64,000 nt of DNA from NCBI RefSeq assembly GCF_900089495.1, contig NZ_LT605203.1, positions 1 through 64,000 on the forward strand. The letters are read 5' to 3'. Below the pieces are notes generated by a model. The model was given only the letters and a program-made list of their open reading frames with translations. It did no database searches and had not been told where the DNA came from. The DNA comes from Thiomonas sp. X19. GTDB taxonomy: Bacteria > Pseudomonadota > Gammaproteobacteria > Burkholderiales > Burkholderiaceae_C. Below, piece by piece: positions 1 to 64,000 of the stretch (positions within the stretch are counted from its first letter, which is position 1; the number at the start of each line of letters is the position of its first letter). Made by a program: the position numbers and the translations under genes.

Positions 1-2
1 GT

Positions 3-845
3 CTCCTAGTTGACGCCCAAGTGCAGACGGTCCTGGAACGGGAAGCGGTGAAAGCGTTCCCTATCGACCCGTTTGGCATCGCCGAGCGCAATGAAATCAT
101 CGTGCACGCGGCTCCATCCTCCCGCGATGGCGTCTCTGGCCTGCTTGTCAGGCGCGGCAACAGCTTCGGCATCCTCTACGGCACACACATCAGCAGCGAA
201 GGCTTTCAGCGCTTCAGTGTCGCGCACGAGCTCGGGCACTATTTCATGCCCGGGCACATCGAGGCAGTGCTCAACGACGGCGATTCCCATGAATCCCGGG
301 CGATGGGGGCAACCGACAATCCCTATGAGGACGAGGCTGATGCCTTTGCGGCCAGCCTTCTCATGCCCAAGCCGCTGTTCGCGTCGGCACTGTGCCATAT
401 GGAGGATGGATTAGCCGCCGTCGAAGCGCTTTCGTCTCAATGCAAGACATCGCTGATGGCGACCGCGAATCGGTATGCCGATTTGGCAACCATCCCGGCG
501 GCTATCGTGGTTAGCCAAGGCGCCAACATTGACTACTGCAAGATGTCGCCAGCCCTGAGAAACTTCCGCGGACTGACATGGATTCGCCGTGGGACGCCAC
601 TCCCACCTCGCTCCACCACTGCGTGCTTCAACATCGACCGCGCGCGGGTAGCCTCGGCTAGCAAAGAGACCAGCCTGGGCTCGCTGAAGGAATGGTTTGG
701 CGGCCCCTATGACCTTGAGGTGACCGAAGAGGTTAAGGGTCTCGGCGAATATGGCAGAACGTTGACCGTCCTCTCACTGGATACGTTCGCCGACGAACTT
801 GAACAAAGGCCTGTGGAGCAATGGAGCCCGCCGACATTTCGATGA
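3..845 (+). CDS. ImmA/IrrE family zinc metallopeptidase (5' end outside window)
   Basis: The reading frame is open to the left window edge, so the true start lies outside; a GTG at 21 is only an internal candidate. The protein shows the zinc-peptidase motif HELGH (bases 225-239), followed about 35 residues on by EDEADAFAASLLMP, the second acidic helix typical of ImmA/IrrE (COG2856) peptidases. Known members cleave XRE-type repressors or stress regulators and are often found in mobile elements and defence loci. About 170 residues of unassigned C-terminal sequence follow. The target is not identifiable. An XRE-type protein is encoded at 7111, but the two genes are not adjacent and a link is only inference. 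The peptidase assignment is secure; the biological role is unknown. Confidence 0.85.
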   Translation, partial: LLVDAQVQTVLEREAVKAFPIDPFGIAERNEIIVHAAPSSRDGVSGLLVRRGNSFGILYGTHISSEGFQRFSVAHELGHYFMPGHIEAVLNDGDSHESRAMGATDNPYEDEADAFAASLLMPKPLFASALCHMEDGLAAVEALSSQCKTSLMATANRYADLATIPAAIVVSQGANIDYCKMSPALRNFRGLTWIRRGTPLPPRSTTACFNIDRARVASASKETSLGSLKEWFGGPYDLEVTEEVKGLGEYGRTLTVLSLDTFADELEQRPVEQWSPPTFR

Positions 846-908
846 GGCATGACGGAACTTTCACAGCCGCCTTCGCAAACTCATCGTGGCCCCCTACAAT
901 TTCTGCCA

Positions 909-1005
909 TGACCTGACCCCAAGCTGCGGGCGCCACGCCCGCCGACCTCAACTTGAAGCGCACGACACAGGGTTCGTGCGTCCGCAAAAAGTTGAGGTCA
1001 ACATG
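909..1005 (+). repeat. Structured repeat, copy 1
   Basis: About 97 bp that recur at 6385-6479 with roughly five differences. Within it are an 11-bp perfect inverted repeat (GACCTCAACTT at about 951 and AAGTTGAGGTC at about 989), a nested arm pair GCGCACGA / TCGTGCG and an upstream small hairpin (GCGGGC / GCCCGC). It ends in GAGGTcaacATG, so the outer 3' arm contains a Shine-Dalgarno-like GAGGT. The surrounding 846-1182 gap contains no gene I can support apart from this repeat. Confidence 0.7.
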
Positions 1006-1182
1006 CACATCAAGAAGCCGGCCTCCACCCCGGTTCACAATTGGGTCGGCACGGCGGGTCAAAATTGCATCGACGCTCACACTGCAACCTTGTTTGGTGG
1101 TCCACGCACCCAGGTAATCGTCAGCTCGCCTGAGCGCCACCCGACTGCGCAGCTGGCTCGGCCATTGGAGCAGCCATCGCAA

Positions 1183-2213
1183 TCACCCGCGGCCCCGAAC
1201 CCGAAGGTCTGCAATCAAGAACACCACCGAGACCTCCCGGTGCCCGGCGCGATAAGTCGCGACATACCCGCTTGTCTCGCAATCGGGTCCAAGGGATGCG
1301 CAACTGATGTATGTGAGGCCGGACGGAACCTCGTGTTCGAGCATTTTCCTGGCGTTGTCGAGGAGAGGTTCAAGGGCCTTCGCGTAGGAGTAGGTGACGA
1401 GGAAATAGATTTCACAGTGGCCGTACGAGAAAAGCTTGTCGAAATGCGCCTTCGTTTTAGTCCGTTCGAGACCCGAGCAGACAAGCGCCTCGTAGATGCA
1501 TATCTCCTGACCAAAAGCCTCAATGACAGCATCCCGTCTCCCTGGGTTTCCGTTAGAGGTTGCTCCGCCAAGCGATTGGTCAGCCACGTTCCACTTAGCC
1601 ACGGCAAGTGAAGCCCCCAACACTTTTCGCACAGCGGTGTTGAGGTCATCTTCGAACCTCGCCTCATCCTCTGAATTTTTCCTGTCCCGCAACATTGCCG
1701 ACATCTGCTGGAGCGCAGCGACGGCACGCGAGACCTGCCGTACGAGATAGCCTTGTACCCCACGACCGGACGGGCCAAGCACGTCGCCAACTTGGGAAAC
1801 CGGAAGCTCAGCCAACTTCTGCAGTGCAACCCTGATGGACGAAATCTCGTCCACAGCAACCAATGCCGAAGCGACGCTGGACGTCGCGACACCGGCTTGA
1901 AGGTCTTTCTTGACCGCAACCAGTTGGTCGTCAGGGCCGAACTCTGTGATGGCCGCGTCCAGTATCGCCATCGCCTCGCCGCGAGACCCCATTTCCTTCC
2001 TAGCAAGCGCGGCGATGAGTTCCAGGTCCGGGCTTCGCGCTTCATGACGGCGCGCAGCCAGACTCTCCAAGGCTTCAACTGGTCTTTGCAGTGCCAACAA
2101 GAGCAGCGCGCGGTTGGCGAGCAAAGTACTGATGGCTACCTTCTCGTTCGCGCCGACCGCAGCATCAATTTCAGCAAGCAAACCCTCGCCGGTCACCTTG
2201 TCCTCACCGGTTA
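1183..2213 (-). pseudogene. 3' part of large unknown gene split by ISAzo13-type element
   Basis: This is the C-terminal 343 codons or so of a gene whose 5' part lies at 3522-6126. If the element at 2214-3521 is removed together with one copy of the 3-bp TTA duplication, the frame is exactly restored (…HPL-TGEDK-VTGEGLL…), giving a protein of about 1,211 residues. This part begins with helical, TPR-like sequence (ANRALLLLALQRPVEALESL) and ends in a more globular segment. I do not recognise the family. A GTG at 2196 could in principle restart translation, but no promoter is evident, so the gene is most likely inactive. Confidence 0.75.
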
Positions 2214-3521
2214 GGCGTCGTTCAGAAATAACTTGATTGATCTACCCTGAGCGGATGCAGTAGTTCCAATCGCCGTGGAACTTGTTCGGTTCGATGCGAA
2301 TGGTGGCCAAGGCTGCATCGGTGACGACGACACCCTTCGGATACGAGTTGGTGTCCAGTTCGGCATGCACGGTGAGCCCGCTTCTGGTCTTGGTGCCGGC
2401 AATGAGATTGACGATCACTTCGTGGCTGACCAAGGGCTGCGCCCGCCAGTTCATCGTGATGAAGGAGAACATGCGGTGCTCGATCTTGTTCCACTTGCTC
2501 GTGCCAGGCGGGAAGTGGCACACGCGGATGTTCAGCCCAGCCTCTTGGGCGAAGCGGCCCAGTTCGAGTTTCCACAGCCGCACCCGGTGGCCGTTGCTGC
2601 CGCCGCCGTCGGCGGTGATCGTGAGCTCGCGCGCCTTGGGGTAGCGCGGCTTGCCCATCGCGTACCACCAGCGCCGGATAGTTTGCACCGCAAACGTGGC
2701 GGTGTCGTGATCCGTTCCAACGCTCACCCAGCCTTGGTCGGCTCCGATGTCGTAGACCCCGTAGGGGCTGGCTCGGCCGAGTTCCGGGTCCACGAAGTCG
2801 TGCACCTTCACCTGCGCCGGCTCGCCCACGGGGCTCCACTCCTTGCCGCCGTTCCTGAACTGGCCGACCAGTTCCTTCTTCTTGGTGTCCACCGAGATGA
2901 CGGGCTGCCCGCGCGCAAGCGCGGCGCTGACAGTCGCGTTGATGTGCTCGAACTGTGCATTGCGGTCGGGGCTCTGGTTGCCCTCGATCACCTTGGCGTT
3001 GCCCTGCAGGCTGAAGCCCTGGGCCTTCAGCAGTTGGCCCACCACCACATGACTGACAGCGTGACCCTGCTGCTGGAGTTGCTCGGCCAACACGCGAAGG
3101 CTCTTGCAGCTCCAGCGCAATGGCGACTCGGGATCGCCGCGCGTGGTCGGCTCGACAAGTGCGAGCAGGTCCGCCACGAGCGTCGGATCCTTGTGCGTCA
3201 GCGGCTTGCGCCCGCCGCCGGGGCGCCGCGTCGCCGAAGGGGGCGCCAACTGCGCGCCAGCCATGAACTCGTTGTCCGTGCCCTCCAACTCCAGCATGCC
3301 CGCGGCGATCGTGCCGCGAGCCAGGCCGGTGGCCGCCGCAACCTGCGAAGTGCCTCCGCGCCCAATCACCTTGGCTTCGGCGGCGGCCAGCGCCCGGCGC
3401 TGCCGCTCGTCGAGGCGATCTCGCATCAGTGCCCAGCGCTGCCCAATCGGCGAATCGGCTTGCATGGACCGCAAGCCTAACCGACTCGAGGAAACTGAAC
3501 AAGTTATTTCCTAACGACGCC
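2214..3521 (-). mobile_element. ISAzo13-family insertion sequence
   Basis: A 1,308-bp element bounded by 22-bp terminal inverted repeats, 20 of 22 positions matching (2214-2235 and 3500-3521). A 3-bp direct duplication TTA flanks it (2211-2213 and 3522-3524). It contains one transposase gene and interrupts a long minus-strand gene. The ends are intact and the transposase is complete, so the insertion looks recent and possibly still mobile. Confidence 0.9.
2242..3474 (-). CDS. ISAzo13-family transposase
   Basis: A 410-residue transposase filling the element at 2214-3521. Typical family segments are present: an N-terminal helix-turn-helix region, VDTKKKELVG in the middle, TADGGGSNG and the C-terminal PPGTSKWNKIEHRMFSF, which carry the acidic catalytic residues of the DDE-type core. 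The ATG at 3474 lies just inside the right terminal repeat. Long overlapping frames in the same region are shadows. Family assignment rests on recognised motifs and not on a search. Confidence 0.88.
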   Translation of the reverse strand: MRSMQADSPIGQRWALMRDRLDERQRRALAAAEAKVIGRGGTSQVAAATGLARGTIAAGMLELEGTDNEFMAGAQLAPPSATRRPGGGRKPLTHKDPTLVADLLALVEPTTRGDPESPLRWSCKSLRVLAEQLQQQGHAVSHVVVGQLLKAQGFSLQGNAKVIEGNQSPDRNAQFEHINATVSAALARGQPVISVDTKKKELVGQFRNGGKEWSPVGEPAQVKVHDFVDPELGRASPYGVYDIGADQGWVSVGTDHDTATFAVQTIRRWWYAMGKPRYPKARELTITADGGGSNGHRVRLWKLELGRFAQEAGLNIRVCHFPPGTSKWNKIEHRMFSFITMNWRAQPLVSHEVIVNLIAGTKTRSGLTVHAELDTNSYPKGVVVTDAALATIRIEPNKFHGDWNYCIRSG

Positions 3522-6126
3522 TTAGCGGATGCAGGGTGGGGCCTAGAAGCTGTTGGATGGCAGTCGCAAAGAGGTTCTCCTTGTACGCAGAAGCCGCGCC
3601 GGGACGCGCTGCAAGCCTTTGGAGCACGACCCGGGCCCCTGCCAAATCGCCGTCCGGCCGTAACAGTTGGGAGGTGGCCTTGTAGAAGTCCAGTTGGTCC
3701 TGCGCTTGTCCCGTTGTAGACACATCCAGGGCCGCTGGGACGTTCGCGCCATCGACCGCAGTCCAGTTCTTCTCCTTCAGAAACAGCCGTAGCCCGAGGC
3801 TAAAAAGGCCAAGTCGGAACTGCGACGGCGCGCGCCCCAAGTCCTGCGCAGTTTCATCCAAATGCTCGCGGGCAAGCCCGTATTCGCCGGCGGCCAACAA
3901 GCACTCGATGCGGTGCTGCAGCTCGGGCCAGGTCCAAAGCGTTGAAGCCTCTCCTGGCTTCAGCTGCCACAACCTCGCTTGGATGCCAGTCTTCGCCGCA
4001 GCAGGCAAGTGCTGGCAAAGCTCGGCAAGTAGCACCGGGTCATCGGACTGGGCAACCGCCTGCAACATCGCTTCCTGGTGAGTGCCATCTAGCCTGCGCC
4101 ATGCGGCCGCTAGGTCTTGTGCCGGCGAGCCCTCCTCACGTGCAAGAAAGAGGCTTGGGCTGTACCTGTCTGTGAGAGCGCCGATGCGCCCCTTCTCAGC
4201 GTGCTCAATAGCGCTGCGCGAAACGAGCGCTTGCAATGCGTCGGCGAGTTCCGCAGGCACGGCCCCGTTGGGCCAACCGGCCATGGCGCGTGCGAGCAAC
4301 CGCACGTGCTCTCTCAGAGTGCGGGCAATGGTAGAGCGCTGAGACAGCTTGTCTTCGTCCGGCACTTCTCTCAGCAGCCTTGCGCTATCAAATGGGACTA
4401 GCAGCGCGTCTCGCTCGGGCGCGGCTTGCGCGAATGCCGTTGCGACAAGTCGTGCAGCCAGTTCTGGGGACAAACTGCCTGCATCAGTCCAGTCCAAGTT
4501 CAGGTCGCGCGCAAACTTGGTATATAGAGCGACGATAGCGGAAGCGTCGGCAGCCCGCGCGTTCGGAAGGCATCCCAGTCCGTCGAGCACTCCTGCAAAG
4601 TGCGCGCGGGGCACGTTGTTCTCATAGGCCGCCTGCTCAACGAGGTGCTGCAGAACCACAGACTGAACTTCTTCCTTTTCCCTTGCGACCAGCCCGAGAA
4701 GCTGACGGCCGATGGGCCTCCTGGCATCGGCGACCGCCCTCCCGCGACCAGAGCCATCGGCGTAGCACCAAGTCACCAGCGACGCGCACTCATCGAGGTC
4801 AAGCGTGCGCCCGACCAGGTGGTATGCCAGAAGCGATAGCGCGTCTTGGACTGCGAACGTCTTGGTCTGAGCTTCACGGGCCAAATTGCGGTCACTATCT
4901 GGCCCACCTCCCTGGCGCCACTCAATGACCAACCTAGCGGCCAGGCAGGCGACGAGCGGGTGCAGCAGCATGTCGACCAAAAGAGATGGCACGGCTTTGA
5001 CCCGGAACAGAAGCTGCTGCAATGCCATCGGATGACCGGCTGCAAACGAGAGAACCGTCCCTGCCTTGGCCGAGATACCGAGACCAATACCCGTCGTATC
5101 GAGCTCAGCACAAAGCAGACTCAATGCAAAGCTCACGGTGCTCGGGCTAATGAGCCGTTCCATCATGAGGTGCTCGACCTCAAGGCTTGCCAGCCAGTCC
5201 ACCCGAGAAACCAGTGTCCGTGGTGGCGCCGTCCTTGGAGTCCTGGCAAACCGCAGTCGGTCCAGCGGAATTGCGAATGTCTTTTCGAGCACGTCCGCGT
5301 AGCTCGCGGCATCGTTGTCCCAGTTACCACACAATGCCTGGCGTTTCAAGACTCGATGGGCGGCCTCACGGCAGTACTGCATTTGAGTGGGGCCCCAGCC
5401 GATGTCCCACCTGCCAGCGCAGCCGAGGGCGTTACACCACGCAGACCATTCGAGAAAGGCTCTGTCGACCTCTCGCTCATGAGCCTCAAATGCCTGCGGC
5501 AGGACCTCGGCACCACCCTTTGCTGCTGCTACCTCGGTCCTGTTGCTGCCGTCGTCGTCGGCTCCTACCAGAGGTTGGGGGCACAACCGCTCCCATAGTC
5601 GGCCCGCAACATACCCGGGGTTCCGGGTGGGAATGTGCTCGTTGAGCCACTCTTCAGGCGCAATCCTGGCTGCAAGCGCCCGGGTACTGGTGGGTGGCGG
5701 TGTTTCCTCTTTCGTCACGAGACGTACCTTGCTGAGCCCGTCCAGAAACGTCTTCGTGCTCGGGCTTGGAAAGGTGATGTGCGCGGAGGTGCCTAGAGGC
5801 GCACTCTGCATAATCCAGCGGCCGCCGTCGAAAAACACCCATCCCATGCGGACGAGGTCGTTGAACGTCGGACCGCCTTCTGCAATGCGTTGCTCCGACT
5901 CGTCCCAGGTCTTGGCAACGTCCTCAGCGCCACCCGGATACTCTAATCGGTAGTGTTTGCACAGGTCGAGGAGACTCAGCTCGTCGACCATGCCATCCGA
6001 ACCCACGATGAGCCGTGGATGACGCGACCGCGACAACCAGCGCTCGAATAGTTGCCTCAGTTCGTGACGCACTTTCAGCGGCGCCCCCATACCTTCGAGC
6101 GGCCACACCTGCTCGTATCCCGACAC
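3522..6126 (-). pseudogene. 5' part of large unknown gene split by ISAzo13-type element
   Basis: About 868 codons of the interrupted gene, from a GTG start at 6126 preceded by GGGGA. Translation would run four codons into the insertion sequence and stop at 3511. The sequence is soluble, mostly alpha-helical and repeat-like, without transmembrane segments, Walker motifs or recognisable catalytic signatures. Upstream lies only a 258-bp gap before the structured repeat at 6385. The setting, between an ImmA peptidase and a STAND NTPase, is compatible with a defence or stress function, but nothing in the protein shows it. A truncated product may still be made. Confidence 0.75.
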
Positions 6127-6384
6127 GACATCCCCTCACTGATACCGCAGCCGTGCATGCTACGCGGTACTGCGGTCGCCACGCTGTGAGTGGACCAGCG
6201 CCAACCTGTTCACGCGGCTGGCACAACCGCTCTCTTCCACAAACGGTCCTACGTCAGCCAAGGCGTAGTGGTCATCGGGGAGCTCAAATCGCTAGTCCCG
6301 CTGTTCACGACTAAGCTCGGAAGACGGCTTGAATGTTCAAGAGAAGGCTTCGCACAGTCAACCTGTCCATCTAGAATCACCCTT

Positions 6385-6479
6385 TGACCTGACCCCACTG
6401 CGGGCGCCACGCCCGCCGACCTCAACTTGAAGCGCACGACACAGGGTTCGTGCGCCTGCAAAAAGTTGAGGTCATCATG
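6385..6479 (+). repeat. Structured repeat, copy 2
   Basis: Second copy of the repeat at 909-1005. Both arms of the 11-bp inverted repeat are unchanged. In the inner stem this copy has GCGCACGA / TCGTGCGC, fully paired; copy 1 has a C-to-T change that keeps pairing as G-U. The repeat ends in GAGGTcatcATG, which starts the small frame at 6477. The 258 bases before it (6127-6384) hold no gene that I can support. Confidence 0.7.
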
Positions 6480-6683
6480 CAAAACCAGTACGAAGCCGCG
6501 CGCGAACTCCTCGCCGCCGGCGCCTTCATCGAGCAGGTCACCGACGCTCCGCTCGCCTACCGCATCCGACTCAGTCGTGATTCGGCCCCGTTGCCGGCGG
6601 GGGTCTTCCAGCAACTCGTTGCCCACAAGGTGGTGAGGGCGAGCTGTCGGGTGAGTGGGAGGATGCGGTACGTAGCCGCATAG
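6477..6683 (+). CDS. Small unknown protein downstream of structured leader
   Basis: A 68-residue frame whose ATG is the last base triplet of the repeat, with GAGGT six bases upstream. The first 45 residues (MQNQYEAARELLAAGAFIEQ and onward) have normal coding bias and look like the N-terminus of a real protein; the last 20 residues are less convincing. It may be a truncated gene. The ribosome site sits in the 3' arm of the 11-bp hairpin, so translation could be controlled by folding. Confidence 0.4.
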   Translation: MQNQYEAARELLAAGAFIEQVTDAPLAYRIRLSRDSAPLPAGVFQQLVAHKVVRASCRVSGRMRYVAA

Positions 6684-6808
6684 ACGAGGTCCTGCTAACG
6701 GCGCGACGGCACGAGGCCCGCCATCGAGCAGCGCCCAGTAGCGCTCAAACGTGCGCCGCGCTCGTGGATGGCGCTATCGCGCGGCTCTAAGACGCGCTGC
6801 AGAGGCCG

Positions 6809-7042
6809 TTAACCGTGGCCAAGAAGACGTAAGACCAGTCCGACGGCATGGCCAGTCGGGGTGTGCAAAGCGACGATGACGATAGCGATGGCCGTCAGCA
6901 GACGGCAACCAAAAATGCGGATATCACGCGAAATCAGAGCGTTGCGGAGTTCCCGGTCGCTCTTGAATCCGCCGTAGGCATCGTCGGGGCCTGCGCGGTT
7001 GGGCGCTGCCCTTGGCCGGTGCGAGATTTGCTTTTGCCTCAT
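6809..7042 (-). CDS. Small membrane protein, divergent from the STAND gene
   Basis: A 77-residue frame with a strong ribosome site (GGAGG, four bases before the ATG at 7042). The C-terminal half contains one probable membrane segment (LLTAIAIVIVALHT), preceded by a charged soluble stretch. It is divergent from the gene at 7111, with only 68 bp between starts, and shares the region that holds the inverted repeat at 7074-7097. No family is recognised. A small membrane partner of a STAND system would be attractive but is speculation; the frame could also be spurious. Confidence 0.45.
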   Translation of the reverse strand: MRQKQISHRPRAAPNRAGPDDAYGGFKSDRELRNALISRDIRIFGCRLLTAIAIVIVALHTPTGHAVGLVLRLLGHG

Positions 7043-7073
7043 GGGGCCTCCGAACGCAAGCTGCTTGGGTATA

Positions 7074-7097
7074 TGGAACACTTTTTTATGTGTGCCA
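7074..7097. promoter_or_regulatory. Candidate operator between divergent genes
   Basis: Inverted repeat TGGAACAC - 8 bp T-rich spacer - GTGTGCCA, with 7 of 8 arm positions complementary. It lies 13 bp before the ATG at 7111 and 31 bp before the divergent start at 7042. The downstream product carries an XRE-type helix-turn-helix, so autoregulation at this site is a reasonable inference. Confidence 0.5.
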
Positions 7098-7110
7098 AAA
7101 TAGGGGCTCC

Positions 7111-10100
7111 ATGAAAAAAGCTATGTCGCCCGCGCCGTACGCAGCATTCGGGGAACTCCTTGCCCAACGCCGGGTTGAAGCTGGCTTTGCGAAGCAGCAG
7201 GAGCTCGCAGTCGCCCTGGACATACGGCAGCAGTCCGTCAGCCGATGGGAAAAGGGTTTGGGCCGACCTCGCGCGACCGAGATTCCCGCGCTCGAGAAGT
7301 TGGTCAAGGCGCAACCGAACGAACTGCTAGCCGCAGCAGGGTTCGCACAGCTACCGACCATCAAGCCGACAGGGCCGGAAGCCGCGACTTCGTTCGACCG
7401 AGCCCTTCCCCTGTCAGCGCTCTCGCCTGAAACGTTCGAGAGCTTCTGCACTGCACTGCTCAGCCGTCTGTATCGGGTCCAACACGGCGACGTGCATCGC
7501 TACGGCGGAGCGGGCAGCAAGCAACACGGTATCGACATCACTGCGCGGGGCCCATTCGGAGTTCATTCGTTCCAATGCAAACGCGTTAACGAGTTCGGGG
7601 CCCAGAAAGTGCATAAAGCGGTTGGCGAGCAGACCTACGAGGCGAACCTCAAGGTACTGCTGCTGTCCTGCGTGGCCAGCCCCAAGGCACGTGATGCAAT
7701 CGTCGCCCACAAAGACTGGCAGTTGTGGGACCGGGAGGACATCACTCGCAAGCTCCATGAGCTACCTCTTGCCGACCGCCTAGACTTGGTTGATAGGTAC
7801 TTCAGTGGCCAACGATTTGACCTGCTGGGCATAGCTAAGGCCGGCCCCTTCCAAAGCATCGAAGAGTACTTCAAGCCATTTCTAGTCGAGGGTCGATTTT
7901 TCAATCACTCCTGGGCGCTCGTCGGACGCCGTAAGGAGCTTGACGCGCTGACTACGTGCGTGAAGAACGAATCAGCGCGCATCACTTGCCTCCTGGGCGC
8001 TGCCGGCTCAGGCAAGAGCCGCCTGCTACTGGAAGTAGTCAACCACTTGGTGCGCGCCGACAAGAGCCTCAGTATCCGATTCGTCTCATCCACCGAAGAA
8101 GTAAAAGCACACCACCTTGATGCCCTCCGTAGCTCGAGGGGTGACAAAACTCTCTTGGTCGTCGATGACGCCCATGAGCGCGATGATTTGGGCATCCTCT
8201 TGAGGTACGCAGCCGACCCTGACCACAACACACGTTTGCTCTTGTCCCTTCGCCCCTACGGCCAGGAGTCGCTTCGACACCAAGCTGCGAACGTGTCGCT
8301 ACTTCCTCCCGCGGTGCAATTCGTCGCCCTAGCTCCGCCAACTGTCGAGTCAGCGGTAGACCTTGCCTCGTCGGTTCTTCTGCAATGCCACGCATCCGTC
8401 GAGGCGGCGGCTGGAATTGCAAGCGCTACCTACCCAACGCCGCTAGTGACCGTCCTCGCGGCTCAGCTTGTCGCACGGGACGAGATTCCAGTTGCACTTC
8501 TGAGCAACGCCGATGACCTTTGCGCCTACGTCTTGCCGCGCCTCCAAGACGTCATCACGGGAAGCCTCGTCACCGGCCAAGACGCTGAAAAGCTGCGGGC
8601 AGTCTTGCGGGTTGTCGCACTTGTACAACCCTTCTTCCCGGACGACCCTGCCCTGTTAGCTGCGCTGAGCATCCTCGAGGGTATCGACAAAGTCGACGCA
8701 ACCAAGCTGTTACGACTGCTCAATGACGCAGGCGTGCTGTTCAAGCGAGGCCTGCGTTGGCGACTCGCGCCAGACCTTCTCGCGGACGACATCCTCAAGT
8801 CCAACTACATCAGCCCCGAGGGTTCTATCAACGAGCGGGCAGTCCAGTTCTTTGAACAAGCGACTGTCGCTCAACTGAAGAACATGTTCGTCAACCTCGG
8901 GCGCCTTGACTGGCGACGCAGGGATGGAAAGACTGATGAGAGCAAGCTCCTTGACAGCCTCCAGCCTCTCCTGAAATGGGGTGACAAGTACGACAACCCA
9001 CACGTCGAAGCGGTAGAGGCAGTCGCCTACTACCAGCCACGCTTCGCGCTTGCGTTCGCTACGAAGCTCATCAAAGAAGGCCATGGGGACTGCGACAAGG
9101 TTTGCTACATCGCGCGCAACGCCGCATTCACTTACGACCATCTCGAAGAGGCATGCCTCCTCCTGTGGCGCGCCGGACGCAACGACCAGCGCCCGCTAAA
9201 TCAGAACCCAGGGCATGGCATCCGTCTCCTGACGGAACTGGCCGAGTTTGGCGTGAACAAACCCATCGCGTACGTTGAAGGTGTCGTCAACTTCGCACTC
9301 GGACTACTTGAGCGACCCGCCTCGCTCTCAGGGACCTATTCGCCCTTCTCTATCCTCGAGGGGGCTCTCGCAACAGAAATGCAGTCAACGAGCTACTCAC
9401 ACAACGCGTACACCATCACGCGCTACCGGCTTCCGCTGCAACAGGCGAAGGAGGTCCGGCAGCAAATTGCCAGCGCGCTTCTACGCTTTATCACGGCGGA
9501 GCCGCATAAGAGAGCGCTCCTCGCGGCGCGGACGCTATCGCATGCACTGCGCTCGCCGATGCACGGCGATGAATCGGATGGCGCCTGGAGCGATGAGCAC
9601 CTTCACCTGCTGAGCAAAGTGAGGACACTACTGAAAGGGGTGACGGTACACCCCGTTGTCTTGGTCGAACTTGCCAAATCTGTCTCCTGGCATGCGTTCT
9701 TCTCGAGTTCGGAAACGCGCAACGAAGCTCGCGCAATTCTGTGGCACCTCGAGCGTGACCTCAGAACCAGGACAATCCGTGTCCTCATCGATGGCTGGGG
9801 CAGCGAAACGTGGGAATTCAATGCGTCACACGAGCGAGAGGGCGTCGAAGAGTACCGAGAGCAAGTGACCTCTGACCTGCTCTCCGCGTTCCTGGAACCG
9901 GCCGCATTGCTGGACGAGTTGGGCTCATGTTTGGAGGACATCGGCACCATCGCGGGGGACGGCTATGGCTCACCCTTCATGTTCATGAACCACCTGCTTG
10001 CAGCAGCCCCCGGTCTGGCACGGGAACTCGTGATGCAAGACATTGAGAAACGTCTCAACGAGCGCCTGCGTCCACACGTTGGACAAGCCCTCAGCATCGT

Positions 10101-11172
10101 CATTGCCTCGAACGAAGTAGGTCTGCTTCAAAGATTCTTGGCGGGCTCACACGGCTCTGACCCAGCACTTGCGCGAGTTGCAGAGGCGTACGTCCGCTTT
10201 ACGCCTTCTCGACCATACAACGCGGACGAGGTAGCACTCTTCCGCCGCATTTGCAAATCCGACGTCCCAGACCTGCTTGTTATGGGGGCGCGTCTTGTGC
10301 GGCAGGTCTCTCATCAGAACGCGGGGTTAGCGCTTGAGCTCGCGTGCTCCATGCAGTTTGACGTCTGCGCGCCTGCGACACATGAGGTCCTCATGTGGCT
10401 CGCGTCCACCAAGGACCTTTCCCCGTCAGATGTCGACACTAGGCGCCGGGACCTACTCCGCAATCTTGAACGCCTGGAACGCATCGACGATTACTGGGTT
10501 GTGGAGTTTCTGAAGAAATCCACCGAACGCGACCCCGTTGCAGTGGTGGAACTCATGAAGGCTCGCCTAGGAACGAGCGGCAAAGGCAGGCGCTGGAATC
10601 ATATTTTCTTCACCGGCGGGCATCAGAGTACAGGGCTCGGGCTGCAAATCACGTCGCTTGGGACACGCCTTCTGAAGGACCTGCTCGACTGGGCGCTTGT
10701 TGAGTGCACCGAGCCGTCGGCCACCTGGTCATTCGGCAACACAGTGTCGACCCTCTGGGGCTCGTATGACCAGTCGCTCCTCAACGAACTGCTCAACTGG
10801 ATGTCCGGTGGCACGGAGGAGCACGCACGCTTGGTTGCAGCGGTTTTGGAAAATGCCCAACAAACCATCATCTATGAGAGCCCGGGCTTTGTCGACGATA
10901 TCCTTGAAATGGCGGACCTCATTGGAGATAAGGCTCTTGCTTCGATTCGATATTCACTTGCATCTGCAACGCAATCCGGTGTCCGAAGTGGCATTCCCGG
11001 AGAGCCGTTTGCCGAGGACGTCCGACTTGAAGAACACTGCAAAGCCAGGCTCGATACGCTGGGCCGCACCGCGCCGGCATATGAGCTTTACGATGAATTG
11101 CTAAAGAGGGCACGCGACAGCATTGCCCAACAGCGCCACATGAAGGAAGCGATGGGCGACGAGGATGAGTAG
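7111..11172 (+). CDS. XRE-HTH / Mrr-like nuclease / STAND NTPase fusion, candidate defence protein
   Basis: A 1,353-residue protein. Residues about 12-62 form an XRE-type helix-turn-helix (QQELAVALDIRQQSVSRWEK). Residues about 105-215 resemble a Mrr-like restriction-endonuclease fold, with F-E at 109-110, G-I-D at 140-142 and the Q-x-K pair at 155-157 (FQCKR). Residues about 268-460 form a P-loop NTPase with Walker A GAAGSGKS (296-303) and Walker B LLVVDDAH (348-355), as in STAND/AAA proteins. The remaining 850 or so residues are helical and solenoid-like, where STAND proteins sense their trigger. The ATG at 7111 is chosen because AGGGG lies just upstream; an upstream in-frame extension to 7012 has no ribosome site. 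Avs-type antiviral STANDs combine nuclease, STAND and sensor in this order, but an N-terminal XRE domain is unusual. The function is inferred from architecture only. Confidence 0.85.
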   Translation: MKKAMSPAPYAAFGELLAQRRVEAGFAKQQELAVALDIRQQSVSRWEKGLGRPRATEIPALEKLVKAQPNELLAAAGFAQLPTIKPTGPEAATSFDRALPLSALSPETFESFCTALLSRLYRVQHGDVHRYGGAGSKQHGIDITARGPFGVHSFQCKRVNEFGAQKVHKAVGEQTYEANLKVLLLSCVASPKARDAIVAHKDWQLWDREDITRKLHELPLADRLDLVDRYFSGQRFDLLGIAKAGPFQSIEEYFKPFLVEGRFFNHSWALVGRRKELDALTTCVKNESARITCLLGAAGSGKSRLLLEVVNHLVRADKSLSIRFVSSTEEVKAHHLDALRSSRGDKTLLVVDDAHERDDLGILLRYAADPDHNTRLLLSLRPYGQESLRHQAANVSLLPPAVQFVALAPPTVESAVDLASSVLLQCHASVEAAAGIASATYPTPLVTVLAAQLVARDEIPVALLSNADDLCAYVLPRLQDVITGSLVTGQDAEKLRAVLRVVALVQPFFPDDPALLAALSILEGIDKVDATKLLRLLNDAGVLFKRGLRWRLAPDLLADDILKSNYISPEGSINERAVQFFEQATVAQLKNMFVNLGRLDWRRRDGKTDESKLLDSLQPLLKWGDKYDNPHVEAVEAVAYYQPRFALAFATKLIKEGHGDCDKVCYIARNAAFTYDHLEEACLLLWRAGRNDQRPLNQNPGHGIRLLTELAEFGVNKPIAYVEGVVNFALGLLERPASLSGTYSPFSILEGALATEMQSTSYSHNAYTITRYRLPLQQAKEVRQQIASALLRFITAEPHKRALLAARTLSHALRSPMHGDESDGAWSDEHLHLLSKVRTLLKGVTVHPVVLVELAKSVSWHAFFSSSETRNEARAILWHLERDLRTRTIRVLIDGWGSETWEFNASHEREGVEEYREQVTSDLLSAFLEPAALLDELGSCLEDIGTIAGDGYGSPFMFMNHLLAAAPGLARELVMQDIEKRLNERLRPHVGQALSIVIASNEVGLLQRFLAGSHGSDPALARVAEAYVRFTPSRPYNADEVALFRRICKSDVPDLLVMGARLVRQVSHQNAGLALELACSMQFDVCAPATHEVLMWLASTKDLSPSDVDTRRRDLLRNLERLERIDDYWVVEFLKKSTERDPVAVVELMKARLGTSGKGRRWNHIFFTGGHQSTGLGLQITSLGTRLLKDLLDWALVECTEPSATWSFGNTVSTLWGSYDQSLLNELLNWMSGGTEEHARLVAAVLENAQQTIIYESPGFVDDILEMADLIGDKALASIRYSLASATQSGVRSGIPGEPFAEDVRLEEHCKARLDTLGRTAPAYELYDELLKRARDSIAQQRHMKEAMGDEDE

Positions 11173-12132
11173 CAGTGAGATGCGCCCATCCTTCCGAGCC
11201 GAGACTCCCGACATGAAGCGGGTCGACTTAGCGCTGCTCCAGCCCATCGCTGGGATGCCCCCGGTGACAACGATGCGAGTAACACGCGTGCACGACATCA
11301 GCGACCAGAGTGATGACGGAACCTGGTGACCGATGGCACCCTCACCATCGACCAGCACGCCATTCCGCACACCCGGCCCGATGGCACCAAAGGCCATCGC
11401 CTTGTTGCCCCCGCGGGAGGACGGCGCTGCGTCCAGCAGCGTGCGCTGTGAGGACATCTGCTGCGTGCAAGGGTCACAGTGCTCTCGATGGCATGCCAAC
11501 GAAGGCAGAGTTGCTCGCGACCGGGCCGGCAAGGCGGTGCGAACCGCCGCCGTCCCCGCGCAGCAGGCCTCGAGGAGACTGAGCGAGTGCCGCCAGACGC
11601 GTGGCGGCAAGCAGCTTGGGCCCCGGGCTTTCAATGACCGAACCATGGATGGCTCACTTGGTTGGGGCGTGGGCGCGACTTCCCACGTTCAAAGACTCCG
11701 CCCCCGAGAAAGCACCTCCGACGGCACGGCTGCTTGAAAGACCGGGCCAGCTGCGGAGGCACTGCTGCTGGTAGGACAGTTGGAGCCGACGTCGAAAGAA
11801 CAGTGGCCTCGATGGACAGTTGGGACGGCGGCGGTTCGCACCGGCGAAGCCGGGCCGGGAGCACAGTCGCTTTGTGGGACGTCGCGACGAAAACGAGAGC
11901 GACGCGCGCCCTAGCGCGCGAGGCAGTCTGCGGGGATGGCACCCATTGCCCCTGCCCGCAGGCGGCCGTGCGTGAACCCTCGACCAACCAACATCTGCAC
12001 GACGGCGGCGTGGTGGGCTGGCTATTGGGATGCGATTGCGCGGCGCTGGCTACACGTTTGATGCCGCCGCTGACGGGACGAGACCAATCACTGGACAGCG
12101 GCCCCGAAAACCTCATCGACGGAGCCTCAGCC
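11173..12132. other. 960-bp gene-free stretch with a long inverted repeat
   Basis: No convincing gene is seen between the STAND gene and 12133. The open frames here are GC-rich antisense or low-complexity sequence. A perfect 21-bp inverted repeat occurs at 11535-11555 and 11822-11842, separated by 266 bp. It could be a recombination, replication or partition site of the element that encodes the next gene. Confidence 0.5.
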
Positions 12133-13422
12133 ATGTCAACAACACAACCGAAGGTACGCACACTGGCGCCACGCGACACCGAGCCAGTGCCCACAGACAC
12201 ACCACCACCAGCGTCACGTGGTGCCAGCGCCGACATCACAGCGAGCACGCGTAACGGCGTAACGGCTGTAACGCGTAACGGCGTAACCAACGAGGCCAAA
12301 GTCGGCGACACGCCGGTTACAGCGTTACACGGTTACGACGACCAACGCCCGCTCGCCCCATCCCGCGGGCTCACAGCCAGGGCATCGAGCTTCCATTTAC
12401 GCGACGCTATTTACGAGAAGTCCCTGCTGCTAGCAGACCGATTTCGCGTCATCCGCACTATCGACGTTGCCGCGCTCTGTTTCCCGGAGCGTCCATTCAA
12501 AGCTTCCCTCACGGCAGCCCAGCGTGCTGTGCGCGGCATGGTCAAGCGGGGCCTTCTGCGTCGTTACAGGACCGACCGATTCCAGACGGTCTATGGCCTG
12601 ACGCAGCCAGGCGTGGATTGGCTCGGCGAGCACGGCCACGACGCCGCGTCTTCAGTGCGCAGGGTCAGCGACATGACCAATCCAGAACACCGCCTCTGGG
12701 CCCAATTTCTCGTAGTTTGCAGCTGGGCGCGAGGCCTCCGTGCTGTAACCGAGGCAGAGCTACTGCAGGACCTCAATGCCAACGCCAAAACCGGCACGCG
12801 CAATGGGAGCAGCAAGACCGTCCAGGGCTACCTCACTGTGTCAGTCCATCGCCGCGGGGCTTCTGTTCGCAAGCACCTCAGACCTGACGCCGTCGCATAC
12901 GAGGCCGAGGGTAAGGGCGTGGTTTGGTTCGAGGTTGACCGCAGCAAGCGTGGCTCTGAGCGGCAGGCCGACCTTGCAGCGTTGGTGGGTGCCATCGGGG
13001 GCAAGCTCGCTGACAGCAATGTCCTGCGCAGGGTGGTGGTCATGTGCAAGACACAGCGCATCGAGCGTGACGCGGTCCGCGTGGTGGAGCAGTTGGCGGC
13101 TGCGAGCAATGAGCAGGTTCTTATCGAGGGCCGTCGGCACATTCGGCGCCAGAGCGACGGCGTTTTTGAGGTCATTGCTGCAAACCCGGTGAAGCGGAAG
13201 GATGGCCGCACGGCTTTGGTCGATGAAGAGGTCGGCCACGTCATCGTGCAGATGTTGCCGACGTGGTTGCCGAAAGTGCGGATTGATGCCAGCAATCGGT
13301 GGAGCATGGACGGCTGGTTTGGCGACAACTACCTGCCGTACAGGCGACCGCCTTCAACGGGGCGTTGGGAGGTGCCTGTGTCGCCGTTAGTGCCAGAAGA
13401 GGCGGTTGTGATGTCCGATTGA
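12133..13422 (+). CDS. Replication-relaxation-like winged-helix protein
   Basis: A 429-residue protein starting at the ATG at 12133 (GGAG eight bases upstream). Residues 1-75 are low complexity (Pro/Thr/Ala/Arg). Residues about 90-160 resemble the winged helix of the replication-relaxation family (PF13814): RTIDVAALCFPERPF, then AVRGMVKRGLLRRY, then VYGLTQPGVDWL. A longer alpha/beta part follows (VVWFEVDRSKRGSERQADL). Such proteins occur in plasmids and integrative elements. Direct repeats lie inside the N-terminal coding region (12247-12287). The upstream open frame to 11662 lacks a ribosome site and codes for low-complexity sequence. The family call is by motif recognition and is moderate. 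Confidence 0.6.
   Translation: MSTTQPKVRTLAPRDTEPVPTDTPPPASRGASADITASTRNGVTAVTRNGVTNEAKVGDTPVTALHGYDDQRPLAPSRGLTARASSFHLRDAIYEKSLLLADRFRVIRTIDVAALCFPERPFKASLTAAQRAVRGMVKRGLLRRYRTDRFQTVYGLTQPGVDWLGEHGHDAASSVRRVSDMTNPEHRLWAQFLVVCSWARGLRAVTEAELLQDLNANAKTGTRNGSSKTVQGYLTVSVHRRGASVRKHLRPDAVAYEAEGKGVVWFEVDRSKRGSERQADLAALVGAIGGKLADSNVLRRVVVMCKTQRIERDAVRVVEQLAAASNEQVLIEGRRHIRRQSDGVFEVIAANPVKRKDGRTALVDEEVGHVIVQMLPTWLPKVRIDASNRWSMDGWFGDNYLPYRRPPSTGRWEVPVSPLVPEEAVVMSD
12247..12287 (+). repeat. Iteron-like direct repeats inside coding sequence
   Basis: The 17-mer ACGCGTAACGGCGTAAC occurs twice (12247-12263 and 12271-12287) with a 24-bp period, and within each copy GTAAC itself is repeated. Further GTTAC motifs in the opposite orientation follow at about 12315-12336. 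The repeats encode a Thr-Arg-Asn-Gly-Val-Thr pattern. Clustered short direct repeats beside a replication-type gene suggest an origin or autoregulatory site. Confidence 0.55.
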
Positions 13423-13592
13423 AAGCCAACCTGTGGAAGCCTGGCGAACCAATAAGCGCGCCACCTGTCATCGACAGGTCCTCGGTCGCGTCGCCTGATA
13501 GGCGTAGCCGATGCACTCTGACTCCCAATACTTGGCGTATCGATGGTCACATTAAGCGAGGTGGCTGATGGGAGACCTTTGGGCACCTTTAA

Positions 13593-13613
13593 AACCCCGC
13601 ATTTATGCGGGTT
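13593..13613 (-). terminator. Rho-independent terminator of the GGDEF-EAL gene
   Basis: CCCGCAT - TT - ATGCGGG hairpin (13596-13611). Read on the minus strand it is followed by GGTTTTAAA. It lies 70 bp beyond the stop of the minus-strand gene that ends at 13680. Confidence 0.6.
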
Positions 13614-13679
13614 CGCCAGACGCTTCCCCTTCAAGCGCGTATCCGGCTGCCCCGCGGCTCGGCGGGAGGATGGAGTTTT

Positions 13680-16600
13680 CTAGAAACTATCTTCGGACCG
13701 TTGCGTTACTGCCGGACTGTTAAGCAAGGCCTCGATTGCCTCGGGCTTGTGGAGAAGGAATCCTTGGCCATAGTCGACGCCGATTTCCTTCATCCGCGCC
13801 AATACACCTGCCTTGTCGATGAACTCTGCCACGGTCTTGACACCAACCACCCGTGCTACTTCGACGAAGCAGCGCACGGCGGCATCGTCGAGAGGGTCTT
13901 CGATGACATCGCGGACGAACTGCCCGTCAATTTTCAACAGGTCAACGGCGAGAGACTTCAGATATCCGAATGACGAAGCGCCTGCGCCAAAGTCGTCAAG
14001 GGCAACGCGGACACCGAGTGTTCGCACCTCTTCGACGAACAGCGCCGCGTCCGCCATGTTTGTGACGGCAGCGGTCTCCGTTATCTCAAAACAGAGCCGT
14101 GCGCAAACATCGGAACCGGCGGCGGACAGGATTTCCACTGTGTTGCGATGAAACGCGCGGTCCCCGATGGATTGCCCCGACAGGTTGACGCACAGCACGT
14201 CAATGGTCGACAAATCCTGGATGGCCGCGAGCATGCCAACAACGCGATGTAGAACCCATCGGTCGATTCGAGAGGTGAGATGGAAGAGCTCTGCGGCCGG
14301 CAGAAATGTGCCGGGCGCAATCAAGCTGCCGTCGTCATCGACCATTCTCAGGAGAACCTCCGCATGTAATCCTCCCCCCTCCGAGCCCAAAGGGATAATC
14401 CGTTGCGCATGCAGTACGAACCTGTCCTCGTCGATGGCGTGTTCCAGGCGCGACGCCCATTGGGTTTCTCCATTACGGGCGTGCATTGATGCATCTGCAT
14501 CAAACCAGGTGTGCACGCGATTACGGCCCGCCTCTTTCGCCGCGTAGCACGACGTATCGGCTGCCTGCAGAACTGCCTCCGGAGTCGACCAGCGATTGTC
14601 GAGCGGAACGAGGCCGATGCTTGTGCCAATCCTGAACCGGCGCTCATCATGAAAAAACCTGAATTCGTCCATGCGGTCGCAAATTTGCTGGGCGACTCGC
14701 TGCGCCTGTTCGCCCGTGCAGTGCTCAAGAATGACAGCGAACTCATCCCCCCGAGCCTTGCGAGCGTGTCTCTTGCGCGTACTGTATCCCGCAGTAACTT
14801 GGCCACATGTTGCAAAAGCTGGTCGCCGGCGGAGTGTCCACACGCGTCATTGACCAACTTGAACTGGTCTAGGTCGATGAACATGAGCGCATGTTCACTC
14901 TTCTCTTCATGCGCCTTGTTCAAGGTCCGTGCAAGTCTCGACTCGAACTCGGCCCGATTGGTCAAACCCGTGAGTGCGTCGTGCGTTGCGCGATAGCTCA
15001 TCTCACCGCTCAAGCGGCGCTGTTCGGTGACATCGTGAAAGACCAAGACGACCCCGAGAAGCTCGCCACGTTCGTTCCGGATGGGAGCAGCTGAGTCTTC
15101 GACGCCGAACTCTGAGCCAGTTCGCGAAATGAGGACCGTGCGGTCGGCTAGACCCGCCATCACACCTTCGCTGATACAAGCGTCAACAGGGCTGGGACTG
15201 ATTTTGCGAGTCGTTTCGTGAACGATGTGGAAGACCTGCGAGATGGGCCGTCCACGCGCCTCGTCGTTGAGCCAACCTGTCATCCGTTCGGCGGCCGGAT
15301 TCAGCCATGTCACGTTTGCGGACTCGTTCGTCGTGATGACAGCGTCGCCGATGGACTGAAGGGTGACCCGAAGGAGTTCGTGCTGTTTCGCCAGTTCATC
15401 GCTCAACGCACGGCGTTCGGTGATGTCCTGAACCGTGCCACGCAGGCCGACGACCGCACCGGCTGCGTCTCGCTCGGCCTCGCCACGCATCTCAAGCCAG
15501 CCCGTAGAGCCGTCTGCCCTAACGCATTCCAACTCCAGCGCGTACGGTTGCCCCGAGCTCAGAGCGGCTTCTACGGAAGCTTGTAGGCGCGAGAAACTCT
15601 CGGCACCGTATATCCGCGCGTGTTCGGCCCCGCTTGGTGCCGAAGAGCCGGGCTCCAGCCGAAAGATGCGATACAGTTCGTCGGACCATGTCGTTACGTC
15701 CTCCGCGACGCTCCAGGACCAATTGCCAATACGTCCCAGGCGTTGAGCTTCGCTCAATGAGGCGGTGCGGAGACGCAAGAGCTCATGCGCTCGCTCGCGC
15801 TGGACAATTTCGTTGCGAAGCGCTTTCTCCGCCGTCTTCAGCGGCGAGACATCGCTCACGTGGACCAGAATTCCAAGCACTTTGCCGTTCACAATGTGCG
15901 GCGTGTAGTTGGTGAGGCTGTGGCGTTTGACTCCCCCCGGTCCGGGCACGACTCGTTCGAATGTTTGCGCATCCCCGTTCAGCGCCGCGTCCAAATACGG
16001 CTTGTTCAACGCGAACAGCTCCGGTCCGAGCAAGTCCTGAATATGCTGTCCGACGAGGGCATCGGGGTGCACACCGAACCAGAGTTCGTAGGCGCGATTC
16101 GCGAACCGGCAGCGCAAGTCACGATTCCAGTAAGCAAGCATGGCTGGCACAGCGTCAACGATGATGCGCATGTCATATTCGCGCTCCATCCTCAGCAGCG
16201 TCGCTTGTTCAAACTTGCGCAGCGCCGCGCGCGTCTCGAGGGCCCGAGCCGCTGCCACAGACAGGTGCAGCAGGATTTCTCGCTGGGCGTGGGTTAAGAC
16301 ACGTGGCTGGCGGTCGATGACGCAGAGCGTCCCCACACGCATCCCGTCGCTGAGCCGAATGGGGGCGCCAGCGTAGAAGCGAATATCGGGCTGTCCTGTG
16401 ACCAGCGGGTTATCGGCAAACCGCTCGTCCGCGGCGGCATCGGGAACCTCGAATAGGTCGTCCGCGTGAATGGCATGGGCGCAGAAGGCTACGTCACGTG
16501 GCGTCTCGGTCACTCCCGGCAGTCCGATGTTGGCTTTGAACCACTGCCGATTCTCGTCTACCAGGCTCACCAGCGATATGGGAACACCGCAGACAAGGGC

Positions 16601-16714
16601 GGCAGCTTTGACCAGCGCATCAAACTCGGGCTCGGGTCCCGAGTCGAGGACGTCAAGTCCAGCAAGCGCACGGAGCCGCGCGACCTCCTCCAGCGGCGTC
16701 AATGCAGCAACCAT
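13680..16714 (-). pseudogene. GAF-PAS-PAS-PAS-GGDEF-EAL cyclic-di-GMP enzyme, frameshifted in the GGDEF motif
   Basis: The frame from 16714 encodes a GAF domain (about residues 25-165), three PAS-type domains (about 170-560) and the first half of GGDEF (FIDLDQFKLVNDACGHSAGDQLL). It then loses frame at a run of six Gs (14747-14752, Cs on the plus strand) exactly at the signature GG-DEF. Adding one G gives ARLGGDEFAVILEH and joins the frame ending at 13680, which has the rest of GGDEF and an EAL domain (HAEVLLRM, EITET, DDFGAGASSFGYLK). The whole would be about 1,011 residues and could make or degrade c-di-GMP. The tract could be a sequencing error, a phase-variable switch or a true mutation. 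IS110 copy 1 lies 7 bp upstream of the start and has probably replaced the promoter. Confidence 0.8.
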
Positions 16715-16756
16715 AACCTACCCCTCTCAAGAAACAAAATGGGTTGAAGGCCGGTT

Positions 16757-18082
16757 TCATGCTGGCACCGGGTTTGGATGGATCTGGAAGCCAAGGGCAG
16801 CGGCGCGGCGCTTGAGGGCGACGATTGAGCGCTCGCGCTGCTGATCTTCATAGCGCTGCTGGCCTTGATCGACGAACGCCTCGCCACGCGTCAGCATGAA
16901 ATACACCATGCGCGCCAGCTTGTGCGCGGTGGCGGTATTGGCACGCGGCTTGTCCATGCGGCCCGACAAGCGGCGGTAGAACGCGCCGAGGGCCGAGTCG
17001 CTGTGCGACAGGCTCATCGCGGCCATCTTCAGCGCCTGCCTGACCCGATTGGCGGATCGCCGGGTCTTGGCTGACAGCACCTTGCCGCCGCTGATCTTCG
17101 TGCCCGGACACAGCCCCAACCAAGAACAGAAGTGCTTGACGTTGGCAAAGCGACTCAGGTTGGGGCCGACCTCCGAGAGGATCTTCATCACCGCAGCCAG
17201 ACCCAGGCCGTTGATGCGCGTGAGATCGACGCCGGCCCAGTTGGCCAGAATCTGGCGTGCGTCGAACTGCGCGCGCAGCTTGCTGCCTGCACGAGGCGTC
17301 TTGCCCAGATCGACCTTGGCCGCGCCAAGCTGGCTCAGCAGTCCTTGCAGCTTGGCGTCGCATTCGCCCAGGTGCCGGGCAATGTCGTCATACATCGCCA
17401 GCGCCTGGCGCAGCACGAACAGGTGCTCATCGCGCCAATTGCCCGTCAAGGCCTTGGCAATCTCCGTCTCACTGGCCTTGACACGAGCGTTGCGATACCG
17501 GGCCAGCGTCTTGGGGTCGCGCTCGCCAGCGACGATGGCGCGGATGATGGCTTGTCCCGTCAGTCCCATGACATCGGTCAGAACCTCGGTGAGCTGGATG
17601 TTCATCTGCACCAGCGCCTTTTGCATGCGCTGCACCCAACTGGCCTGCTCGGCCAAGAGCACGTCGCGCTGACGGGCCACGGCACGCACCACACAGACCT
17701 CATCGGTCGGGCGGAACGCCGCGCGCAAGAACCCCAGGCTCATCAACTTCTGCAACCACTGGCAGTCCTGCACATCGCTCTTGCGCCCAGGCACATACTT
17801 CATCTGCCGCGCATCGACCAAAAACACCGTCAAGCCGCGTTGCTCCAGCACCTCGAACACCGGGATCCAGTACACCCCGGTGGACTCCAGCGCCACGGTG
17901 TCGACCCCACACGCGAGCAGCCAGTCGGCCATGGCGTGCAGATCGTCGGTCATCGCACCGAACTCGCGCACCGGTTCGTCGCAGGCTTGCCGGGGTACCG
18001 CCACCCAGTGGCTCGACCCTCCTACGTCGATACCCGCCGCGTTGGGGAAGACCAGATCATCATCTCGCTTGCGCATCGCCAT
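16757..18082 (-). CDS. IS110-family transposase (DEDD recombinase), copy 1
   Basis: A 441-residue transposase. The N-terminal DEDD RuvC-like domain begins at AAGIDVGGSSHWVAV and includes VALESTGVYWIPV and DARQMKYVPGRKSDVQD. The C-terminal Transposase_20 region is INGLGLAAVMKILSEVGPN and FCSWLGLCPGTKISGGKV. The ATG at 18082 is chosen because GGAG lies eight bases upstream and the family normally starts near this point; the frame remains open further upstream into the non-coding end. Confidence 0.92.
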   Translation of the reverse strand: MAMRKRDDDLVFPNAAGIDVGGSSHWVAVPRQACDEPVREFGAMTDDLHAMADWLLACGVDTVALESTGVYWIPVFEVLEQRGLTVFLVDARQMKYVPGRKSDVQDCQWLQKLMSLGFLRAAFRPTDEVCVVRAVARQRDVLLAEQASWVQRMQKALVQMNIQLTEVLTDVMGLTGQAIIRAIVAGERDPKTLARYRNARVKASETEIAKALTGNWRDEHLFVLRQALAMYDDIARHLGECDAKLQGLLSQLGAAKVDLGKTPRAGSKLRAQFDARQILANWAGVDLTRINGLGLAAVMKILSEVGPNLSRFANVKHFCSWLGLCPGTKISGGKVLSAKTRRSANRVRQALKMAAMSLSHSDSALGAFYRRLSGRMDKPRANTATAHKLARMVYFMLTRGEAFVDQGQQRYEDQQRERSIVALKRRAAALGFQIHPNPVPA

Positions 18083-18355
18083 CGTTTGCTCCAAGATTGT
18101 CAACGAACGGCAGCGCCATGGGAGTCGTCGAATTCGACTCGATCTCTCAAACGGGATGCACATCGCTGTGCTCACCACTGTCGCCGACGATTCCCGGACC
18201 ATGCTCACGAGCGGGCTCACCTCACGGCGTCCTACAACGCCGCAGGCTCGCACCAATGACTTGTCGGTCATCTCGGCACTGCCGTTCACCTTGTAGCCCA
18301 AAGATCGTTTCTTCGCGAACGCCGGGCGCCCCCAGGGGCTTGGGATGCTCATGAG
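18083..18355 (-). ncRNA. Candidate bridge RNA region of IS110 copy 1
   Basis: About 273 bp between the element end and the transposase start contain no supported gene. In IS110-group elements the long non-coding end on the 5' side of the transposase encodes a bridge RNA that specifies donor and target DNA. The layout here (long 5' non-coding end, about 36 bp at the 3' end) fits that group. I infer the RNA from position only; its loops have not been folded. Confidence 0.45.
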
Positions 18356-18571
18356 TAACCCGGTAACCCGAAAACATCGCCATTATTAGGCGACGGGAGA
18401 CGTATGGTACGGGTGGGTGCCCGATGGTGAGGTTGGACGCTTCCAGAACGCTGTGGGCGTTGGCATCTAGATGCCGTTTGTGTCGTTTCTGGAGCAGGCC
18501 ATGTTCGTGGTTGCATATTCCGTTGGATGATGCGTCCCAAAGGCCCGACTTTAGGCGAACAAGGGTAGGGG

Positions 18572-18595
18572 CTAGGCGTTGGCTTAAAGTGTTGA
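18572..18595 (-). repeat. 24-bp inverted repeat flanking the hipBA region, left copy
   Basis: Its reverse complement occurs at 20971-20994 with 23 of 24 matches. A second shared motif, the hairpin GCCGAAGA-AA-TCTTCGGC at 18783-18800, has a near copy at 20891-20909. The order is mirrored around hipBA. Confidence 0.65.
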
Positions 18596-18606
18596 AGCTT
18601 TCATTC

Positions 18607-18643
18607 AAGACCACGGTAGCGCAAGCTGCTGTGGTCTTTTTTT
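18607..18643 (+). terminator. Rho-independent terminator upstream of the structured RNA
   Basis: AAGACCAC (18607-18614) pairs with GTGGTCTT (18631-18638) and runs into seven Ts (18637-18643). No protein gene lies upstream on the plus strand. The preceding 18356-18606 contains another stem, TCCAGAACG (18442-18450) with CGTTTCTGGA (18484-18493, one bulged T), so it probably ends a small transcript of unknown nature. Confidence 0.6.
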
Positions 18644-18782
18644 GGCTCTGTCACAGTCTTGTGTTGGTGCCGTTGGAACAAGTGGCCCTAAGAGGCCACT
18701 ACGCAAGAAGTTTTGGCCGAGCGGCCACAGTCCTCACCCTCCGAGGGGACCAACACAGTTTGGTGATAGAGCCCTTTTTTTT
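18644..18782 (+). ncRNA. Candidate multibranched structured RNA with its own terminator
   Basis: An 11-bp closing stem GGCTCTGTCAC (18644-18654) / GTGATAGAGCC (18763-18773, one G-U pair) is followed by eight Ts (18775-18782). Inside is a 9-bp stem TGTGTTGGT (18660-18668) / ACCAACACA (18749-18757). Enclosed by that are a 7-bp hairpin AGTGGCC/GGCCACT (18681-18700), a 5-bp hairpin TGGCC-GAGC-GGCCA (18714-18727) and a small CCCT/AGGG hairpin. Nested perfect stems plus a T tract are strong evidence for a folded transcript. I do not recognise the family. It sits about 300 bp upstream of hipB. Confidence 0.6.
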
Positions 18783-19010
18783 GCCGAAGAAATCTTCGGC
18801 GGAGTCAACACGGTGCAGGTCGCTCTTTCGACCAGGAAGAGCAGGCATTACCTAGGTCAAGAGCCCTGCCTGCGGTTAAGCGGGAGCAAGCCGAAGAGGA
18901 CAACTGGTCCGAGCATCTGGGAGCTTTGAGCTAGAGGGCGCGGCAATAAAGAGTCAGTTATGACCTCGTATATAAATAACAACCCTTATCTGACCGTTTT
19001 TAACAAAGCG

Positions 19011-19040
19011 CTGACGTTCATCTGAGGGATGCAGTATAAT
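19011..19040 (+). promoter_or_regulatory. Promoter of hipBA
   Basis: The -35 box is CTGACG (19011-19016), the spacer is 18 bp and the -10 box is a consensus TATAAT (19035-19040). It lies 38 bp before the hipB ATG. The AT-rich sequence between the -10 box and the start is a likely place for HipB autorepression. Confidence 0.65.
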
Positions 19041-19078
19041 GGTCAAATATGGCCTTTTAACTTTTTAAGGGTTCAGAC

Positions 19079-19459
19079 ATGACCGATAAAATGAAAACGG
19101 CGGCGACACCCACGATTTCCGGCCGCATCCCCGAAAGTCCGATGCCCTTGCCGGTCGAGCGTGCGCTGGTTGCTGCCGGAGAGGACCTTGCGCTGGCCCG
19201 CCGACGCCGAGGGCTTTCTACGTCGTCCATGGCGGAGCGGGCGGGCATCTCAAAAAAGACTCTCTACCGGCTGGAAAAGGGCGACCCCGGGGTGTCGTGG
19301 GGCGCTGTGGTTCGGGTCCTGAACATCCTGAACCTTCTACCCGAACTCAACAAGGCCCTGAACACCACCAATGATGCGCTCGGCCTAGCGCTCATGAACA
19401 AGGCGGTAGCCAAACGCATCCGGGTACGCAAAACCAACCCGGACAGTGGAGCCCTGTAA
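19079..19459 (+). CDS. hipB: HipB-like XRE antitoxin / repressor
   Basis: A 126-residue protein with an XRE helix-turn-helix at about residues 38-95 (ALARRRRGLSTSSMAERAGISKKTLYRLEKG). The C-terminus is basic. Its stop overlaps the start of the next gene by one base (TAATG), the usual translational coupling of hipB and hipA. In known pairs HipB binds DNA and neutralises the HipA kinase while repressing the operon. It is longer than E. coli HipB because of an N-terminal extension of about 35 residues. Confidence 0.85.
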   Translation: MTDKMKTAATPTISGRIPESPMPLPVERALVAAGEDLALARRRRGLSTSSMAERAGISKKTLYRLEKGDPGVSWGAVVRVLNILNLLPELNKALNTTNDALGLALMNKAVAKRIRVRKTNPDSGAL

Positions 19460-20784
19460 TGGCAACGACAAAAAAAGCAAAAACCAGCACAACGCGGACG
19501 CTGCTCGTCTATCTGGGCGACACGGGACTGGAAGTGGGCGAACTGCAATTTTCCAGACAGGGGCAAAAGGAGGTCTCGGCATTCCGGTACTCCCCTGCTT
19601 GGCTCAGTAATCCAGATTGCTTCGCACTGTCTCCGGACCTTCCCCTGAGCGCCGACTTTCAATACCGTACGGGAAGCAAGGAGACTTCTACCTTTGCAGG
19701 TGCCATTGCCGATACTGAGCCGGATGGCTGGGGACGGCGTGTTATCAACCGCGCCCACGCCAAACGGCGCAAGGCTGAAAAAGACGCCGGTCGAGACGCT
19801 GGTTCTGCACAGCTGTCAGACCTGGACTATTTGCTGGGGGTGCTGGATTCCAGCCGCATTGGCGCACTGCGCTTCAGGGACAATGCCAACAGCCCCTTCC
19901 TCGATGTGCCGCATGACGACAACTTGCCTGAAGGAACTCACGAGGTCCCGCTGCAGACCTTGATTCAGGCGTCGAAAGCGGTCGAATCCGGCAAGGAAAC
20001 GGCGACGGACCTCGCGTATCTGAAAGGGCGCGGCACCTCGCTCGGCGGCATGCGACCCAAAGCAACGGTCCTGAAGCCCGACGGCACCCTAGCCATCGCC
20101 AAGTTTCCGAGCGTGAACGATACGCGTGACATGGCGCGCGGTGAGGTGCTGGCTCTGTTGCTCGCGAAAGAGGCGGGCCTGAATGCGTCCGAGGCCGAAG
20201 TCGTCATGGCTGGCACCCAGGCTGTCGCGCTTATCGTGCGGTTTGACCGACCTCGGGCTGGTGGCCGCATCCCTTACCTATCTGCGGCCTCGCTGCTGCA
20301 GCTGGATTCCAGGGAAGATGGCGCATACACGCAAATTGCGGAGGCCATTGACCGGTTCTCCCCGAGACCCCTCGAAGACAAGCAGGAGCTTTGGGCGCGC
20401 ATCTGCTTCAACATGCTCATCACCAACGTGGATGACCACATGCACAACCACGGCTTCCTGCACAGCGGCGGGGGGCAGTGGCGGCTCGCCCCGCTGTTTG
20501 ACGTGAACCCGTTTCCCGACAAGGAACCCATCCTGAAAACCGCCGTGACCGAAGCGTCCGGTGAAACCGGAGATATTCAGGAGGCGCTGGAGGCAGCGGC
20601 ATACTTTGGCGTGTCCGATGACGACGCCCATGCAATACTGACCCGGATGGCGGCTGCCCTGACCGACTGGAAACGAATCGCCCGGTCCCCGGCCGTGGGG
20701 ATGAGTGACGATGAAATCGAAAAGGTCACGCCTGCTTTTGAGAACGACAACTGGGATACGGTGGCAACCTTTCTGGAACAATAA
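19459..20784 (+). CDS. hipA: HipA-like serine/threonine kinase toxin
   Basis: A 441-residue HipA-family kinase. The glycine-rich stretch GTSLGGMRPKA, the catalytic loop NVDDHMHNHGFL and the metal-binding LAPLFDVNP are all present, so the enzyme looks intact. Family toxins phosphorylate glutamyl-tRNA synthetase or similar targets and induce dormancy. The N-terminal region (LLVYLGDTGLEVGELQFSR to FSADFQYRTG) matches the usual couple_hipA part, so this is a full-length HipA and not the split HipS-HipT type. It is co-transcribed with hipB. Confidence 0.9.
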   Translation: MATTKKAKTSTTRTLLVYLGDTGLEVGELQFSRQGQKEVSAFRYSPAWLSNPDCFALSPDLPLSADFQYRTGSKETSTFAGAIADTEPDGWGRRVINRAHAKRRKAEKDAGRDAGSAQLSDLDYLLGVLDSSRIGALRFRDNANSPFLDVPHDDNLPEGTHEVPLQTLIQASKAVESGKETATDLAYLKGRGTSLGGMRPKATVLKPDGTLAIAKFPSVNDTRDMARGEVLALLLAKEAGLNASEAEVVMAGTQAVALIVRFDRPRAGGRIPYLSAASLLQLDSREDGAYTQIAEAIDRFSPRPLEDKQELWARICFNMLITNVDDHMHNHGFLHSGGGQWRLAPLFDVNPFPDKEPILKTAVTEASGETGDIQEALEAAAYFGVSDDDAHAILTRMAAALTDWKRIARSPAVGMSDDEIEKVTPAFENDNWDTVATFLEQ

Positions 20785-21106
20785 ATCGGCCAATCGGACC
20801 GGCTATTGACGTCCACCCCGGTCGCGTGCGCAGCCTCATTCCGCCCGCCAGCAGAAAGAGCGGTCAGTGGGCCTGGCCGTCTCGAATCCTGCCGAAAAAA
20901 TCTCCGGCAGAAAACTGCCCCCTGAAACGCGAAGTCTCAGAGGGCAAATCAGGCGTCTCCGTAGTAGGCATCAACACTTTAAGCCAGCGCCTAGGGGTAG
21001 GGGCGGAGAGACTTTATATGGGGCCGCCTTACCAAGCCCAGTACCCTGGTAGACGGTCGCTACACGAAGGGATGGCATCTGCCATCGCATTCGAATAGGA
21101 CACAAC
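20785..21106. other. Gene-free gap after hipA with repeat motifs
   Basis: This 322-bp gap contains the hairpin CTGCCG…CGGCAG (20889-20910), related to the one at 18783-18800, and the 24-bp repeat at 20971-20994. No protein gene or convincing T-tract terminator is visible. Confidence 0.5.
20971..20994 (+). repeat. 24-bp inverted repeat flanking the hipBA region, right copy
   Basis: Inverted partner of 18572-18595, 23 of 24 bases matching. It lies about 110 bp before the SSB-like gene. Confidence 0.65.
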
Positions 21107-21454
21107 ATGCAAGTTTTTGGAAACGTGGCGATGCAACCCGAGCGCAAGGTATCGAAGAGTACCGGTCGTGGGTACTACGAATTTCGCCTCTGTGAGAGCC
21201 AGCGCGGAGTCGATACCGAACCGACGTGGTACACGGTGCGCATGATGAAAGACGTCAACCCGAAGCTGGACAAAGGGTCGTTCGTCAAAGTGACGGGCAA
21301 GCTCAAGACGGATTTCTACCTGTCACGTGAAGGCAAACCAACAGGCACGTTGCTCGTCCTGGCCTTCGAAGCGAGCAAGCTCGCCCGACCAGCCAGTGCA
21401 CTCGCAGCTGAACAGCGCGTGGAGGTGCCCGAAGAACCCGCGCAGGCTGTCTAG
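21107..21454 (+). CDS. Single-stranded-DNA-binding-like OB-fold protein
   Basis: A 115-residue protein (ATG at 21107, AGGA upstream). The pattern GYYEFRLCESQRG, WYTVRMMKDVNPKLDKGSFVKVTGKLKTD resembles the OB fold of SSB proteins encoded on plasmids and integrative elements. It is short and lacks the acidic SSB tail. A role in replication or transfer of the mobile region is plausible. The fold assignment is by eye. Confidence 0.6.
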   Translation: MQVFGNVAMQPERKVSKSTGRGYYEFRLCESQRGVDTEPTWYTVRMMKDVNPKLDKGSFVKVTGKLKTDFYLSREGKPTGTLLVLAFEASKLARPASALAAEQRVEVPEEPAQAV

Positions 21455-21506
21455 TCCAACCCCCGCTTGCGACCACTCTGGTGGTCGCTGATGAAAGGAG
21501 ATATTG

Positions 21507-21617
21507 ATGCTTGATGTGCTCAGTCTTCTCGCACTGGCGGCAATACTCGTGGCCTGCGTCGCAGACCTGCGTCGAACCGCGAGGCGCCATGACAGCAGGC
21601 ATCGTTCCAGGTCATAG
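21507..21617 (+). CDS. 36-residue membrane peptide
   Basis: A short frame with an excellent ribosome site (AAAGGAG, seven bases before the ATG at 21507). It encodes a single hydrophobic helix (LSLLALAAILVACVA) followed by a strongly basic tail rich in Arg and His. It lies 52 bp after the SSB-like gene in the same direction and before the terminator at 21682. The pattern (one helix, basic tail) also fits small type I toxins, but no antisense RNA is identified. Confidence 0.5.
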   Translation: MLDVLSLLALAAILVACVADLRRTARRHDSRHRSRS

Positions 21618-21681
21618 ACGTTAAAGAACGTCTGAGGCCACGTCGGCCTCCGCGTCATGCTCTTATTGATTCCAAAAAACA

Positions 21682-21704
21682 GCCCCCGGAGAACATCCGG
21701 GGGC
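21682..21704. terminator. Bidirectional rho-independent terminator
   Basis: A perfect 9-bp stem GCCCCCGGA / TCCGGGGGC with a five-base loop, followed by TTT on the plus strand and preceded by AAAAAA (Ts on the minus strand). It separates the SSB-like transcript from the convergent gene ending at 21709. Confidence 0.8.
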
Positions 21705-21708
21705 TTTA

Positions 21709-22344
21709 TCAATTCGCGGTGCTGTCCTGGGTTCGCTTGAGCGCGGCACGACGCTTGACCAATTGCAGCTTCATGGCGTGCACCTCACGCGCCAAGGTCC
21801 TGGCCTGAAGTTCCTCGGGCAGTAAGCACTTGCCGGTCGCAGCCTCGTAGAGCTTGACGATGCAGTACTGCGTCTCAACCCTACTCGCGCGCAGTTCGGC
21901 TGCGAGCAATGGTCCCCAAGTGACGTCCTCAGCGACGAATCGCATCGCAGGCCCTAACGTTCTCGCATGAAACAGGTCGGGCTCGAACAGGTCCTCCGGC
22001 CGAATGCGTCCCGCGAGTTGCAGCACCGTCATCCGCGGAACCCGCAGATAGAGCGCGCACGCTTGCGCGAAGTCGTCGCTGATTTGGTCGACACGCCGCG
22101 TGCCTGCCATCAGCAGATTGAGATACGGGTAGCTGTAGCCGATGGCCTCTGCCATGTCGTGCATCGACTGTCCACGCTCGCTTGCGCATTGCACCAGCGC
22201 TGCCATGAGCAAGCCGCCTGGGCGTTGGGCTTGCGTCTTGTCGAAGCTCCCGGACCAAGCGTCCACGAATCTCGGAATCGCGTTGCTCGGTTCTTCCGGC
22301 GTGGTCATGCACGCTGCCGGTGTCTTGCTCGTTTTGGTTGCCAT
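21709..22344 (-). CDS. HTH-containing unknown protein
   Basis: A 211-residue protein; the start at 22344 is chosen for GGGAG eight bases upstream, whereas longer versions lack a ribosome site. Residues about 65-120 look like a helix-turn-helix of the XRE/Cro type (MHDMAEAIGYSYPYLNLLMAG), followed by a helical C-terminus rich in Arg and Lys. It is divergent from the primase pair at 22588 and is probably a regulator of the mobile region. No specific family is recognised. Confidence 0.55.
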   Translation of the reverse strand: MATKTSKTPAACMTTPEEPSNAIPRFVDAWSGSFDKTQAQRPGGLLMAALVQCASERGQSMHDMAEAIGYSYPYLNLLMAGTRRVDQISDDFAQACALYLRVPRMTVLQLAGRIRPEDLFEPDLFHARTLGPAMRFVAEDVTWGPLLAAELRASRVETQYCIVKLYEAATGKCLLPEELQARTLAREVHAMKLQLVKRRAALKRTQDSTAN

Positions 22345-22587
22345 CTTTTTTTCTCCCGTGTCCTGGTTGTTCATGTACGCCCATCGGGCGGTCCGTATTC
22401 CTCCTTCGTATAGGAAGCCGCGCTCCACGGTCGAAGCTGAAGGTCGACATCCACGGGGAGAGGGGCATTTGCATAAACGTGGGGGGCTACACATGCCAGC
22501 TAAGGCCGATTCGTGGTCTTGGCCGGCATGGAAGGGCTCGGTCGGTTGGCTCTCGTGTCATCGAATCACCGGCCGGAGATGAACGAA

Positions 22588-22803
22588 ATGGAAGTGCAGA
22601 AGTTGTTGGACCTGACCGAACTGGCTGAGGTGCTCGGCAGAAGTCCAGAAACCATCAAAAAAGACCTGCGTCGAAACCCGCTGGCGGTGCCGCCCCGGTT
22701 GCAGCTGCCCGGCACCCGGCTGCTGCGCTGGCGGGCGGTGGATGTTGAAGCCTGGCTCGAGCAATACGTACGACCGACCGCGCCCAAGGACGCCCCACGA
22801 TGA
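22588..22803 (+). CDS. Small helix-turn-helix DNA-binding protein
   Basis: A 71-residue protein with an AlpA/MerR-like winged-helix pattern: LLDLTELAEVLGRSPETIKKDL, then TRLLRWRAVDVEAWLEQY. Starts at 22579 and 22588 are possible; 22588 has GGAG nine bases upstream. Its TGA overlaps the next ATG (ATGA), so it is translated together with the primase. Proteins of this type act as excisionases or replication regulators in P4-like elements. Confidence 0.65.
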   Translation: MEVQKLLDLTELAEVLGRSPETIKKDLRRNPLAVPPRLQLPGTRLLRWRAVDVEAWLEQYVRPTAPKDAPR

Positions 22804-24068
22804 CTCGCCGTGCGTTCCAGCCACATCTCTACGCCACCCACGCAGTCACCATGGGCGGGGTCGCCTCGGACTCCAGCTTGCTCTACCGGTGGACCGGCTC
22901 ACACTGGGCTCCCATCGACGAAGAGGATGCTGAACGCGATGCCTATGCCTGGCTCGTCGCACAGGACCCGGCCTGGGCGAGCGCAGAAAACGCCCGCAGG
23001 GCCGTTCGGGCCGCATGTCTTTTCTCGCCGCGCCTACCCAAACTCACCCAGGAGGTTGTCGTGCCGACCAAGTCAGGGTATGTCCACCTCGAGGGCACAG
23101 CGCTGGTGCTCAAAGACGCGGACCCGGGTCTTGGCTTGACGCACTGTCTTGATTGCGCTTATGAGCCCCTGGGAGAGGCGCCGGCGCGGTTTGAACAGTT
23201 CCTCCAGCGCGTCCTACCCGACGATGCTGTGCGGTCTAGGGTTCAGGAATACATCGGGTACACGCTTCTCGCGGACGCCCGTTACCAGCGTGCACAGTTC
23301 TGGCTCGGGGAGGGCGCCAATGGAAAGGGCGTGTTGGCGAACATTGTTCAAGCCCTCCACGGGCGCATCGCCGCAATCGCACTCGACCAACTTGCTGGTT
23401 TCCATCTGTCCGTCCTGGTCGGCGCGAGCCTCGTCTATGTCGATGAAGTGCCACGCAAGCCCATCGATGAGCAGCGGCTCAAATCGATGATTGCCGGCGA
23501 GCGCATCCCGGTGGACCGCAAATACAGGGAGCCGCTGAGCATTCATGTGCGCGGCAAATGGCTTGTGCTCGGAAACCATCTGCCGGCCATCACCGACCAC
23601 AGCAGCGGATTCTGGCGGCGGTGGGACGTCGTGCCTTTCTCGGTAACGATACCCGAGCGCGAGCGCGACCCACTGCTGGCGCAAAACGTGGTTCGCGATG
23701 AACTGGCCGGGGTACTTCGCTGGGCCCTGGACGGGCTGGTCCGGTTGCTGGGGCGCGGGGGATTCGACCCCGTCATGCCGCCCGCGATGCAGGCGATGCT
23801 GCAGGAGGCGAAGGCGGATACGAATTCCGTCGTGGCCTGGCTCAACGACCGTGGCATTGCGCTTCAGGTGGTTTGCGACACCGTCAAAGACCGGGTGTTC
23901 GAGGACTACCGTCGCTGGTGCGCCGTCAACGCGATGCGCGAGGTGAGTGTGGTGCAGTTCTGGAAACGCATGCACGAGCACTACCCGCAACTGGATGAGG
24001 CGCGGATACGGCTGGACGGCGAGCAGCGTCGCGTCTGCAACGTGGTCCTCGCTGCGCCTATCGCCTGA
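22800..24068 (+). CDS. P4-family primase/helicase (SF3 helicase part)
   Basis: A 422-residue protein with the D5-like N-terminal region (about 40-150) and an SF3 helicase core: Walker A GEGANGKGV, Walker B ASLVYVDEVP and motif C KWLVLGNHLP. C-terminally is a helical region (EDYRRWCAVNAMREVSVVQFWKRM) like the P4-type winged helix. The catalytic archaeo-eukaryotic primase domain seen in full-length P4 alpha is not present, so this is the helicase/loader half. It supports autonomous replication of a phage satellite, plasmid or integrative element. It overlaps the preceding gene by four bases. Confidence 0.85.
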   Translation: MTRRAFQPHLYATHAVTMGGVASDSSLLYRWTGSHWAPIDEEDAERDAYAWLVAQDPAWASAENARRAVRAACLFSPRLPKLTQEVVVPTKSGYVHLEGTALVLKDADPGLGLTHCLDCAYEPLGEAPARFEQFLQRVLPDDAVRSRVQEYIGYTLLADARYQRAQFWLGEGANGKGVLANIVQALHGRIAAIALDQLAGFHLSVLVGASLVYVDEVPRKPIDEQRLKSMIAGERIPVDRKYREPLSIHVRGKWLVLGNHLPAITDHSSGFWRRWDVVPFSVTIPERERDPLLAQNVVRDELAGVLRWALDGLVRLLGRGGFDPVMPPAMQAMLQEAKADTNSVVAWLNDRGIALQVVCDTVKDRVFEDYRRWCAVNAMREVSVVQFWKRMHEHYPQLDEARIRLDGEQRRVCNVVLAAPIA

Positions 24069-25133
24069 ATAGGAGGAGGAGAGAGGGCGCCCGTGATGGG
24101 TCCCCTCTCTCTTGCTGCATGGCCTGAGGCGCGGGGGTACGCATCGTCACCGTTGGCTCGTGCGGGTGTGCCGGGTGTGCTGGGTGAGTCAGCCAAAGAC
24201 TTGAGGTGTTTCAACCGAGGCCTTCTATTCTTTTTCTTTCTCTTTCGCGAAAGTTATTCATCTCACTTGGCACACGTGGCACACCACGGACCTTCTTCAA
24301 CCCTGACAGCCACTTACGCGATGAGCCAGGTCGGGCAGCGACCCGGCATCACGCGGCACGGCCCAAGTCTGTCGCAACTGGCTGCGCCACGGTAGTCCTG
24401 GAGCCGCGCAGCTGCGAGCCGTTTGCCGTGCTCCCCCGCACAACCGCCTTAGGCTGGCCCGCGCCTCAGGCACCAAGGCATAAACCCGCTGTCCAATGTC
24501 TACGAGTCGGCCGTGGAGGGGACTGTCAGTTTCGCCCGCAGGCCATGGACCAATCGAACCATGCCGGTCACGTCCCCGGAGCCCTTGAGCAATGCGGGCG
24601 CCAGGCCCTGGCCCGGAGCACCTGTTCGAGCGCACATACGCGGGTGTACGCATGCCTCGAAACGCCCTTGGAAATCCAGGTGGTTCTTTGAGCAGACGAG
24701 CAACTCTTTCGCTACGACTCGACCATGCAATCGTCGCGCAATCCGTTCAGAGGTCGCTTAACTGACTCAACCAGGAAAAACGAAGTTGACCATGGTCTCG
24801 GTCAACGGCATTGTGGCCGAAGTCGAACCTGCTCCGGGACGGAACGGACTGTTCCGACTCACGTGAAGTGGCATTCATTCCATCGAACTCTATCCCGACG
24901 CGTCCGCATTTTTGGGCGATTTGCGTGACAAACGGGCCGATGAGGCGAAATTGCTAGGCGTGCATGAGCATGCGTTGGTTGCGGTTTGAGGAATTGCGCA
25001 GAAAGTGGGCCGTCAGTCGGTGCCGTGGTTGCCAGGTCGAAAGCTTGCAACCCATCCGTTGCAGGATGCCGCTCCCCGGAAAAATGGCGGCGGTCGGACC
25101 CGAAGAACGACCGCCGCAGCGAAGCTGAAACCC
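24069..25133. other. 1,065-bp gene-free region
   Basis: No gene is supported between the primase and the minus-strand gene at 25134; open frames here lack ribosome sites and have shadow-like composition. A 9-bp stem at 24079-24111 (GAGAGAGGG / CCCTCTCTC) directly after the primase may terminate its transcript. The A/T-rich tract at about 24225-24265 stands out against the GC-rich surroundings. Confidence 0.5.
25077..25117 (-). terminator. Rho-independent terminator
   Basis: A 10-bp stem GCGGCGGTCG (25087-25096) / CGACCGCCGC (25108-25117). Read on the minus strand it is followed by CATTTTTCC. It lies 17 bp after the stop of the gene at 25134. Confidence 0.75.
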
Positions 25134-25682
25134 TCAGGTCCGGATGCTGTCCGACAACACAAGACCGGCGTGGTGGCAGAAGTCTTCGAGGCATGACCTG
25201 AAGGGGTTTTCGTCGAATGCGACGCGCACAAGGGTATGGATTAGCGCGGCCCTCTGCACGACTGAAAGAGCGGCAACCTTAGACACTAACACGCCATCGT
25301 CTACGTCCTGGAAGAGGGAGGGCATCAATGACCGGGCGCTGCGGAATTTATGGTCACGAAGAGCCTTAGCCAGTTCCTCGTGAAGCTCCAGAATTAGTTC
25401 AGGAGAGACGGCCGGCACGTCGAAGACATTTTCCAAGGCTTCCAACATCTTCCCGAACTCGAAGGACGAGAATCGTCCCGCGAGCTCGGCGCGGCCGGCG
25501 CAGAGTTTCACATCGAATACGTCGCCGGGGTGTTCCTGCCACGGCTCGTTGCCGCTGAGCACATGTTCCCAAACATTGTGTTGCGCATACCGGGTGGTGA
25601 GCTCGCATGCATAGCGTTCCGCTTCTTGCAGAGATAATGCGTGAGTGGCTGTCCAGTTGGACAAGCTGGGTTGATATTTCAT
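25134..25682 (-). CDS. Unknown soluble protein
   Basis: A 182-residue protein from the ATG at 25682 (GGAG six bases upstream). It is acidic and mostly helical, with no membrane segment or signal peptide (ELILELHEELAKALRDHKF). It has a strong ribosome site and its own terminator, which supports it being real. No family recognised. It lies alone among other unknown minus-strand genes of the accessory region. Confidence 0.6.
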   Translation of the reverse strand: MKYQPSLSNWTATHALSLQEAERYACELTTRYAQHNVWEHVLSGNEPWQEHPGDVFDVKLCAGRAELAGRFSSFEFGKMLEALENVFDVPAVSPELILELHEELAKALRDHKFRSARSLMPSLFQDVDDGVLVSKVAALSVVQRAALIHTLVRVAFDENPFRSCLEDFCHHAGLVLSDSIRT

Positions 25683-25818
25683 AGAAAACTCCAATTTGTG
25701 TGGTGTTACTAAGGCCACTCCGCAGAGATGGCCTAGCGTGTAACGATGATGTTTATGGGCGGTATGCTGCGGAGATATGGTTCACGCAACTGGCCTGAAG
25801 TCCGGACATGCTCTTCTC

Positions 25819-26244
25819 TTATTTCCAGGGTGCCAGGCATGGAATCGCGCGTACGCTGCGATGGCGACCCTGTCGTCGCAGCATTTCGCCGTCTCTCGTC
25901 CAGACCGTCACGGGGAACTCGCCGCCCTTATCCCTTGCGGACAGATTTCTATCGGTTTGTTTTGCCAAGATGTTCATGCAGTAGGGCGTGTCCGTTTCAT
26001 CTTCGAACAGCAACTCCAAGGCATCCTGGCCGCCGCGTTCAACCCATGGGCCGCGCGAAATAATGACAAGACCAGCCGCCTCCATTTCGCGAATATCTTG
26101 CTTCATCGAATCAGGAAGCAAGAGACGGGCCGCGCCAGCGTTCCATGAAAGATATACGTAGCCAGCGCGTTCCATTTCGCTGCCCCAATAATTCGTGGAG
26201 GCAATGGACTGCCCCTGATTGACAATACCCAGCCATTCATTCAT
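25819..26244 (-). CDS. Unknown protein of the accessory region
   Basis: A 141-residue frame beginning MNEWLGIVNQGQSIAST. The composition is that of a normal soluble protein with mixed alpha/beta content (RAGYVYLSWNAGAARLLLP, ALELLFEDETDTPYCMNIL). The ribosome site is weak (AGAA). It may belong to a family of small proteins common in integrative elements, but I cannot name it. Confidence 0.5.
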   Translation of the reverse strand: MNEWLGIVNQGQSIASTNYWGSEMERAGYVYLSWNAGAARLLLPDSMKQDIREMEAAGLVIISRGPWVERGGQDALELLFEDETDTPYCMNILAKQTDRNLSARDKGGEFPVTVWTRDGEMLRRQGRHRSVRAIPCLAPWK

Positions 26245-26427
26245 ATCTAGTTCTCGATATTGGTGGATAAAAATTGAGAAAAATGGCTCTATGTGTGAGA
26301 GCCAGATGTCTAGTGCTGTTATTTATTCGTCGACCTCGTCAGCCAGTTGCAGTGCAAAGTCGTCAAAGCTGTCGTCAACAGGTTTGTGGCTCGCCTGTCC
26401 GTGCAGCCAGACCCACTCCAAAAGGGT

Positions 26428-26449
26428 CCCTGGCGCCGCAGCGCCAGGG
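26428..26449 (-). terminator. Rho-independent terminator after the two-gene unit
   Basis: A 9-bp stem CCCTGGCGC / GCGCCAGGG with a four-base loop, followed on the minus strand by ACCCTTTTGG. It lies 11 bp beyond the stop of the gene at 26461. Confidence 0.7.
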
Positions 26450-26460
26450 ATGATGTGAGG

Positions 26461-27057
26461 TCACTGCACGAAGCAGTCCGGTGAGAAGAAGTGCACCCCC
26501 TTCAGGCCCCTGCTGAGATGAGGGCGGGCGAGCGCGTCGGTCAGCACCCCAGCCATGTGCTCGAGCGCCCCTGCGGGCCGCGTCCGCTCATCGACCGCTC
26601 GGGTGATAGCCTCCACGAAGAGCTCGTTGTACCGGGCATCGTTTTCTCGGCTCTTCTTGTTGTCAAAGTACACGGTGGTACTCGCGCCATTACTGGGATA
26701 CCGCACGCTGATGGCGAAATCTCCATACTGGGCGCTCTCCTCGAGCCACCGTTTGCCGTGCTCGTCCTGCGCCGGAACCGCGACGACAATCAACCGCCGC
26801 GCCGCAACGAGCCCGAGGACCGCATACATGCGCCCCATGGGGTCGCAATAGAACGCTGGGGAATAGTCTTCGAGGCCTCCGACCTGGGTGAGCTTTTGGG
26901 CCACCGCGTCGTTGACGTTGATTTCGACACTCCGACGCGGAACCTCCCACGCGTAGTCAGGGTCGTCGGTTTGCGCAATCCAATTCGGCCCTAACAATCT
27001 GGTGCACGTGATGCGCGGTTGCAGCGACTGGGCGCGGCGTTTCTTGCTCTCGCTCAT
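26461..27057 (-). CDS. Unknown protein, second gene of a two-gene unit
   Basis: A 198-residue protein with a basic N-terminus (MSESKKRRAQSLQPR) and an alpha/beta middle (RMYAVLGLVAARRLIVVAVP). Its ATG is three bases after the stop of the upstream gene at 27061, with GGGGG serving as ribosome site, so the two are co-translated. No family recognised. Confidence 0.55.
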   Translation of the reverse strand: MSESKKRRAQSLQPRITCTRLLGPNWIAQTDDPDYAWEVPRRSVEINVNDAVAQKLTQVGGLEDYSPAFYCDPMGRMYAVLGLVAARRLIVVAVPAQDEHGKRWLEESAQYGDFAISVRYPSNGASTTVYFDNKKSRENDARYNELFVEAITRAVDERTRPAGALEHMAGVLTDALARPHLSRGLKGVHFFSPDCFVQ

Positions 27058-27060
27058 GGC

Positions 27061-27705
27061 TCAGACCCCCATCGTCAACTGACGGGCGTGAACTTGCGAC
27101 ATACCGCAAATGAGCCGCTCGGAGTTTCCCCCAAGCGCTTCGACGTGGCTCACCGTGACCAAGCCACTTTCCTCGTCCTTCATCATGCTGAACCAGCCAT
27201 GGCCGTCCGCGCTTGAGTCATGAGCCGGCGTCTTCTGAAGAGTGTCGCAGACGAACGCCATACGTTCGTGCTCCAGTTGCAGGACACGCAGATAGTTGTC
27301 GGCAGCCTCAATGACCGCCTGCGCATGGTTGTCTTCTGGGGGCTCCGTCGTGGTATCGAAACGCTTGGCTTTAAAGCGCTCCCCGGTGGACGCGTGCAAC
27401 GGCGCAAGGGTTTCGCTGGCCACATGCCCATTTGGCAGTTTCTCCAACAACCACCGCAACGTGGGCGCGGTTGGCGCATCCGGAGAAAGCTGAAATTCCA
27501 CCACGAACCCTGGCAGACTGACCACAAGGTCATTCACACGGACCTGCTCAGATTGCAGGGACCAATTACGCCTCCACGGAGCAAAAAAGGCGTGGATGAG
27601 CGCCGCATCCATTAGGCATTCGACGCGCATTTTGTAGGAAGCTTCTCTATTATTCACGCCATTCGCCTTAAGGCGACTCTTCCTGCGTTTTGAACTCATT
27701 GTCAT
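27061..27705 (-). CDS. Unknown protein, first gene of a two-gene unit
   Basis: A 214-residue soluble protein with a basic start (MTMSSKRRKSRLK) and a long helical C-terminal half (QAVIEAADNYLRVLQLEHERM). The ATG at 27705 has GGAG ten bases upstream. It forms a transcription unit with the gene at 26461. No domain is recognised; both have normal coding composition for this GC-rich genome. Confidence 0.55.
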   Translation of the reverse strand: MTMSSKRRKSRLKANGVNNREASYKMRVECLMDAALIHAFFAPWRRNWSLQSEQVRVNDLVVSLPGFVVEFQLSPDAPTAPTLRWLLEKLPNGHVASETLAPLHASTGERFKAKRFDTTTEPPEDNHAQAVIEAADNYLRVLQLEHERMAFVCDTLQKTPAHDSSADGHGWFSMMKDEESGLVTVSHVEALGGNSERLICGMSQVHARQLTMGV

Positions 27706-28543
27706 GACAATACTTCTCCGAGACCGTCAAGGTATTGACCCTGGCGGCCTAAATCAATTTTAGATATGCTCCTCGCGAAACTAATAGGTGCGACTGGAGG
27801 GCTTCTTATATTCGCCGCGATAATCGTCGGCAAAGCTCCGCCAGAAGCAGATATTTAGTCTGCGCAAAGTGGCAAATGGAATGGGCGATGCCCGAGGCCG
27901 CCCGCTTCGAGGCCGGGCGTCTTGGCTAGGATGGAACTGTATGCATCAAATGACTCCTTTGACGGTTTCCGTCTATTGCTTTATGTACCAGGAGCGCAGC
28001 GTGGCTTGCGTTACGGATGCGCGTTTTTAGCCTCTCCGGCTAAGGACCCCTCGAGAATTAGAAACTCTCTCTAGACCTTCGATGAACCTGCGTTGGACTA
28101 CAAATGCAACTCTTTACCTTGGCCAGTCCGGCTGCAAGCGGTAGGTTGTTTTTTGACCTCATCCAACGAGGAAGACATTCTACGTCATTCAGAGTGCTGA
28201 GTCAACAACAATTCACTATCGTGCGCGACATGATGGGGTTTTGTTATGGCAAATAAACGCATGTAGATAATCATTAACTGCCAGTTAATTCTCGCGTCCT
28301 GCGGGCGCCAGGGAGCGGAGCCAGGGGCGCGTTCGGGGCTGTTGCACTTTTCTTCACCGAACCCTTTCAGCCATCCAGAATTGCCTGCTCCGCGACATGG
28401 TTCGCAAGTCTGAATGGGGTGCATGCCAATTGGCTGCCGAGCAAGCCGTGTCATTCACCGCCATGCCAACGACGATGCCACCTGGGGCGCATGTGTCGTT
28501 GGCCAGCAGGCACAGCCGCACCGGGACAAGGAGCGCTCACGCT
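27706..28543. other. Gene-free gap between accessory region and dnaE2
   Basis: About 840 bp with lower GC than the neighbours. No gene, tRNA or insertion sequence is seen. A small palindrome ATTAACT-GCC-AGTTAAT lies at 28273-28289. The drop in GC marks the edge between the accessory DNA and the SOS block. Confidence 0.45.
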
Positions 28544-31500
28544 TCACCGAAACTCCCGCCCTCGCGTGACCAGCCTGCCCAGCAGAGGCGTCAAGTCCTC
28601 CAGGTGACCCGCGATGAGACTGGCGGTATTGCCCTCGCGCTGCCACGTGCCGGCCACCGCCAACAGTCTCGACCGCAACAGCACCGTGCGTTGCCGCTGC
28701 CTGAGTGCCTTCCAGCAAATCACCTGCACGACACCGGTCTCATCCTCCAGCGACACGAAGGTCGTGCCCTTGGCTGTTTCCGGTTGCTGCCGCAGGGTGA
28801 CGATGCCGCAGGTCCGCACGAGTCGACCGTCTGGTGCTTGGGCGAGCTCCGCCGCCGTCTGCAACCTTCGCTTGGTCAGCAGCGGCCGCAGCAGCGCCAG
28901 CGGGTGCCGCCGCAAGGTCAGGCCTGTTGTGGCGTAGTCAAACATGATGTCCTCGCCCTCCGGTGGCGCGGGAAGCTCCAGCCAGTCCTCCTTGGGCACC
29001 GCGTCATCCAGGAACGCCGGCATGCGCTCCACCGCCGTCGCCTCCCACACCTGCTGGCGCCGATGCCCGGACAGCGACCGCAGGGCGTCCGCAGCGGCAA
29101 GCTGCCGCATCGCCGTGGTGTCCAGTTGCGCCCGCTTGGCGAGGTCCTCGGCATCGAGCGGCGGGCGGCTCCTCCGTGCCTCGGCAATGCGCAAGCCGGG
29201 TCCCGTGCCCAGCCCCTTGACCAGACGCAACCCGAGGCGCACGGCGGGGTCGGGCACGGACTCCTCCAAGGTGCAGTCCCAGGCACTGTGCATCACATCG
29301 ATGGGCCGGACCGTCACTCCATGGCGCTTGGCATCTTGCACCAGCTGCGAGGGTGTGTAAAACCCCATCGGCTGACTGTTGAGCAGGGCTGCGAGGAACT
29401 CGGCCGGATGGTGCCGCTTTATCCAGGCACTGGCATAGACCAGCAGGGCGAAGGAGGCCGCATGACTCTCCGGGAAGCCATACTCCGAGAACCCCTGCAC
29501 CTGCTCATAGATGCGTTGCGCGAAATCCGCGCTATAGCCCCGTTCCGCCATGCCGCGAATGAGCCGGTCGCGGTACTTCTCCAGCGACCCCGTACGGCGC
29601 CAGGCGGCCATGGCCCGTCGCAGCCCGTCCGCCTCTCCGGCCGAGAAGCCTGCGGCGACCATGGCAATCTGCATCACCTGCTCCTGGAACACCGGCACAC
29701 CCAGGGTGCGTTGCAGGACGTTCTCCAGGTCCTTGCTGGGATAGCTCACCACCTCCTTGCCCTGACGCCGATTGAGGTAGGGGTGCACCATGCCGCCCTG
29801 AATCGGTCCGGGGCGCACGATGGCGGTCTCGATGACCAGGTCATAGAAGCAGCGCGGCTGCAGTCTGGGCAGCATGCCCTGCTGCGCGCGGGACTCGACT
29901 TGGAACACGCCGATGGAATCCGCCTTGCACAGCATGTCGTAGGTCTGTGGGTCTTCGCGCGGGATGTCCTGCATCGCGAACGCCTGCCCCCGTGTCTGCC
30001 CAATGGAGTCCAGCGCCTTGCGGATGGCGGTCAGCATGCCGAGCGCCAGGATGTCCACCTTGAGCAGCCCGGCTGCATCGAGGTCATCCTTGTCCCATTC
30101 GATGACCGTGCGTTCCGGCATGGACGCGTTCTCGATGGGCACGAGACGCGAAAGCGGCCCCTCGGTCAGGACAAAGCCGCCCGTGTGCTGCGACAAGTGC
30201 CGCGGGAATCCCAGCAGCTGTCGCACCAAGGCCATCCATTGCTGCACGCCCAAGGCGTCCGGCTCCAGACCCACTTCCTCCAGTCGCACGCGAGCGATTT
30301 CTCGTCCATCCCACCACTGGACGTTCTGTGCCAGGCGGTCGACGGTCTCCAAGTCAAAGCCCAGCGCCTTGCCCACGTCGCGCAGGGCGCTCTTGGGGCG
30401 GTAGGTGATGACCGCAGCGGTCAGCGCCGCACGGTCGCGGCCGTACTTGGCATAGAGATACTGAATGACCTCCTCGCGCCGCTCGTGCTCGAAGTCCACA
30501 TCGATGTCCGGCGGCTCATTGCGCTCCTTGCTGATGAACCGCTCGAACAGCACCTGCTGCTGCGCGGGGTCGACCTCCGTGACCCCCAGGGCATAGCAGA
30601 CCGCGCTGTTGGCCGCCGACCCACGGCCCTGGCAGAGGATGTGGCGCGAGCGGGCGAAGGCCACGATGTCGTCTACCGTCAGGAAATAGTGGGCGTAGCC
30701 CAACTCGGCAATCAGGGCGAGCTCATGTTCCAGCAAATCCTGCACCTTGGCGTGCATGCCGTCAGGCCAGCGCCGTCCTGCGCCTTCATAGACCCGGCGG
30801 CGCAGGTAGCTGTCCGCGGTCTCTCCGGTCGGCACGACCTCCTTGGGATAGCAGTAGCGCAGCTCATCGAGCGAGAAGCGGCAACGCCCGGCGACCCTTA
30901 GGGTCTCGGCCAGAAGCTCCGCAGGGTAGGTGAGCGCCAGGCGCAGCCGGCTGCGCAGGTGCCGCTCGGCATTGGGCTGCAGGGCGTGGCCACATGCGGC
31001 AATCGGACGACCCACCCGGATGGCCGTCAGAGTGTCCAGCAGGGGCTTGCGCGAGCGCCGATGCATGTGCACGTCGCCGCTGGCGACCAGCGGGATGGCC
31101 GTGGCGTCGGACAGCTCCTGCAGACGCTCCAGCCAGCGTTCATCGTCAATGCGCCGATGCAGCTCGACCGCCAACCAAACCCGGCCCGTGAAGCGAGTCA
31201 GCAGCCAGGCGCCCAGGTCCAGCAAATCCTTGTCAGTGGCCATCCGCGACGGCACCGCCAGCACCACGCAATCGGCAAGCGCGTCGCCGGTCACGCTTTG
31301 CGCATCGAGCCGGTAAGTCCCCTTGGGCGCGGCCCGTCGCAACCGGGTGATGAACGCGCAGAGATTGCCGTAGCCGTTGAGGTTGCAAGCCAAGACCACC
31401 AAAACGAAGGGCATTGCACCTTCCACCAGGAACTGCGCACCCACCAGCAGCGGCAGGCCCACGGCCTTGGCCGCCACATGGGCGCGCACGATACCCGCCA

Positions 31501-31642
31501 GCGAGCACGCGTCAGTCACCGCCAGCCCGGCGTAGTTCAGGTGCTTCGCACGCTCGACCAGCTCCTCGGGATGGCTGGCCCCGGTGAGGAAGGAGAAGTT
31601 CGAGCAGCAGTGCAGCTCGACATAATCAGGCAGGGTGTCCAT
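28544..31642 (-). CDS. dnaE2: Error-prone DNA polymerase III alpha-like subunit (ImuC/DnaE2)
   Basis: A 1,032-residue C-family polymerase. The PHP domain is at the N-terminus (YVELHCCSNFSFLTGASHPEELVERA). The palm contains the catalytic acidic motif PDIDVDFEHERREEVI. The beta-binding/OB region lies near the C-terminus (GIVTLRQQPETAKGTTFVSLEDETGVV). DnaE2 proteins carry out translesion synthesis after DNA damage together with ImuA and ImuB. The start at 31642 follows GAGGGAGG. It lies seven bases after imuB, which makes it the third gene of the imuA-imuB-dnaE2 operon. The residues visible look intact. Normally LexA-controlled; see the interrupted operator at 33734. Confidence 0.95.
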   Translation of the reverse strand: MDTLPDYVELHCCSNFSFLTGASHPEELVERAKHLNYAGLAVTDACSLAGIVRAHVAAKAVGLPLLVGAQFLVEGAMPFVLVVLACNLNGYGNLCAFITRLRRAAPKGTYRLDAQSVTGDALADCVVLAVPSRMATDKDLLDLGAWLLTRFTGRVWLAVELHRRIDDERWLERLQELSDATAIPLVASGDVHMHRRSRKPLLDTLTAIRVGRPIAACGHALQPNAERHLRSRLRLALTYPAELLAETLRVAGRCRFSLDELRYCYPKEVVPTGETADSYLRRRVYEGAGRRWPDGMHAKVQDLLEHELALIAELGYAHYFLTVDDIVAFARSRHILCQGRGSAANSAVCYALGVTEVDPAQQQVLFERFISKERNEPPDIDVDFEHERREEVIQYLYAKYGRDRAALTAAVITYRPKSALRDVGKALGFDLETVDRLAQNVQWWDGREIARVRLEEVGLEPDALGVQQWMALVRQLLGFPRHLSQHTGGFVLTEGPLSRLVPIENASMPERTVIEWDKDDLDAAGLLKVDILALGMLTAIRKALDSIGQTRGQAFAMQDIPREDPQTYDMLCKADSIGVFQVESRAQQGMLPRLQPRCFYDLVIETAIVRPGPIQGGMVHPYLNRRQGKEVVSYPSKDLENVLQRTLGVPVFQEQVMQIAMVAAGFSAGEADGLRRAMAAWRRTGSLEKYRDRLIRGMAERGYSADFAQRIYEQVQGFSEYGFPESHAASFALLVYASAWIKRHHPAEFLAALLNSQPMGFYTPSQLVQDAKRHGVTVRPIDVMHSAWDCTLEESVPDPAVRLGLRLVKGLGTGPGLRIAEARRSRPPLDAEDLAKRAQLDTTAMRQLAAADALRSLSGHRRQQVWEATAVERMPAFLDDAVPKEDWLELPAPPEGEDIMFDYATTGLTLRRHPLALLRPLLTKRRLQTAAELAQAPDGRLVRTCGIVTLRQQPETAKGTTFVSLEDETGVVQVICWKALRQRQRTVLLRSRLLAVAGTWQREGNTASLIAGHLEDLTPLLGRLVTRGREFR

Positions 31643-31649
31643 GCCTCCC

Positions 31650-32972
31650 TCACGCGAACAGGCCGTGCAGGAACCAGGCGGCTTCATCGCCGGCCAACCG
31701 GGTCTGGAACACCCAGAGCGCGCCCGCATGCGCACTGAGTGCCACCCAGTAGTCGCGCGCAACCTGGCGGCTCTCGACCGCCCTGTGCGCCACCTCCACC
31801 CGATGCCACCAGCCGCCTTCGACCCGGTGGGGACCGAGCAAGAGCTGCAACTCGCCCTGATAGAGCGGGCGGTTGCTGCGCACGGCCAGGCGCAAGGGCT
31901 CGGGCAGCAGGAAGGTGGGCTGCGGCATGCCGTCCGGCCGCGTGGCTTTGGGACGCTGGGGCGTGGAGGCCGGCCGCCATTGCTGCGCCCATTCGGGGCG
32001 GGCGTCCTCGACCAGGGCCGGTCGCAACACCCGCTCTGGTCCCAGGCGCGCCGCAATGCGCTCCAGCGCCAGGGTCAGGGACTCCCGGTCGGCGCTGGCA
32101 TCGGGCAGCAAGGAGGCGTTGGGCGGGGCGTAGTCGCGCACGTCGTCCACGACCAGTTCCAGACACTCGACCGGTGCCGCGAGTTGCACCCGTGCCCATT
32201 GCTCGGCGAGCAGGTGGGATAGATGGTCCACGTCGCGCATCGGCTCAGCCGTGCGGATGACGAGGGCATCACTGACCCCCACCTCCTTCGGTCGCATGGT
32301 GTCGTGGACCCAGCGCAGGGTGAAGGTGGTCACGCCGGCATTGCGCGCCACCAGCCAGCCATGCAACTGCAGGAGCAACCGCTTGGCGGCAAAGACCAGC
32401 GCCATGGCGGTCTCCACCCGCGCCATCAGTTCCACCTTGGCGGAGAAGGTTTCGGGAACGGTGACCCAGGCGAACTGCTCGGCGCGCAGGCCGTAGGCCC
32501 GGTCCAGGGCGTCGATGAGTTCGGCGCCAAAGCGCCGGGTGATGCCGCCGCGGGGCAGGGCGCGCAGTTCGCCCAGGGTGCGGCAGCCCAGTTGCGCCAG
32601 GGTTGTTTCATGCGGCACGGCGGCGGTCAGCGCCGCAACAGGCAACGGGTCAAGGCGTTCGTCCAAAGGAGCCGCATCGACACCGCCGATGTCGGCTCTA
32701 GCCAAAGCAAGAGCCCCCAGCGCTGTTGGCGCCCAGGCGAGGGATGCCGCGCCCAAGACCGTGGCATCCGTCCGTACCCGCTCTGCCAGTGCGATAGCTC
32801 CGCCGAACAGCCGCAGGCTGGCCTGAACCTCCATCAGCACGGCTTCGTCGAGCAAGGCCACGCGGGGCGCGAACTGGAGCGCCCAGGTGGCCAGGCCGCG
32901 GAGGGCGGAGGCAGTGGGCTCAGTCAGCTCAGAGCCGGATGGACTCGGCAGTCGCAGCGCGCACCACAGCAT
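31650..32972 (-). CDS. imuB: Y-family polymerase-like protein ImuB
   Basis: A 440-residue protein starting at the ATG at 32972 (GGAG six bases upstream), overlapping imuA by 44 bp. It has the Y-family fold without the normal catalytic acidic residues and begins MLWCALRLP. ImuB acts as the scaffold that connects ImuA, DnaE2 and the beta clamp during SOS mutagenesis. The C-terminal part (RPLYQGELQLLLGPHRVEGGWW) is the typical ImuB tail. Co-transcribed with its neighbours. Confidence 0.9.
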   Translation of the reverse strand: MLWCALRLPSPSGSELTEPTASALRGLATWALQFAPRVALLDEAVLMEVQASLRLFGGAIALAERVRTDATVLGAASLAWAPTALGALALARADIGGVDAAPLDERLDPLPVAALTAAVPHETTLAQLGCRTLGELRALPRGGITRRFGAELIDALDRAYGLRAEQFAWVTVPETFSAKVELMARVETAMALVFAAKRLLLQLHGWLVARNAGVTTFTLRWVHDTMRPKEVGVSDALVIRTAEPMRDVDHLSHLLAEQWARVQLAAPVECLELVVDDVRDYAPPNASLLPDASADRESLTLALERIAARLGPERVLRPALVEDARPEWAQQWRPASTPQRPKATRPDGMPQPTFLLPEPLRLAVRSNRPLYQGELQLLLGPHRVEGGWWHRVEVAHRAVESRQVARDYWVALSAHAGALWVFQTRLAGDEAAWFLHGLFA

Positions 32973-33690
32973 GGCGGGCTCCGGTCGGTTGGGGAACGAA
33001 ACGGCTCGGCACACGGGAGCGCCGGGTCAGAATGGGAGCGAGCGAGACCGGCACGGCAGGCAGCACCAGCGTGGTGTCATGCGCAGGACCCCGGCGCTTG
33101 AGCACCTGGACACGCAGGGACCAATCCGGTCCGGGCCGGGCGAGAACGCGCAGCGTTGCTGGAGAGGCTTCACCCCGCACCCCTTCGGGGCGCAGGGCAA
33201 TACACAGAGCACGGCCACCCTGCAGGCGGCTTTGCAGTCGGCGCAGCTGCGCAGCCCTGACCTGGGGCAGCCAGGCGAGCACAGCCCCGGTGATGTCGGC
33301 CTGCACCAACTGCTCGGTGACCCACAACCGCTGCGCTGGGGTGTCGGCCTGCACCCAGATGAGCTGCCGTTCACTGAGGCCGAGGGTTTGCAGGCCTGGC
33401 ATGTAGGGTGGCTTGGGGGGTCCAACCAGCACCACACTGCCGCCGCTGGCGGCCACCCGGCCGAGCGCCGCGCCGAGCAGGCGCCATTCCAGCAGGGAGG
33501 GCTGCGGGCTCAGCACCTCCGTGAGACTGCCACAGGGCCAGCCACCGCCAGGAAGCTCGGCGTCCAGCGCGGACCAGCCACTCGCCACGACCGACCCCGC
33601 AGGAGCGGCGATGTCGTTGCCCCGCCAGACAGCAGCGGCAACGGAAGGCGGGAGGTCAAGGTAGGGCGAGGGATTCGCAGACGTCAGCAT
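32929..33690 (-). CDS. imuA: ImuA, RecA-like SOS mutagenesis protein
   Basis: A 253-residue RecA-like protein (GWSALDAELPGGGWPCGSLTEVL…GSVVLVGPPKPPYMPGLQTLGL) that lacks a classical Walker A lysine, as usual for ImuA. The ATG at 33690 is preferred over the upstream TTG. It is the first gene of the imu operon. Its own promoter region is only 44 bp long before the IS1595-family element at 33746, so natural regulation is probably altered. Confidence 0.88.
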   Translation of the reverse strand: MLTSANPSPYLDLPPSVAAAVWRGNDIAAPAGSVVASGWSALDAELPGGGWPCGSLTEVLSPQPSLLEWRLLGAALGRVAASGGSVVLVGPPKPPYMPGLQTLGLSERQLIWVQADTPAQRLWVTEQLVQADITGAVLAWLPQVRAAQLRRLQSRLQGGRALCIALRPEGVRGEASPATLRVLARPGPDWSLRVQVLKRRGPAHDTTLVLPAVPVSLAPILTRRSRVPSRFVPQPTGARHAVVRAATAESIRL

Positions 33691-33733
33691 GGCAGGCAGT
33701 CCTTCGAGTCGGGAGGGCAAGCCTACATAACAA

Positions 33734-33745
33734 CTGGATAAAAGA
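33734..33745 (-). promoter_or_regulatory. Left remnant of a LexA-like operator split by an insertion
   Basis: CTGGATAAAAGA precedes the IS1595-family element. Removing the element and one 8-bp duplication recreates CTGGATAAAAGAACAG, a perfect CTG-N10-CAG LexA-type box, 44 bp from the imuA start and 63 bp from the yedK-type start. Neither remaining half has both CTG and CAG at the right spacing. Confidence 0.7.
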
Positions 33746-34789
33746 GGCTCTGTTCTCGTTGCGTATTGGTTCGGCTAAGATTCCCCCAGTTTGAGAGGGG
33801 AAGCGAAATGCGTAGCGACCAGTTCAAGAGCCTACTTGCCGGGCTCACCCGCCTCACCGTCCGGCAGCTCGACGAGCTGCGTAAGGCGGTTGAGGCGCAG
33901 CACCAGCGGACCCAGGCGCTGCGCGCCCTGGAGGCGGCCGGCGAGGGACTTGGGTGTCCGCATTGCAGCAGTTTCAAGTTCACCAAGAACGGCCACAGCA
34001 GAGGCCTTCAGCGATACCTGTGCGCCGCCTGTTCGCGGACCTTCAACGCCGCCACGAACACGCCGCTGTCGCGGCTGCGGGGTAAAGAACGCTTTTTCCA
34101 GCATGGCGAGTGCCTTGCCCAAGGCCTGTCCATCCGGGCCGCGGCCGCGCAGATGGGGGTTGCCGTGAGCACCGCCTTCCGGATGCGGCACCGCTTTCTG
34201 CAGGAGGTCGTGAGCCATCAGCCCAGGCATGTGGCCGGACTGCTGGAGGCCGACGAGACCTACGTTCGGGAGTCCCAGAAGGGCAGCCGGCACCTGACCC
34301 GGGCGGCGCGGCACAGGGGCGGAACGGCGGTCAAGGCCAAGGGCCTGCCTCGCGACCTCATCCCTGTGCTGGTCGGCCGCCTGCGCGGCCAGCCTCACGT
34401 CGTCGACCAGGTGCTCACGTCGATGAACATCCTGCAGGCCACCGAGGCCCTTCGCGGAGCAGTCGGGCCCGACACGTTGCTGTGCACGGATGGCAGCGGC
34501 GCCATGCGTGGCGCCGCCAAGGCGCTGGGGGTGACCTCGAAGTCGATTGCCGTGAGCTACGGCGGGAGGGTCGTCGAGGGGGTCTATCACGTCCAGACCG
34601 TCAACAGCTACCACGAGCGGCTTCAGTCCTGGCTCTCCCGTGGCCTGCGCGGCGTGGCTACCAAATACCTGCCCAACTACCTCGCCTGGATGCGCGTCTC
34701 GGAGTGGTATCGAGGGGACTTGAAGCCCGAGCACTTTGTGATTTCTGGGCTCGGCCGGCAGCTAATCAATACATAACGCGAACAGAGCG
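33746..34789 (+). mobile_element. IS1595-family insertion sequence
   Basis: A 1,044-bp element flanked by the 8-bp direct duplication ATAAAAGA (33738-33745 and 34790-34797). The imperfect inverted ends read GGCTCTGTTCTCGTT and CGCTCTGTTCGCGTT. It contains one complete transposase gene. An 8-bp duplication is usual for the family. It lies between the imuA operon and the yedK-type gene. Confidence 0.9.
33808..34776 (+). CDS. IS1595-family transposase
   Basis: A 322-residue transposase with an N-terminal zinc-binding region (CPHCSSFKFTKNGH…YLCAACSRTF), a helix-turn-helix (SIRAAAAQMGVAVSTAFRMRH) and an ISXO2-like DDE core (LLEADETYVRESQKG; LLCTDGSGAMRGAAK; VNSYHERLQSWLS). The start at 33808 has GAGGGG upstream. 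It appears intact. Confidence 0.9.
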   Translation: MRSDQFKSLLAGLTRLTVRQLDELRKAVEAQHQRTQALRALEAAGEGLGCPHCSSFKFTKNGHSRGLQRYLCAACSRTFNAATNTPLSRLRGKERFFQHGECLAQGLSIRAAAAQMGVAVSTAFRMRHRFLQEVVSHQPRHVAGLLEADETYVRESQKGSRHLTRAARHRGGTAVKAKGLPRDLIPVLVGRLRGQPHVVDQVLTSMNILQATEALRGAVGPDTLLCTDGSGAMRGAAKALGVTSKSIAVSYGGRVVEGVYHVQTVNSYHERLQSWLSRGLRGVATKYLPNYLAWMRVSEWYRGDLKPEHFVISGLGRQLINT

Positions 34790-34801
34790 ATAAAAGAACA
34801 G
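34790..34801 (+). promoter_or_regulatory. Right remnant of the LexA-like operator
   Basis: ATAAAAGAACAG follows the element and is the right half of the split CTG-N10-CAG box. It lies 63 bp before the yedK-type ATG at 34864. Together with 33734-33745 it shows that one operator originally served both divergent SOS units. Confidence 0.65.
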
Positions 34802-34863
34802 TCTTTTAATTTAGCAGGGAATGGGCGACGCTCGGGCTTTAGACCACCACGCTGGGAGCCACC

Positions 34864-35541
34864 ATGTGCGGCCGATACGTCCTCAAGAGCACCCCGCAGC
34901 GCCTGCGCGAGCAGTTCGGCATCGCGGGGCCGGATGCTGCGCACAGTGAGGAATGGCGTCCTCGGTACAACATTGCACCCAGCCAGGTCGCTCCGGTGGT
35001 GCGGATGCGCGAGGGTCAGCGTCATCTGGACCTGCTGCGCTGGGGATTGGTACCGAGCTGGACCAAAGACCCGACCATTGGCAACCGGCTCATCAATGCG
35101 CGCAGCGAGACGGTGGCGGAGAAGCCGGCTTTCCGTGCCGCGTTCAAGACACGGCGCTGCATCGTGCCGGCCGATGGGTTCTTCGAATGGCAGCAGCAGC
35201 CCTCGGGCAAGCAACCGTTCTACATCCACCGCAAGGACGATGCGCTGCTGGCGATGGCCGGGCTGTGGGAGCACTGGACATCACCCGACGGTGACAGCGT
35301 GCAGACCTTCACCATTCTGACCACCGAGGCCAATGTCTGGATGCGTACTTTGCACGACAGGATGCCGGTGATGCTGGGCGCCGAGCAGGTTGCGCCGTGG
35401 CTGGACCCTGGTCGCAAGGCTGAGGACTTGCGCGGGATGCTCAGGCCGCTGGGGGATGGGGAGCTGGAGGCCTATCCGGTGGCCAAGGCGGTGGGCAATG
35501 TGCGCAATGACCGGCCGGAGGTGGTGGAAAAACTGAGGTGA
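34864..35541 (+). CDS. yedK: SOS response-associated peptidase (YedK/HMCES family)
   Basis: A 225-residue SRAP-domain protein. Met1 is followed directly by Cys2 (MCGRYV), the nucleophile that attaches to abasic sites in single-stranded DNA. The other active-site segments are present: LINARSETV, PADGFFEW and LHDRMPVML. The length is normal for the family. GGGAG precedes the ATG. It is divergent from imuA-imuB-dnaE2, with which it once shared the LexA-like operator, and protects abasic sites during the same damage response. Confidence 0.93.
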   Translation: MCGRYVLKSTPQRLREQFGIAGPDAAHSEEWRPRYNIAPSQVAPVVRMREGQRHLDLLRWGLVPSWTKDPTIGNRLINARSETVAEKPAFRAAFKTRRCIVPADGFFEWQQQPSGKQPFYIHRKDDALLAMAGLWEHWTSPDGDSVQTFTILTTEANVWMRTLHDRMPVMLGAEQVAPWLDPGRKAEDLRGMLRPLGDGELEAYPVAKAVGNVRNDRPEVVEKLR

Positions 35542-35710
35542 AGCATGGGGCATCAGGGGTTTAAACCATTCGCGCCCGTGAAGAACGTTTCGTGAGGTCT
35601 TTGGACGCGATGTGAATGTGGTTGAGCTTTGAATCTTTCCGGAGCAGCGCAGCCTCGATAAACTCGCCTAGGCACCTTATCCACAATCTTTCAATCACTA
35701 CGAGGTAAAA

Positions 35711-35941
35711 ATGTCCGCAACTGGACAACTCAATGAACAATGCCTTGAAGCATGGCAAGAATACGCCGCATCAGCCGACGCAACAGAACTGGCTGAAACG
35801 GAGATGGCGCTTAGAGGCGCAGCCAAAAATTTCCGAACGCCTTTACCGCCGCTGACTTCGCTAAGGCATTGGGAAAGAGTGTTGGGTACACAAAAACTGT
35901 TCTTGAGGCCAGGAGAGAACCGATATCTGATGGATGGCTAG
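35711..35941 (+). pseudogene. Unknown small gene, frameshifted and cut by IS1182
   Basis: It starts at the ATG at 35711 after GAGGT. The first 41 residues (MSATGQLNEQCLEAWQEY and onward) read well. Near 35835 the better coding sequence passes into another frame (AFTAADFAKALGKSVGYTK, then EARREPISDGWL), suggesting a one-base loss in an A/T run. Both frames end at the IS1182 element, whose flanking CTAG contributes the stop. No family recognised. Confidence 0.45.
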
Positions 35942-37543
35942 GAGGCTGTCGGACTTGAACCCGAGCGAATCCGATTGATCAGTGCGACGCGTTTTTTTTG
36001 ACAGCGGCGCGCTGATCGAACGCTCTCGATGGTTGGCGAGACACTGTGAGGGCACATGGGGCGGCCTGGGGACTCGGTTTTGGCGTGGTCGGGGCGCACT
36101 ATTGCCCTCACGCGGCTCGCAGGACGTGCATGCGCTTGATGTTCCAAGCCATGGTCACCAAGCTCCATTCGCCTTGTGCCTTGGCCAGCCCGCGCATGCT
36201 CATCTGGCGCCAACCCATCACTTGCTTGATGATGCCGAACACCGGCTCCACTGTCTGCTTGCGCAGGCCGTACAGGGCTCGGCCTGCTTGCGTGCCCAGG
36301 CGGTGTGCCATCTGCACGAGCGGATCCGTCGTCTGGGGCTCGGGCACATCGGGTGCAAAGCGCCCCATCACCGGCGTGTGATGCGACTCCCGCTTGAGCG
36401 CCAGCAGCGGCTCGATACCCGCGTCGTTGCACGCGATCACGTTGGCTTGGCTGAAGAAGCCGTTGTCCGTGATGAGCGTGTGCACCTCGCCCAGCACCGC
36501 GGGTAACGCTTGGATCTGCTGCAGCGTAGGCACAACTTCGCGCTTGTCGTTGGATGCCTGGCTCACATGCTGGGTGATCACCATCATCGTCGCGATGTCC
36601 ACGCCGGCTTGTGCGTTGTAGCTTTGCTCGAAGCCCCCACCCGACACGGGCATGATGCGCGACTCTTCATCCGTGAGGTTGACCTGATCGCTGCTCCGGG
36701 GGCCGGCCTCTGGCGGCTCAGGGTCCTTGCCGCGCGGCTTCTTGCCCGCCTCGCGCTGGGCTTGGCGCTTGGCGGTCTTGGCCTCGTACTCCTGCTGCTC
36801 GACCTGATGGCGTTCGCTGGCGCGCTGCTCGATCTTGGCCTTGGCCTGCGCGATTGCGCTCAAGCGATCTGCACGCAGGGCGATCTCCGCCGGCACATCC
36901 ATGCCGTCGGGTACCGTCGCGCGGTCGCTGTTCTCTGCCAGCGCCAGCAGCGTTTGTACTTCCTGGCGCAGCTGCGCCTCGATCTTGTTGGCATGAGCCC
37001 ACGACAAGGCCTTGTGCTTGCTGGCGTTGGCGTCGATCTTGGTGCCATCCAGCGCGATGTGTCCGAGCTTGAGCAGCTTCATCTCGCGCGCCAGAACCAG
37101 CACCTGCACGAACAGTGCCTCCACCTCCTTCAAGAAGCGGCGGCGGAACGTCGCCAGCGTGTCGTGATCGGGGTGGGTATTGGCCGCAACAAAGCGGAAC
37201 GCCACCGAGTCGTAGGTCGCCCGCTCGATCTTGCGGCTGGAGTGCACGCCGTTGGCGTAGCCGTAGATCAGCAGGCCCAGCAGCACCGCCGGATGGTGCG
37301 CCGCCGAGCCCCGGCCTGCGTACTGTCGGGCCAGATCGCCCAGATCAAGCTGCTCGATGACTTCGACCACGAAGCGCGCCAAGTGATCAGTGGGCAGCCA
37401 TTCGTCCACCGACGGTGGCAACAGATATGCGGTGTCTCGGTCAACAGGGACGAAGCGGCTCATCGGCTCGGGCTCTCGGTTGTGCAGCAGCAATTGTCTC
37501 GGATAGCGTCTTCATCCGGAAGACCGCAAAGTCCGACAGTCTC
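35942..37543 (-). mobile_element. IS1182-family insertion sequence
   Basis: A 1,602-bp element with inverted ends GAGGCTGTCGGACTT and GAGACTGTCGGACTT (one mismatch). It is flanked by CTAG on both sides (35938-35941 and 37544-37547), either a 4-bp duplication or the palindromic target. It carries one complete transposase gene and about 165 bp of non-coding left end. Confidence 0.88.
36108..37463 (-). CDS. IS1182-family transposase
   Basis: A 451-residue transposase from the ATG at 37463 (MSRFVPVDRDTAYLLPPSVDEW). Family features are the N-terminal segment DHLARFVVEVIEQLDL, the DDE core with HIALDGTKIDANASKHKA and ITDNGFFSQANV, and the C-terminal VEPVFGIIKQVMGWRQM. A lysine- and glutamate-rich coiled region of about 70 residues lies between, as is common in IS1182. 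It appears intact. Confidence 0.92.
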   Translation of the reverse strand: MSRFVPVDRDTAYLLPPSVDEWLPTDHLARFVVEVIEQLDLGDLARQYAGRGSAAHHPAVLLGLLIYGYANGVHSSRKIERATYDSVAFRFVAANTHPDHDTLATFRRRFLKEVEALFVQVLVLAREMKLLKLGHIALDGTKIDANASKHKALSWAHANKIEAQLRQEVQTLLALAENSDRATVPDGMDVPAEIALRADRLSAIAQAKAKIEQRASERHQVEQQEYEAKTAKRQAQREAGKKPRGKDPEPPEAGPRSSDQVNLTDEESRIMPVSGGGFEQSYNAQAGVDIATMMVITQHVSQASNDKREVVPTLQQIQALPAVLGEVHTLITDNGFFSQANVIACNDAGIEPLLALKRESHHTPVMGRFAPDVPEPQTTDPLVQMAHRLGTQAGRALYGLRKQTVEPVFGIIKQVMGWRQMSMRGLAKAQGEWSLVTMAWNIKRMHVLRAA

Positions 37544-37554
37544 CTAGCGCCAGC

Positions 37555-37884
37555 TCAATCCACCGCGCCTGCGAGCGCCTTTTCGATGCGCCAGTCGGGC
37601 ACCAGCCACATCAACGCCACGGCCACATACACCGCCTGCGCAGCGCGGGCGACCATGGCGAGAGGGCGATGCCGAGCACGTCCAGCAGCGGCGGGAGCTT
37701 GCCCTTCCAGTCGCGCCCGATGGCGTTGCCCAGTGTGGGTGGAGCCGGCGGCGATGATGGCCCGCTGCAGCAGCCAGTAGGCCAGCGCGGCCATCAGCAG
37801 CACCACGCCGTGCGGCGCCTTCAGATCCAGCACCATGATGGCGATGACGCCGTCGCTGAAGGCTTCGAGTCGGTTCTTGCCCAT
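37555..37884 (-). pseudogene. Degenerate TMEM175-family channel gene
   Basis: The start MGKNRLEAFSDGVIAIMVLD is the signature of bacterial TMEM175 (DUF1211) potassium channels, which have about 190 residues. Here the middle is missing: the sequence jumps from LDLKAPHG to VVLLMAALAYWLLQRAIIAA. It then needs another frame (TLGNAIGRDWKGKLPPLL) before returning to the first for YVAVALMWLVPDWRIEKAL. An internal deletion plus at least two frameshifts make function very unlikely. IS1182 lies 11 bp beyond its end. Confidence 0.75.
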
Positions 37885-37932
37885 GCCGCGCTCCCGGTTC
37901 TGGACCGGGGAATTTTCGCGGACGGGGCAGCC

Positions 37933-38991
37933 TCAGTCGCGGGGCCAGGCTTGCAAATGGGCGGCGCGGATGTCCACCGTGAGTTCCTGCCCGAGGCTCA
38001 GGGCGTGATGGTCGGCGAGGCGGTAGGGCGCGTGCAGCCACAGCAGGGCGTCGCCGCAGCGCAAGGCGGCGGTGGTGTCGGCGCCGCGCACCATGAGGTG
38101 TTCGACGCGGCCGAGCACCGGGTTCTCGCTGGGGCGCAGCTCCTGCTGTTTGATGGGCGGCAGCCGCACATCGTCGGCCGACACCACCCAGTCCACCTTG
38201 CTGCCGGGCGCAAGTTGCGTGCGTTGCGGCACCCGCAGGATGAGCGCTGCTTCGTCCCAGCGCAGCAGGGTGCAGGCGGCTTGCGGCTCGTGCTGGAGCA
38301 CGGTGGCGCTGAAGCGGTTGCGGTAGCCGAGCAGCGCCGCAGCCTGGATGCTTTGCGGCCGGGCGAAGACCTCGCGCGGCGTGCCTTGCTGCACCACGCG
38401 GCGACCGGCGAGCAGCACCATCCAGTCGGCCATGGCGGCGAGATGGGCGTCGTGCGTGGCGGCCAGCGCGGGGATGGACAAGTGGTGCATGCGCGACACC
38501 AACTCGGCCATGACGTCGTCGCGGGTGCTGGCGTCGAGCGCCGAGGTGGGCTCGTCCAGCAGCAGGATTTGCGGCTTGCGCGCCAAGGCCCGCGCCAGCG
38601 CCACGCGCTGCTGCTGTCCGCCGGAGAGCTGGGCCGGGCGCAGATCGGCCTGCGCCGTCAGGCCCACGGCGGCCAGCAGCTCGCACGCCGCATGGTGTTG
38701 CGCGGGAAGGCTGCCGCCCAGGGCATAGGCCACATTTTCCCAGGCGCGCAAATGCGGGAACAAGGCATGGCCTTGGGGCAGATAGCCCACCGCGCGTTGC
38801 TGCGGCGGCAAGCCGTCGAAAGGCGTGGTGCGCGCCGGTACCAGCCCGGCGATGGCCTTGAGCACGGTGCTCTTGCCTTCGCCGCTGGCGCCCAGCAGGA
38901 CGGTGAAGCCGCGCACCGTGAAGTCGGCATCGAGCACGATGGGCTGGCGAATCGAAGCGCGTATCTGCATCGCCCCCTGGCCGGCACGCAT
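37933..38991 (-). CDS. Molybdate/tungstate ABC transporter ATP-binding protein
   Basis: A 352-residue ABC ATPase: Walker [10 protein letters not shown], signature LSGGQQQR, Walker [13 protein letters not shown] and the switch histidine in ATHDAHL. The C-terminal 120 residues form an extra domain similar to the TOBE/Mop-like part of ModC ([12 protein letters not shown]…TVDIRA). The start at 38991 is preferred because GAGGG lies seven bases upstream; 39009 and 38970 are possible. It is four bases after the permease gene, forming an SBP-permease-ATPase operon beside a ModE-like regulator and formate dehydrogenase genes. Whether molybdate or tungstate is preferred cannot be told. Confidence 0.85.
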
Positions 38992-38995
38992 GGGC

Positions 38996-39841
38996 TCACC
39001 CTCGCGCATACGGCCGGCGCGACAGCGCGCCCATCAGCAGCGGCAGCGGCAGGCCGATGAGAAAGAACAACCACAGCAGCGGATAGACGGCCGACAGCCC
39101 GGTGTCTTGCAGGTTCACCCACAGCTTCACCGGAATGCCTTGCGGATAGTAGGCGACGAGGAGCACGATGCCGAATTCGCCCAAGGCGCGCACCCAGGCC
39201 AGCGCCACGCCCGCCCCCAGGCCAAGACCTGCCAGCGGCACGGTGATGCGCCAGAACGTGCGCCAAGGCGATTGTCCGAGAGTGAGCGAGATTTGCTCCA
39301 GCTCGCGCGGCACGCCCTCGAACGCCGAACGCGCGGCGACGATGAAATACGGTGCGCTGCCATACACCTGCGCCAGCAGGAAGGCCTGTGGCGTGTTGGT
39401 CAGGCTCAAGCCCAGATGGCCCAGCGGCTGGCCGATCCAGCTGTACGGCCCATAGCTCATCGACAGCAGCAGGCCCATCGCCAGCGGCGGGGTGAGCAGG
39501 GGCAGCAACACCAGCAGTTCCATCACCCACTTGCCGCGAAACTCGTGCCGCGCCAGCCACCAGGCCACCGGCGTGCCGAACGCCACGACGATGGCCAGCG
39601 CGATCAGGGTGTAGACCACCGACACCCCCAGCGAGGCGAGATCGCCCTGTTGCAAGTGCAAGGCGCTCCACGGCGTGCTGATGAACAGGCCGACGAACGG
39701 CAGGCTGAGGAAGGCCAGCCCGGCCAGGCCGAACACCGCCACCACCCAGGCACGCTGCGCCTGCACCTGCGACGGCTGATGCAGCGGCAGGTGTGGCGGC
39801 AAATGGGCAGTGGCGGCGGAATCCAGCGGGGTGATCGGCAT
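38996..39841 (-). CDS. Molybdate/tungstate ABC transporter permease
   Basis: A 281-residue integral membrane protein with about six helices and the EAA-loop motif of ABC importers ([35 protein letters not shown] contains the usual E-x(2)-A/G pattern). It has the length and layout of ModB/WtpB. It lies between the substrate-binding protein (102-bp gap) and the ATPase. Confidence 0.88.
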
Positions 39842-39943
39842 GGTTCAAACGAAGCGGCGGGCGACAACAGCAGCGCAAGGCCGTCATTGTCGCCCGCAGC
39901 AAGCGGGTTCTCGCAGCGGGCACCCGCAGCTTGTCATGCCGCT

Positions 39944-40879
39944 TTACTTCAAGTCGTCACCCTTGGGCGCGCTGTAGCCGTAGTCCTTGAACATCTTCTG
40001 GCCTGCGGCGCTGGTCATGAACTTGACGAAGGCCTCGCCCGCCTTGGGGTTGGGCGCGTTGTTCAGCACGGCGGCGTAGAACACCAGCGGCTGGGTGGAG
40101 AGCTCGTCGGTCTTGCCGTTGGGCAGCTTGATGCTGAAATGCACCTTGCTGTACCAGTCAGCGATCTGCGTCGGGTCGCTGAGGTTGATCTGTTCCGGCA
40201 GCTTGATGTAGGGAAGTTTGTGCGAGATCACGGCGCTGAGATAACCCGAGGTGGCGTCGAGCTGGCCCGCTTCCAGGCGCGACAGCAGCGAGGGTTCGGT
40301 GAAGATCTGCTGCTGGTTCTGCACCCCGCCCAGGATTTTGTCGGCCAGCCCCGGCTGCTTGTAATACCTCTCGGCCAGCAGCATGGTGAACACGATGTTG
40401 CGGCCTTGCGGGTCGGTTGTCGGATCAGTGCGGCCGAACTTCACACCGGGTTTTTCCAGCACCGCGTACCAGGGCATTTTGCCCGCGGCAGCTGCCTCGA
40501 AGTCTTTGGCGAAGCGGCTCTTGTCGCTGTAGGCAATCACCATCTGGGTGCTGGCCACCGGCACTGCCGTGCCGATCAATCCGGCTTTTTGCAGGATTTC
40601 GATGGGGCCTGGCGTGATGGAAACGAATACATCGGGGTTGATCTGTTTGGCCGCGATGAGGTGCGCCAGGCCGAAAGCACCCGCGCCCTGGCCCTGGTAC
40701 TGCACCTGCGCCTGTTTGGCGATGGCCGGGCCCAGGCCCTTGTCCATCAACGCGCCCATGGAACCGGCGTAAGCCACGGCCAGTACCGGCTCGGCCGCTC
40801 GCGCGGCGGGCATGGTCATCGGCATTGCAGCAGCCAGGGCGGCAGCAAGGCAAAGGGACATCAGGGTGTGTCGGCGCAT
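39944..40879 (-). CDS. Molybdate/tungstate-type substrate-binding protein
   Basis: A 311-residue exported protein with a signal peptide (SLCLAAALAAAMPM, cleavage near AARAAEP). The mature part begins VLAVAYAGSMGALMDKG, with the oxyanion-binding Ser seen in ModA/WtpA proteins, and continues with INPDVFVSI and FVKFMTSAAGQKMFKDYGY. The architecture is closer to the WtpA/tungstate-sulfate type than to short ModA. The start at 40879 is chosen for GGAG six bases upstream. It is the first gene of the transporter operon. Confidence 0.85.
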   Translation of the reverse strand: MRRHTLMSLCLAAALAAAMPMTMPAARAAEPVLAVAYAGSMGALMDKGLGPAIAKQAQVQYQGQGAGAFGLAHLIAAKQINPDVFVSITPGPIEILQKAGLIGTAVPVASTQMVIAYSDKSRFAKDFEAAAAGKMPWYAVLEKPGVKFGRTDPTTDPQGRNIVFTMLLAERYYKQPGLADKILGGVQNQQQIFTEPSLLSRLEAGQLDATSGYLSAVISHKLPYIKLPEQINLSDPTQIADWYSKVHFSIKLPNGKTDELSTQPLVFYAAVLNNAPNPKAGEAFVKFMTSAAGQKMFKDYGYSAPKGDDLK

Positions 40880-40980
40880 CGTCGGCTCCATCGGTTTCAG
40901 TGAGGGGAGGGGAAGGCAAGGAAAGGCAAGCTCTCGCCCGAAGCAGCTGAAGCGGCTGGAGGCCAGAGCTTACGATTCAA

Positions 40981-41001
40981 CGTATGCGACGGAATATATC
41001 G
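40981..41001 (-). promoter_or_regulatory. Candidate ModE-type operator
   Basis: Read on the minus strand: CGATATATTCCGTCGCATACG, about 100 bp before the transporter start. One arm (CGATATAT) matches the ModE half-site CGnTATATA; the other (ATACG) is weaker. A ModE-like gene lies 480 bp upstream. Candidate only. Confidence 0.35.
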
Positions 41002-41047
41002 AAAGCGGAATCGGCAAGCAAGTTGCGCAGAATGTAACAGGGCCGAT

Positions 41048-41386
41048 TCAACGTGCCGCCGGTTCGGCAATGACGGCGACGATGCCGCGCGCCGCCAGCG
41101 CCTCGCCGACGAATTTGTACATCGCGCGGTTGCTGCTGTTCCACGAGCCGCCGTGGAAGAACACACCACCGGGCAGCCGGAAGCGGGTTGCGGGCGCCGG
41201 TGATGGGCTGGTAGCCGTCCAGCCGCTCACGTGGTGCCGGGCCGTAGGCAATGCCGCCACGGAAGACGTAGGTATCGGTCGGGGTGAGGCGGTTGATCAT
41301 CGCACCGGCGAACAGGCGGCGGCCAGCGGAGTCAGGCAGAGCAGGAAGATATGTTTGAGCGAACGGCGCGGGGCGGCGGCGATCAT
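41048..41386 (-). pseudogene. Broken alpha/beta-hydrolase (esterase) lipoprotein gene
   Basis: From the ATG at 41386 the frame gives a lipoprotein-like signal (HIFLLCLTPLAAAC). After one shift it continues as MINRLTPTDTYVFRGGIAYG and RERLDGYQPITGARNPLP. After another it gives GVFFHGGSWNSSNRAMYKFVGEALAARGIVAVIA, the oxyanion-hole motif HGGSW of esterases. It ends at 41048, long before the catalytic Ser, Asp and His would appear. Two frameshifts plus truncation mean it is dead. Confidence 0.75.
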
Positions 41387-41485
41387 GGGGAACCCGGCGG
41401 GTTGGAAGGGGCATGGATGGGTTGGCCGGTTCCGCTGATGCGGGCTGCACTCCATCAGCACTATGCCCAGACGGCGCCGCCGGAT

Positions 41486-42034
41486 TCACCCCGCCGTGCC
41501 ACCCGCCTTGCGCGGGCGGCCGCGGGGACGCGCTGTGGTTGTGACGGGCGCGTCGACCATCGTACCGGCCCGGGCTTCAACAGGGTTGCCGGCTGGCGAC
41601 GAGGCCGCGCCCTGATGCCCGGTGTCGAGTGCGCCGGCCGAGTCGTCGGCAAACACATCGGTCGGCGCCTCGCCGCCTTCGCGCAACAGGGTGTTGAACA
41701 CCCGCATATCGGCCTCGATGGCGCGCATGGCCTTTTGCTCCAGGCGCCGGTAACGCCGCAGCACCTCGTACCCCAGGGGCGTGAGCAGCGCCCCGCCGCC
41801 ACCGCTGCCGCCCTTGCTCGCCTCCACCAGCGGCTCCTTGAACGCGCGGTTCAAGCTGCTGGCCAGCAGCCAGGCACGGCGGTAGCTCATGTCCATGTCG
41901 CGCGCCGCCGCCGAGATGGAACCGGTGCGCGCCAGCGCCTCCAGCAACTTCGCCTTGCCCGGCCCGATGGCCGTGCCCTGCTTGATTTCCAGGCGAACCT
42001 TGGGGATGGGGGTGGATGGGTCGGATGAAGGCAT
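41486..42034 (-). CDS. modE: ModE-like molybdenum-responsive regulator (DNA-binding domain only) with AT-hook tail
   Basis: A 182-residue protein. Residues about 15-115 match the N-terminal LysR-type helix-turn-helix of ModE (LLEALARTGSISAAARDMDMSYRRAWLL…GGGALLTPLG). The molybdate-binding Mop/TOBE pair of classical ModE (about 262 residues) is missing. A low-complexity linker leads to RPRGRPRK, an AT-hook-like motif, at the C-terminus. One-domain ModE proteins are known. The position upstream of the Mo/W importer suggests that it controls that operon, with metal sensing by an unknown route. Confidence 0.82.
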   Translation of the reverse strand: MPSSDPSTPIPKVRLEIKQGTAIGPGKAKLLEALARTGSISAAARDMDMSYRRAWLLASSLNRAFKEPLVEASKGGSGGGGALLTPLGYEVLRRYRRLEQKAMRAIEADMRVFNTLLREGGEAPTDVFADDSAGALDTGHQGAASSPAGNPVEARAGTMVDAPVTTTARPRGRPRKAGGTAG

Positions 42035-42191
42035 GGTGGCAGCTCGGGTGGATGGCGCAAGCGCATGGGGCCATGATGGCCGTTCGATATTCCCAAAAAA
42101 TCATAACGATACGCCTTGCTGCACGCAAGCCTCATGCGTCCCCGAGATGCGACCCCGGTCTTGGGGCGACCCGGCGGCGGAGATGATGACG

Positions 42192-42220
42192 TTGCGTTGA
42201 TGATGGAAAAAGGCTAATTT
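42192..42220 (+). promoter_or_regulatory. Candidate promoter of the toxin-antitoxin pair
   Basis: TTGCGT (42192-42197), 17-bp spacer, TAATTT (42215-42220), 48 bp before the antitoxin ATG. The AT-rich sequence after it could hold the autorepression site. Confidence 0.4.
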
Positions 42221-42268
42221 GGACCAAAAGGGTAAAATTGCCTGCATCCAAAGCCTGGGAGATTCTCC

Positions 42269-42619
42269 ATGCACGCCTTGAGCGAGTTGATGCAGTTGCC
42301 GCACGCGCCAGCGTCTGACGTGAAAAAACTCGGCTGGCGCGGCATGATGCGCACCCTGCAGCGCGAGGGGGCCGTGGTGGTGACCAACCACGACACACCC
42401 GAGGCCGTCATCCTGTCCACCGAGGCTTACACCGCCTTGCAGCGCAGCGCGCAGCAGGGCGCGGCCAAAACCGAAGCCAAGCTGGACGCGCTGCGGCAGC
42501 GCTTCGATGCGCGCCTGTCGGCCTTGCAGGCAGACGATGCGGCTGAGCGCCTGCGTGCCGTGCTGGGTGGCCCGGCGACCTTGGGCGGCAAGCTCAAGGT
42601 CGCCCCGCGCGGTGGTTGA
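42269..42619 (+). CDS. Phd/YefM-like antitoxin
   Basis: A 116-residue protein from the ATG at 42269 (GGGAG seven bases upstream). The N-terminal half resembles Phd/YefM antitoxins: EGAVVVTNHDTPEAVILSTEAY is the typical strand-turn-strand with P-x-A-V-I-L. The C-terminal half is helical and probably wraps the toxin. It overlaps the toxin gene by one base (TGATG). Confidence 0.75.
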   Translation: MHALSELMQLPHAPASDVKKLGWRGMMRTLQREGAVVVTNHDTPEAVILSTEAYTALQRSAQQGAAKTEAKLDALRQRFDARLSALQADDAAERLRAVLGGPATLGGKLKVAPRGG

Positions 42620-43257
42620 TGACGCGCCCGGCCCTGTACGTTCTTGCCGGCGTGAACGGCGCGGGCAAGAGTTCAGTGGGCGGCCACTTGCTGCAGCGCG
42701 CGGGGTTGAACTGGTTCAACCCCGACGCCTTTGCACGCGATTGGGTGGAACAAACCGGCTGCGACCAGTTGACGGCTAACGGCATGGCCTGGCAGGAAGG
42801 CATGCGCCGCATCGAGGCAGCCCTTGCCGAGGCGCGCAACCACGCGTTTGAAACCACCCTGGGCGGCAACACCATGACCGCGACGATTCAACGCGCCGCG
42901 CGCACCCACGATGTGCTGATGTGGTACTGCGGACTGACCTCGCCCGAACTGCACATCGCCCGCGTGCAGGCGCGCGTTGCGGCAGGCGGGCATGCCATAC
43001 CCGAAGCCATGATCCGCGCCCGCTTCCTGCGTTCGCGGGAAAACCTGCTGCAGCTCATGCCGCATTTGGCGCAATTGCGCGTGTACGACAACAGCGCCGA
43101 GGCGGCCCCTGACGGCACCGTTCCCGACCCGCTTTTGCTGCTCGACATGCAGGCAGGCCGCCTGCGCTGGCCTACAGCGCAGGACGTCGAAGCCCTGCGG
43201 CGAACGCCGGACTGGGCCAAGCCGCTGCTGGAAGCGGCGCTGCAAACGCAAGCTTGA
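42619..43257 (+). CDS. Zeta-like P-loop kinase toxin
   Basis: A 212-residue protein with Walker A GVNGAGKSS near the N-terminus, NWFNPDAFARDW (the zeta-type N-P-D) and FETTLGG, as in the zeta-toxin/PezT-like kinase family that phosphorylates UDP-N-acetylglucosamine. An arginine-rich helix (AMIRARFLRSRENL) fits the lid. Pairing of a zeta-like toxin with a Phd-type antitoxin, in place of epsilon, is the less familiar combination but occurs widely in proteobacteria. The start at 42619 overlaps the antitoxin stop. Confidence 0.8.
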   Translation: MTRPALYVLAGVNGAGKSSVGGHLLQRAGLNWFNPDAFARDWVEQTGCDQLTANGMAWQEGMRRIEAALAEARNHAFETTLGGNTMTATIQRAARTHDVLMWYCGLTSPELHIARVQARVAAGGHAIPEAMIRARFLRSRENLLQLMPHLAQLRVYDNSAEAAPDGTVPDPLLLLDMQAGRLRWPTAQDVEALRRTPDWAKPLLEAALQTQA

Positions 43258-43269
43258 TGCAACCCGGAT

Positions 43270-46107
43270 TCAAGCCTGGGCCATCGCGGCCTGCGGCTTC
43301 CCCAGCTTCACCGCGCAATATTTCACCTCGGCAATCTTCCCCCAGGGGTCGAGGGCGGCGTTGGTCAGCAGGTTGGCTGCGGCCTCGGCGTAGGCGAAGG
43401 GGATGAACACCGCGTCTTCCGGCATGGCCTCGTCGGCGCGCGTGGCCAGGGTGATGACCCCGCGGCGCGACTCCACCTGCAGCGCCTGCCCCGCACGCAG
43501 GCCCAGCTTGGCCAGCAGCGTGGGGTGGATGCTCACCGTGGGCAGGGGCTCCAGGGCGTCGAGCACGCTGGCGTGGCGGGTCATGGCGCCGGTGTGCCAA
43601 TGCTCCAGCTCGCGCCCGGTGATGAGCACATAGGGATAGGCGTTGTCGGGCTGCTCGTCGGCAAAGCCCAGCGGCGCGGGGCGCAGCTTGGCGCGGCCGT
43701 CGGCGGTGGGAAAGCGGTCGATGAACACCACGCGCTGCCCCGGCTCGTCTTCCGCCGTGCAGGGATAGGTGACGGAGCCTTCGCGCTGCAGCCTGGCCCA
43801 GCTGATGCCGGCGATCGACGCCATCATGCCGCGCATTTCCTCGAACACCGCGCCCACGCCGGCTTCGCCGCCGTGCATGTCCACCTCGGCAATGGGCACC
43901 ACGCCCAGGCGGCGGCTCATCTCCTGGATGATCCACAAATCCGCCCGCGCTTCGCCGGGGCTGGCCAGCGCCTTGCGGCCGAGCTGCACCAGACGGTCGG
44001 TGTTGGTGACGGTGCCGGCCTTCTCCGGCCAGGCGGAAGCGGGCAGCACCACGTCGGCCAGGGCTGCGGTTTCGGTGAGGAAAATGTCTTGCACCACCAG
44101 ATGCTCCAGCCCCGCGAGCGCTTGTCGCGCGTGGTGCACGTCGGGGTCGCTCATCGCCGGGTTTTCGCCTTCGATGTACATGCCGCGGATGGTGCCGGCG
44201 AGCGCGGCGTGGACGATCTCCACCACCGTGAGGCCGGGCGTGCGGCTCAAGTGCCCTTGCGGCAGCGCCCAGTAGCGCTCCACATGCTCCAGCACCCCGG
44301 CGTCCTGCGTGCGCACGTAGTCGGGGAACATCATCGGAATGAGGCCGGCGTCGCTGGCGCCCTGCACATTGTTCTGACCGCGCAAGGGGTGCAGTCCGGT
44401 GCCGGGGCGGCCGATCTGGCCGGTGAGCTGGCACAGGGCGATGAGGGCACGCACATTGTCGGTGCCGTGCACATGCTGGGAGATGCCCATGCCCCAGAAG
44501 ATCATCGAACCCTTGCTGGTGGCGAAAGCGCGGGTGGAGGCGCGGATGTCGGCAGCGGGGACGCCGCAGATCGGCTCCATCGCCTCCGGGCTGAGCGCGG
44601 CGACATGCTGGCGGATGGTTTCGACCTCGTCCGGGTGGCAGCGGGCGGCAACACTGGCCCGGTCCAGCAAGTTCTCGGCAAACACCACATGCAGCATGGC
44701 GTTGAGCAGGGCGAGGTCGGCGCCGGGTTTGAACTGCAGGGTCATCCAGGCCTTGCGCGCCAGCTCGGTGCGGCGCGGGTCGGCGAGGATGAGACGGGTG
44801 CCGCGCTTGAGGGCGTTCTTCATCCAGGTGGCCCCCACCGGATGGTTCACCGTGGGATTGGCGCCGATGATCAGCACCACGTCGGCCTGCAGCACATCCA
44901 TCACCGGGTTGCTCACCGCGCCCGAGCCCAGGCCTTCGAGCAAGGCGGCCACGCTGGAGGCATGGCACAGCCGGGTGCAGTGGTCCACGTTATGCGTACC
45001 GAAGCCCACGCGCACCAGCTTCTGGAACAGGTAGGCCTCTTCGTTGGTGCCCTTGGCGCTGCCGAAACCGGCCAGGGCTTCGCCGCCATGCTGCCCGCGG
45101 ATGCGCAAGAGGCCGCTGGCGGCGCGCTCCAGCGCTTCGTCCCAGGTGGCTTCGCGGAACACCGTGCGCCAGTCGGCAAGCCGGACCTGCTCGGGGTTCT
45201 TCGGCGCATCGTCGCGGCGAATCAGCGGCTTGGTGAGGCGCGCCGGGTTGGCGACATAGTCGAAGCCGAAACGGCCCTTGACGCACAGCCGGCTTTGGTT
45301 GGCGATGCCGTCACGGCCTTCGACGCGGGCAATGTGTTCATGGCCTTGCGCATCCGGCTGGATGTGATAGGTGAGCGCACAGCCGACGCCGCAATAGGGG
45401 CAGACCGAATCGACCTCGCGGCTGGAGAGCTTGGCCCAGGAGCCGTTGCCCGGGGCCAGCGCGCCGGTGGGGCAGGCTTGCACGCATTCGCCGCAGGCCA
45501 CGCAGGTGCTCTCGCCCATGGGTGCGTCTTGGTCGAACACGATGCGCGCCCCAGCCCCGCGCCCGGCCAGGCCGATGACGTCGTTGCCCTGCTCCTCGCG
45601 GCAGGCGCGCAGGCAGCGGGTGCACTGGATGCAGGCGTCGGCATTGAAGGTGATGGCGGGATGGGAGTTGTCCACCGCTGGAGCTTGCGGCCAATGGGCG
45701 GCTTCGGCCTGTACGTCTCGGAATGCGGCCGCGTAGCGGCTGCGGTCGGCACCCAGGCGCTGCGCCCAGCGGTCGAGTTCGTCGTTGACGCGATCGACCC
45801 GCTGCGGCTTGCGCGCAACCAGCAACTCGAGCACGCCGCGTTGCGCCGCCAGGGCGCGGAGGCTCTGCGCCTGCACCTGCATGTCGGGCGCAACCGTGCG
45901 GCAGCACGACGCCGCCAGCACGCGCTCGCCAGCCACTTCCACCATGCAGGCGCGGCAGTTGCCGACCGGTCGCAGAGGGTCTTGATGGCAGAGATGCGGA
46001 ATCTCCACGCCGTGGCGCTGCGCCGCGGCCCAGATGGTTTCTCCCGCGTGCGCGGTGAGGGGTTTGCCGTCCAGACTGAAGGCGACGGTGGGTGGGGTCA
46101 TGTCCAT
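43270..46107 (-). CDS. fdsA: NAD-dependent formate dehydrogenase alpha subunit
   Basis: A 945-residue molybdo/tungsto-enzyme subunit that oxidises formate to CO2. In order: a [2Fe-2S] domain (HLCHQDPLRPVGNCRACMVEV), a His/Cys cluster (AASCCRTVAPDM), two ferredoxin-like [4Fe-4S] motifs (CIQCTRCLRACREEQ; CVACGECVQACPTG), the catalytic-domain cluster (SVCPYCGVGCALTYH) and the Mo-ligand Cys in CTRLCHASSV. The MGD-binding region follows. Translation is coupled to the fused beta/gamma gene (three-base gap, GGAG inside the upstream end). No fdsD-like small subunit gene follows; the next gene is convergent. Confidence 0.95.
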   Translation of the reverse strand: MDMTPPTVAFSLDGKPLTAHAGETIWAAAQRHGVEIPHLCHQDPLRPVGNCRACMVEVAGERVLAASCCRTVAPDMQVQAQSLRALAAQRGVLELLVARKPQRVDRVNDELDRWAQRLGADRSRYAAAFRDVQAEAAHWPQAPAVDNSHPAITFNADACIQCTRCLRACREEQGNDVIGLAGRGAGARIVFDQDAPMGESTCVACGECVQACPTGALAPGNGSWAKLSSREVDSVCPYCGVGCALTYHIQPDAQGHEHIARVEGRDGIANQSRLCVKGRFGFDYVANPARLTKPLIRRDDAPKNPEQVRLADWRTVFREATWDEALERAASGLLRIRGQHGGEALAGFGSAKGTNEEAYLFQKLVRVGFGTHNVDHCTRLCHASSVAALLEGLGSGAVSNPVMDVLQADVVLIIGANPTVNHPVGATWMKNALKRGTRLILADPRRTELARKAWMTLQFKPGADLALLNAMLHVVFAENLLDRASVAARCHPDEVETIRQHVAALSPEAMEPICGVPAADIRASTRAFATSKGSMIFWGMGISQHVHGTDNVRALIALCQLTGQIGRPGTGLHPLRGQNNVQGASDAGLIPMMFPDYVRTQDAGVLEHVERYWALPQGHLSRTPGLTVVEIVHAALAGTIRGMYIEGENPAMSDPDVHHARQALAGLEHLVVQDIFLTETAALADVVLPASAWPEKAGTVTNTDRLVQLGRKALASPGEARADLWIIQEMSRRLGVVPIAEVDMHGGEAGVGAVFEEMRGMMASIAGISWARLQREGSVTYPCTAEDEPGQRVVFIDRFPTADGRAKLRPAPLGFADEQPDNAYPYVLITGRELEHWHTGAMTRHASVLDALEPLPTVSIHPTLLAKLGLRAGQALQVESRRGVITLATRADEAMPEDAVFIPFAYAEAAANLLTNAALDPWGKIAEVKYCAVKLGKPQAAMAQA

Positions 46108-46110
46108 GAT

Positions 46111-48015
46111 TCAGATCTCCGCTGTCGCACGGCCGCTTCCGACTTCCTGAGGGAAGTGGCGCAGCACGCTGTCGGTGGGGTTGGGGGCGGCCTGGCCGAG
46201 GCCGCAGATGGACGCGTCGCGCATGAGCTGGCTTAAAGCGCCGATGTGCGCGCCGTCCCATTGCGAGGGAGCCATCGCCGCGAGCATCTGGTGCGTGCCT
46301 TCGCGGCAAGGAGTGCATTGGCCACAGCTCTCGTGGGCGAAGAACTGCATGAGGTTGCGCGCGGCGTGTGTGGCGGTGTCGGTGTGATGCGGATTCCTGC
46401 CGAGGACGATGACGGCCATCGAGCCGATGAAGCAGCCTTGCGCGTCCAGGGTGCCGAAGTCCAGCGGCAGGTCGGCTTGGCTCTCGTTGAGTATGCCGCC
46501 CGACGCGCCGCCGGGCAGCACGCCGTACAGGGTCCAGCCGGTGGCCATGCCGCCGCAGTATTCGTCGATGAGTTCGCGCGAGGTGATGCCCGCCGGTGCC
46601 AGAACCACGCCGGGCTTGGCGACGCGGCCCGAGACGGTGAAGCGGCGCAGGCCCTTGCGGCCACGCCGGCCTTGGTTCGCCCAGGCGAGCGGGTCATTCA
46701 GAATATCGCGCACCCACCAGAGGGTTTCGACGTTGTGCTCCAGCGTGGGCCTGCCGAACAGGCCGCTGATGGCGACGATCGGCGGCTTGAGCCGGGGCAT
46801 GCCGCGTTTGCCTTCGAGCGATTCGATCAGCGCCGATTCCTCGCCGCAGATATAGGCCCCGGCACCACGGCGCAGCGCCACTTGGGGCAGGCGCTTGCGC
46901 ACCTCGGCGTCGCTGCCCGGTTCATCATCCGCCGCGCCACCAATATCCACCCCGCCATAGCGCAGCAGCCCGGCGGCGTGCAGGGCTTGCAGTTCGCGAT
47001 GCAACAGCGCGCCCTCGGCGGCGTATTCGTCGCGCAGGTAAATCCACACCCGGCCTGCGGCCACGGCCCAGGCGGCGATCAGAATGCCCTCCAACATGCG
47101 GTGCGGCGTGGTGCGCAGCAGGTGGCCGTCCTTGCAGGTGCCCACCTCGCCTTCGTCGGCGTTGATCACCACCAGGCGCGGGCCCGGCTGCTGCGCCACG
47201 GTGCGCCATTTGCGCACGCTGGGAAACCCGGCACCGCCCAGGCCGCGCAACTCGGCGTCCTCGATGCGCTGCATCGCCACTTCAGGGGTGATACGCCCGG
47301 CACGGCAATCGGCCAGCAGGGCGTAGCCGCCACCTGCGCGATAGGCGGCGAGGTCTTCGGCATCCTTCGGCGCTGGCGGCGCTACGTTCCCCACCCCAAT
47401 CCTCCCCACAGGTTGGGAGGGAGTGATCTCACCTTCCCCGCCGGCGGGGAAGGCCGGGAGGGGAATGGCTTGCGGCAGGGCTGCGAGCACCGCTTCAGCC
47501 GTGGCATGGCCCAGTGCCTGGCGCCCGACCAGCACGCCGGGGGCCCGGGTGCACAAGCCCATGCAGGACGCGCCCTCCACCGCGACGCCATCGCCGCAGC
47601 GTTGCTGCAGGTCGGTGAGCAGCGCATCGGCCCCGGCCAGGGCACAGCTCAGATTGGTGCACACGCGCACGGTGGCCGTGGGCGCGGGTTCGTCTTCGCG
47701 CAGCAGGCGGAAGTGGTGGTAGAAGCTGGCGACTTCAAACACCTCGCTGGTGCTCAGGCGCAGCCATTCGGCCAGCGCGGCGAGGCGCGAGGGGCGCAGG
47801 CCGCCTTCGGCGTCGTTGATGCGGTGCAGGTGCTCCATCAGCAGGTCGGGCCGGGCGGCCAGATCGGCGCAAGCGGCTTGCACGGCTTGCCGCGCCTGCG
47901 GACTGACCAGGCCGCCGCGCGGAGTGTTGCGCATGAAGCGCAGCGGCTGGGGGCGAGCGGCGCTTTGCTGCGGCTCGACGGCGGTGGGAACCCTTGTAGG
48001 CGCGGTGGTGGACAT
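46111..48015 (-). CDS. fdsB: Fused FdsG-FdsB (NuoE-NuoF-like) diaphorase subunit of formate dehydrogenase
   Basis: A 634-residue fusion. Residues about 25-180 are NuoE/FdsG-like with a [2Fe-2S] set of cysteines (CTNLSC; CMGLC). Residues about 215-634 are NuoF/FdsB-like: the FMN/NAD region (NADEGEVGTCKDGHLL; AYICGEESALIESLEG) and the [4Fe-4S] cysteines (ESCGQCTPCREGTHQM). In Cupriavidus these are two genes. The junction (residues about 183-210) is low-complexity and is encoded by a palindromic repeat (47387-47467). It passes electrons from FdsA to NAD+. Upstream, in the same direction, is the OFA transporter. Confidence 0.93.
   Translation of the reverse strand: MSTTAPTRVPTAVEPQQSAARPQPLRFMRNTPRGGLVSPQARQAVQAACADLAARPDLLMEHLHRINDAEGGLRPSRLAALAEWLRLSTSEVFEVASFYHHFRLLREDEPAPTATVRVCTNLSCALAGADALLTDLQQRCGDGVAVEGASCMGLCTRAPGVLVGRQALGHATAEAVLAALPQAIPLPAFPAGGEGEITPSQPVGRIGVGNVAPPAPKDAEDLAAYRAGGGYALLADCRAGRITPEVAMQRIEDAELRGLGGAGFPSVRKWRTVAQQPGPRLVVINADEGEVGTCKDGHLLRTTPHRMLEGILIAAWAVAAGRVWIYLRDEYAAEGALLHRELQALHAAGLLRYGGVDIGGAADDEPGSDAEVRKRLPQVALRRGAGAYICGEESALIESLEGKRGMPRLKPPIVAISGLFGRPTLEHNVETLWWVRDILNDPLAWANQGRRGRKGLRRFTVSGRVAKPGVVLAPAGITSRELIDEYCGGMATGWTLYGVLPGGASGGILNESQADLPLDFGTLDAQGCFIGSMAVIVLGRNPHHTDTATHAARNLMQFFAHESCGQCTPCREGTHQMLAAMAPSQWDGAHIGALSQLMRDASICGLGQAAPNPTDSVLRHFPQEVGSGRATAEI
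47387..47467. repeat. REP-like palindromic repeat within coding sequence
   Basis: Contains a perfect 22-bp palindrome (47432-47453, centre GCCGGC) and CCTCCC/GGGAGG arms on both sides. It has the appearance of an intergenic REP-like element but lies in frame inside fdsB, without a stop codon. It encodes the linker between the NuoE-like and NuoF-like domains. Confidence 0.7.
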
Positions 48016-48144
48016 GACGGCGGGACTCGATTGTTGTGACGTGTATGGGGTGCTCGTGAAGCGACGAGGCCGGCATGCAGCCGGCCTCGGATGTTCTACC
48101 GACTGGACAGCGACTGAATCCAGCCGCTGTCCGCAAACCTTAGC

Positions 48145-49782
48145 TCAGAACAGAACTGCTGCTTTTTGCAGGGCGATGGTCACGCCGATGAGGAAGGGAA
48201 TGCCCACGGCGGCCCAGGCCAGCACGCCGACCAGCCCCAAGCTGCCGCGCGCGGCGTGTTCCGCGTCGCCGCCGATGCGGTCTTCATGCTTGAGGGCACG
48301 CTCGCGAGCCAGCTCGTCGGGGGTCATGTAGTACTTGGGGTTGACCGGGCGCACCAGCATGTTGAGGATGAAGCCCAGCAGCAGCAGGCCAGTGAGGATG
48401 TACAGGGTGCGGTCGTAGACCAGGTTGTGCGCCACGCCGGCGTTGATCTGGGTCTGGCGAATGGCGGCGATGAGGAAGGGGCCCGCCACGCCGGCCACCG
48501 ACCAGGCGGTGAGCAGGCGGCCGTGGATGGCGCCCACCATCTGCGTGCCGAACAGGTCGGCCAGATACGCCGGCACGGTGGCGAAGCCGCCGCCGTACAT
48601 GGTCATGATGATGCAGACCACGAGGATGAACAGGCCGGCCGCGCCGCTGTGGCCCAGGCTGGGCAGGCTGGCGTACAGCACGATGCCGAGGGCGAAAAAG
48701 ACGGCGTAGGTGGTCTTGCGGCCGATGTAGTCCGACAGCGCGGCCCAGAACAGGCGCCCGCCACTGTTGAACAGGCTGATGAGCCCGAGCAGGCCGGCAG
48801 CGGCCGCCACCACACTGGCTTTCTGCGCGGCGTCGAGCGCCGCGGCGCTGCCGAGCCCGATGAGGCGGCCACCGAACACGTCTTGCAGCATGGGGCTGGC
48901 CATGGACAGCACGCCGATACCGGCCGTGACGTTCAGGCACAGCACACCCCACACCAGCCAGAACTGCGGCGTCTTCCAGGCCTTGTTGAGATGCACCTCA
49001 TGGTCGGTGATCATGGCGTTGCCGCCTTGCGCCTTGGGCGTCCAGCCCAGCGGCTTCCAGCCCGTGGGCGGCACGCGAAAGCCGAAGGCCCCGGCCGACA
49101 TCACCACGAAATAGAGAATGCCCATGAGGATGAGCGTGGGGGCCACGCCTTGCGGACTGGTGGCACTGAAATGTTTCATCAGCGCCACCGCCAGCGGCGC
49201 GCCGATCATGGCGCCCCCACCAAAGCCCATGATGGCGAAACCGGTGGCCAGGCCGCGACGGTCGGGGAACCACTTGATGAGTGTCGAGACAGGCGTGATG
49301 TAGCCCAGGCCCAGGCCGATGCCGCCCAGCACCCCGCTGCCCAGGATCACCAGCCAGAGTTGGTGGGTGGAGACGCCAATGCCGCCCAACACGAGGCCGC
49401 CGCCCCAGCACAGTGCGGCGATGAATCCGGCCTTGCGCGGGCCGGCGTGTTCCAGCCACGCGCCCCAGACGGCCGCTGAAATGCCGAGAAAGGCGATGAA
49501 GACTTCGAAGATGTGCGTGACCGATGGCACGGTCCAGTTGCAACTGGTGGTGGTGAGCTGGCCCCAGAAACCCATGCTGCTGCACAGGGCGGCGTCGGTG
49601 CCGGTGAGCAGCTTGCTCATGGGCAGCCAGAACACCGAAAAGCCGTAGGCCATACCGATGCAAAGGTGGATGGCGAGTGCTGCTGGCGGCACCAGCCAGC
49701 GGTTGAACTGCGTGCCCGCAACGGTACGCTCGCGGTCAAGCAGACCTGCTGCCGGCAGGGTTGTCGTCATCGATTCAGACAT
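48145..49782 (-). CDS. OFA-family MFS transporter (oxalate/formate type)
   Basis: A 545-residue membrane protein with about 12 helices. It contains OFA-family segments (FNRWLVPPAALAIHLCIGMAYGFSVFWLP; GLGLGYITPVSTLIKWFPDRRGLATGFAIMGFGGGA). GAGGAG lies six bases before the ATG at 49782. A cytoplasmic loop and an extra C-terminal helix pair make it longer than OxlT. Its place directly upstream of the fds genes suggests formate or oxalate transport linked to formate oxidation. Confidence 0.88.
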   Translation of the reverse strand: MSESMTTTLPAAGLLDRERTVAGTQFNRWLVPPAALAIHLCIGMAYGFSVFWLPMSKLLTGTDAALCSSMGFWGQLTTTSCNWTVPSVTHIFEVFIAFLGISAAVWGAWLEHAGPRKAGFIAALCWGGGLVLGGIGVSTHQLWLVILGSGVLGGIGLGLGYITPVSTLIKWFPDRRGLATGFAIMGFGGGAMIGAPLAVALMKHFSATSPQGVAPTLILMGILYFVVMSAGAFGFRVPPTGWKPLGWTPKAQGGNAMITDHEVHLNKAWKTPQFWLVWGVLCLNVTAGIGVLSMASPMLQDVFGGRLIGLGSAAALDAAQKASVVAAAAGLLGLISLFNSGGRLFWAALSDYIGRKTTYAVFFALGIVLYASLPSLGHSGAAGLFILVVCIIMTMYGGGFATVPAYLADLFGTQMVGAIHGRLLTAWSVAGVAGPFLIAAIRQTQINAGVAHNLVYDRTLYILTGLLLLGFILNMLVRPVNPKYYMTPDELARERALKHEDRIGGDAEHAARGSLGLVGVLAWAAVGIPFLIGVTIALQKAAVLF

Positions 49783-50014
49783 GGTGTCTCCTCTTGTGGG
49801 TTGTTGGCATGAACAACGTTACCGCTACGACTTGGGTAGCGGAATAGGTTTATAGCGCAAGCCTGTGACCGCAAGTTACTTGCCGAGGCGGAATTTGCCC
49901 ATCGATATTTCCTGAAGAGGCGTTCGGTTTTCCAGCATGCGCCCATGGCCTCAATCGGCATGAATACCCGGTGGAGATCCAAGTCCGGTTCTGCGGCGGC
50001 GCCTTGCCAAGGCC

Positions 50015-50947
50015 TCAGTCCGCGCCCAACTGCAGCGCTGCGGCGATCAGCGCCTCCACCGCCACCGGCCTGGGCTTGCGCGCCAGCGTCACCAGTCCGG
50101 TCTGCCACGACACCAGGGGTTGTTCCAGAAGCACCACATCCACCCCCTGCGGTGTGCCGATGTTGTCGAGCACGCTGCGCGGCAGGATGCTGCACCAGCT
50201 GCCGCTGGCCACATGCGCCAGCATGCTGACGATGGAGTTGGTTTCCACCCCCGGCTGCGGGCACAGGCCCAGGCCATCGAACACGCGGTTGATGGTCTTG
50301 CGGTTCTGCATGTCCGGCGTCAGCAGGCATAGCGGCAGTTGCCCCGCCTCGGCCCAGGTGATGGTCTTGAGACCCCATGCGGGGGTGCGGGCGCCGGCGA
50401 TGAGCACATGCTGCTCATGCCAGATGGGCACGAATTCCAGCTCCGCCGCGTGGCTGGACTCGGTGTAGACGATGCCGCCGTCGACTTCGAACGATTGCAC
50501 CCGGCGCAGGATGGCGTCGGTGTTGAGCGAGAGAATTTCGAGGGTGAGTTGCGGATGCTGCCGCGCCAGCTCGGCCGACAGCGCCGCCACCACGGTGAGC
50601 GCGGTGGGAATCACCCCGAGCCGCAGCCGGCCGCTCAAGCCCGCGCCCAACTGGGTCAGGTGCAAGCGGAAATCCGCCTCCACGGCCGCCATGCGTCGGG
50701 CATAGTCGAGCACCGCCAGGCCTTCGCTGGTGAAGCCCGAAAAGGCCTGGCCGCGCTCGACCACGGCCACGCCCAGTTCGGCTTCGAGGTCGCGAATGGC
50801 GGCCGACAAGGTGGATGGCGAAACATGGCAGCTGGCGGCGGCCCGGCCGAAGTGGCGCTCCTGCGCCAGGGCGATGAGGTAGCGGTATTTGCGTGAAAGC
50901 ATCTGCGGCGGTCTGAGGTGATCTGGGGCTGGCTCGGAAATCGACAT
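50015..50947 (-). CDS. LysR-type regulator of the formate block (FdsR-like)
   Basis: A 310-residue LysR regulator: N-terminal helix-turn-helix (YLIALAQERHFGRAAASCHVSPSTLSAAIRDLE) and a substrate-binding domain (RLRLGVIPTALTVVAALSAEL). It is transcribed toward the OFA and fds genes with a gap of 232 bp. Related FdsR proteins control fds genes in Cupriavidus, so regulation of this block is likely. The start is uncertain: 50947 is used, and 50974 is also open. Confidence 0.85.
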   Translation of the reverse strand: MSISEPAPDHLRPPQMLSRKYRYLIALAQERHFGRAAASCHVSPSTLSAAIRDLEAELGVAVVERGQAFSGFTSEGLAVLDYARRMAAVEADFRLHLTQLGAGLSGRLRLGVIPTALTVVAALSAELARQHPQLTLEILSLNTDAILRRVQSFEVDGGIVYTESSHAAELEFVPIWHEQHVLIAGARTPAWGLKTITWAEAGQLPLCLLTPDMQNRKTINRVFDGLGLCPQPGVETNSIVSMLAHVASGSWCSILPRSVLDNIGTPQGVDVVLLEQPLVSWQTGLVTLARKPRPVAVEALIAAALQLGAD

Positions 50948-51118
50948 GCAGGGCAAGGCTAGCGCAGCGGGCACGGCCGCGTTCAGCAGTCCTGAGGATC
51001 AGCCGACGCCGCAGGTTGACGACGCCCTGCCCTCACGGTCATCGGGCATCCCTCACCGTGGATTGCGCGCTTGACGCTCCCGGCGTGCGCAGCGCGACGG
51101 CAGCAACGCGGCGAAACC

Positions 51119-51836
51119 TCAGTCCAGCCAGTCGAAACCGAGTTGTTCGACGGCAAGAAATTCGCGGGTGAAATCAGCCACGGCGCCGTAGAAACCAGCC
51201 GCCGGATGCGCGGCGATAGCCTCGCACATGCGGGTGCCCCAGGGTTGGACATGCGCCTGGAACAGCGCGCGCTGGCACGTCAGCAGGCACCGCTCGGGGT
51301 CGTCGCCGGCGATGAGAAAACGCATGATTTCAGCCAGGATGGCGAAGTGGTCCTCGCTCTCGCCCACCTCCTGGCGCCGTGCCAGGCCGAGTTCCTGCAA
51401 GTCGCCGCGCAGGCGCGCGAGCGGCTTTTCGTGCAACGCGCCGGCCAGGTAGTAAGAAAGAACCGTAGACATACACCGCCGGCTGGCCGATGCCGCCGAA
51501 CAGGGTTTCGAAGGCCGCGCGCGCGGCGCCGGCGCTGGTGTGGCGCGCCGCCTCGGCCAGCCTCACCCGGGCGGCCTGCAGCGGGCTGGGCCGCGCGTCG
51601 GCCGCTGCAGCCGCAGCGGCGGGCTGTTCGGCCAGATGCCGCAGCAGCTCGGCATCGGCCGGGGCGATGTAGAGCAGCGCGAGCAAGCCCCAGACATCGG
51701 CACGGTCGGCATCCTCGGCGCTCGGGGCGGCGGCCAGGGGTTGCGGGCTGGCGGTGGAAGGGGATGACATGGCGGCGGGCAGCGAAGCAATCAGCGGAAA
51801 GGTTGGCAGTGCGGTGAGCAGGGAGGCCTGCGCCAT
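51119..51836 (-). pseudogene. TorD/NarJ-like chaperone gene with a frameshift
   Basis: From the ATG at 51836, directly after the preceding stop, the frame gives a TorD-family N-terminus (DVWGLLALLYIAPADAELLRHLAE) to QPAVYVYGSF. It then shifts near 51453-51460, where one surplus T lies in the sequence. The rest (YYLAGALHEKPLARLRGDL to FYGAVADFTREFLAVEQL) is in another frame down to 51119. Without the extra base a chaperone of about 238 residues results. Such proteins assist molybdoenzyme maturation, here the membrane formate dehydrogenase. Sequencing error is possible. Confidence 0.75.
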
Positions 51837-54106
51837 TCAGCGCGGGTTGTGGGATGTGGGGACCGAGGACGGCGCGGTGCCGGCGCCGCCGTGCATGTCG
51901 ATGACGCGGCAATCGCCACACATTTTCAAGCGCTCGGCGGCAGCGCCGGCAAAGGCCGGATGACCGGCGAGCTTGACCAGCATCTGCTCGATGGCCTGCA
52001 CCGTGCCGAATGGTTTGCCGCAGCGCACGCAGCGCCAGGGCTGGGCCTGGCGCAGGGTGCGCGGCTCGCTGCGCTGCGGCCCCCATTGCAGCCGCGGTTC
52101 GAGGCGGATGGCGTCCTCCGGGCAGGTCTTGACGCACAGGCCGCACTGCACGCAGTTTTTCTCGACGAAGCGCAGTTGCGGAGTTTGCGGGTTGTCGAGC
52201 AGCGCGCCGGCGGGGCAGGCGCCAACGCAGCTCAGACACAGGGTGCAGCGCGCGGGGTCGACGTGAATGGCGCCGAGCGCAGCGCCCGCGCCATGCGGCA
52301 GGGCGATGGCCGCCTCGCCCCGCGCCACGGTTTGCAGCGGCGCATGGCGCAGCAGGTGGTCGAGCGCGAGGTCGAGCGTGGCGCGCTTTTGCGCCAGCGC
52401 GGCAAAGCCGGCCGCAGCCGTGGGCGCGGCGCCGGCCGGGCGCGGTGTGGCCAGCAGGGCGTCGAGTTCGGTCGCATCGGCCGTTTGCACCAGCGCCAGC
52501 CGGGTGCCGGTGTAGCCCATGCCATGCAGCAGGGTTTGGCCCAGGGCGAGTTGGGCGCGCAGGGCATCGAGGTAGGCCGGCGCCTCGCCGCCGGTGGACA
52601 GCACCAGGATTTCAGCCGCGCCCCAGGCTGCCGCCGCCAGCCACAGTTCAAGCCCGACCGAGGCGATATGCCACAACGCCACCGGCATGACATGTGCGGG
52701 CAAGCCTTGCAGCTCGCACCGGCTTGCCGCCAGGCGGCCGAGTTCGCCCAGCAGCTGCGCGTCCTGCTCCTGGCTGTGCAGCAGCGCGCCGGGCGCTTCA
52801 GCCCGGCGCGCTGCGCCGTGCCCAGCAGGGCGCGCAGGCGGGCGCCCAGATCGGTGGCGCGCGGCCAGGCATAGGTGAGCGCGCCGGATGGGCAAACCGT
52901 GGTGCAGGCGCCGCAGCCGACGCACAGATGCGGCTCGACCTCGATCTGGTTCAGGAAGGGTTTGGCGCCAGGGCTGCGCTGGCCGTGGGCGCGGGGTGGC
53001 TCCAGGCCTTGCGCCGGCTGAACGGATTGGGCCGGCGGTTGTGGCTGCTCGGCACGCAGGCGCGCGCGGCTGCTGATGGCCTGGGCCGAGCACACCTCGA
53101 CACAGGCGTTGCAGCCGAGCAGGCTGTTGCGGCTGTGGGCGCAGAGCTTGGCGTCGTACTGGAAGAAGCGCGGCTTTTCGAACTTGCCCTGGCGCTCGCG
53201 CAGTTCGGCCACGGCGCGCACCAGCGCCAGCGGGTCGGCGCCCGGAGCGTAGTAGCCCTGCGGCGGCTGGTGCAGGCGAACGGCGGGGACGGGTTGCAGG
53301 TCGAGGACGAGGTCGAAGGTTTCGACATGGCGCTGCGGCGCGCGGTCGAAGTCGATCGCGCCGATGCCGCCGCAGGCGCGCACGCAGTCGCGGTGCGAGG
53401 TGCAGCGCGACAGGTCGATCTGGTAGTCCAGCCCGATGGCGTCTTCCGGGCAGGCCCGCAGGCAGGCATTGCAGCGGGTGCAGAGGTCGAGGTCGATGGG
53501 GTTGGCGCTCTCCCAGCCCACCTCGAAAGCCCCGAGCCAGCCGCGCACGGCGATGACGCGGCCGGCATGCGCCAGCTGGTCGCGCTGCAAGGGCAAGGCT
53601 GCCGCTGCAGTCTTGCCCGCAGCGGCACCGGTGTCGAGCAGGGTGAGGGTGAGGGTGAGGGTGAGGCTGTCGGCCAGCAGGCCGCGGGCGAGCTGCAGCG
53701 AGGCGGCATCGCCCAGCACCAGGCAGCGGCCCTGGCTGGTGTACGTGGCGGTGGGCACCGGCTCGGGCTCGGGCAATGCGGCGGCAGCCAGCAGCGCGGC
53801 CATTTTGGGACCGGCAGCGGCGGCTTGCCGGCTCCAGCCGGCGGTCTCGCGAATGTTGACGAAGCGGATCGGACGCACATCGGACGGCGGCACGCCTTCG
53901 GTCTGGCCGGCGACTTCGGCGAACAGGCGCGACTCCTGGGTGCAGGCCACCAGCAGCGGCGCATCGTCCTGCGCGGCACGCTGGAACTGGGCCATCTCGC
54001 GTCGGCAGAGCTGGCTGTGCGGCGTCAGCTTCTCGCCAAGCGCGGCGGACAGCTCGGCAAAGTCCAGCGGCATGCTGTGGTTGCAATCGCAGACCAGGGT
54101 TTTCAT
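51837..54106 (-). pseudogene. Multi-[4Fe-4S] ferredoxin-type protein of the formate dehydrogenase accessory set, frameshifted
   Basis: From the ATG at 54106 the frame carries cysteine motifs CTRCNACLRACPEDAI, CTSHRDCVRACGG, LLGCNACVEVC and CVGCGACTTVCPSGAL. It then loses frame at about 52800-52830. The continuing frame, with CTLCLSCVGACPAGALL, CVQCGLCVKTCPEDAI and CVRCGKPF plus a late CGDC, ends at 51837. The restored protein would have about 755 residues. It is the large 4Fe-4S protein that goes with DUF3306, DUF3305 and TorD next to formate dehydrogenases; a role in electron transfer or cofactor assembly is inferred. Its start overlaps the DUF3306 stop (ATGA). Confidence 0.78.
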
Positions 54107-54807
54107 GTCTCGGGGGGCGCATCGGGTTGCGCCGGATGGATGGGCGTCGGATCAGCCGGCGTCATCGCAGCTGCCGGAGGGCTGTGCTGCGGAGCTTGGG
54201 AGGCCAGGGCAACGGTGCCAGGTTGGGATGCGGCAGGCTCGGCCGCATCGCCGGCCGCCGACGCGGTGGGTTGCGTCGGCCCGCCGGCCTCCACGGCGTC
54301 GGCCATCGGCGCATCAGGCTGGGCGAACAGGCCGGCGGCGGCACGCTGGCGCAGGCGCTCGAGCATGGCCGCCGGGATCGGGCTGGCGACGTTGTAGTCG
54401 TCGGTATAGGTGTTGAGCCCATCCATCACATTGAACTGGGGGGCTTGGAACATTTTGCGCAAGGCCGCGCGGCGCACGCCTTCGTCCACCCCGGCGGCGA
54501 CGAAGCGCCGCAGGTCGGCGCTGTGATCGAGCGCCCGCAACTCGTCCAGCGTGGGCGCGGGCGCGGCGGGTTGGATTGGTGCGGGTTCGCCAGGCTGGGG
54601 TTGGGGCGGCGGTACCGGCTCCGCTGCCCTTGCTGCAGCAGGGTCGAGCGCGCCGGGCGCCGCAGTGGCAGCGGATGCCGAAGCCGAAGCGGCGGCGGCT
54701 TGCCCGCCTTGCTGCGGCACGGCGTCCTTCGATTGCAGCTTGCGACGCGACCAGCGCGCGAGAAAGCCGCTGGCCGGCGCGTCGTCTTTCGGGGCAGGCG
54801 TGGTCAT
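54103..54807 (-). CDS. DUF3306 protein of the formate dehydrogenase cluster
   Basis: A 234-residue protein with the DUF3306 pattern: N-terminal GFLARWSRRKL, then LDHSADLRRFVAAGVDEGVRRAALRKMF and FNVMDGLNTYTDDYN. Regions rich in Ala and Pro separate and follow these. The family is almost always found beside formate dehydrogenases but has no assigned biochemical function. It overlaps the Fe-S gene by four bases and lies ten bases after DUF3305. Confidence 0.85.
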   Translation of the reverse strand: MTTPAPKDDAPASGFLARWSRRKLQSKDAVPQQGGQAAAASASASAATAAPGALDPAAARAAEPVPPPQPQPGEPAPIQPAAPAPTLDELRALDHSADLRRFVAAGVDEGVRRAALRKMFQAPQFNVMDGLNTYTDDYNVASPIPAAMLERLRQRAAAGLFAQPDAPMADAVEAGGPTQPTASAAGDAAEPAASQPGTVALASQAPQHSPPAAAMTPADPTPIHPAQPDAPPET

Positions 54808-54817
54808 GGCCCTGCGC

Positions 54818-55534
54818 TCACGGACAAGACGCCGGGGGCTCGTCCTGCGCGGATTGGGCCGGCGCCGCGCCAGGGTCGGTCGCGGATGCGGCATGGACGC
54901 GCGTGGCGTCGCGCTCCTGCGGGGTGAGGAAACTTTGCGGGCGGCGGCGCTTGCGCGGCTCGGGCTTGTAGTGCACGGTATTGAAGTCGGCCAGCCAGTT
55001 GGCCACTTCGCCCGGCAACGCTGCGATTTCAACCGTCTCGCCAGCGTCCATCCAGCGTGCGGCCTCGTTGTAGGAGAGCGTGACCGCCTGCACCACCGGC
55101 AGGCCGGCGGACAACTGGCGTGGATCGTCGCAATCAGGCTCGGCCGGGGCGCTCCACCAGACGAACCACGATGGGCTGGGCGAGGTGAGGTTGAGGTGGT
55201 AACCCTCGGCCTCGTCGCGGTGCAGTTGCACGCTGTGGCCGGGGTAGAGCCATTGCGATGCGGCCTCACTCCACGCCCGGCAGAGTGGGCTGGGCGATGG
55301 CGCCTGGGCCCCAAGCGCATCACCCGGGCTGTGACTTGCCTCAGCCGGCAGCACATCCAGCAGGCTCCAGCGCCAGCGCTGCCAGCGGTTGTGCTGGCGC
55401 TGGCGCTGGAGCAACACGCCTAGCTGCAACTGCGGCACCTTGGGCGCGGCCGCTGGCATCGCCGTGGCGCTCGGAATGGCGCCTGCATCAGCGACGGGCT
55501 TGGCGGCGGGCGGGGCCATGGGACGCGCGCTCAT
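54818..55534 (-). CDS. DUF3305 protein of the formate dehydrogenase cluster
   Basis: A 238-residue protein matching the DUF3305 pattern: NRWQRWRWSLLDVLP, VQLHRDEAEGYHLNLTSPSPSWFVWW, VTLSYNEAARWMDAGETV and YKPEPRKRRRPQSFL. The ATG at 55534 overlaps the FdhD stop (ATGA). The function is unknown; it accompanies DUF3306 and FdhD, so an accessory role in formate dehydrogenase maturation is inferred. Confidence 0.85.
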   Translation of the reverse strand: MSARPMAPPAAKPVADAGAIPSATAMPAAAPKVPQLQLGVLLQRQRQHNRWQRWRWSLLDVLPAEASHSPGDALGAQAPSPSPLCRAWSEAASQWLYPGHSVQLHRDEAEGYHLNLTSPSPSWFVWWSAPAEPDCDDPRQLSAGLPVVQAVTLSYNEAARWMDAGETVEIAALPGEVANWLADFNTVHYKPEPRKRRRPQSFLTPQERDATRVHAASATDPGAAPAQSAQDEPPASCP

Positions 55535-56490
55535 GCTCCCACCGCCGTGCTGACGACGGGTCGCAAGAGTGGCTCGGCGATGAAGCGCTCGAACCCGGTG
55601 TATTGCAGGAAATGGCGATTGGTGCAGCGCGCGAACAGGGCGATGCCGCGTTGCTGCGCAATGTCGTAGCCCATCTGCGTCACGCCCGAGCGCGACACCA
55701 GGATGGCCACGCCCATCAGCGCGCATTTGATGACCATCTCCGACGTGAGCCGTCCGGTGGTGTAGAACACCTTGCCGGTGCCTTCCACGCCGTGCAGCCA
55801 CATCCAGCCGGAGATGGCGTCCACCGCGTTGTGGCGGCCCACGTCCTCGGTGAACATCAGCAGCTCGTCGCCGGCGAACAAGGCGCAGCCATGCACCGAA
55901 CCGGCGGTCTTGTAGATGCTGTCGTGCCGGCGCATGGCGTCGAGCAGGGCGTAGAGTTCGCTCTGGCGGATGCGGGTGCGCGTGTCGATCTCGGTGGTGC
56001 CGACCTCGTGCATCAGATCGGCGTACACCGTGCCCTGGCCGCAGCCGGTGGTGACGACGCGTTTGGCCGAACTGCGCAGTGCCAGGTCGGCAATGCCGCC
56101 GCGGCTGGTGATGGAACAGGCTTCGACCTCCCAGTCCACCTGCACCGCGGCGATGTCGTCGATCGCGCGCACCAGGCGCTGGTTGCGCAAATAGCCCAGC
56201 GCCAGCAGCTCCGGCGCCGCGCCCACGGTCATGAGGGTGACCAGTTCGTGCTTGTCGAGGTAGAGCGTGAGCGGGCGCTCGGCAGGAATATGCACCTGCT
56301 GCGGCTCGCCATATTCGTTGCGCACGTCGACCGCGCGCGTCAAATCGACGCGGGCATCGCTGAGCAGGGGCGCGCGCGGCACCCGAGCCCGCGCCGGCAA
56401 AGCCGGGGCGGAAGTAGGTTGGGCGGAGTGTGTGTGCATGGGTGTTGCGGATGGGCCGGACAGGGATCGGGCCAGGAAGGGCTTCTGCAT
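55531..56490 (-). CDS. fdhD: Formate dehydrogenase sulfurtransferase FdhD
   Basis: A 319-residue FdhD protein that transfers sulfur to the Mo/W cofactor of formate dehydrogenases. Recognisable parts are LVTLMTVGAAPELLALGYLRNQRL, TTGCGQGTVYADL (one Cys where E. coli has CxxC), FTEDVGRHNAVDAISGWMW and TGRLTSEMVIKCALMGVAILVSRSG. The N-terminal 40 residues may be extra; Met at 56439 is an alternative start. It could serve both the soluble Fds enzyme and the lost membrane enzyme. Confidence 0.92.
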   Translation of the reverse strand: MQKPFLARSLSGPSATPMHTHSAQPTSAPALPARARVPRAPLLSDARVDLTRAVDVRNEYGEPQQVHIPAERPLTLYLDKHELVTLMTVGAAPELLALGYLRNQRLVRAIDDIAAVQVDWEVEACSITSRGGIADLALRSSAKRVVTTGCGQGTVYADLMHEVGTTEIDTRTRIRQSELYALLDAMRRHDSIYKTAGSVHGCALFAGDELLMFTEDVGRHNAVDAISGWMWLHGVEGTGKVFYTTGRLTSEMVIKCALMGVAILVSRSGVTQMGYDIAQQRGIALFARCTNRHFLQYTGFERFIAEPLLRPVVSTAVGA

Positions 56491-56601
56491 ACAGGACTGG
56501 CCGCGTTTGCATCAGCCCTCAGCCTACCCCCGTGCGAGCATGGTCGCACGGGGCCGGACCAATGTTGACGCGGGCAAGCGCCGCTGGCGACTGCGCGCCG
56601 G

Positions 56602-56919
56602 CTACTTCTTGTCGGCAGATGGCGCCGGCGCCGCTTCAGGAGGGGCATAGGCGAAAGGGCCGGGGTCGACGCAGGCTGGCGTCGCCACCGGCGGTTGGGT
56701 CGGCTCGCCCTGCTGCTTGGCATGCGCGTAATAGTCGGCAGCGACCTTGTTCTGAGCCTGGCAAAGCTGGTAGGCGGCGACCTTGTCGCCCCATTTTCCC
56801 TTCGCCGCGGCCTCTTCCGCCTTGGCCTTGGCTTCGGGGCTGGGTGGGGGCAGCTTGGCCCAGGCAGCGGCTCCGAGGCTCAGGGCACAACAAACGAGGA
56901 CGAGATGTGCGGGTTTCAT
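56602..56919 (-). CDS. Small exported protein of the formate dehydrogenase cluster
   Basis: A 105-residue protein with a clear signal peptide (MKPAHLVLVCCALSLGAAAWA) and a mature part containing EAKAKAEEAAAKGKWGDKVAAYQLCQAQNKVAADYY and a Pro/Ala-rich tail with two cysteines. GGAG lies six bases before the ATG. It follows the gamma-subunit remnant by nine bases. Similar small periplasmic proteins occur next to cytochrome b formate dehydrogenase subunits in Burkholderiales; the function is unknown. Confidence 0.75.
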   Translation of the reverse strand: MKPAHLVLVCCALSLGAAAWAKLPPPSPEAKAKAEEAAAKGKWGDKVAAYQLCQAQNKVAADYYAHAKQQGEPTQPPVATPACVDPGPFAYAPPEAAPAPSADKK

Positions 56920-56928
56920 GTGGGCTCC

Positions 56929-57662
56929 TCAAACTTTCGGCTTGGCCACGGCGATCGGCGCCTGCGCCTTGACACCGCTGCGCTGGGCGGGAATCTTGCC
57001 GGCCTTGATGTCGTCCAGCCACAGCGCATGGTGTTGCTTGGCCCAGGCTTCGTCGACATAGCCGGTGCGCATGCCATCGATCGCGCCTTCGGTGCCGATG
57101 GTGCCGATGTAGATGTGGCCAAAGGCCATGGCTATCAGCAAAATGGTGGCGCTGGCGTGGATGATTTCAGCCACCTGCATCGCGCCACGGGTGTAAGGAA
57201 AGTCGGGCACGAGCCTGTCCAGCACCAGCCCCGAGCCGACCGCGATCAAGCCGAGGGCCAGGACACCGAGCCAGAACCAGATTTTTTCGCCAGCGTTGAA
57301 GCGCGCCGCCGGCACCTCGGCGCCGCCGAACATGCCGCCGCCCTTGGCCAGCCAGGCAGGTCCTGCCGGTTTGGCAGGTTGTCGCGAATGAACATGAGCA
57401 GCACGATGACCAGGGCGATCCCGAACAGGGGACCGACAAAGTTGTGCAGGGTCTTGAGCGCGTAGCTGAGCCAACCGAACAGGCTGAGGCCGAGCACGGG
57501 GAGCAGGAAGAACTTGCCGAACATCATGACGATGCCCGACACCGCCAGGGTGATGAAGCTGTAGGCAAGCGCCCAATGCATGAAGCGCTCGAACGGGATG
57601 AAGCGCTCAATGTACGCGCCCGATGAGGGCCTTCCAAACAGAAAAACTTGTCGCGAACAGCC
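56929..57662 (-). pseudogene. Remnant of formate dehydrogenase gamma subunit (cytochrome b)
   Basis: Coding sequence begins without a start at about 57662 (in-frame stop at 57663-57665): QVFLFGRPSSGAYIERFIPFERFMHWALAYSF. It runs through SGIVMMFGKFFLLPVLGLSLFGWL and MFIRDNLPNRQDL, then shifts frame at about 57355-57370. It continues WLAKGGGMFGGAEVPAARFNAGEKIWFW and ends at 56929. The 5' third of a normal gene is missing, apparently replaced by the junction with the MHS transporter gene. The remaining helices with heme-ligand histidines identify it. No alpha or beta subunit genes are present. Confidence 0.8.
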
Positions 57663-57756
57663 CTATTCCAAGCAGGGGAGCGCGCCAAAAATGGCCCGTG
57701 CGAAGCGGGCCGTACTGCGAGGTTCATGCGAGTCTTGTGGCTTCTTTTCAGTGCTT

Positions 57757-59418
57757 TCAGTCGTGCGCGTAAATGTCGCGGTCCTTGGTCTCCGGCAGGA
57801 AGAACAGGCCGATGACGAAGGTTGCGCTGGCGACGATGATGGGATACCACAGGCCGTAGTAGATATTGCCGTTCTGCGCCACCAGGGCGAAGGCGATGGT
57901 GGGCAGCAGGCCGCCGAACCAGCCGTTGCCGATGTGATACGGCAAGCTCATCGAGGTGTAGCGGATGCGGGTGGGGAACAGCTCCACCAGGGCCGCAGCG
58001 ATGGGGCCGTAGACCATGGTGACGTAGATCACCAGCAGCACCAGGATGGCGGTGACCATGGGCTTGTTGATCTTCGCCGGGTCGGCCTTGGCCGGGTAGC
58101 CCGCTGCCTTGATGGCTGCGCCGATGTCCTTCTTCAGCGCCGTCTCTTTCTCCTTGAACTCAGGCCCGGGCATGCCCTTGCCGTTGAAGGTCGGGATGAC
58201 CTGGCTGCCCACCTGGATTTGCGCCACGCCCGTGCCGGCCACGTTGGTGTAGTTCACCGAAGAGGCTGCCAGCATCTGCTTGGCGATGTCGCACGAGCTG
58301 GTGAACTTGGCCGTGCCTGTGGGGTTGAACTGGAACGAGCACTCGGCCGGGTCGGCCACCAGGGTCACGGGAGTCCTGGCGAGGGCCTTGGCCAGGTCGG
58401 GGTTGGCGGCGTCGGTCAGCGCGTGGAACAGCGGGAAATAGGTCAGCGCAGCCAGCAGGCAACCGGCAAGAATGATGGGCTTGCGGCCGATCTTGTCCGA
58501 CAGCGAACCAAAGAGCAGGAAGAAAGGCGTGCCGATGAGCAAGGACAGGCCGATGAGCAGATTGGCGGTGATGCCATCCACCTTGAGGGTTTGCGTCAGG
58601 AAAAACAGCGCGTAGAACTGCCCCGCGTACCACACCACCGCCTGCCCGGCCACCAGGCCCAGCAAGGCGAGGATGACGTACTTGAGGTTGCCCCATTTGC
58701 CGAACGATTCGGTCAGCGGCGCCTTGGAGGTCTTGCCCTCTTGCTTCATGCGCACGAAGGCGGGCGACTCATTGAGCTTGAGGCGAATCCACACCGAGAT
58801 GACCAGCAGGAAAATGGACACGAGGAAAGGAATGCGCCAGCCCCAGTCGTTGAAAGCGTCCTCGCCCAGCGTGGTGCGCACACCGAGGATGACCAGCAGC
58901 GAGAGGAACAGCCCGAGCGTCGCCGTGGTCTGGATCCACGAGGTGTAGGCGCCGCGCTTGCCGCGCGGTGCATGCTCGGCCACATAGGTGGCGGCACCGC
59001 CGTACTCACCGCCCAGCGCCAGGCCCTGCAGCAGGCGCAGGGCGATGAGGATGACGGGAGCGGCCACGCCGATGGCGGCGTAGCTGGGCAACAGACCCAC
59101 GATGAAGGTGGACATGCCCATGATCAGGATGGTGATCAGGAAGGTGTACTTGCGCCCGATCATGTCGCCGAGCCGCCCGAACAGGAGTGCGCCGAAGGGC
59201 CGCACGATGAAGCCGGCGGCGAACGCCAGCAGGGCGAAGATGAAGGCCGATCCGGGGTCGAGGCCGGCGAAGAACTTCGTCGCGATGATGGCGGCCAGCG
59301 AACCGTAAAGATAAAAGTCGTACCACTCGAACACGGTGCCGAGCGACGAGGCGAAGATGACCTTGCGCTCCTCGCCGGACATCGGACGCGGTGCGGCGTC
59401 CAGGGTGATTGCAGCCAT
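57757..59418 (-). CDS. MHS-type MFS transporter (metabolite:H+ symporter)
   Basis: A 553-residue carrier with about 12 helices and family motifs ASSLGTVFEWYDFYLYG, RPFGALLFGRLGDMIGRKYTF and RLLQGLALGGEYGGAATYVAEHAP. A periplasmic-type loop of about 110 residues between helices 9 and 10 (FQFNPTGTAKFTSSCDIAKQM and onward) is longer than usual for MHS carriers but known in some. The ATG at 59418 has GGAG eight bases upstream. The substrate cannot be told; carboxylates are common. Confidence 0.88.
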   Translation of the reverse strand: MAAITLDAAPRPMSGEERKVIFASSLGTVFEWYDFYLYGSLAAIIATKFFAGLDPGSAFIFALLAFAAGFIVRPFGALLFGRLGDMIGRKYTFLITILIMGMSTFIVGLLPSYAAIGVAAPVILIALRLLQGLALGGEYGGAATYVAEHAPRGKRGAYTSWIQTTATLGLFLSLLVILGVRTTLGEDAFNDWGWRIPFLVSIFLLVISVWIRLKLNESPAFVRMKQEGKTSKAPLTESFGKWGNLKYVILALLGLVAGQAVVWYAGQFYALFFLTQTLKVDGITANLLIGLSLLIGTPFFLLFGSLSDKIGRKPIILAGCLLAALTYFPLFHALTDAANPDLAKALARTPVTLVADPAECSFQFNPTGTAKFTSSCDIAKQMLAASSVNYTNVAGTGVAQIQVGSQVIPTFNGKGMPGPEFKEKETALKKDIGAAIKAAGYPAKADPAKINKPMVTAILVLLVIYVTMVYGPIAAALVELFPTRIRYTSMSLPYHIGNGWFGGLLPTIAFALVAQNGNIYYGLWYPIIVASATFVIGLFFLPETKDRDIYAHD

Positions 59419-59728
59419 CGAACTGTCTCCTCGTTCTGTTGGCGTTCGTGCAAGACGCACGCATCGCATGGGTTTGGGGCGGCTCGCAGCCGGCCTCCAT
59501 TCGTAACACGACATGCGCTGATGTTACGAAGTGTGAGGATTGTTGAGGTGGCATCTGACCGCTTGCTGACAGCGAGGCGCCAAAAACATCCGGGGATTCC
59601 CGGAGTCAACCCGGGGTTCGACACGGCGCAAAGCCCTGCTCGCCGGAGTGCCGGGATGTTGCGCCGAGCCGGCGGACAGCCGCGCCATGGGGCGACGCTC
59701 GACTCCGCTCGCCAGCATCGAACCCGCG
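59419..59728. other. Upstream region of the MHS transporter
   Basis: A 310-bp gap between the transporter and the DUF1840 gene. It holds the inverted repeat at 59500-59530, and otherwise no gene or clear terminator. Confidence 0.5.
59500..59530. promoter_or_regulatory. Candidate operator of the MHS transporter
   Basis: A perfect 9-bp inverted repeat TTCGTAACA - 13 bp - TGTTACGAA, 82 bp before the transporter start. The symmetry and spacing suit a dimeric regulator, which is not encoded next to it. Confidence 0.5.
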
Positions 59729-60052
59729 TCAAACGCCCCAGACGATGGGCTTGTCAGCCTCGAGGCTGCGCTTGAGCAGTTGGATGAAGGGCCAGGCGCG
59801 CTGATGCAGCGTAATGGGCTGGGCGCCGCCGGGAGCGGTCGCTGCGGGCTCAGCCGCGGTAGCCGTGCTCGGGTCGGCCTGACCCTCCGCCGCCACGGCG
59901 GCTTCCAGCTTGGCGATGGCCTGCGCCATATCGCCAGGCTCGATGATGCCCTGCGGCCCGGCTGGTTTGCCGATGATGGCCAGGATGCGCTCGGCTGGCC
60001 CCTGGTTCATGAACAGATCGGAATCGGCTTGGGACTTGAATTTGTAGAGCAT
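59729..60052 (-). CDS. DUF1840 family protein
   Basis: A 107-residue protein with the DUF1840 pattern: MLYKFKSQADSDLFM, then ERILAIIGKPAGPQGIIEP and RAWPFIQLLKRSLEADKPIVWGV. The family is common in betaproteobacteria and has no known function. A low-complexity Ala/Thr linker of about 25 residues lies in the middle. It follows the cfa gene on the same strand. Confidence 0.85.
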   Translation of the reverse strand: MLYKFKSQADSDLFMNQGPAERILAIIGKPAGPQGIIEPGDMAQAIAKLEAAVAAEGQADPSTATAAEPAATAPGGAQPITLHQRAWPFIQLLKRSLEADKPIVWGV

Positions 60053-60134
60053 GATGGCTGGAATGGGAAGTGGACGGAAAACCCGTTGCCGGGGCGAGGT
60101 GCGGTGCGCCAGCAAACCGCCCCGGCGCCAACGC

Positions 60135-61496
60135 TCAAACCGTTTCGCGATTTTCCAGGCGCTGGGGACCGAGGGGTGTCTGTGTCTTTGGCTTGGCCTG
60201 GTTGGCAGCTTGCGTGTAAATGTACCCACGATTGAACGGATATTCACTTTGCGCCGCGCGCAGCGTGGTGGCGGGCTCCTGGCGGGTCTCCACCACGCCA
60301 TCGGGATGCGAGCCCAGCACCTGGAACAGCGAGATCCAGCCCTGCTCGAAGCCCATGGCCGAGCCGGCGAGGTACAGCCGGTAGGCACGCAGAATCTTCT
60401 CGGCATGCGTGCCCAGCGCCTGGCGGGCTTCGGCCTCGTGGGCCTCCAGGGCGTCGAGCCAGTGCCACAGGGTCTGGGCGTAGTGGGGGCGCAGGCATTC
60501 GGCGTCCAGCGGCTCCAGGCCACCGCGGGCCAGGGTGTCGAGCATGACGCTCACATGCACGAGCTGGCCGCCGGGGAAGATGTACTTCTCGATGAAGTCG
60601 CCCATGCCGCCGGCAAGCTGGGGGTTGTCGGTGCCGCCGGCGGTGATGCCGTGGTTCATCACCAGGCCGCCGGGCTTGAGCAGGCGGCGAATCTTGGCGA
60701 AGTACAGCGCCAGGCTGGGCCGGCCGACGTGTTCGCACATGCCCACCGAGGCCACTTTGTCGTAGGGCTGGGATTCATCGACGTCACGGTAGTCCTGCAG
60801 CAGCATCTTGACGCGCCCCTGCAGCCCCTTGTCTTCGATCAGGCGGTTGACGTAGGCGTACTGGTTCTTCGACAGGGTGATGCCGGTGGCCTGCACGCCG
60901 TAGTGCTCGGCGGCCCACAGCAGCAGGCCGCCCCAGCCGGCGCCGATGTCGATGAAGCGCTCGCCGGGCTTGAGCAGGAGCTTCTTGCAGATGTGGTCGA
61001 GCTTGGCTTCCTGGGCTGCAGCCAGGCTCATGCCGGGCTGGGCGAAGTAGGCGCAGGAGTAGACGCGCCGGGGGTCGAGCCACAGGGCGTAGAAATCGTC
61101 GCAGACGTCGTAGTGGCGCTGGATCTGGGCGGCGTCCTTGGCCCGGCTGTGGTGGCTGCGCTCCCACAGGCTGCGCTGCACGCGGCCGAGCAGGCGGGGC
61201 AGGAAGCTGGCGGACTCGCGGGTGGGGTCGGTGCCGAGCAGCGCGGGGGCGACGGCCATCAGGTCGCGCAGCCGGCCTTCGATCTCGAGACGGCCTTCGA
61301 CATAGTCCTCGGCCAGACGGCCGATGGCGCCTTGCGCCAGGTGCATGAGGGCGCGCATATCGCGCACCACCAGGCGCAGTCGGGGCTGCGCGGCACCAAT
61401 GCGCTGCCCCCCCGGAAGCTGCACGGAGCACGGCAGCGGCAGGTTGGCCAGGCGCTGCTCTGCCGGCTGCAACAGGAGACGGTGGGACCAGGACAT
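60135..61496 (-). CDS. cfa: Cyclopropane-fatty-acyl-phospholipid synthase family methyltransferase
   Basis: A 453-residue SAM-dependent enzyme. An N-terminal domain of about 120 residues is followed by the conserved AQIQRHYDVCDDFYALWLDPRRVYSCAYF, the SAM motif DIGAGWGGLLLWAAEHYGV, GITLSKNQ, SVGMCEHVG and FIEKYIFPGG. These enzymes methylenate unsaturated membrane lipids, often under acid or stationary-phase stress. The ATG at 61496 follows GGAGGAA. IS110 copy 2 lies about 150 bp upstream and may affect the promoter. Confidence 0.92.
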   Translation of the reverse strand: MSWSHRLLLQPAEQRLANLPLPCSVQLPGGQRIGAAQPRLRLVVRDMRALMHLAQGAIGRLAEDYVEGRLEIEGRLRDLMAVAPALLGTDPTRESASFLPRLLGRVQRSLWERSHHSRAKDAAQIQRHYDVCDDFYALWLDPRRVYSCAYFAQPGMSLAAAQEAKLDHICKKLLLKPGERFIDIGAGWGGLLLWAAEHYGVQATGITLSKNQYAYVNRLIEDKGLQGRVKMLLQDYRDVDESQPYDKVASVGMCEHVGRPSLALYFAKIRRLLKPGGLVMNHGITAGGTDNPQLAGGMGDFIEKYIFPGGQLVHVSVMLDTLARGGLEPLDAECLRPHYAQTLWHWLDALEAHEAEARQALGTHAEKILRAYRLYLAGSAMGFEQGWISLFQVLGSHPDGVVETRQEPATTLRAAQSEYPFNRGYIYTQAANQAKPKTQTPLGPQRLENRETV

Positions 61497-61681
61497 GACG
61501 CATTCCTCCAGGGACAGGTCGTGCGGCAACCCCGCACCGGCAGACTCGGCCCGTACTTGGCGGGCGCGATGCGTGTTTCGATTGTGCCGCATCTCTGGTG
61601 GCGCTGCAGCACACGTCGGCGGTGCGCGCCCGACGCGCCGGCAGCCCCCTCTCAAGAAACAAAATGGGTTGAAGGCCGGTT

Positions 61682-63007
61682 TCATGCTGGCACCGGGTTT
61701 GGATGGATCTGGAAGCCAAGGGCAGCGGCGCGGCGCTTGAGGGCGACGATTGAGCGCTCGCGCTGCTGATCTTCATAGCGCTGCTGGCCTTGATCGACGA
61801 ACGCCTCGCCACGCGTCAGCATGAAATACACCATGCGCGCCAGCTTGTGCGCGGTGGCGGTATTGGCACGCGGCTTGTCCATGCGGCCCGACAAGCGGCG
61901 GTAGAACGCGCCGAGGGCCGAGTCGCTGTGCGACAGGCTCATCGCGGCCATCTTCAGCGCCTGCCTGACCCGATTGGCGGATCGCCGGGTCTTGGCTGAC
62001 AGCACCTTGCCGCCGCTGATCTTCGTGCCCGGACACAGCCCCAACCAAGAACAGAAGTGCTTGACGTTGGCAAAGCGACTCAGGTTGGGGCCGACCTCCG
62101 AGAGGATCTTCATCACCGCAGCCAGACCCAGGCCGTTGATGCGCGTGAGATCGACGCCGGCCCAGTTGGCCAGAATCTGGCGTGCGTCGAACTGCGCGCG
62201 CAGCTTGCTGCCTGCACGAGGCGTCTTGCCCAGATCGACCTTGGCCGCGCCAAGCTGGCTCAGCAGTCCTTGCAGCTTGGCGTCGCATTCGCCCAGGTGC
62301 CGGGCAATGTCGTCATACATCGCCAGCGCCTGGCGCAGCACGAACAGGTGCTCATCGCGCCAATTGCCCGTCAAGGCCTTGGCAATCTCCGTCTCACTGG
62401 CCTTGACACGAGCGTTGCGATACCGGGCCAGCGTCTTGGGGTCGCGCTCGCCAGCGACGATGGCGCGGATGATGGCTTGTCCCGTCAGTCCCATGACATC
62501 GGTCAGAACCTCGGTGAGCTGGATGTTCATCTGCACCAGCGCCTTTTGCATGCGCTGCACCCAACTGGCCTGCTCGGCCAAGAGCACGTCGCGCTGACGG
62601 GCCACGGCACGCACCACACAGACCTCATCGGTCGGGCGGAACGCCGCGCGCAAGAACCCCAGGCTCATCAACTTCTGCAACCACTGGCAGTCCTGCACAT
62701 CGCTCTTGCGCCCAGGCACATACTTCATCTGCCGCGCATCGACCAAAAACACCGTCAAGCCGCGTTGCTCCAGCACCTCGAACACCGGGATCCAGTACAC
62801 CCCGGTGGACTCCAGCGCCACGGTGTCGACCCCACACGCGAGCAGCCAGTCGGCCATGGCGTGCAGATCGTCGGTCATCGCACCGAACTCGCGCACCGGT
62901 TCGTCGCAGGCTTGCCGGGGTACCGCCACCCAGTGGCTCGACCCTCCTACGTCGATACCCGCCGCGTTGGGGAAGACCAGATCATCATCTCGCTTGCGCA
63001 TCGCCAT
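61682..63007 (-). CDS. IS110-family transposase, copy 2
   Basis: A 441-residue protein identical to that encoded at 16757-18082, with the same DEDD domain and Transposase_20 region and the same ATG with GGAG upstream. Both copies are complete, so either could act in trans. The identity implies recent duplication or gene conversion. Confidence 0.92.
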   Translation of the reverse strand: MAMRKRDDDLVFPNAAGIDVGGSSHWVAVPRQACDEPVREFGAMTDDLHAMADWLLACGVDTVALESTGVYWIPVFEVLEQRGLTVFLVDARQMKYVPGRKSDVQDCQWLQKLMSLGFLRAAFRPTDEVCVVRAVARQRDVLLAEQASWVQRMQKALVQMNIQLTEVLTDVMGLTGQAIIRAIVAGERDPKTLARYRNARVKASETEIAKALTGNWRDEHLFVLRQALAMYDDIARHLGECDAKLQGLLSQLGAAKVDLGKTPRAGSKLRAQFDARQILANWAGVDLTRINGLGLAAVMKILSEVGPNLSRFANVKHFCSWLGLCPGTKISGGKVLSAKTRRSANRVRQALKMAAMSLSHSDSALGAFYRRLSGRMDKPRANTATAHKLARMVYFMLTRGEAFVDQGQQRYEDQQRERSIVALKRRAAALGFQIHPNPVPA

Positions 63008-63280
63008 CGTTTGCTCCAAGATTGTCAACGAACGGCAGCGCCATGGGAGTCGTCGAATTCGACTCGATCTCTCAAACGGGATGCACATCGCTGTGCTCAC
63101 CACTGTCGCCGACGATTCCCGGACCATGCTCACGAGCGGGCTCACCTCACGGCGTCCTACAACGCCGCAGGCTCGCACCAATGACTTGTCGGTCATCTCG
63201 GCACTGCCGTTCACCTTGTAGCCCAAAGATCGTTTCTTCGCGAACGCCGGGCGCCCCCAGGGGCTTGGGATGCTCATGAG
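63008..63280 (-). ncRNA. Candidate bridge RNA region of IS110 copy 2
   Basis: The non-coding 5' end of the element, same sequence as 18083-18355. Inferred bridge RNA by position in the IS110 group; not folded or verified. Confidence 0.45.
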
Positions 63281-63418
63281 AAAACGCACCGCCCCCCGAA
63301 GTTTTCTCATCCCCCTCGGGAGGCCTGAAGCGAAGCGGCAGGTCTGGGGGCGCGCACCGGCCGGGAGAACTTTCGCGCCGTCCAACACGACGAAGGCTGG
63401 ATTGTGGAACCGCAGCGC

Positions 63419-64000
63419 TCAGCCCGCCGGCAGGCCGTTGGCCTGGCGCACATGGGCGGCGAGCAGGGCGCGCAGGGTGTTGCGGGCGTGGCTGTAGGCC
63501 TGGCTCGCAGGGCCTTGCGGCGCGGCGGCGAGCACTGCCAGGCGGGCGCGCTCCAGCGCGTCGCCCCGCAGATTCTGCGCGGCGAGGTAATGGCCCAGGG
63601 CACAGGGCACGTGGACGAAGCGATGCAGCAGGTCGGGCCAGGGCGCGAGGGCGCCGAGCTGGGCCTCCCACAGCAGATAGGCGGCGTAGGCGCCCAGGGC
63701 GGTGCGCGGTTGCTGCGGGTCGAGGTCGAGTCGCCAGCGGGCCGCCCAGGCCGGTATTTCGGCCGCGGGCATGGGCCGGGCGATGCCCCAGCCCTGACCG
63801 AAATCGGCGCCGAGCAGGGCAGCGGCCTCGATCAGCCCCGGGGTCTCCAGCCCTTCGACCGTGACCGGAATGTTCAGGTCCTGACTGAGCCGTGCCAGGT
63901 GGCGGATGAAGTCCAGCGCCTTTTGCGGCGCCAGCGTGGCACGGCGCACCAGGCCCTGGTCGATCTTGACCTCGTCGAACGCCAGGCTGTCCAGGCGCAG
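63419..64000 (-). CDS. EAL-domain protein, 3' part (5' end outside window)
   Basis: The frame is open to the right window edge. The visible 193 residues begin inside an EAL phosphodiesterase domain (LRLDSLAFDEVKIDQGLV, then IPVTVEGLETPGLIEAAALLGADFGQGWGIARPMPA). They continue with about 120 residues of a helical C-terminal domain rich in Ala and Leu (LLWEAQLGALAPWPDLLHRFVHVPCALGHYLAAQN). The domain would bind or degrade cyclic-di-GMP. IS110 copy 2 is 138 bp beyond the stop. It is not the same gene as the GGDEF-EAL gene near copy 1. Confidence 0.85.
   Translation of the reverse strand: MRLDSLAFDEVKIDQGLVRRATLAPQKALDFIRHLARLSQDLNIPVTVEGLETPGLIEAAALLGADFGQGWGIARPMPAAEIPAWAARWRLDLDPQQPRTALGAYAAYLLWEAQLGALAPWPDLLHRFVHVPCALGHYLAAQNLRGDALERARLAVLAAAPQGPASQAYSHARNTLRALLAAHVRQANGLPAG

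Follow-up and report, generated by a model that had tools for sequence, protein, structure and literature searches.

The window analysed here, 64,000 nucleotides of Thiomonas sp. X19, is the start of a contig of 4,639,458 bases (C3). At 7111..11172 on its forward strand lies a gene for a protein of 1,353 residues, in which an XRE domain, an Mrr nuclease, an nSTAND5 NTPase and a solenoid follow one another, as assigned by the ORF call, Pfam and homologue search. This reading frame is the only match at E ≤ 0.001 in the 4,674,432-base genome. Its neighbours are a small divergent gene, an ImmA/CapP-like gene and a large unknown gene, the last of which appears to be interrupted by an insertion sequence. 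Translation might begin instead at an in-frame TTG at 7012, adding 33 residues at the N-terminus; the ATG at 7111 is the likelier start, because the extension would cross the operator region described below.

The N-terminal domain is a helix-turn-helix of the XRE/434 type (residues 10-75; 7138..7335, forward strand, as are the other domains), recognized by Pfam HTH_31, by profile matches and by the helices modelled at residues 11-75; two glutamines occupy positions 40-41 of its recognition helix. It is followed by the Mrr_cat nuclease domain (residues 102-213; 7414..7749), by the core of the STAND NTPase (about residues 244-452; 7840..8466), with Walker A at 296-303 and Walker B at 348-355, and by a C-terminal helical solenoid, HEAT/ARM-like and probably the sensor (residues 560-1353; 8788..11169). 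Outside the helix-turn-helix, nuclease and NTPase, the residues are mainly helical in the predicted models. A domain-by-domain profile search, proposed in an earlier note made from the DNA letters, found HTH_31 at residues 12-72 (E = 5e-7), Mrr_cat at 102-213 (1e-5) and nSTAND_NTPase5 at 279-381 (1.9e-10), each above its own Pfam gathering score and the last as the sole NTPase family to exceed it. The three domains that the note had placed in one chain are thus present.

E110, D142, Q155, K157, G296, G301, K302, D352, D353 and H355 are invariant in all 35 aligned sequences, and the catalytic and Walker residues picked out in the earlier note (D142, Q155, K157, 296-303, 348-355) were correct. 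The alignment holds the window protein and 34 relatives, that is 41 loci without three near-copies, the incomplete L017 and L022, and L041, which lacks the helix-turn-helix and has QFR where other family members have QCK. The D...QxK core and the Mrr_cat profile are those of an Mrr-type PD-(D/E)xK nuclease; the P-loop, the DD Walker B and the STAND fold are those of an NLR-like STAND NTPase. The predicted nuclease fold at residues 102-213 rests on Pfam and the conserved residues.

The dyad in the gene's own promoter

The promoter region of the large gene carries an operator-like dyad, ACACTTTTTTATGTGT (7078..7093), which was first noticed by reading promoters side by side and then counted. The general form, ACNC-N7/8-GNGT, is present in 26 of 32 dereplicated loci, compared with 91/4,730 random flanking windows (109/4,739 in another draw) and 11/389 upstream regions of other ORFs of at least 250 residues. 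A binomial tail calculated for the general form takes no account of kinship between the loci and is not to be read as a probability. The strict form, ACAC-N7/8-GTGT between -70 and +10 of the start, occurs in 14 of the 32 loci and in one of 4,739 random flanking windows. With ACAC-N3..10-GTGT at -90 to +20 the counts are 14/32 against 10/1,890, or 25/32 against 168/1,881 if one mismatch is allowed; with AC[AG]C-N7/8-G[CT]GT they are 21/32 against 35/3,131 and, at one mismatch, 30/32 against 686/3,129. The 32 loci are the window and 40 others less nine dropped before counting, of which L005, L010, L015, L021, L026 and L032 are near-copies and L017, L022 and L041 are truncated or lack the helix-turn-helix; L067, a near-copy of L018, was likewise left out of the motif counts.

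Beyond this set, the general form is found in three of five loci (L044, L068 and L097, not L070 or L099); it was settled after L044, L068, L070 and L097 were known, so that the counts are no blind test, and none of these four has the strict form. L099 was the one new locus among 684 genomes drawn around the genome G858 (in two draws, which may overlap). It belongs to the genus of L070, was the sole locus examined after the pattern had been fixed and lacks the general form in its promoter; its coding frame is broken, and by eye its promoter has wider-spaced arms, TACTCA...TGAGTA.

Several branches have two sites 27-31 bp apart (for example L018, L025, L029, L035 and L040), the second reaching over or adjoining the start codon; the spacing is 28 bp in L044 and 37 bp in L068. 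The site of the actinobacterial loci L033, L034, L036 and L038 is ACGC-N7-GCGT. The window site is unique in its genome within two mismatches, and at three mismatches there are three other matches, compared with ten for a reversed control pattern. A promoter consensus scan found nothing. The site appears to be weakly correlated with the two recognition-helix glutamines: L016 (AR, both lost) and L037 (RQ) are without it and L011 (EQ) has it, the Fisher test (p 0.03) having placed L011 in the QQ group.

Two features of an XRE autorepressor, the 434-type helix-turn-helix and a dyad operator-like site upstream of the gene that encodes it, were found. The best reading of a dyad so placed in most loci examined is that the fused XRE domain represses its own promoter through this predicted operator, and the self-repression suggested in the earlier note probably occurs in this way.

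Family, distribution and neighbours

A search with the window protein returned 271 proteins at E ≤ 1e-3, its own entry included. The best 120 of them have 44-78% identity (own entry aside) at a query coverage of 65-100%, and a simple motif test finds the helix-turn-helix in 115 of these; P0019 and P0059 were added by eye. A second profile, built from actinobacterial and alphaproteobacterial members and one Thermoanaerobaculia member, found 325 proteins, which may overlap with the 271; in a reading of its best 120, a helix-turn-helix family is present in 116 and Mrr_cat in 99. As the architecture recurs across several hundred homologues, in Proteobacteria and Actinomycetota, the fusion is not due to chance. 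The XRE domain, which the earlier note had taken for an unusual addition, is in fact the rule across the family and not particular to the window genome; some relatives without it retain the remaining architecture. The named loci are from Beta-, Gamma-, Alpha- and Deltaproteobacteria, Magnetococcales, Actinomycetota and one Thermoanaerobaculia bin.

Few genomes have the gene, and its occurrence is patchy. Within the order, 16/399 genomes have some match at E ≤ 1e-10 and only 2/399 a full-length one; the class has 2/369 and the phylum 3/398, one of the three partial (84-1124), in overlapping draws that include the window's genome. The genus has the large gene in 2/28 genomes, and the relatives in all in 2/60. 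Around G858, itself counted, the figures are 1/337 for the class and 2/347 for the order; L070 reads through 1,372 codons without a stop, though the G858 entry records one TAG. Horizontal spread is likely, because in the FastTree tree the Pseudomonas copies are nested among Burkholderiales and the two copies of Pseudoduganella namucuonensis come from different subclades. Phage records searched with the window protein gave no match. Three plasmid records match, one of them covering at least 80% of the query, and the IMG/VR matches are one contig recurring as L042, L095 and L096, together with L097 and the helix-turn-helix-only L098.

The 108 nearest ORFs matched 106 PADLOC models at E ≤ 1e-10. 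Among the best 25 are CBASS SAVED-HNH effectors (two members), a cyclase, ThsB (two), SduA (two), PD-Lambda-4, AbiE and a type II methyltransferase. As many control ORFs matched 28 models, and 18 of the best 25 were E1-E2 models. This comparison is supportive only, in that the control ORFs, taken from 18 of 20 stretches, all come from one bacterial order, the neighbours span several phyla and the model counts are redundant. The neighbour ORFs had been reduced from 123 proposed by a script, mainly by dropping short ones by hand, with the third-nearest inserted in places, before any matches were known. Pfam finds four phage-type integrases among the neighbours and otherwise mostly single ordinary genes. 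By eye, L044 adjoins AbiE-like genes; the R. etli plasmid copy adjoins HNH, AAA ATPase, helicase and HEPN-associated genes.

When four window neighbours were compared by tblastn with 51 loci, the window's own included, neither the ImmA/CapP-like gene nor the unknown large one had a match in the other 50 (flanks of at most 10 kb, often shorter). The earlier note had judged that these neighbours fit a defence locus; conservation supports a partnership for the small divergent protein, within part of one clade, and not for the other two. Beside the gene itself, the 40 largest neighbour clusters contain, on a reading of the list, a small ORF that five alphaproteobacterial loci have downstream, the small ORF on the divergent side and a few more; the window locus entered this clustering at base 5611, so that its ImmA gene was out of reach.

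Relation to known systems

In structure comparison the model resembles Apaf-1 and EfAvs5 and, more loosely, Avs4. The top rows, Apaf-1, EfAvs5 and NLRC4, cover up to 327 residues, and the rows listed span mainly residues 244-632. The gene most likely encodes an immune protein related in design to the NLR sensors of animals and plants. The window protein, searched as a single sequence, has no match in the PDB at E ≤ 1; the profile, unlike the single sequence, reaches it, the helix-turn-helix matching 434 and P22 C2 repressor chains.

Nuclease, STAND NTPase and repeat solenoid in one chain are the design of Avs (AVAST types 1-4), and the Avs-type architecture proposed in the earlier note, with a structural comparison as its check, is borne out to this extent. 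Yet the protein lies outside the Avs family HMMs: among the ten PADLOC families matched by the window protein at E ≤ 1 none is Avs, nor is there an Avs among the best 25 of 35 families matched by 25 family members. Avs proteins are activated by a phage terminase or portal protein and have a C-terminal sensor of the TPR type; the solenoid modelled here appears HEAT/ARM-like. Compared with Avs4 (AVAST type 4; PDB 8dgf), the family has an additional N-terminal XRE domain, the dyad in its promoters and clade-specific small membrane partners, and it is not assigned to Avs by PADLOC.

Phage 434/P22 C2-type repressors and HipB-type antitoxins are autoregulatory. They share with the window protein the helix-turn-helix profile and a short inverted-repeat site in their own promoter, and the recognition-helix glutamines of a 434-derived chain align with those described above; here, however, the domain is fused to a nuclease-STAND receptor. 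In the Mrr-NACHT proteins L046-L048 the Mrr region matches (about profile positions 80-235); L046 is by eye without the N-terminal XRE domain, and the frames are larger, about 1,645 codons. EfAvs5 and PaAvs5 are SIR2-STAND proteins with a Sir2 NADase effector (PMC12931631); the window protein has a nuclease in its place. LypABC offers a precedent in trans, a CARD-NLR operon repressed by the XRE-family protein CdxB (PMC13236601). The two cases are alike in that an NLR-like immune system is restrained by an XRE-family repressor; CdxB is a separate protein of 132 residues, whereas here the repressor would be part of the receptor-nuclease chain. No account of this architecture or operator was found among the open-licence PMC papers listed by the searches, and passages of PMC7159879, PMC13092281 and PMC9519451 describe neither.

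The Mrr_cat domain, a helix-turn-helix in the same chain that could target DNA, the AAA+ motors RuvB and ClpB among the structural matches, and the defence genes close by would also suit a type IV (Mrr-like) restriction enzyme, in which the helix-turn-helix recognizes incoming DNA and the NTPase and solenoid translocate or regulate, with no sensing of phage proteins. This is unlikely in view of the NTPase family, nSTAND_NTPase5, and the leading structural matches, Apaf-1, EfAvs5 and NLRC4, of the conserved site that most of the loci examined have at the promoter of this very gene, and of the relatives that retain the remaining domains without a helix-turn-helix. MalT/SWACOS STAND regulators, which have no nuclease effector, offer another model: the STAND module and solenoid would sense a metabolite or protein, the helix-turn-helix would control genes and the Mrr domain would be a DNA-binding relic. 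A relic would hardly have kept its nuclease residues in 35 of 35 sequences, and the full window site is found within two mismatches only at the gene's own promoter; with the nearby defence genes and the patchy distribution, this makes such a regulator decidedly improbable. An Avs-like nuclease remains the preferred reading.

Small membrane partners and a proposed mechanism

The small divergent gene (6809..7042, reverse strand) encodes 77 residues with one predicted membrane helix. It is clear in five of 39 loci (the window, L002, L006, L008 and L011) and diverged in a sixth, L003; tblastn confirms it in L002, L006, L008, L011 and a same-genus copy (G1138), not in L003. Its pN/pS is 0.21-0.84, and it occurs together with the large gene in exactly the same two of 28 same-genus genomes. 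Among its 85 database relatives, one of which (P0168) carries PF27176, 18, the window's own included, share their longest-contig size with some of the 120 listed large proteins, compared with none for the best 120 of the distant profile. Pfam (E ≤ 10; window, L006 and L003 copies) and NCBIfam (E ≤ 1; window copy) gave no match. Six alphaproteobacterial loci, one well-supported clade in the FastTree tree, have a small membrane ORF immediately downstream of the large gene instead; those of L027, L029, L030, L032 and L040 are alike, and that of L028 differs (51 residues). No such ORF was seen in the plasmid locus L068. The linkage, constraint and shared contig sizes (18/120 large-protein clusters; 0/120 for the distant set) would fit a toxin-antitoxin-like module in which the small protein is the main regulatory partner, the helix-turn-helix and motif are real and defence is a side effect, a very remote prospect given that the small gene is missing from most loci and that the alphaproteobacterial loci carry different small membrane ORFs.

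The protein is probably an Avs-like anti-phage nuclease, NLR-like and made of a single polypeptide, that doubles as its own transcriptional repressor. In Avs1-Avs4 the sensor binds a phage protein, the STAND module oligomerises and the nuclease cleaves DNA (PMC12931631). For the window protein, DNA binding, repression, phage sensing and DNA cleavage are inferred, the sensing by analogy with Avs. In the uninfected cell the XRE domain would bind the dyad over its own promoter, so that the toxic nuclease stays scarce. On infection the C-terminal solenoid would bind a conserved phage protein and the STAND NTPase would oligomerise; the Mrr nuclease heads would then meet and DNA would be degraded. 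Oligomerisation may also free the promoter. Some members of one proteobacterial clade have the divergent one-helix membrane protein, which shares the operator region and is a linked accessory, possibly an anchor, an inhibitor or a second effector.

What is new here is the operator-like dyad in the promoter of an XRE-Mrr-STAND gene. The family is one to which the 2023 PADLOC models give no Avs name, and two kinds of small membrane partner have come to light with it. Because it joins sensor, nuclease and putative repressor in a single chain and has a predicted operator, the family bears on how bacteria hold lethal NLR-like nucleases silent but ready, and it makes the coupling between receptor state and transcription directly testable. 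Tentatively, the family might be a self-wired immune switch, in which one NLR-like receptor is at once sensor, nuclease and promoter repressor and its conformational state governs both killing and the dosage of its gene. The resting form would sit on the operators until phage-induced oligomerisation took it off them, raised expression and armed the nuclease; small membrane proteins that differ between lineages would act as partners.

Relatives with altered domains and decayed copies

The XRE helix-turn-helix domain is missing from the relatives encoded at L041 and L017/L071 and from the database proteins P0064, P0067 and P0068. At L041, besides this loss, the QCK of the Mrr nuclease core (Q155-K157 in the numbering of the window protein) is replaced by QFR. 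L045 (G253:C1:774856-775221) is a decayed copy consisting of only the final ~120 residues, with a stop, and L099/L100 (G1733:C21) is another, in which the frame is broken. The loci L046-L048 contain large open frames of ~1,645 codons, which have the Mrr region in common with the window protein family. As judged by eye, the Mrr region of L046 is followed by a NACHT-like NTPase and no XRE domain is present.

Promoter of L031 and small membrane ORFs

By eye, the L031 promoter has no exact form of the standard site, the operator-like dyad of the large gene's own promoter; a longer palindrome of different topology is seen upstream of the start, just 5' of position 9989. The small membrane ORFs directly 3' of the alphaproteobacterial copies (~13999-14451; L027, L028, L029, L030, L032 and L040) differ from the betaproteobacterial divergent small ORF. 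In the Roseateles locus L014, the latter (~9684-9913) appears by eye to be frame-broken.

Other genes on the contig of the window

The gene at 21-845 of the window, located at the very start of the chromosome-sized contig, encodes an ImmA/IrrE-type peptidase that strongly matches PADLOC capP (4.3e-57). A BrnT/BrnA-like toxin-antitoxin pair, recognized by eye at 14760-15354 of L062, lies at the far end of the same contig and would be near the window, provided that the contig is circular. A HipB/HipA-like pair was identified by eye at 19079-20784 of the window.

An ISAzo13-type transposase (2242-3474, minus strand) lies between a 337-aa ORF (1183-2196) and an 871-aa ORF (3511-6126), both also on the minus strand. 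Each piece was searched, and neither had a match in Pfam, PADLOC or NCBIfam (E<=1). The two ORFs (1183-6126) look like a single gene split by the ISAzo13-type insertion.
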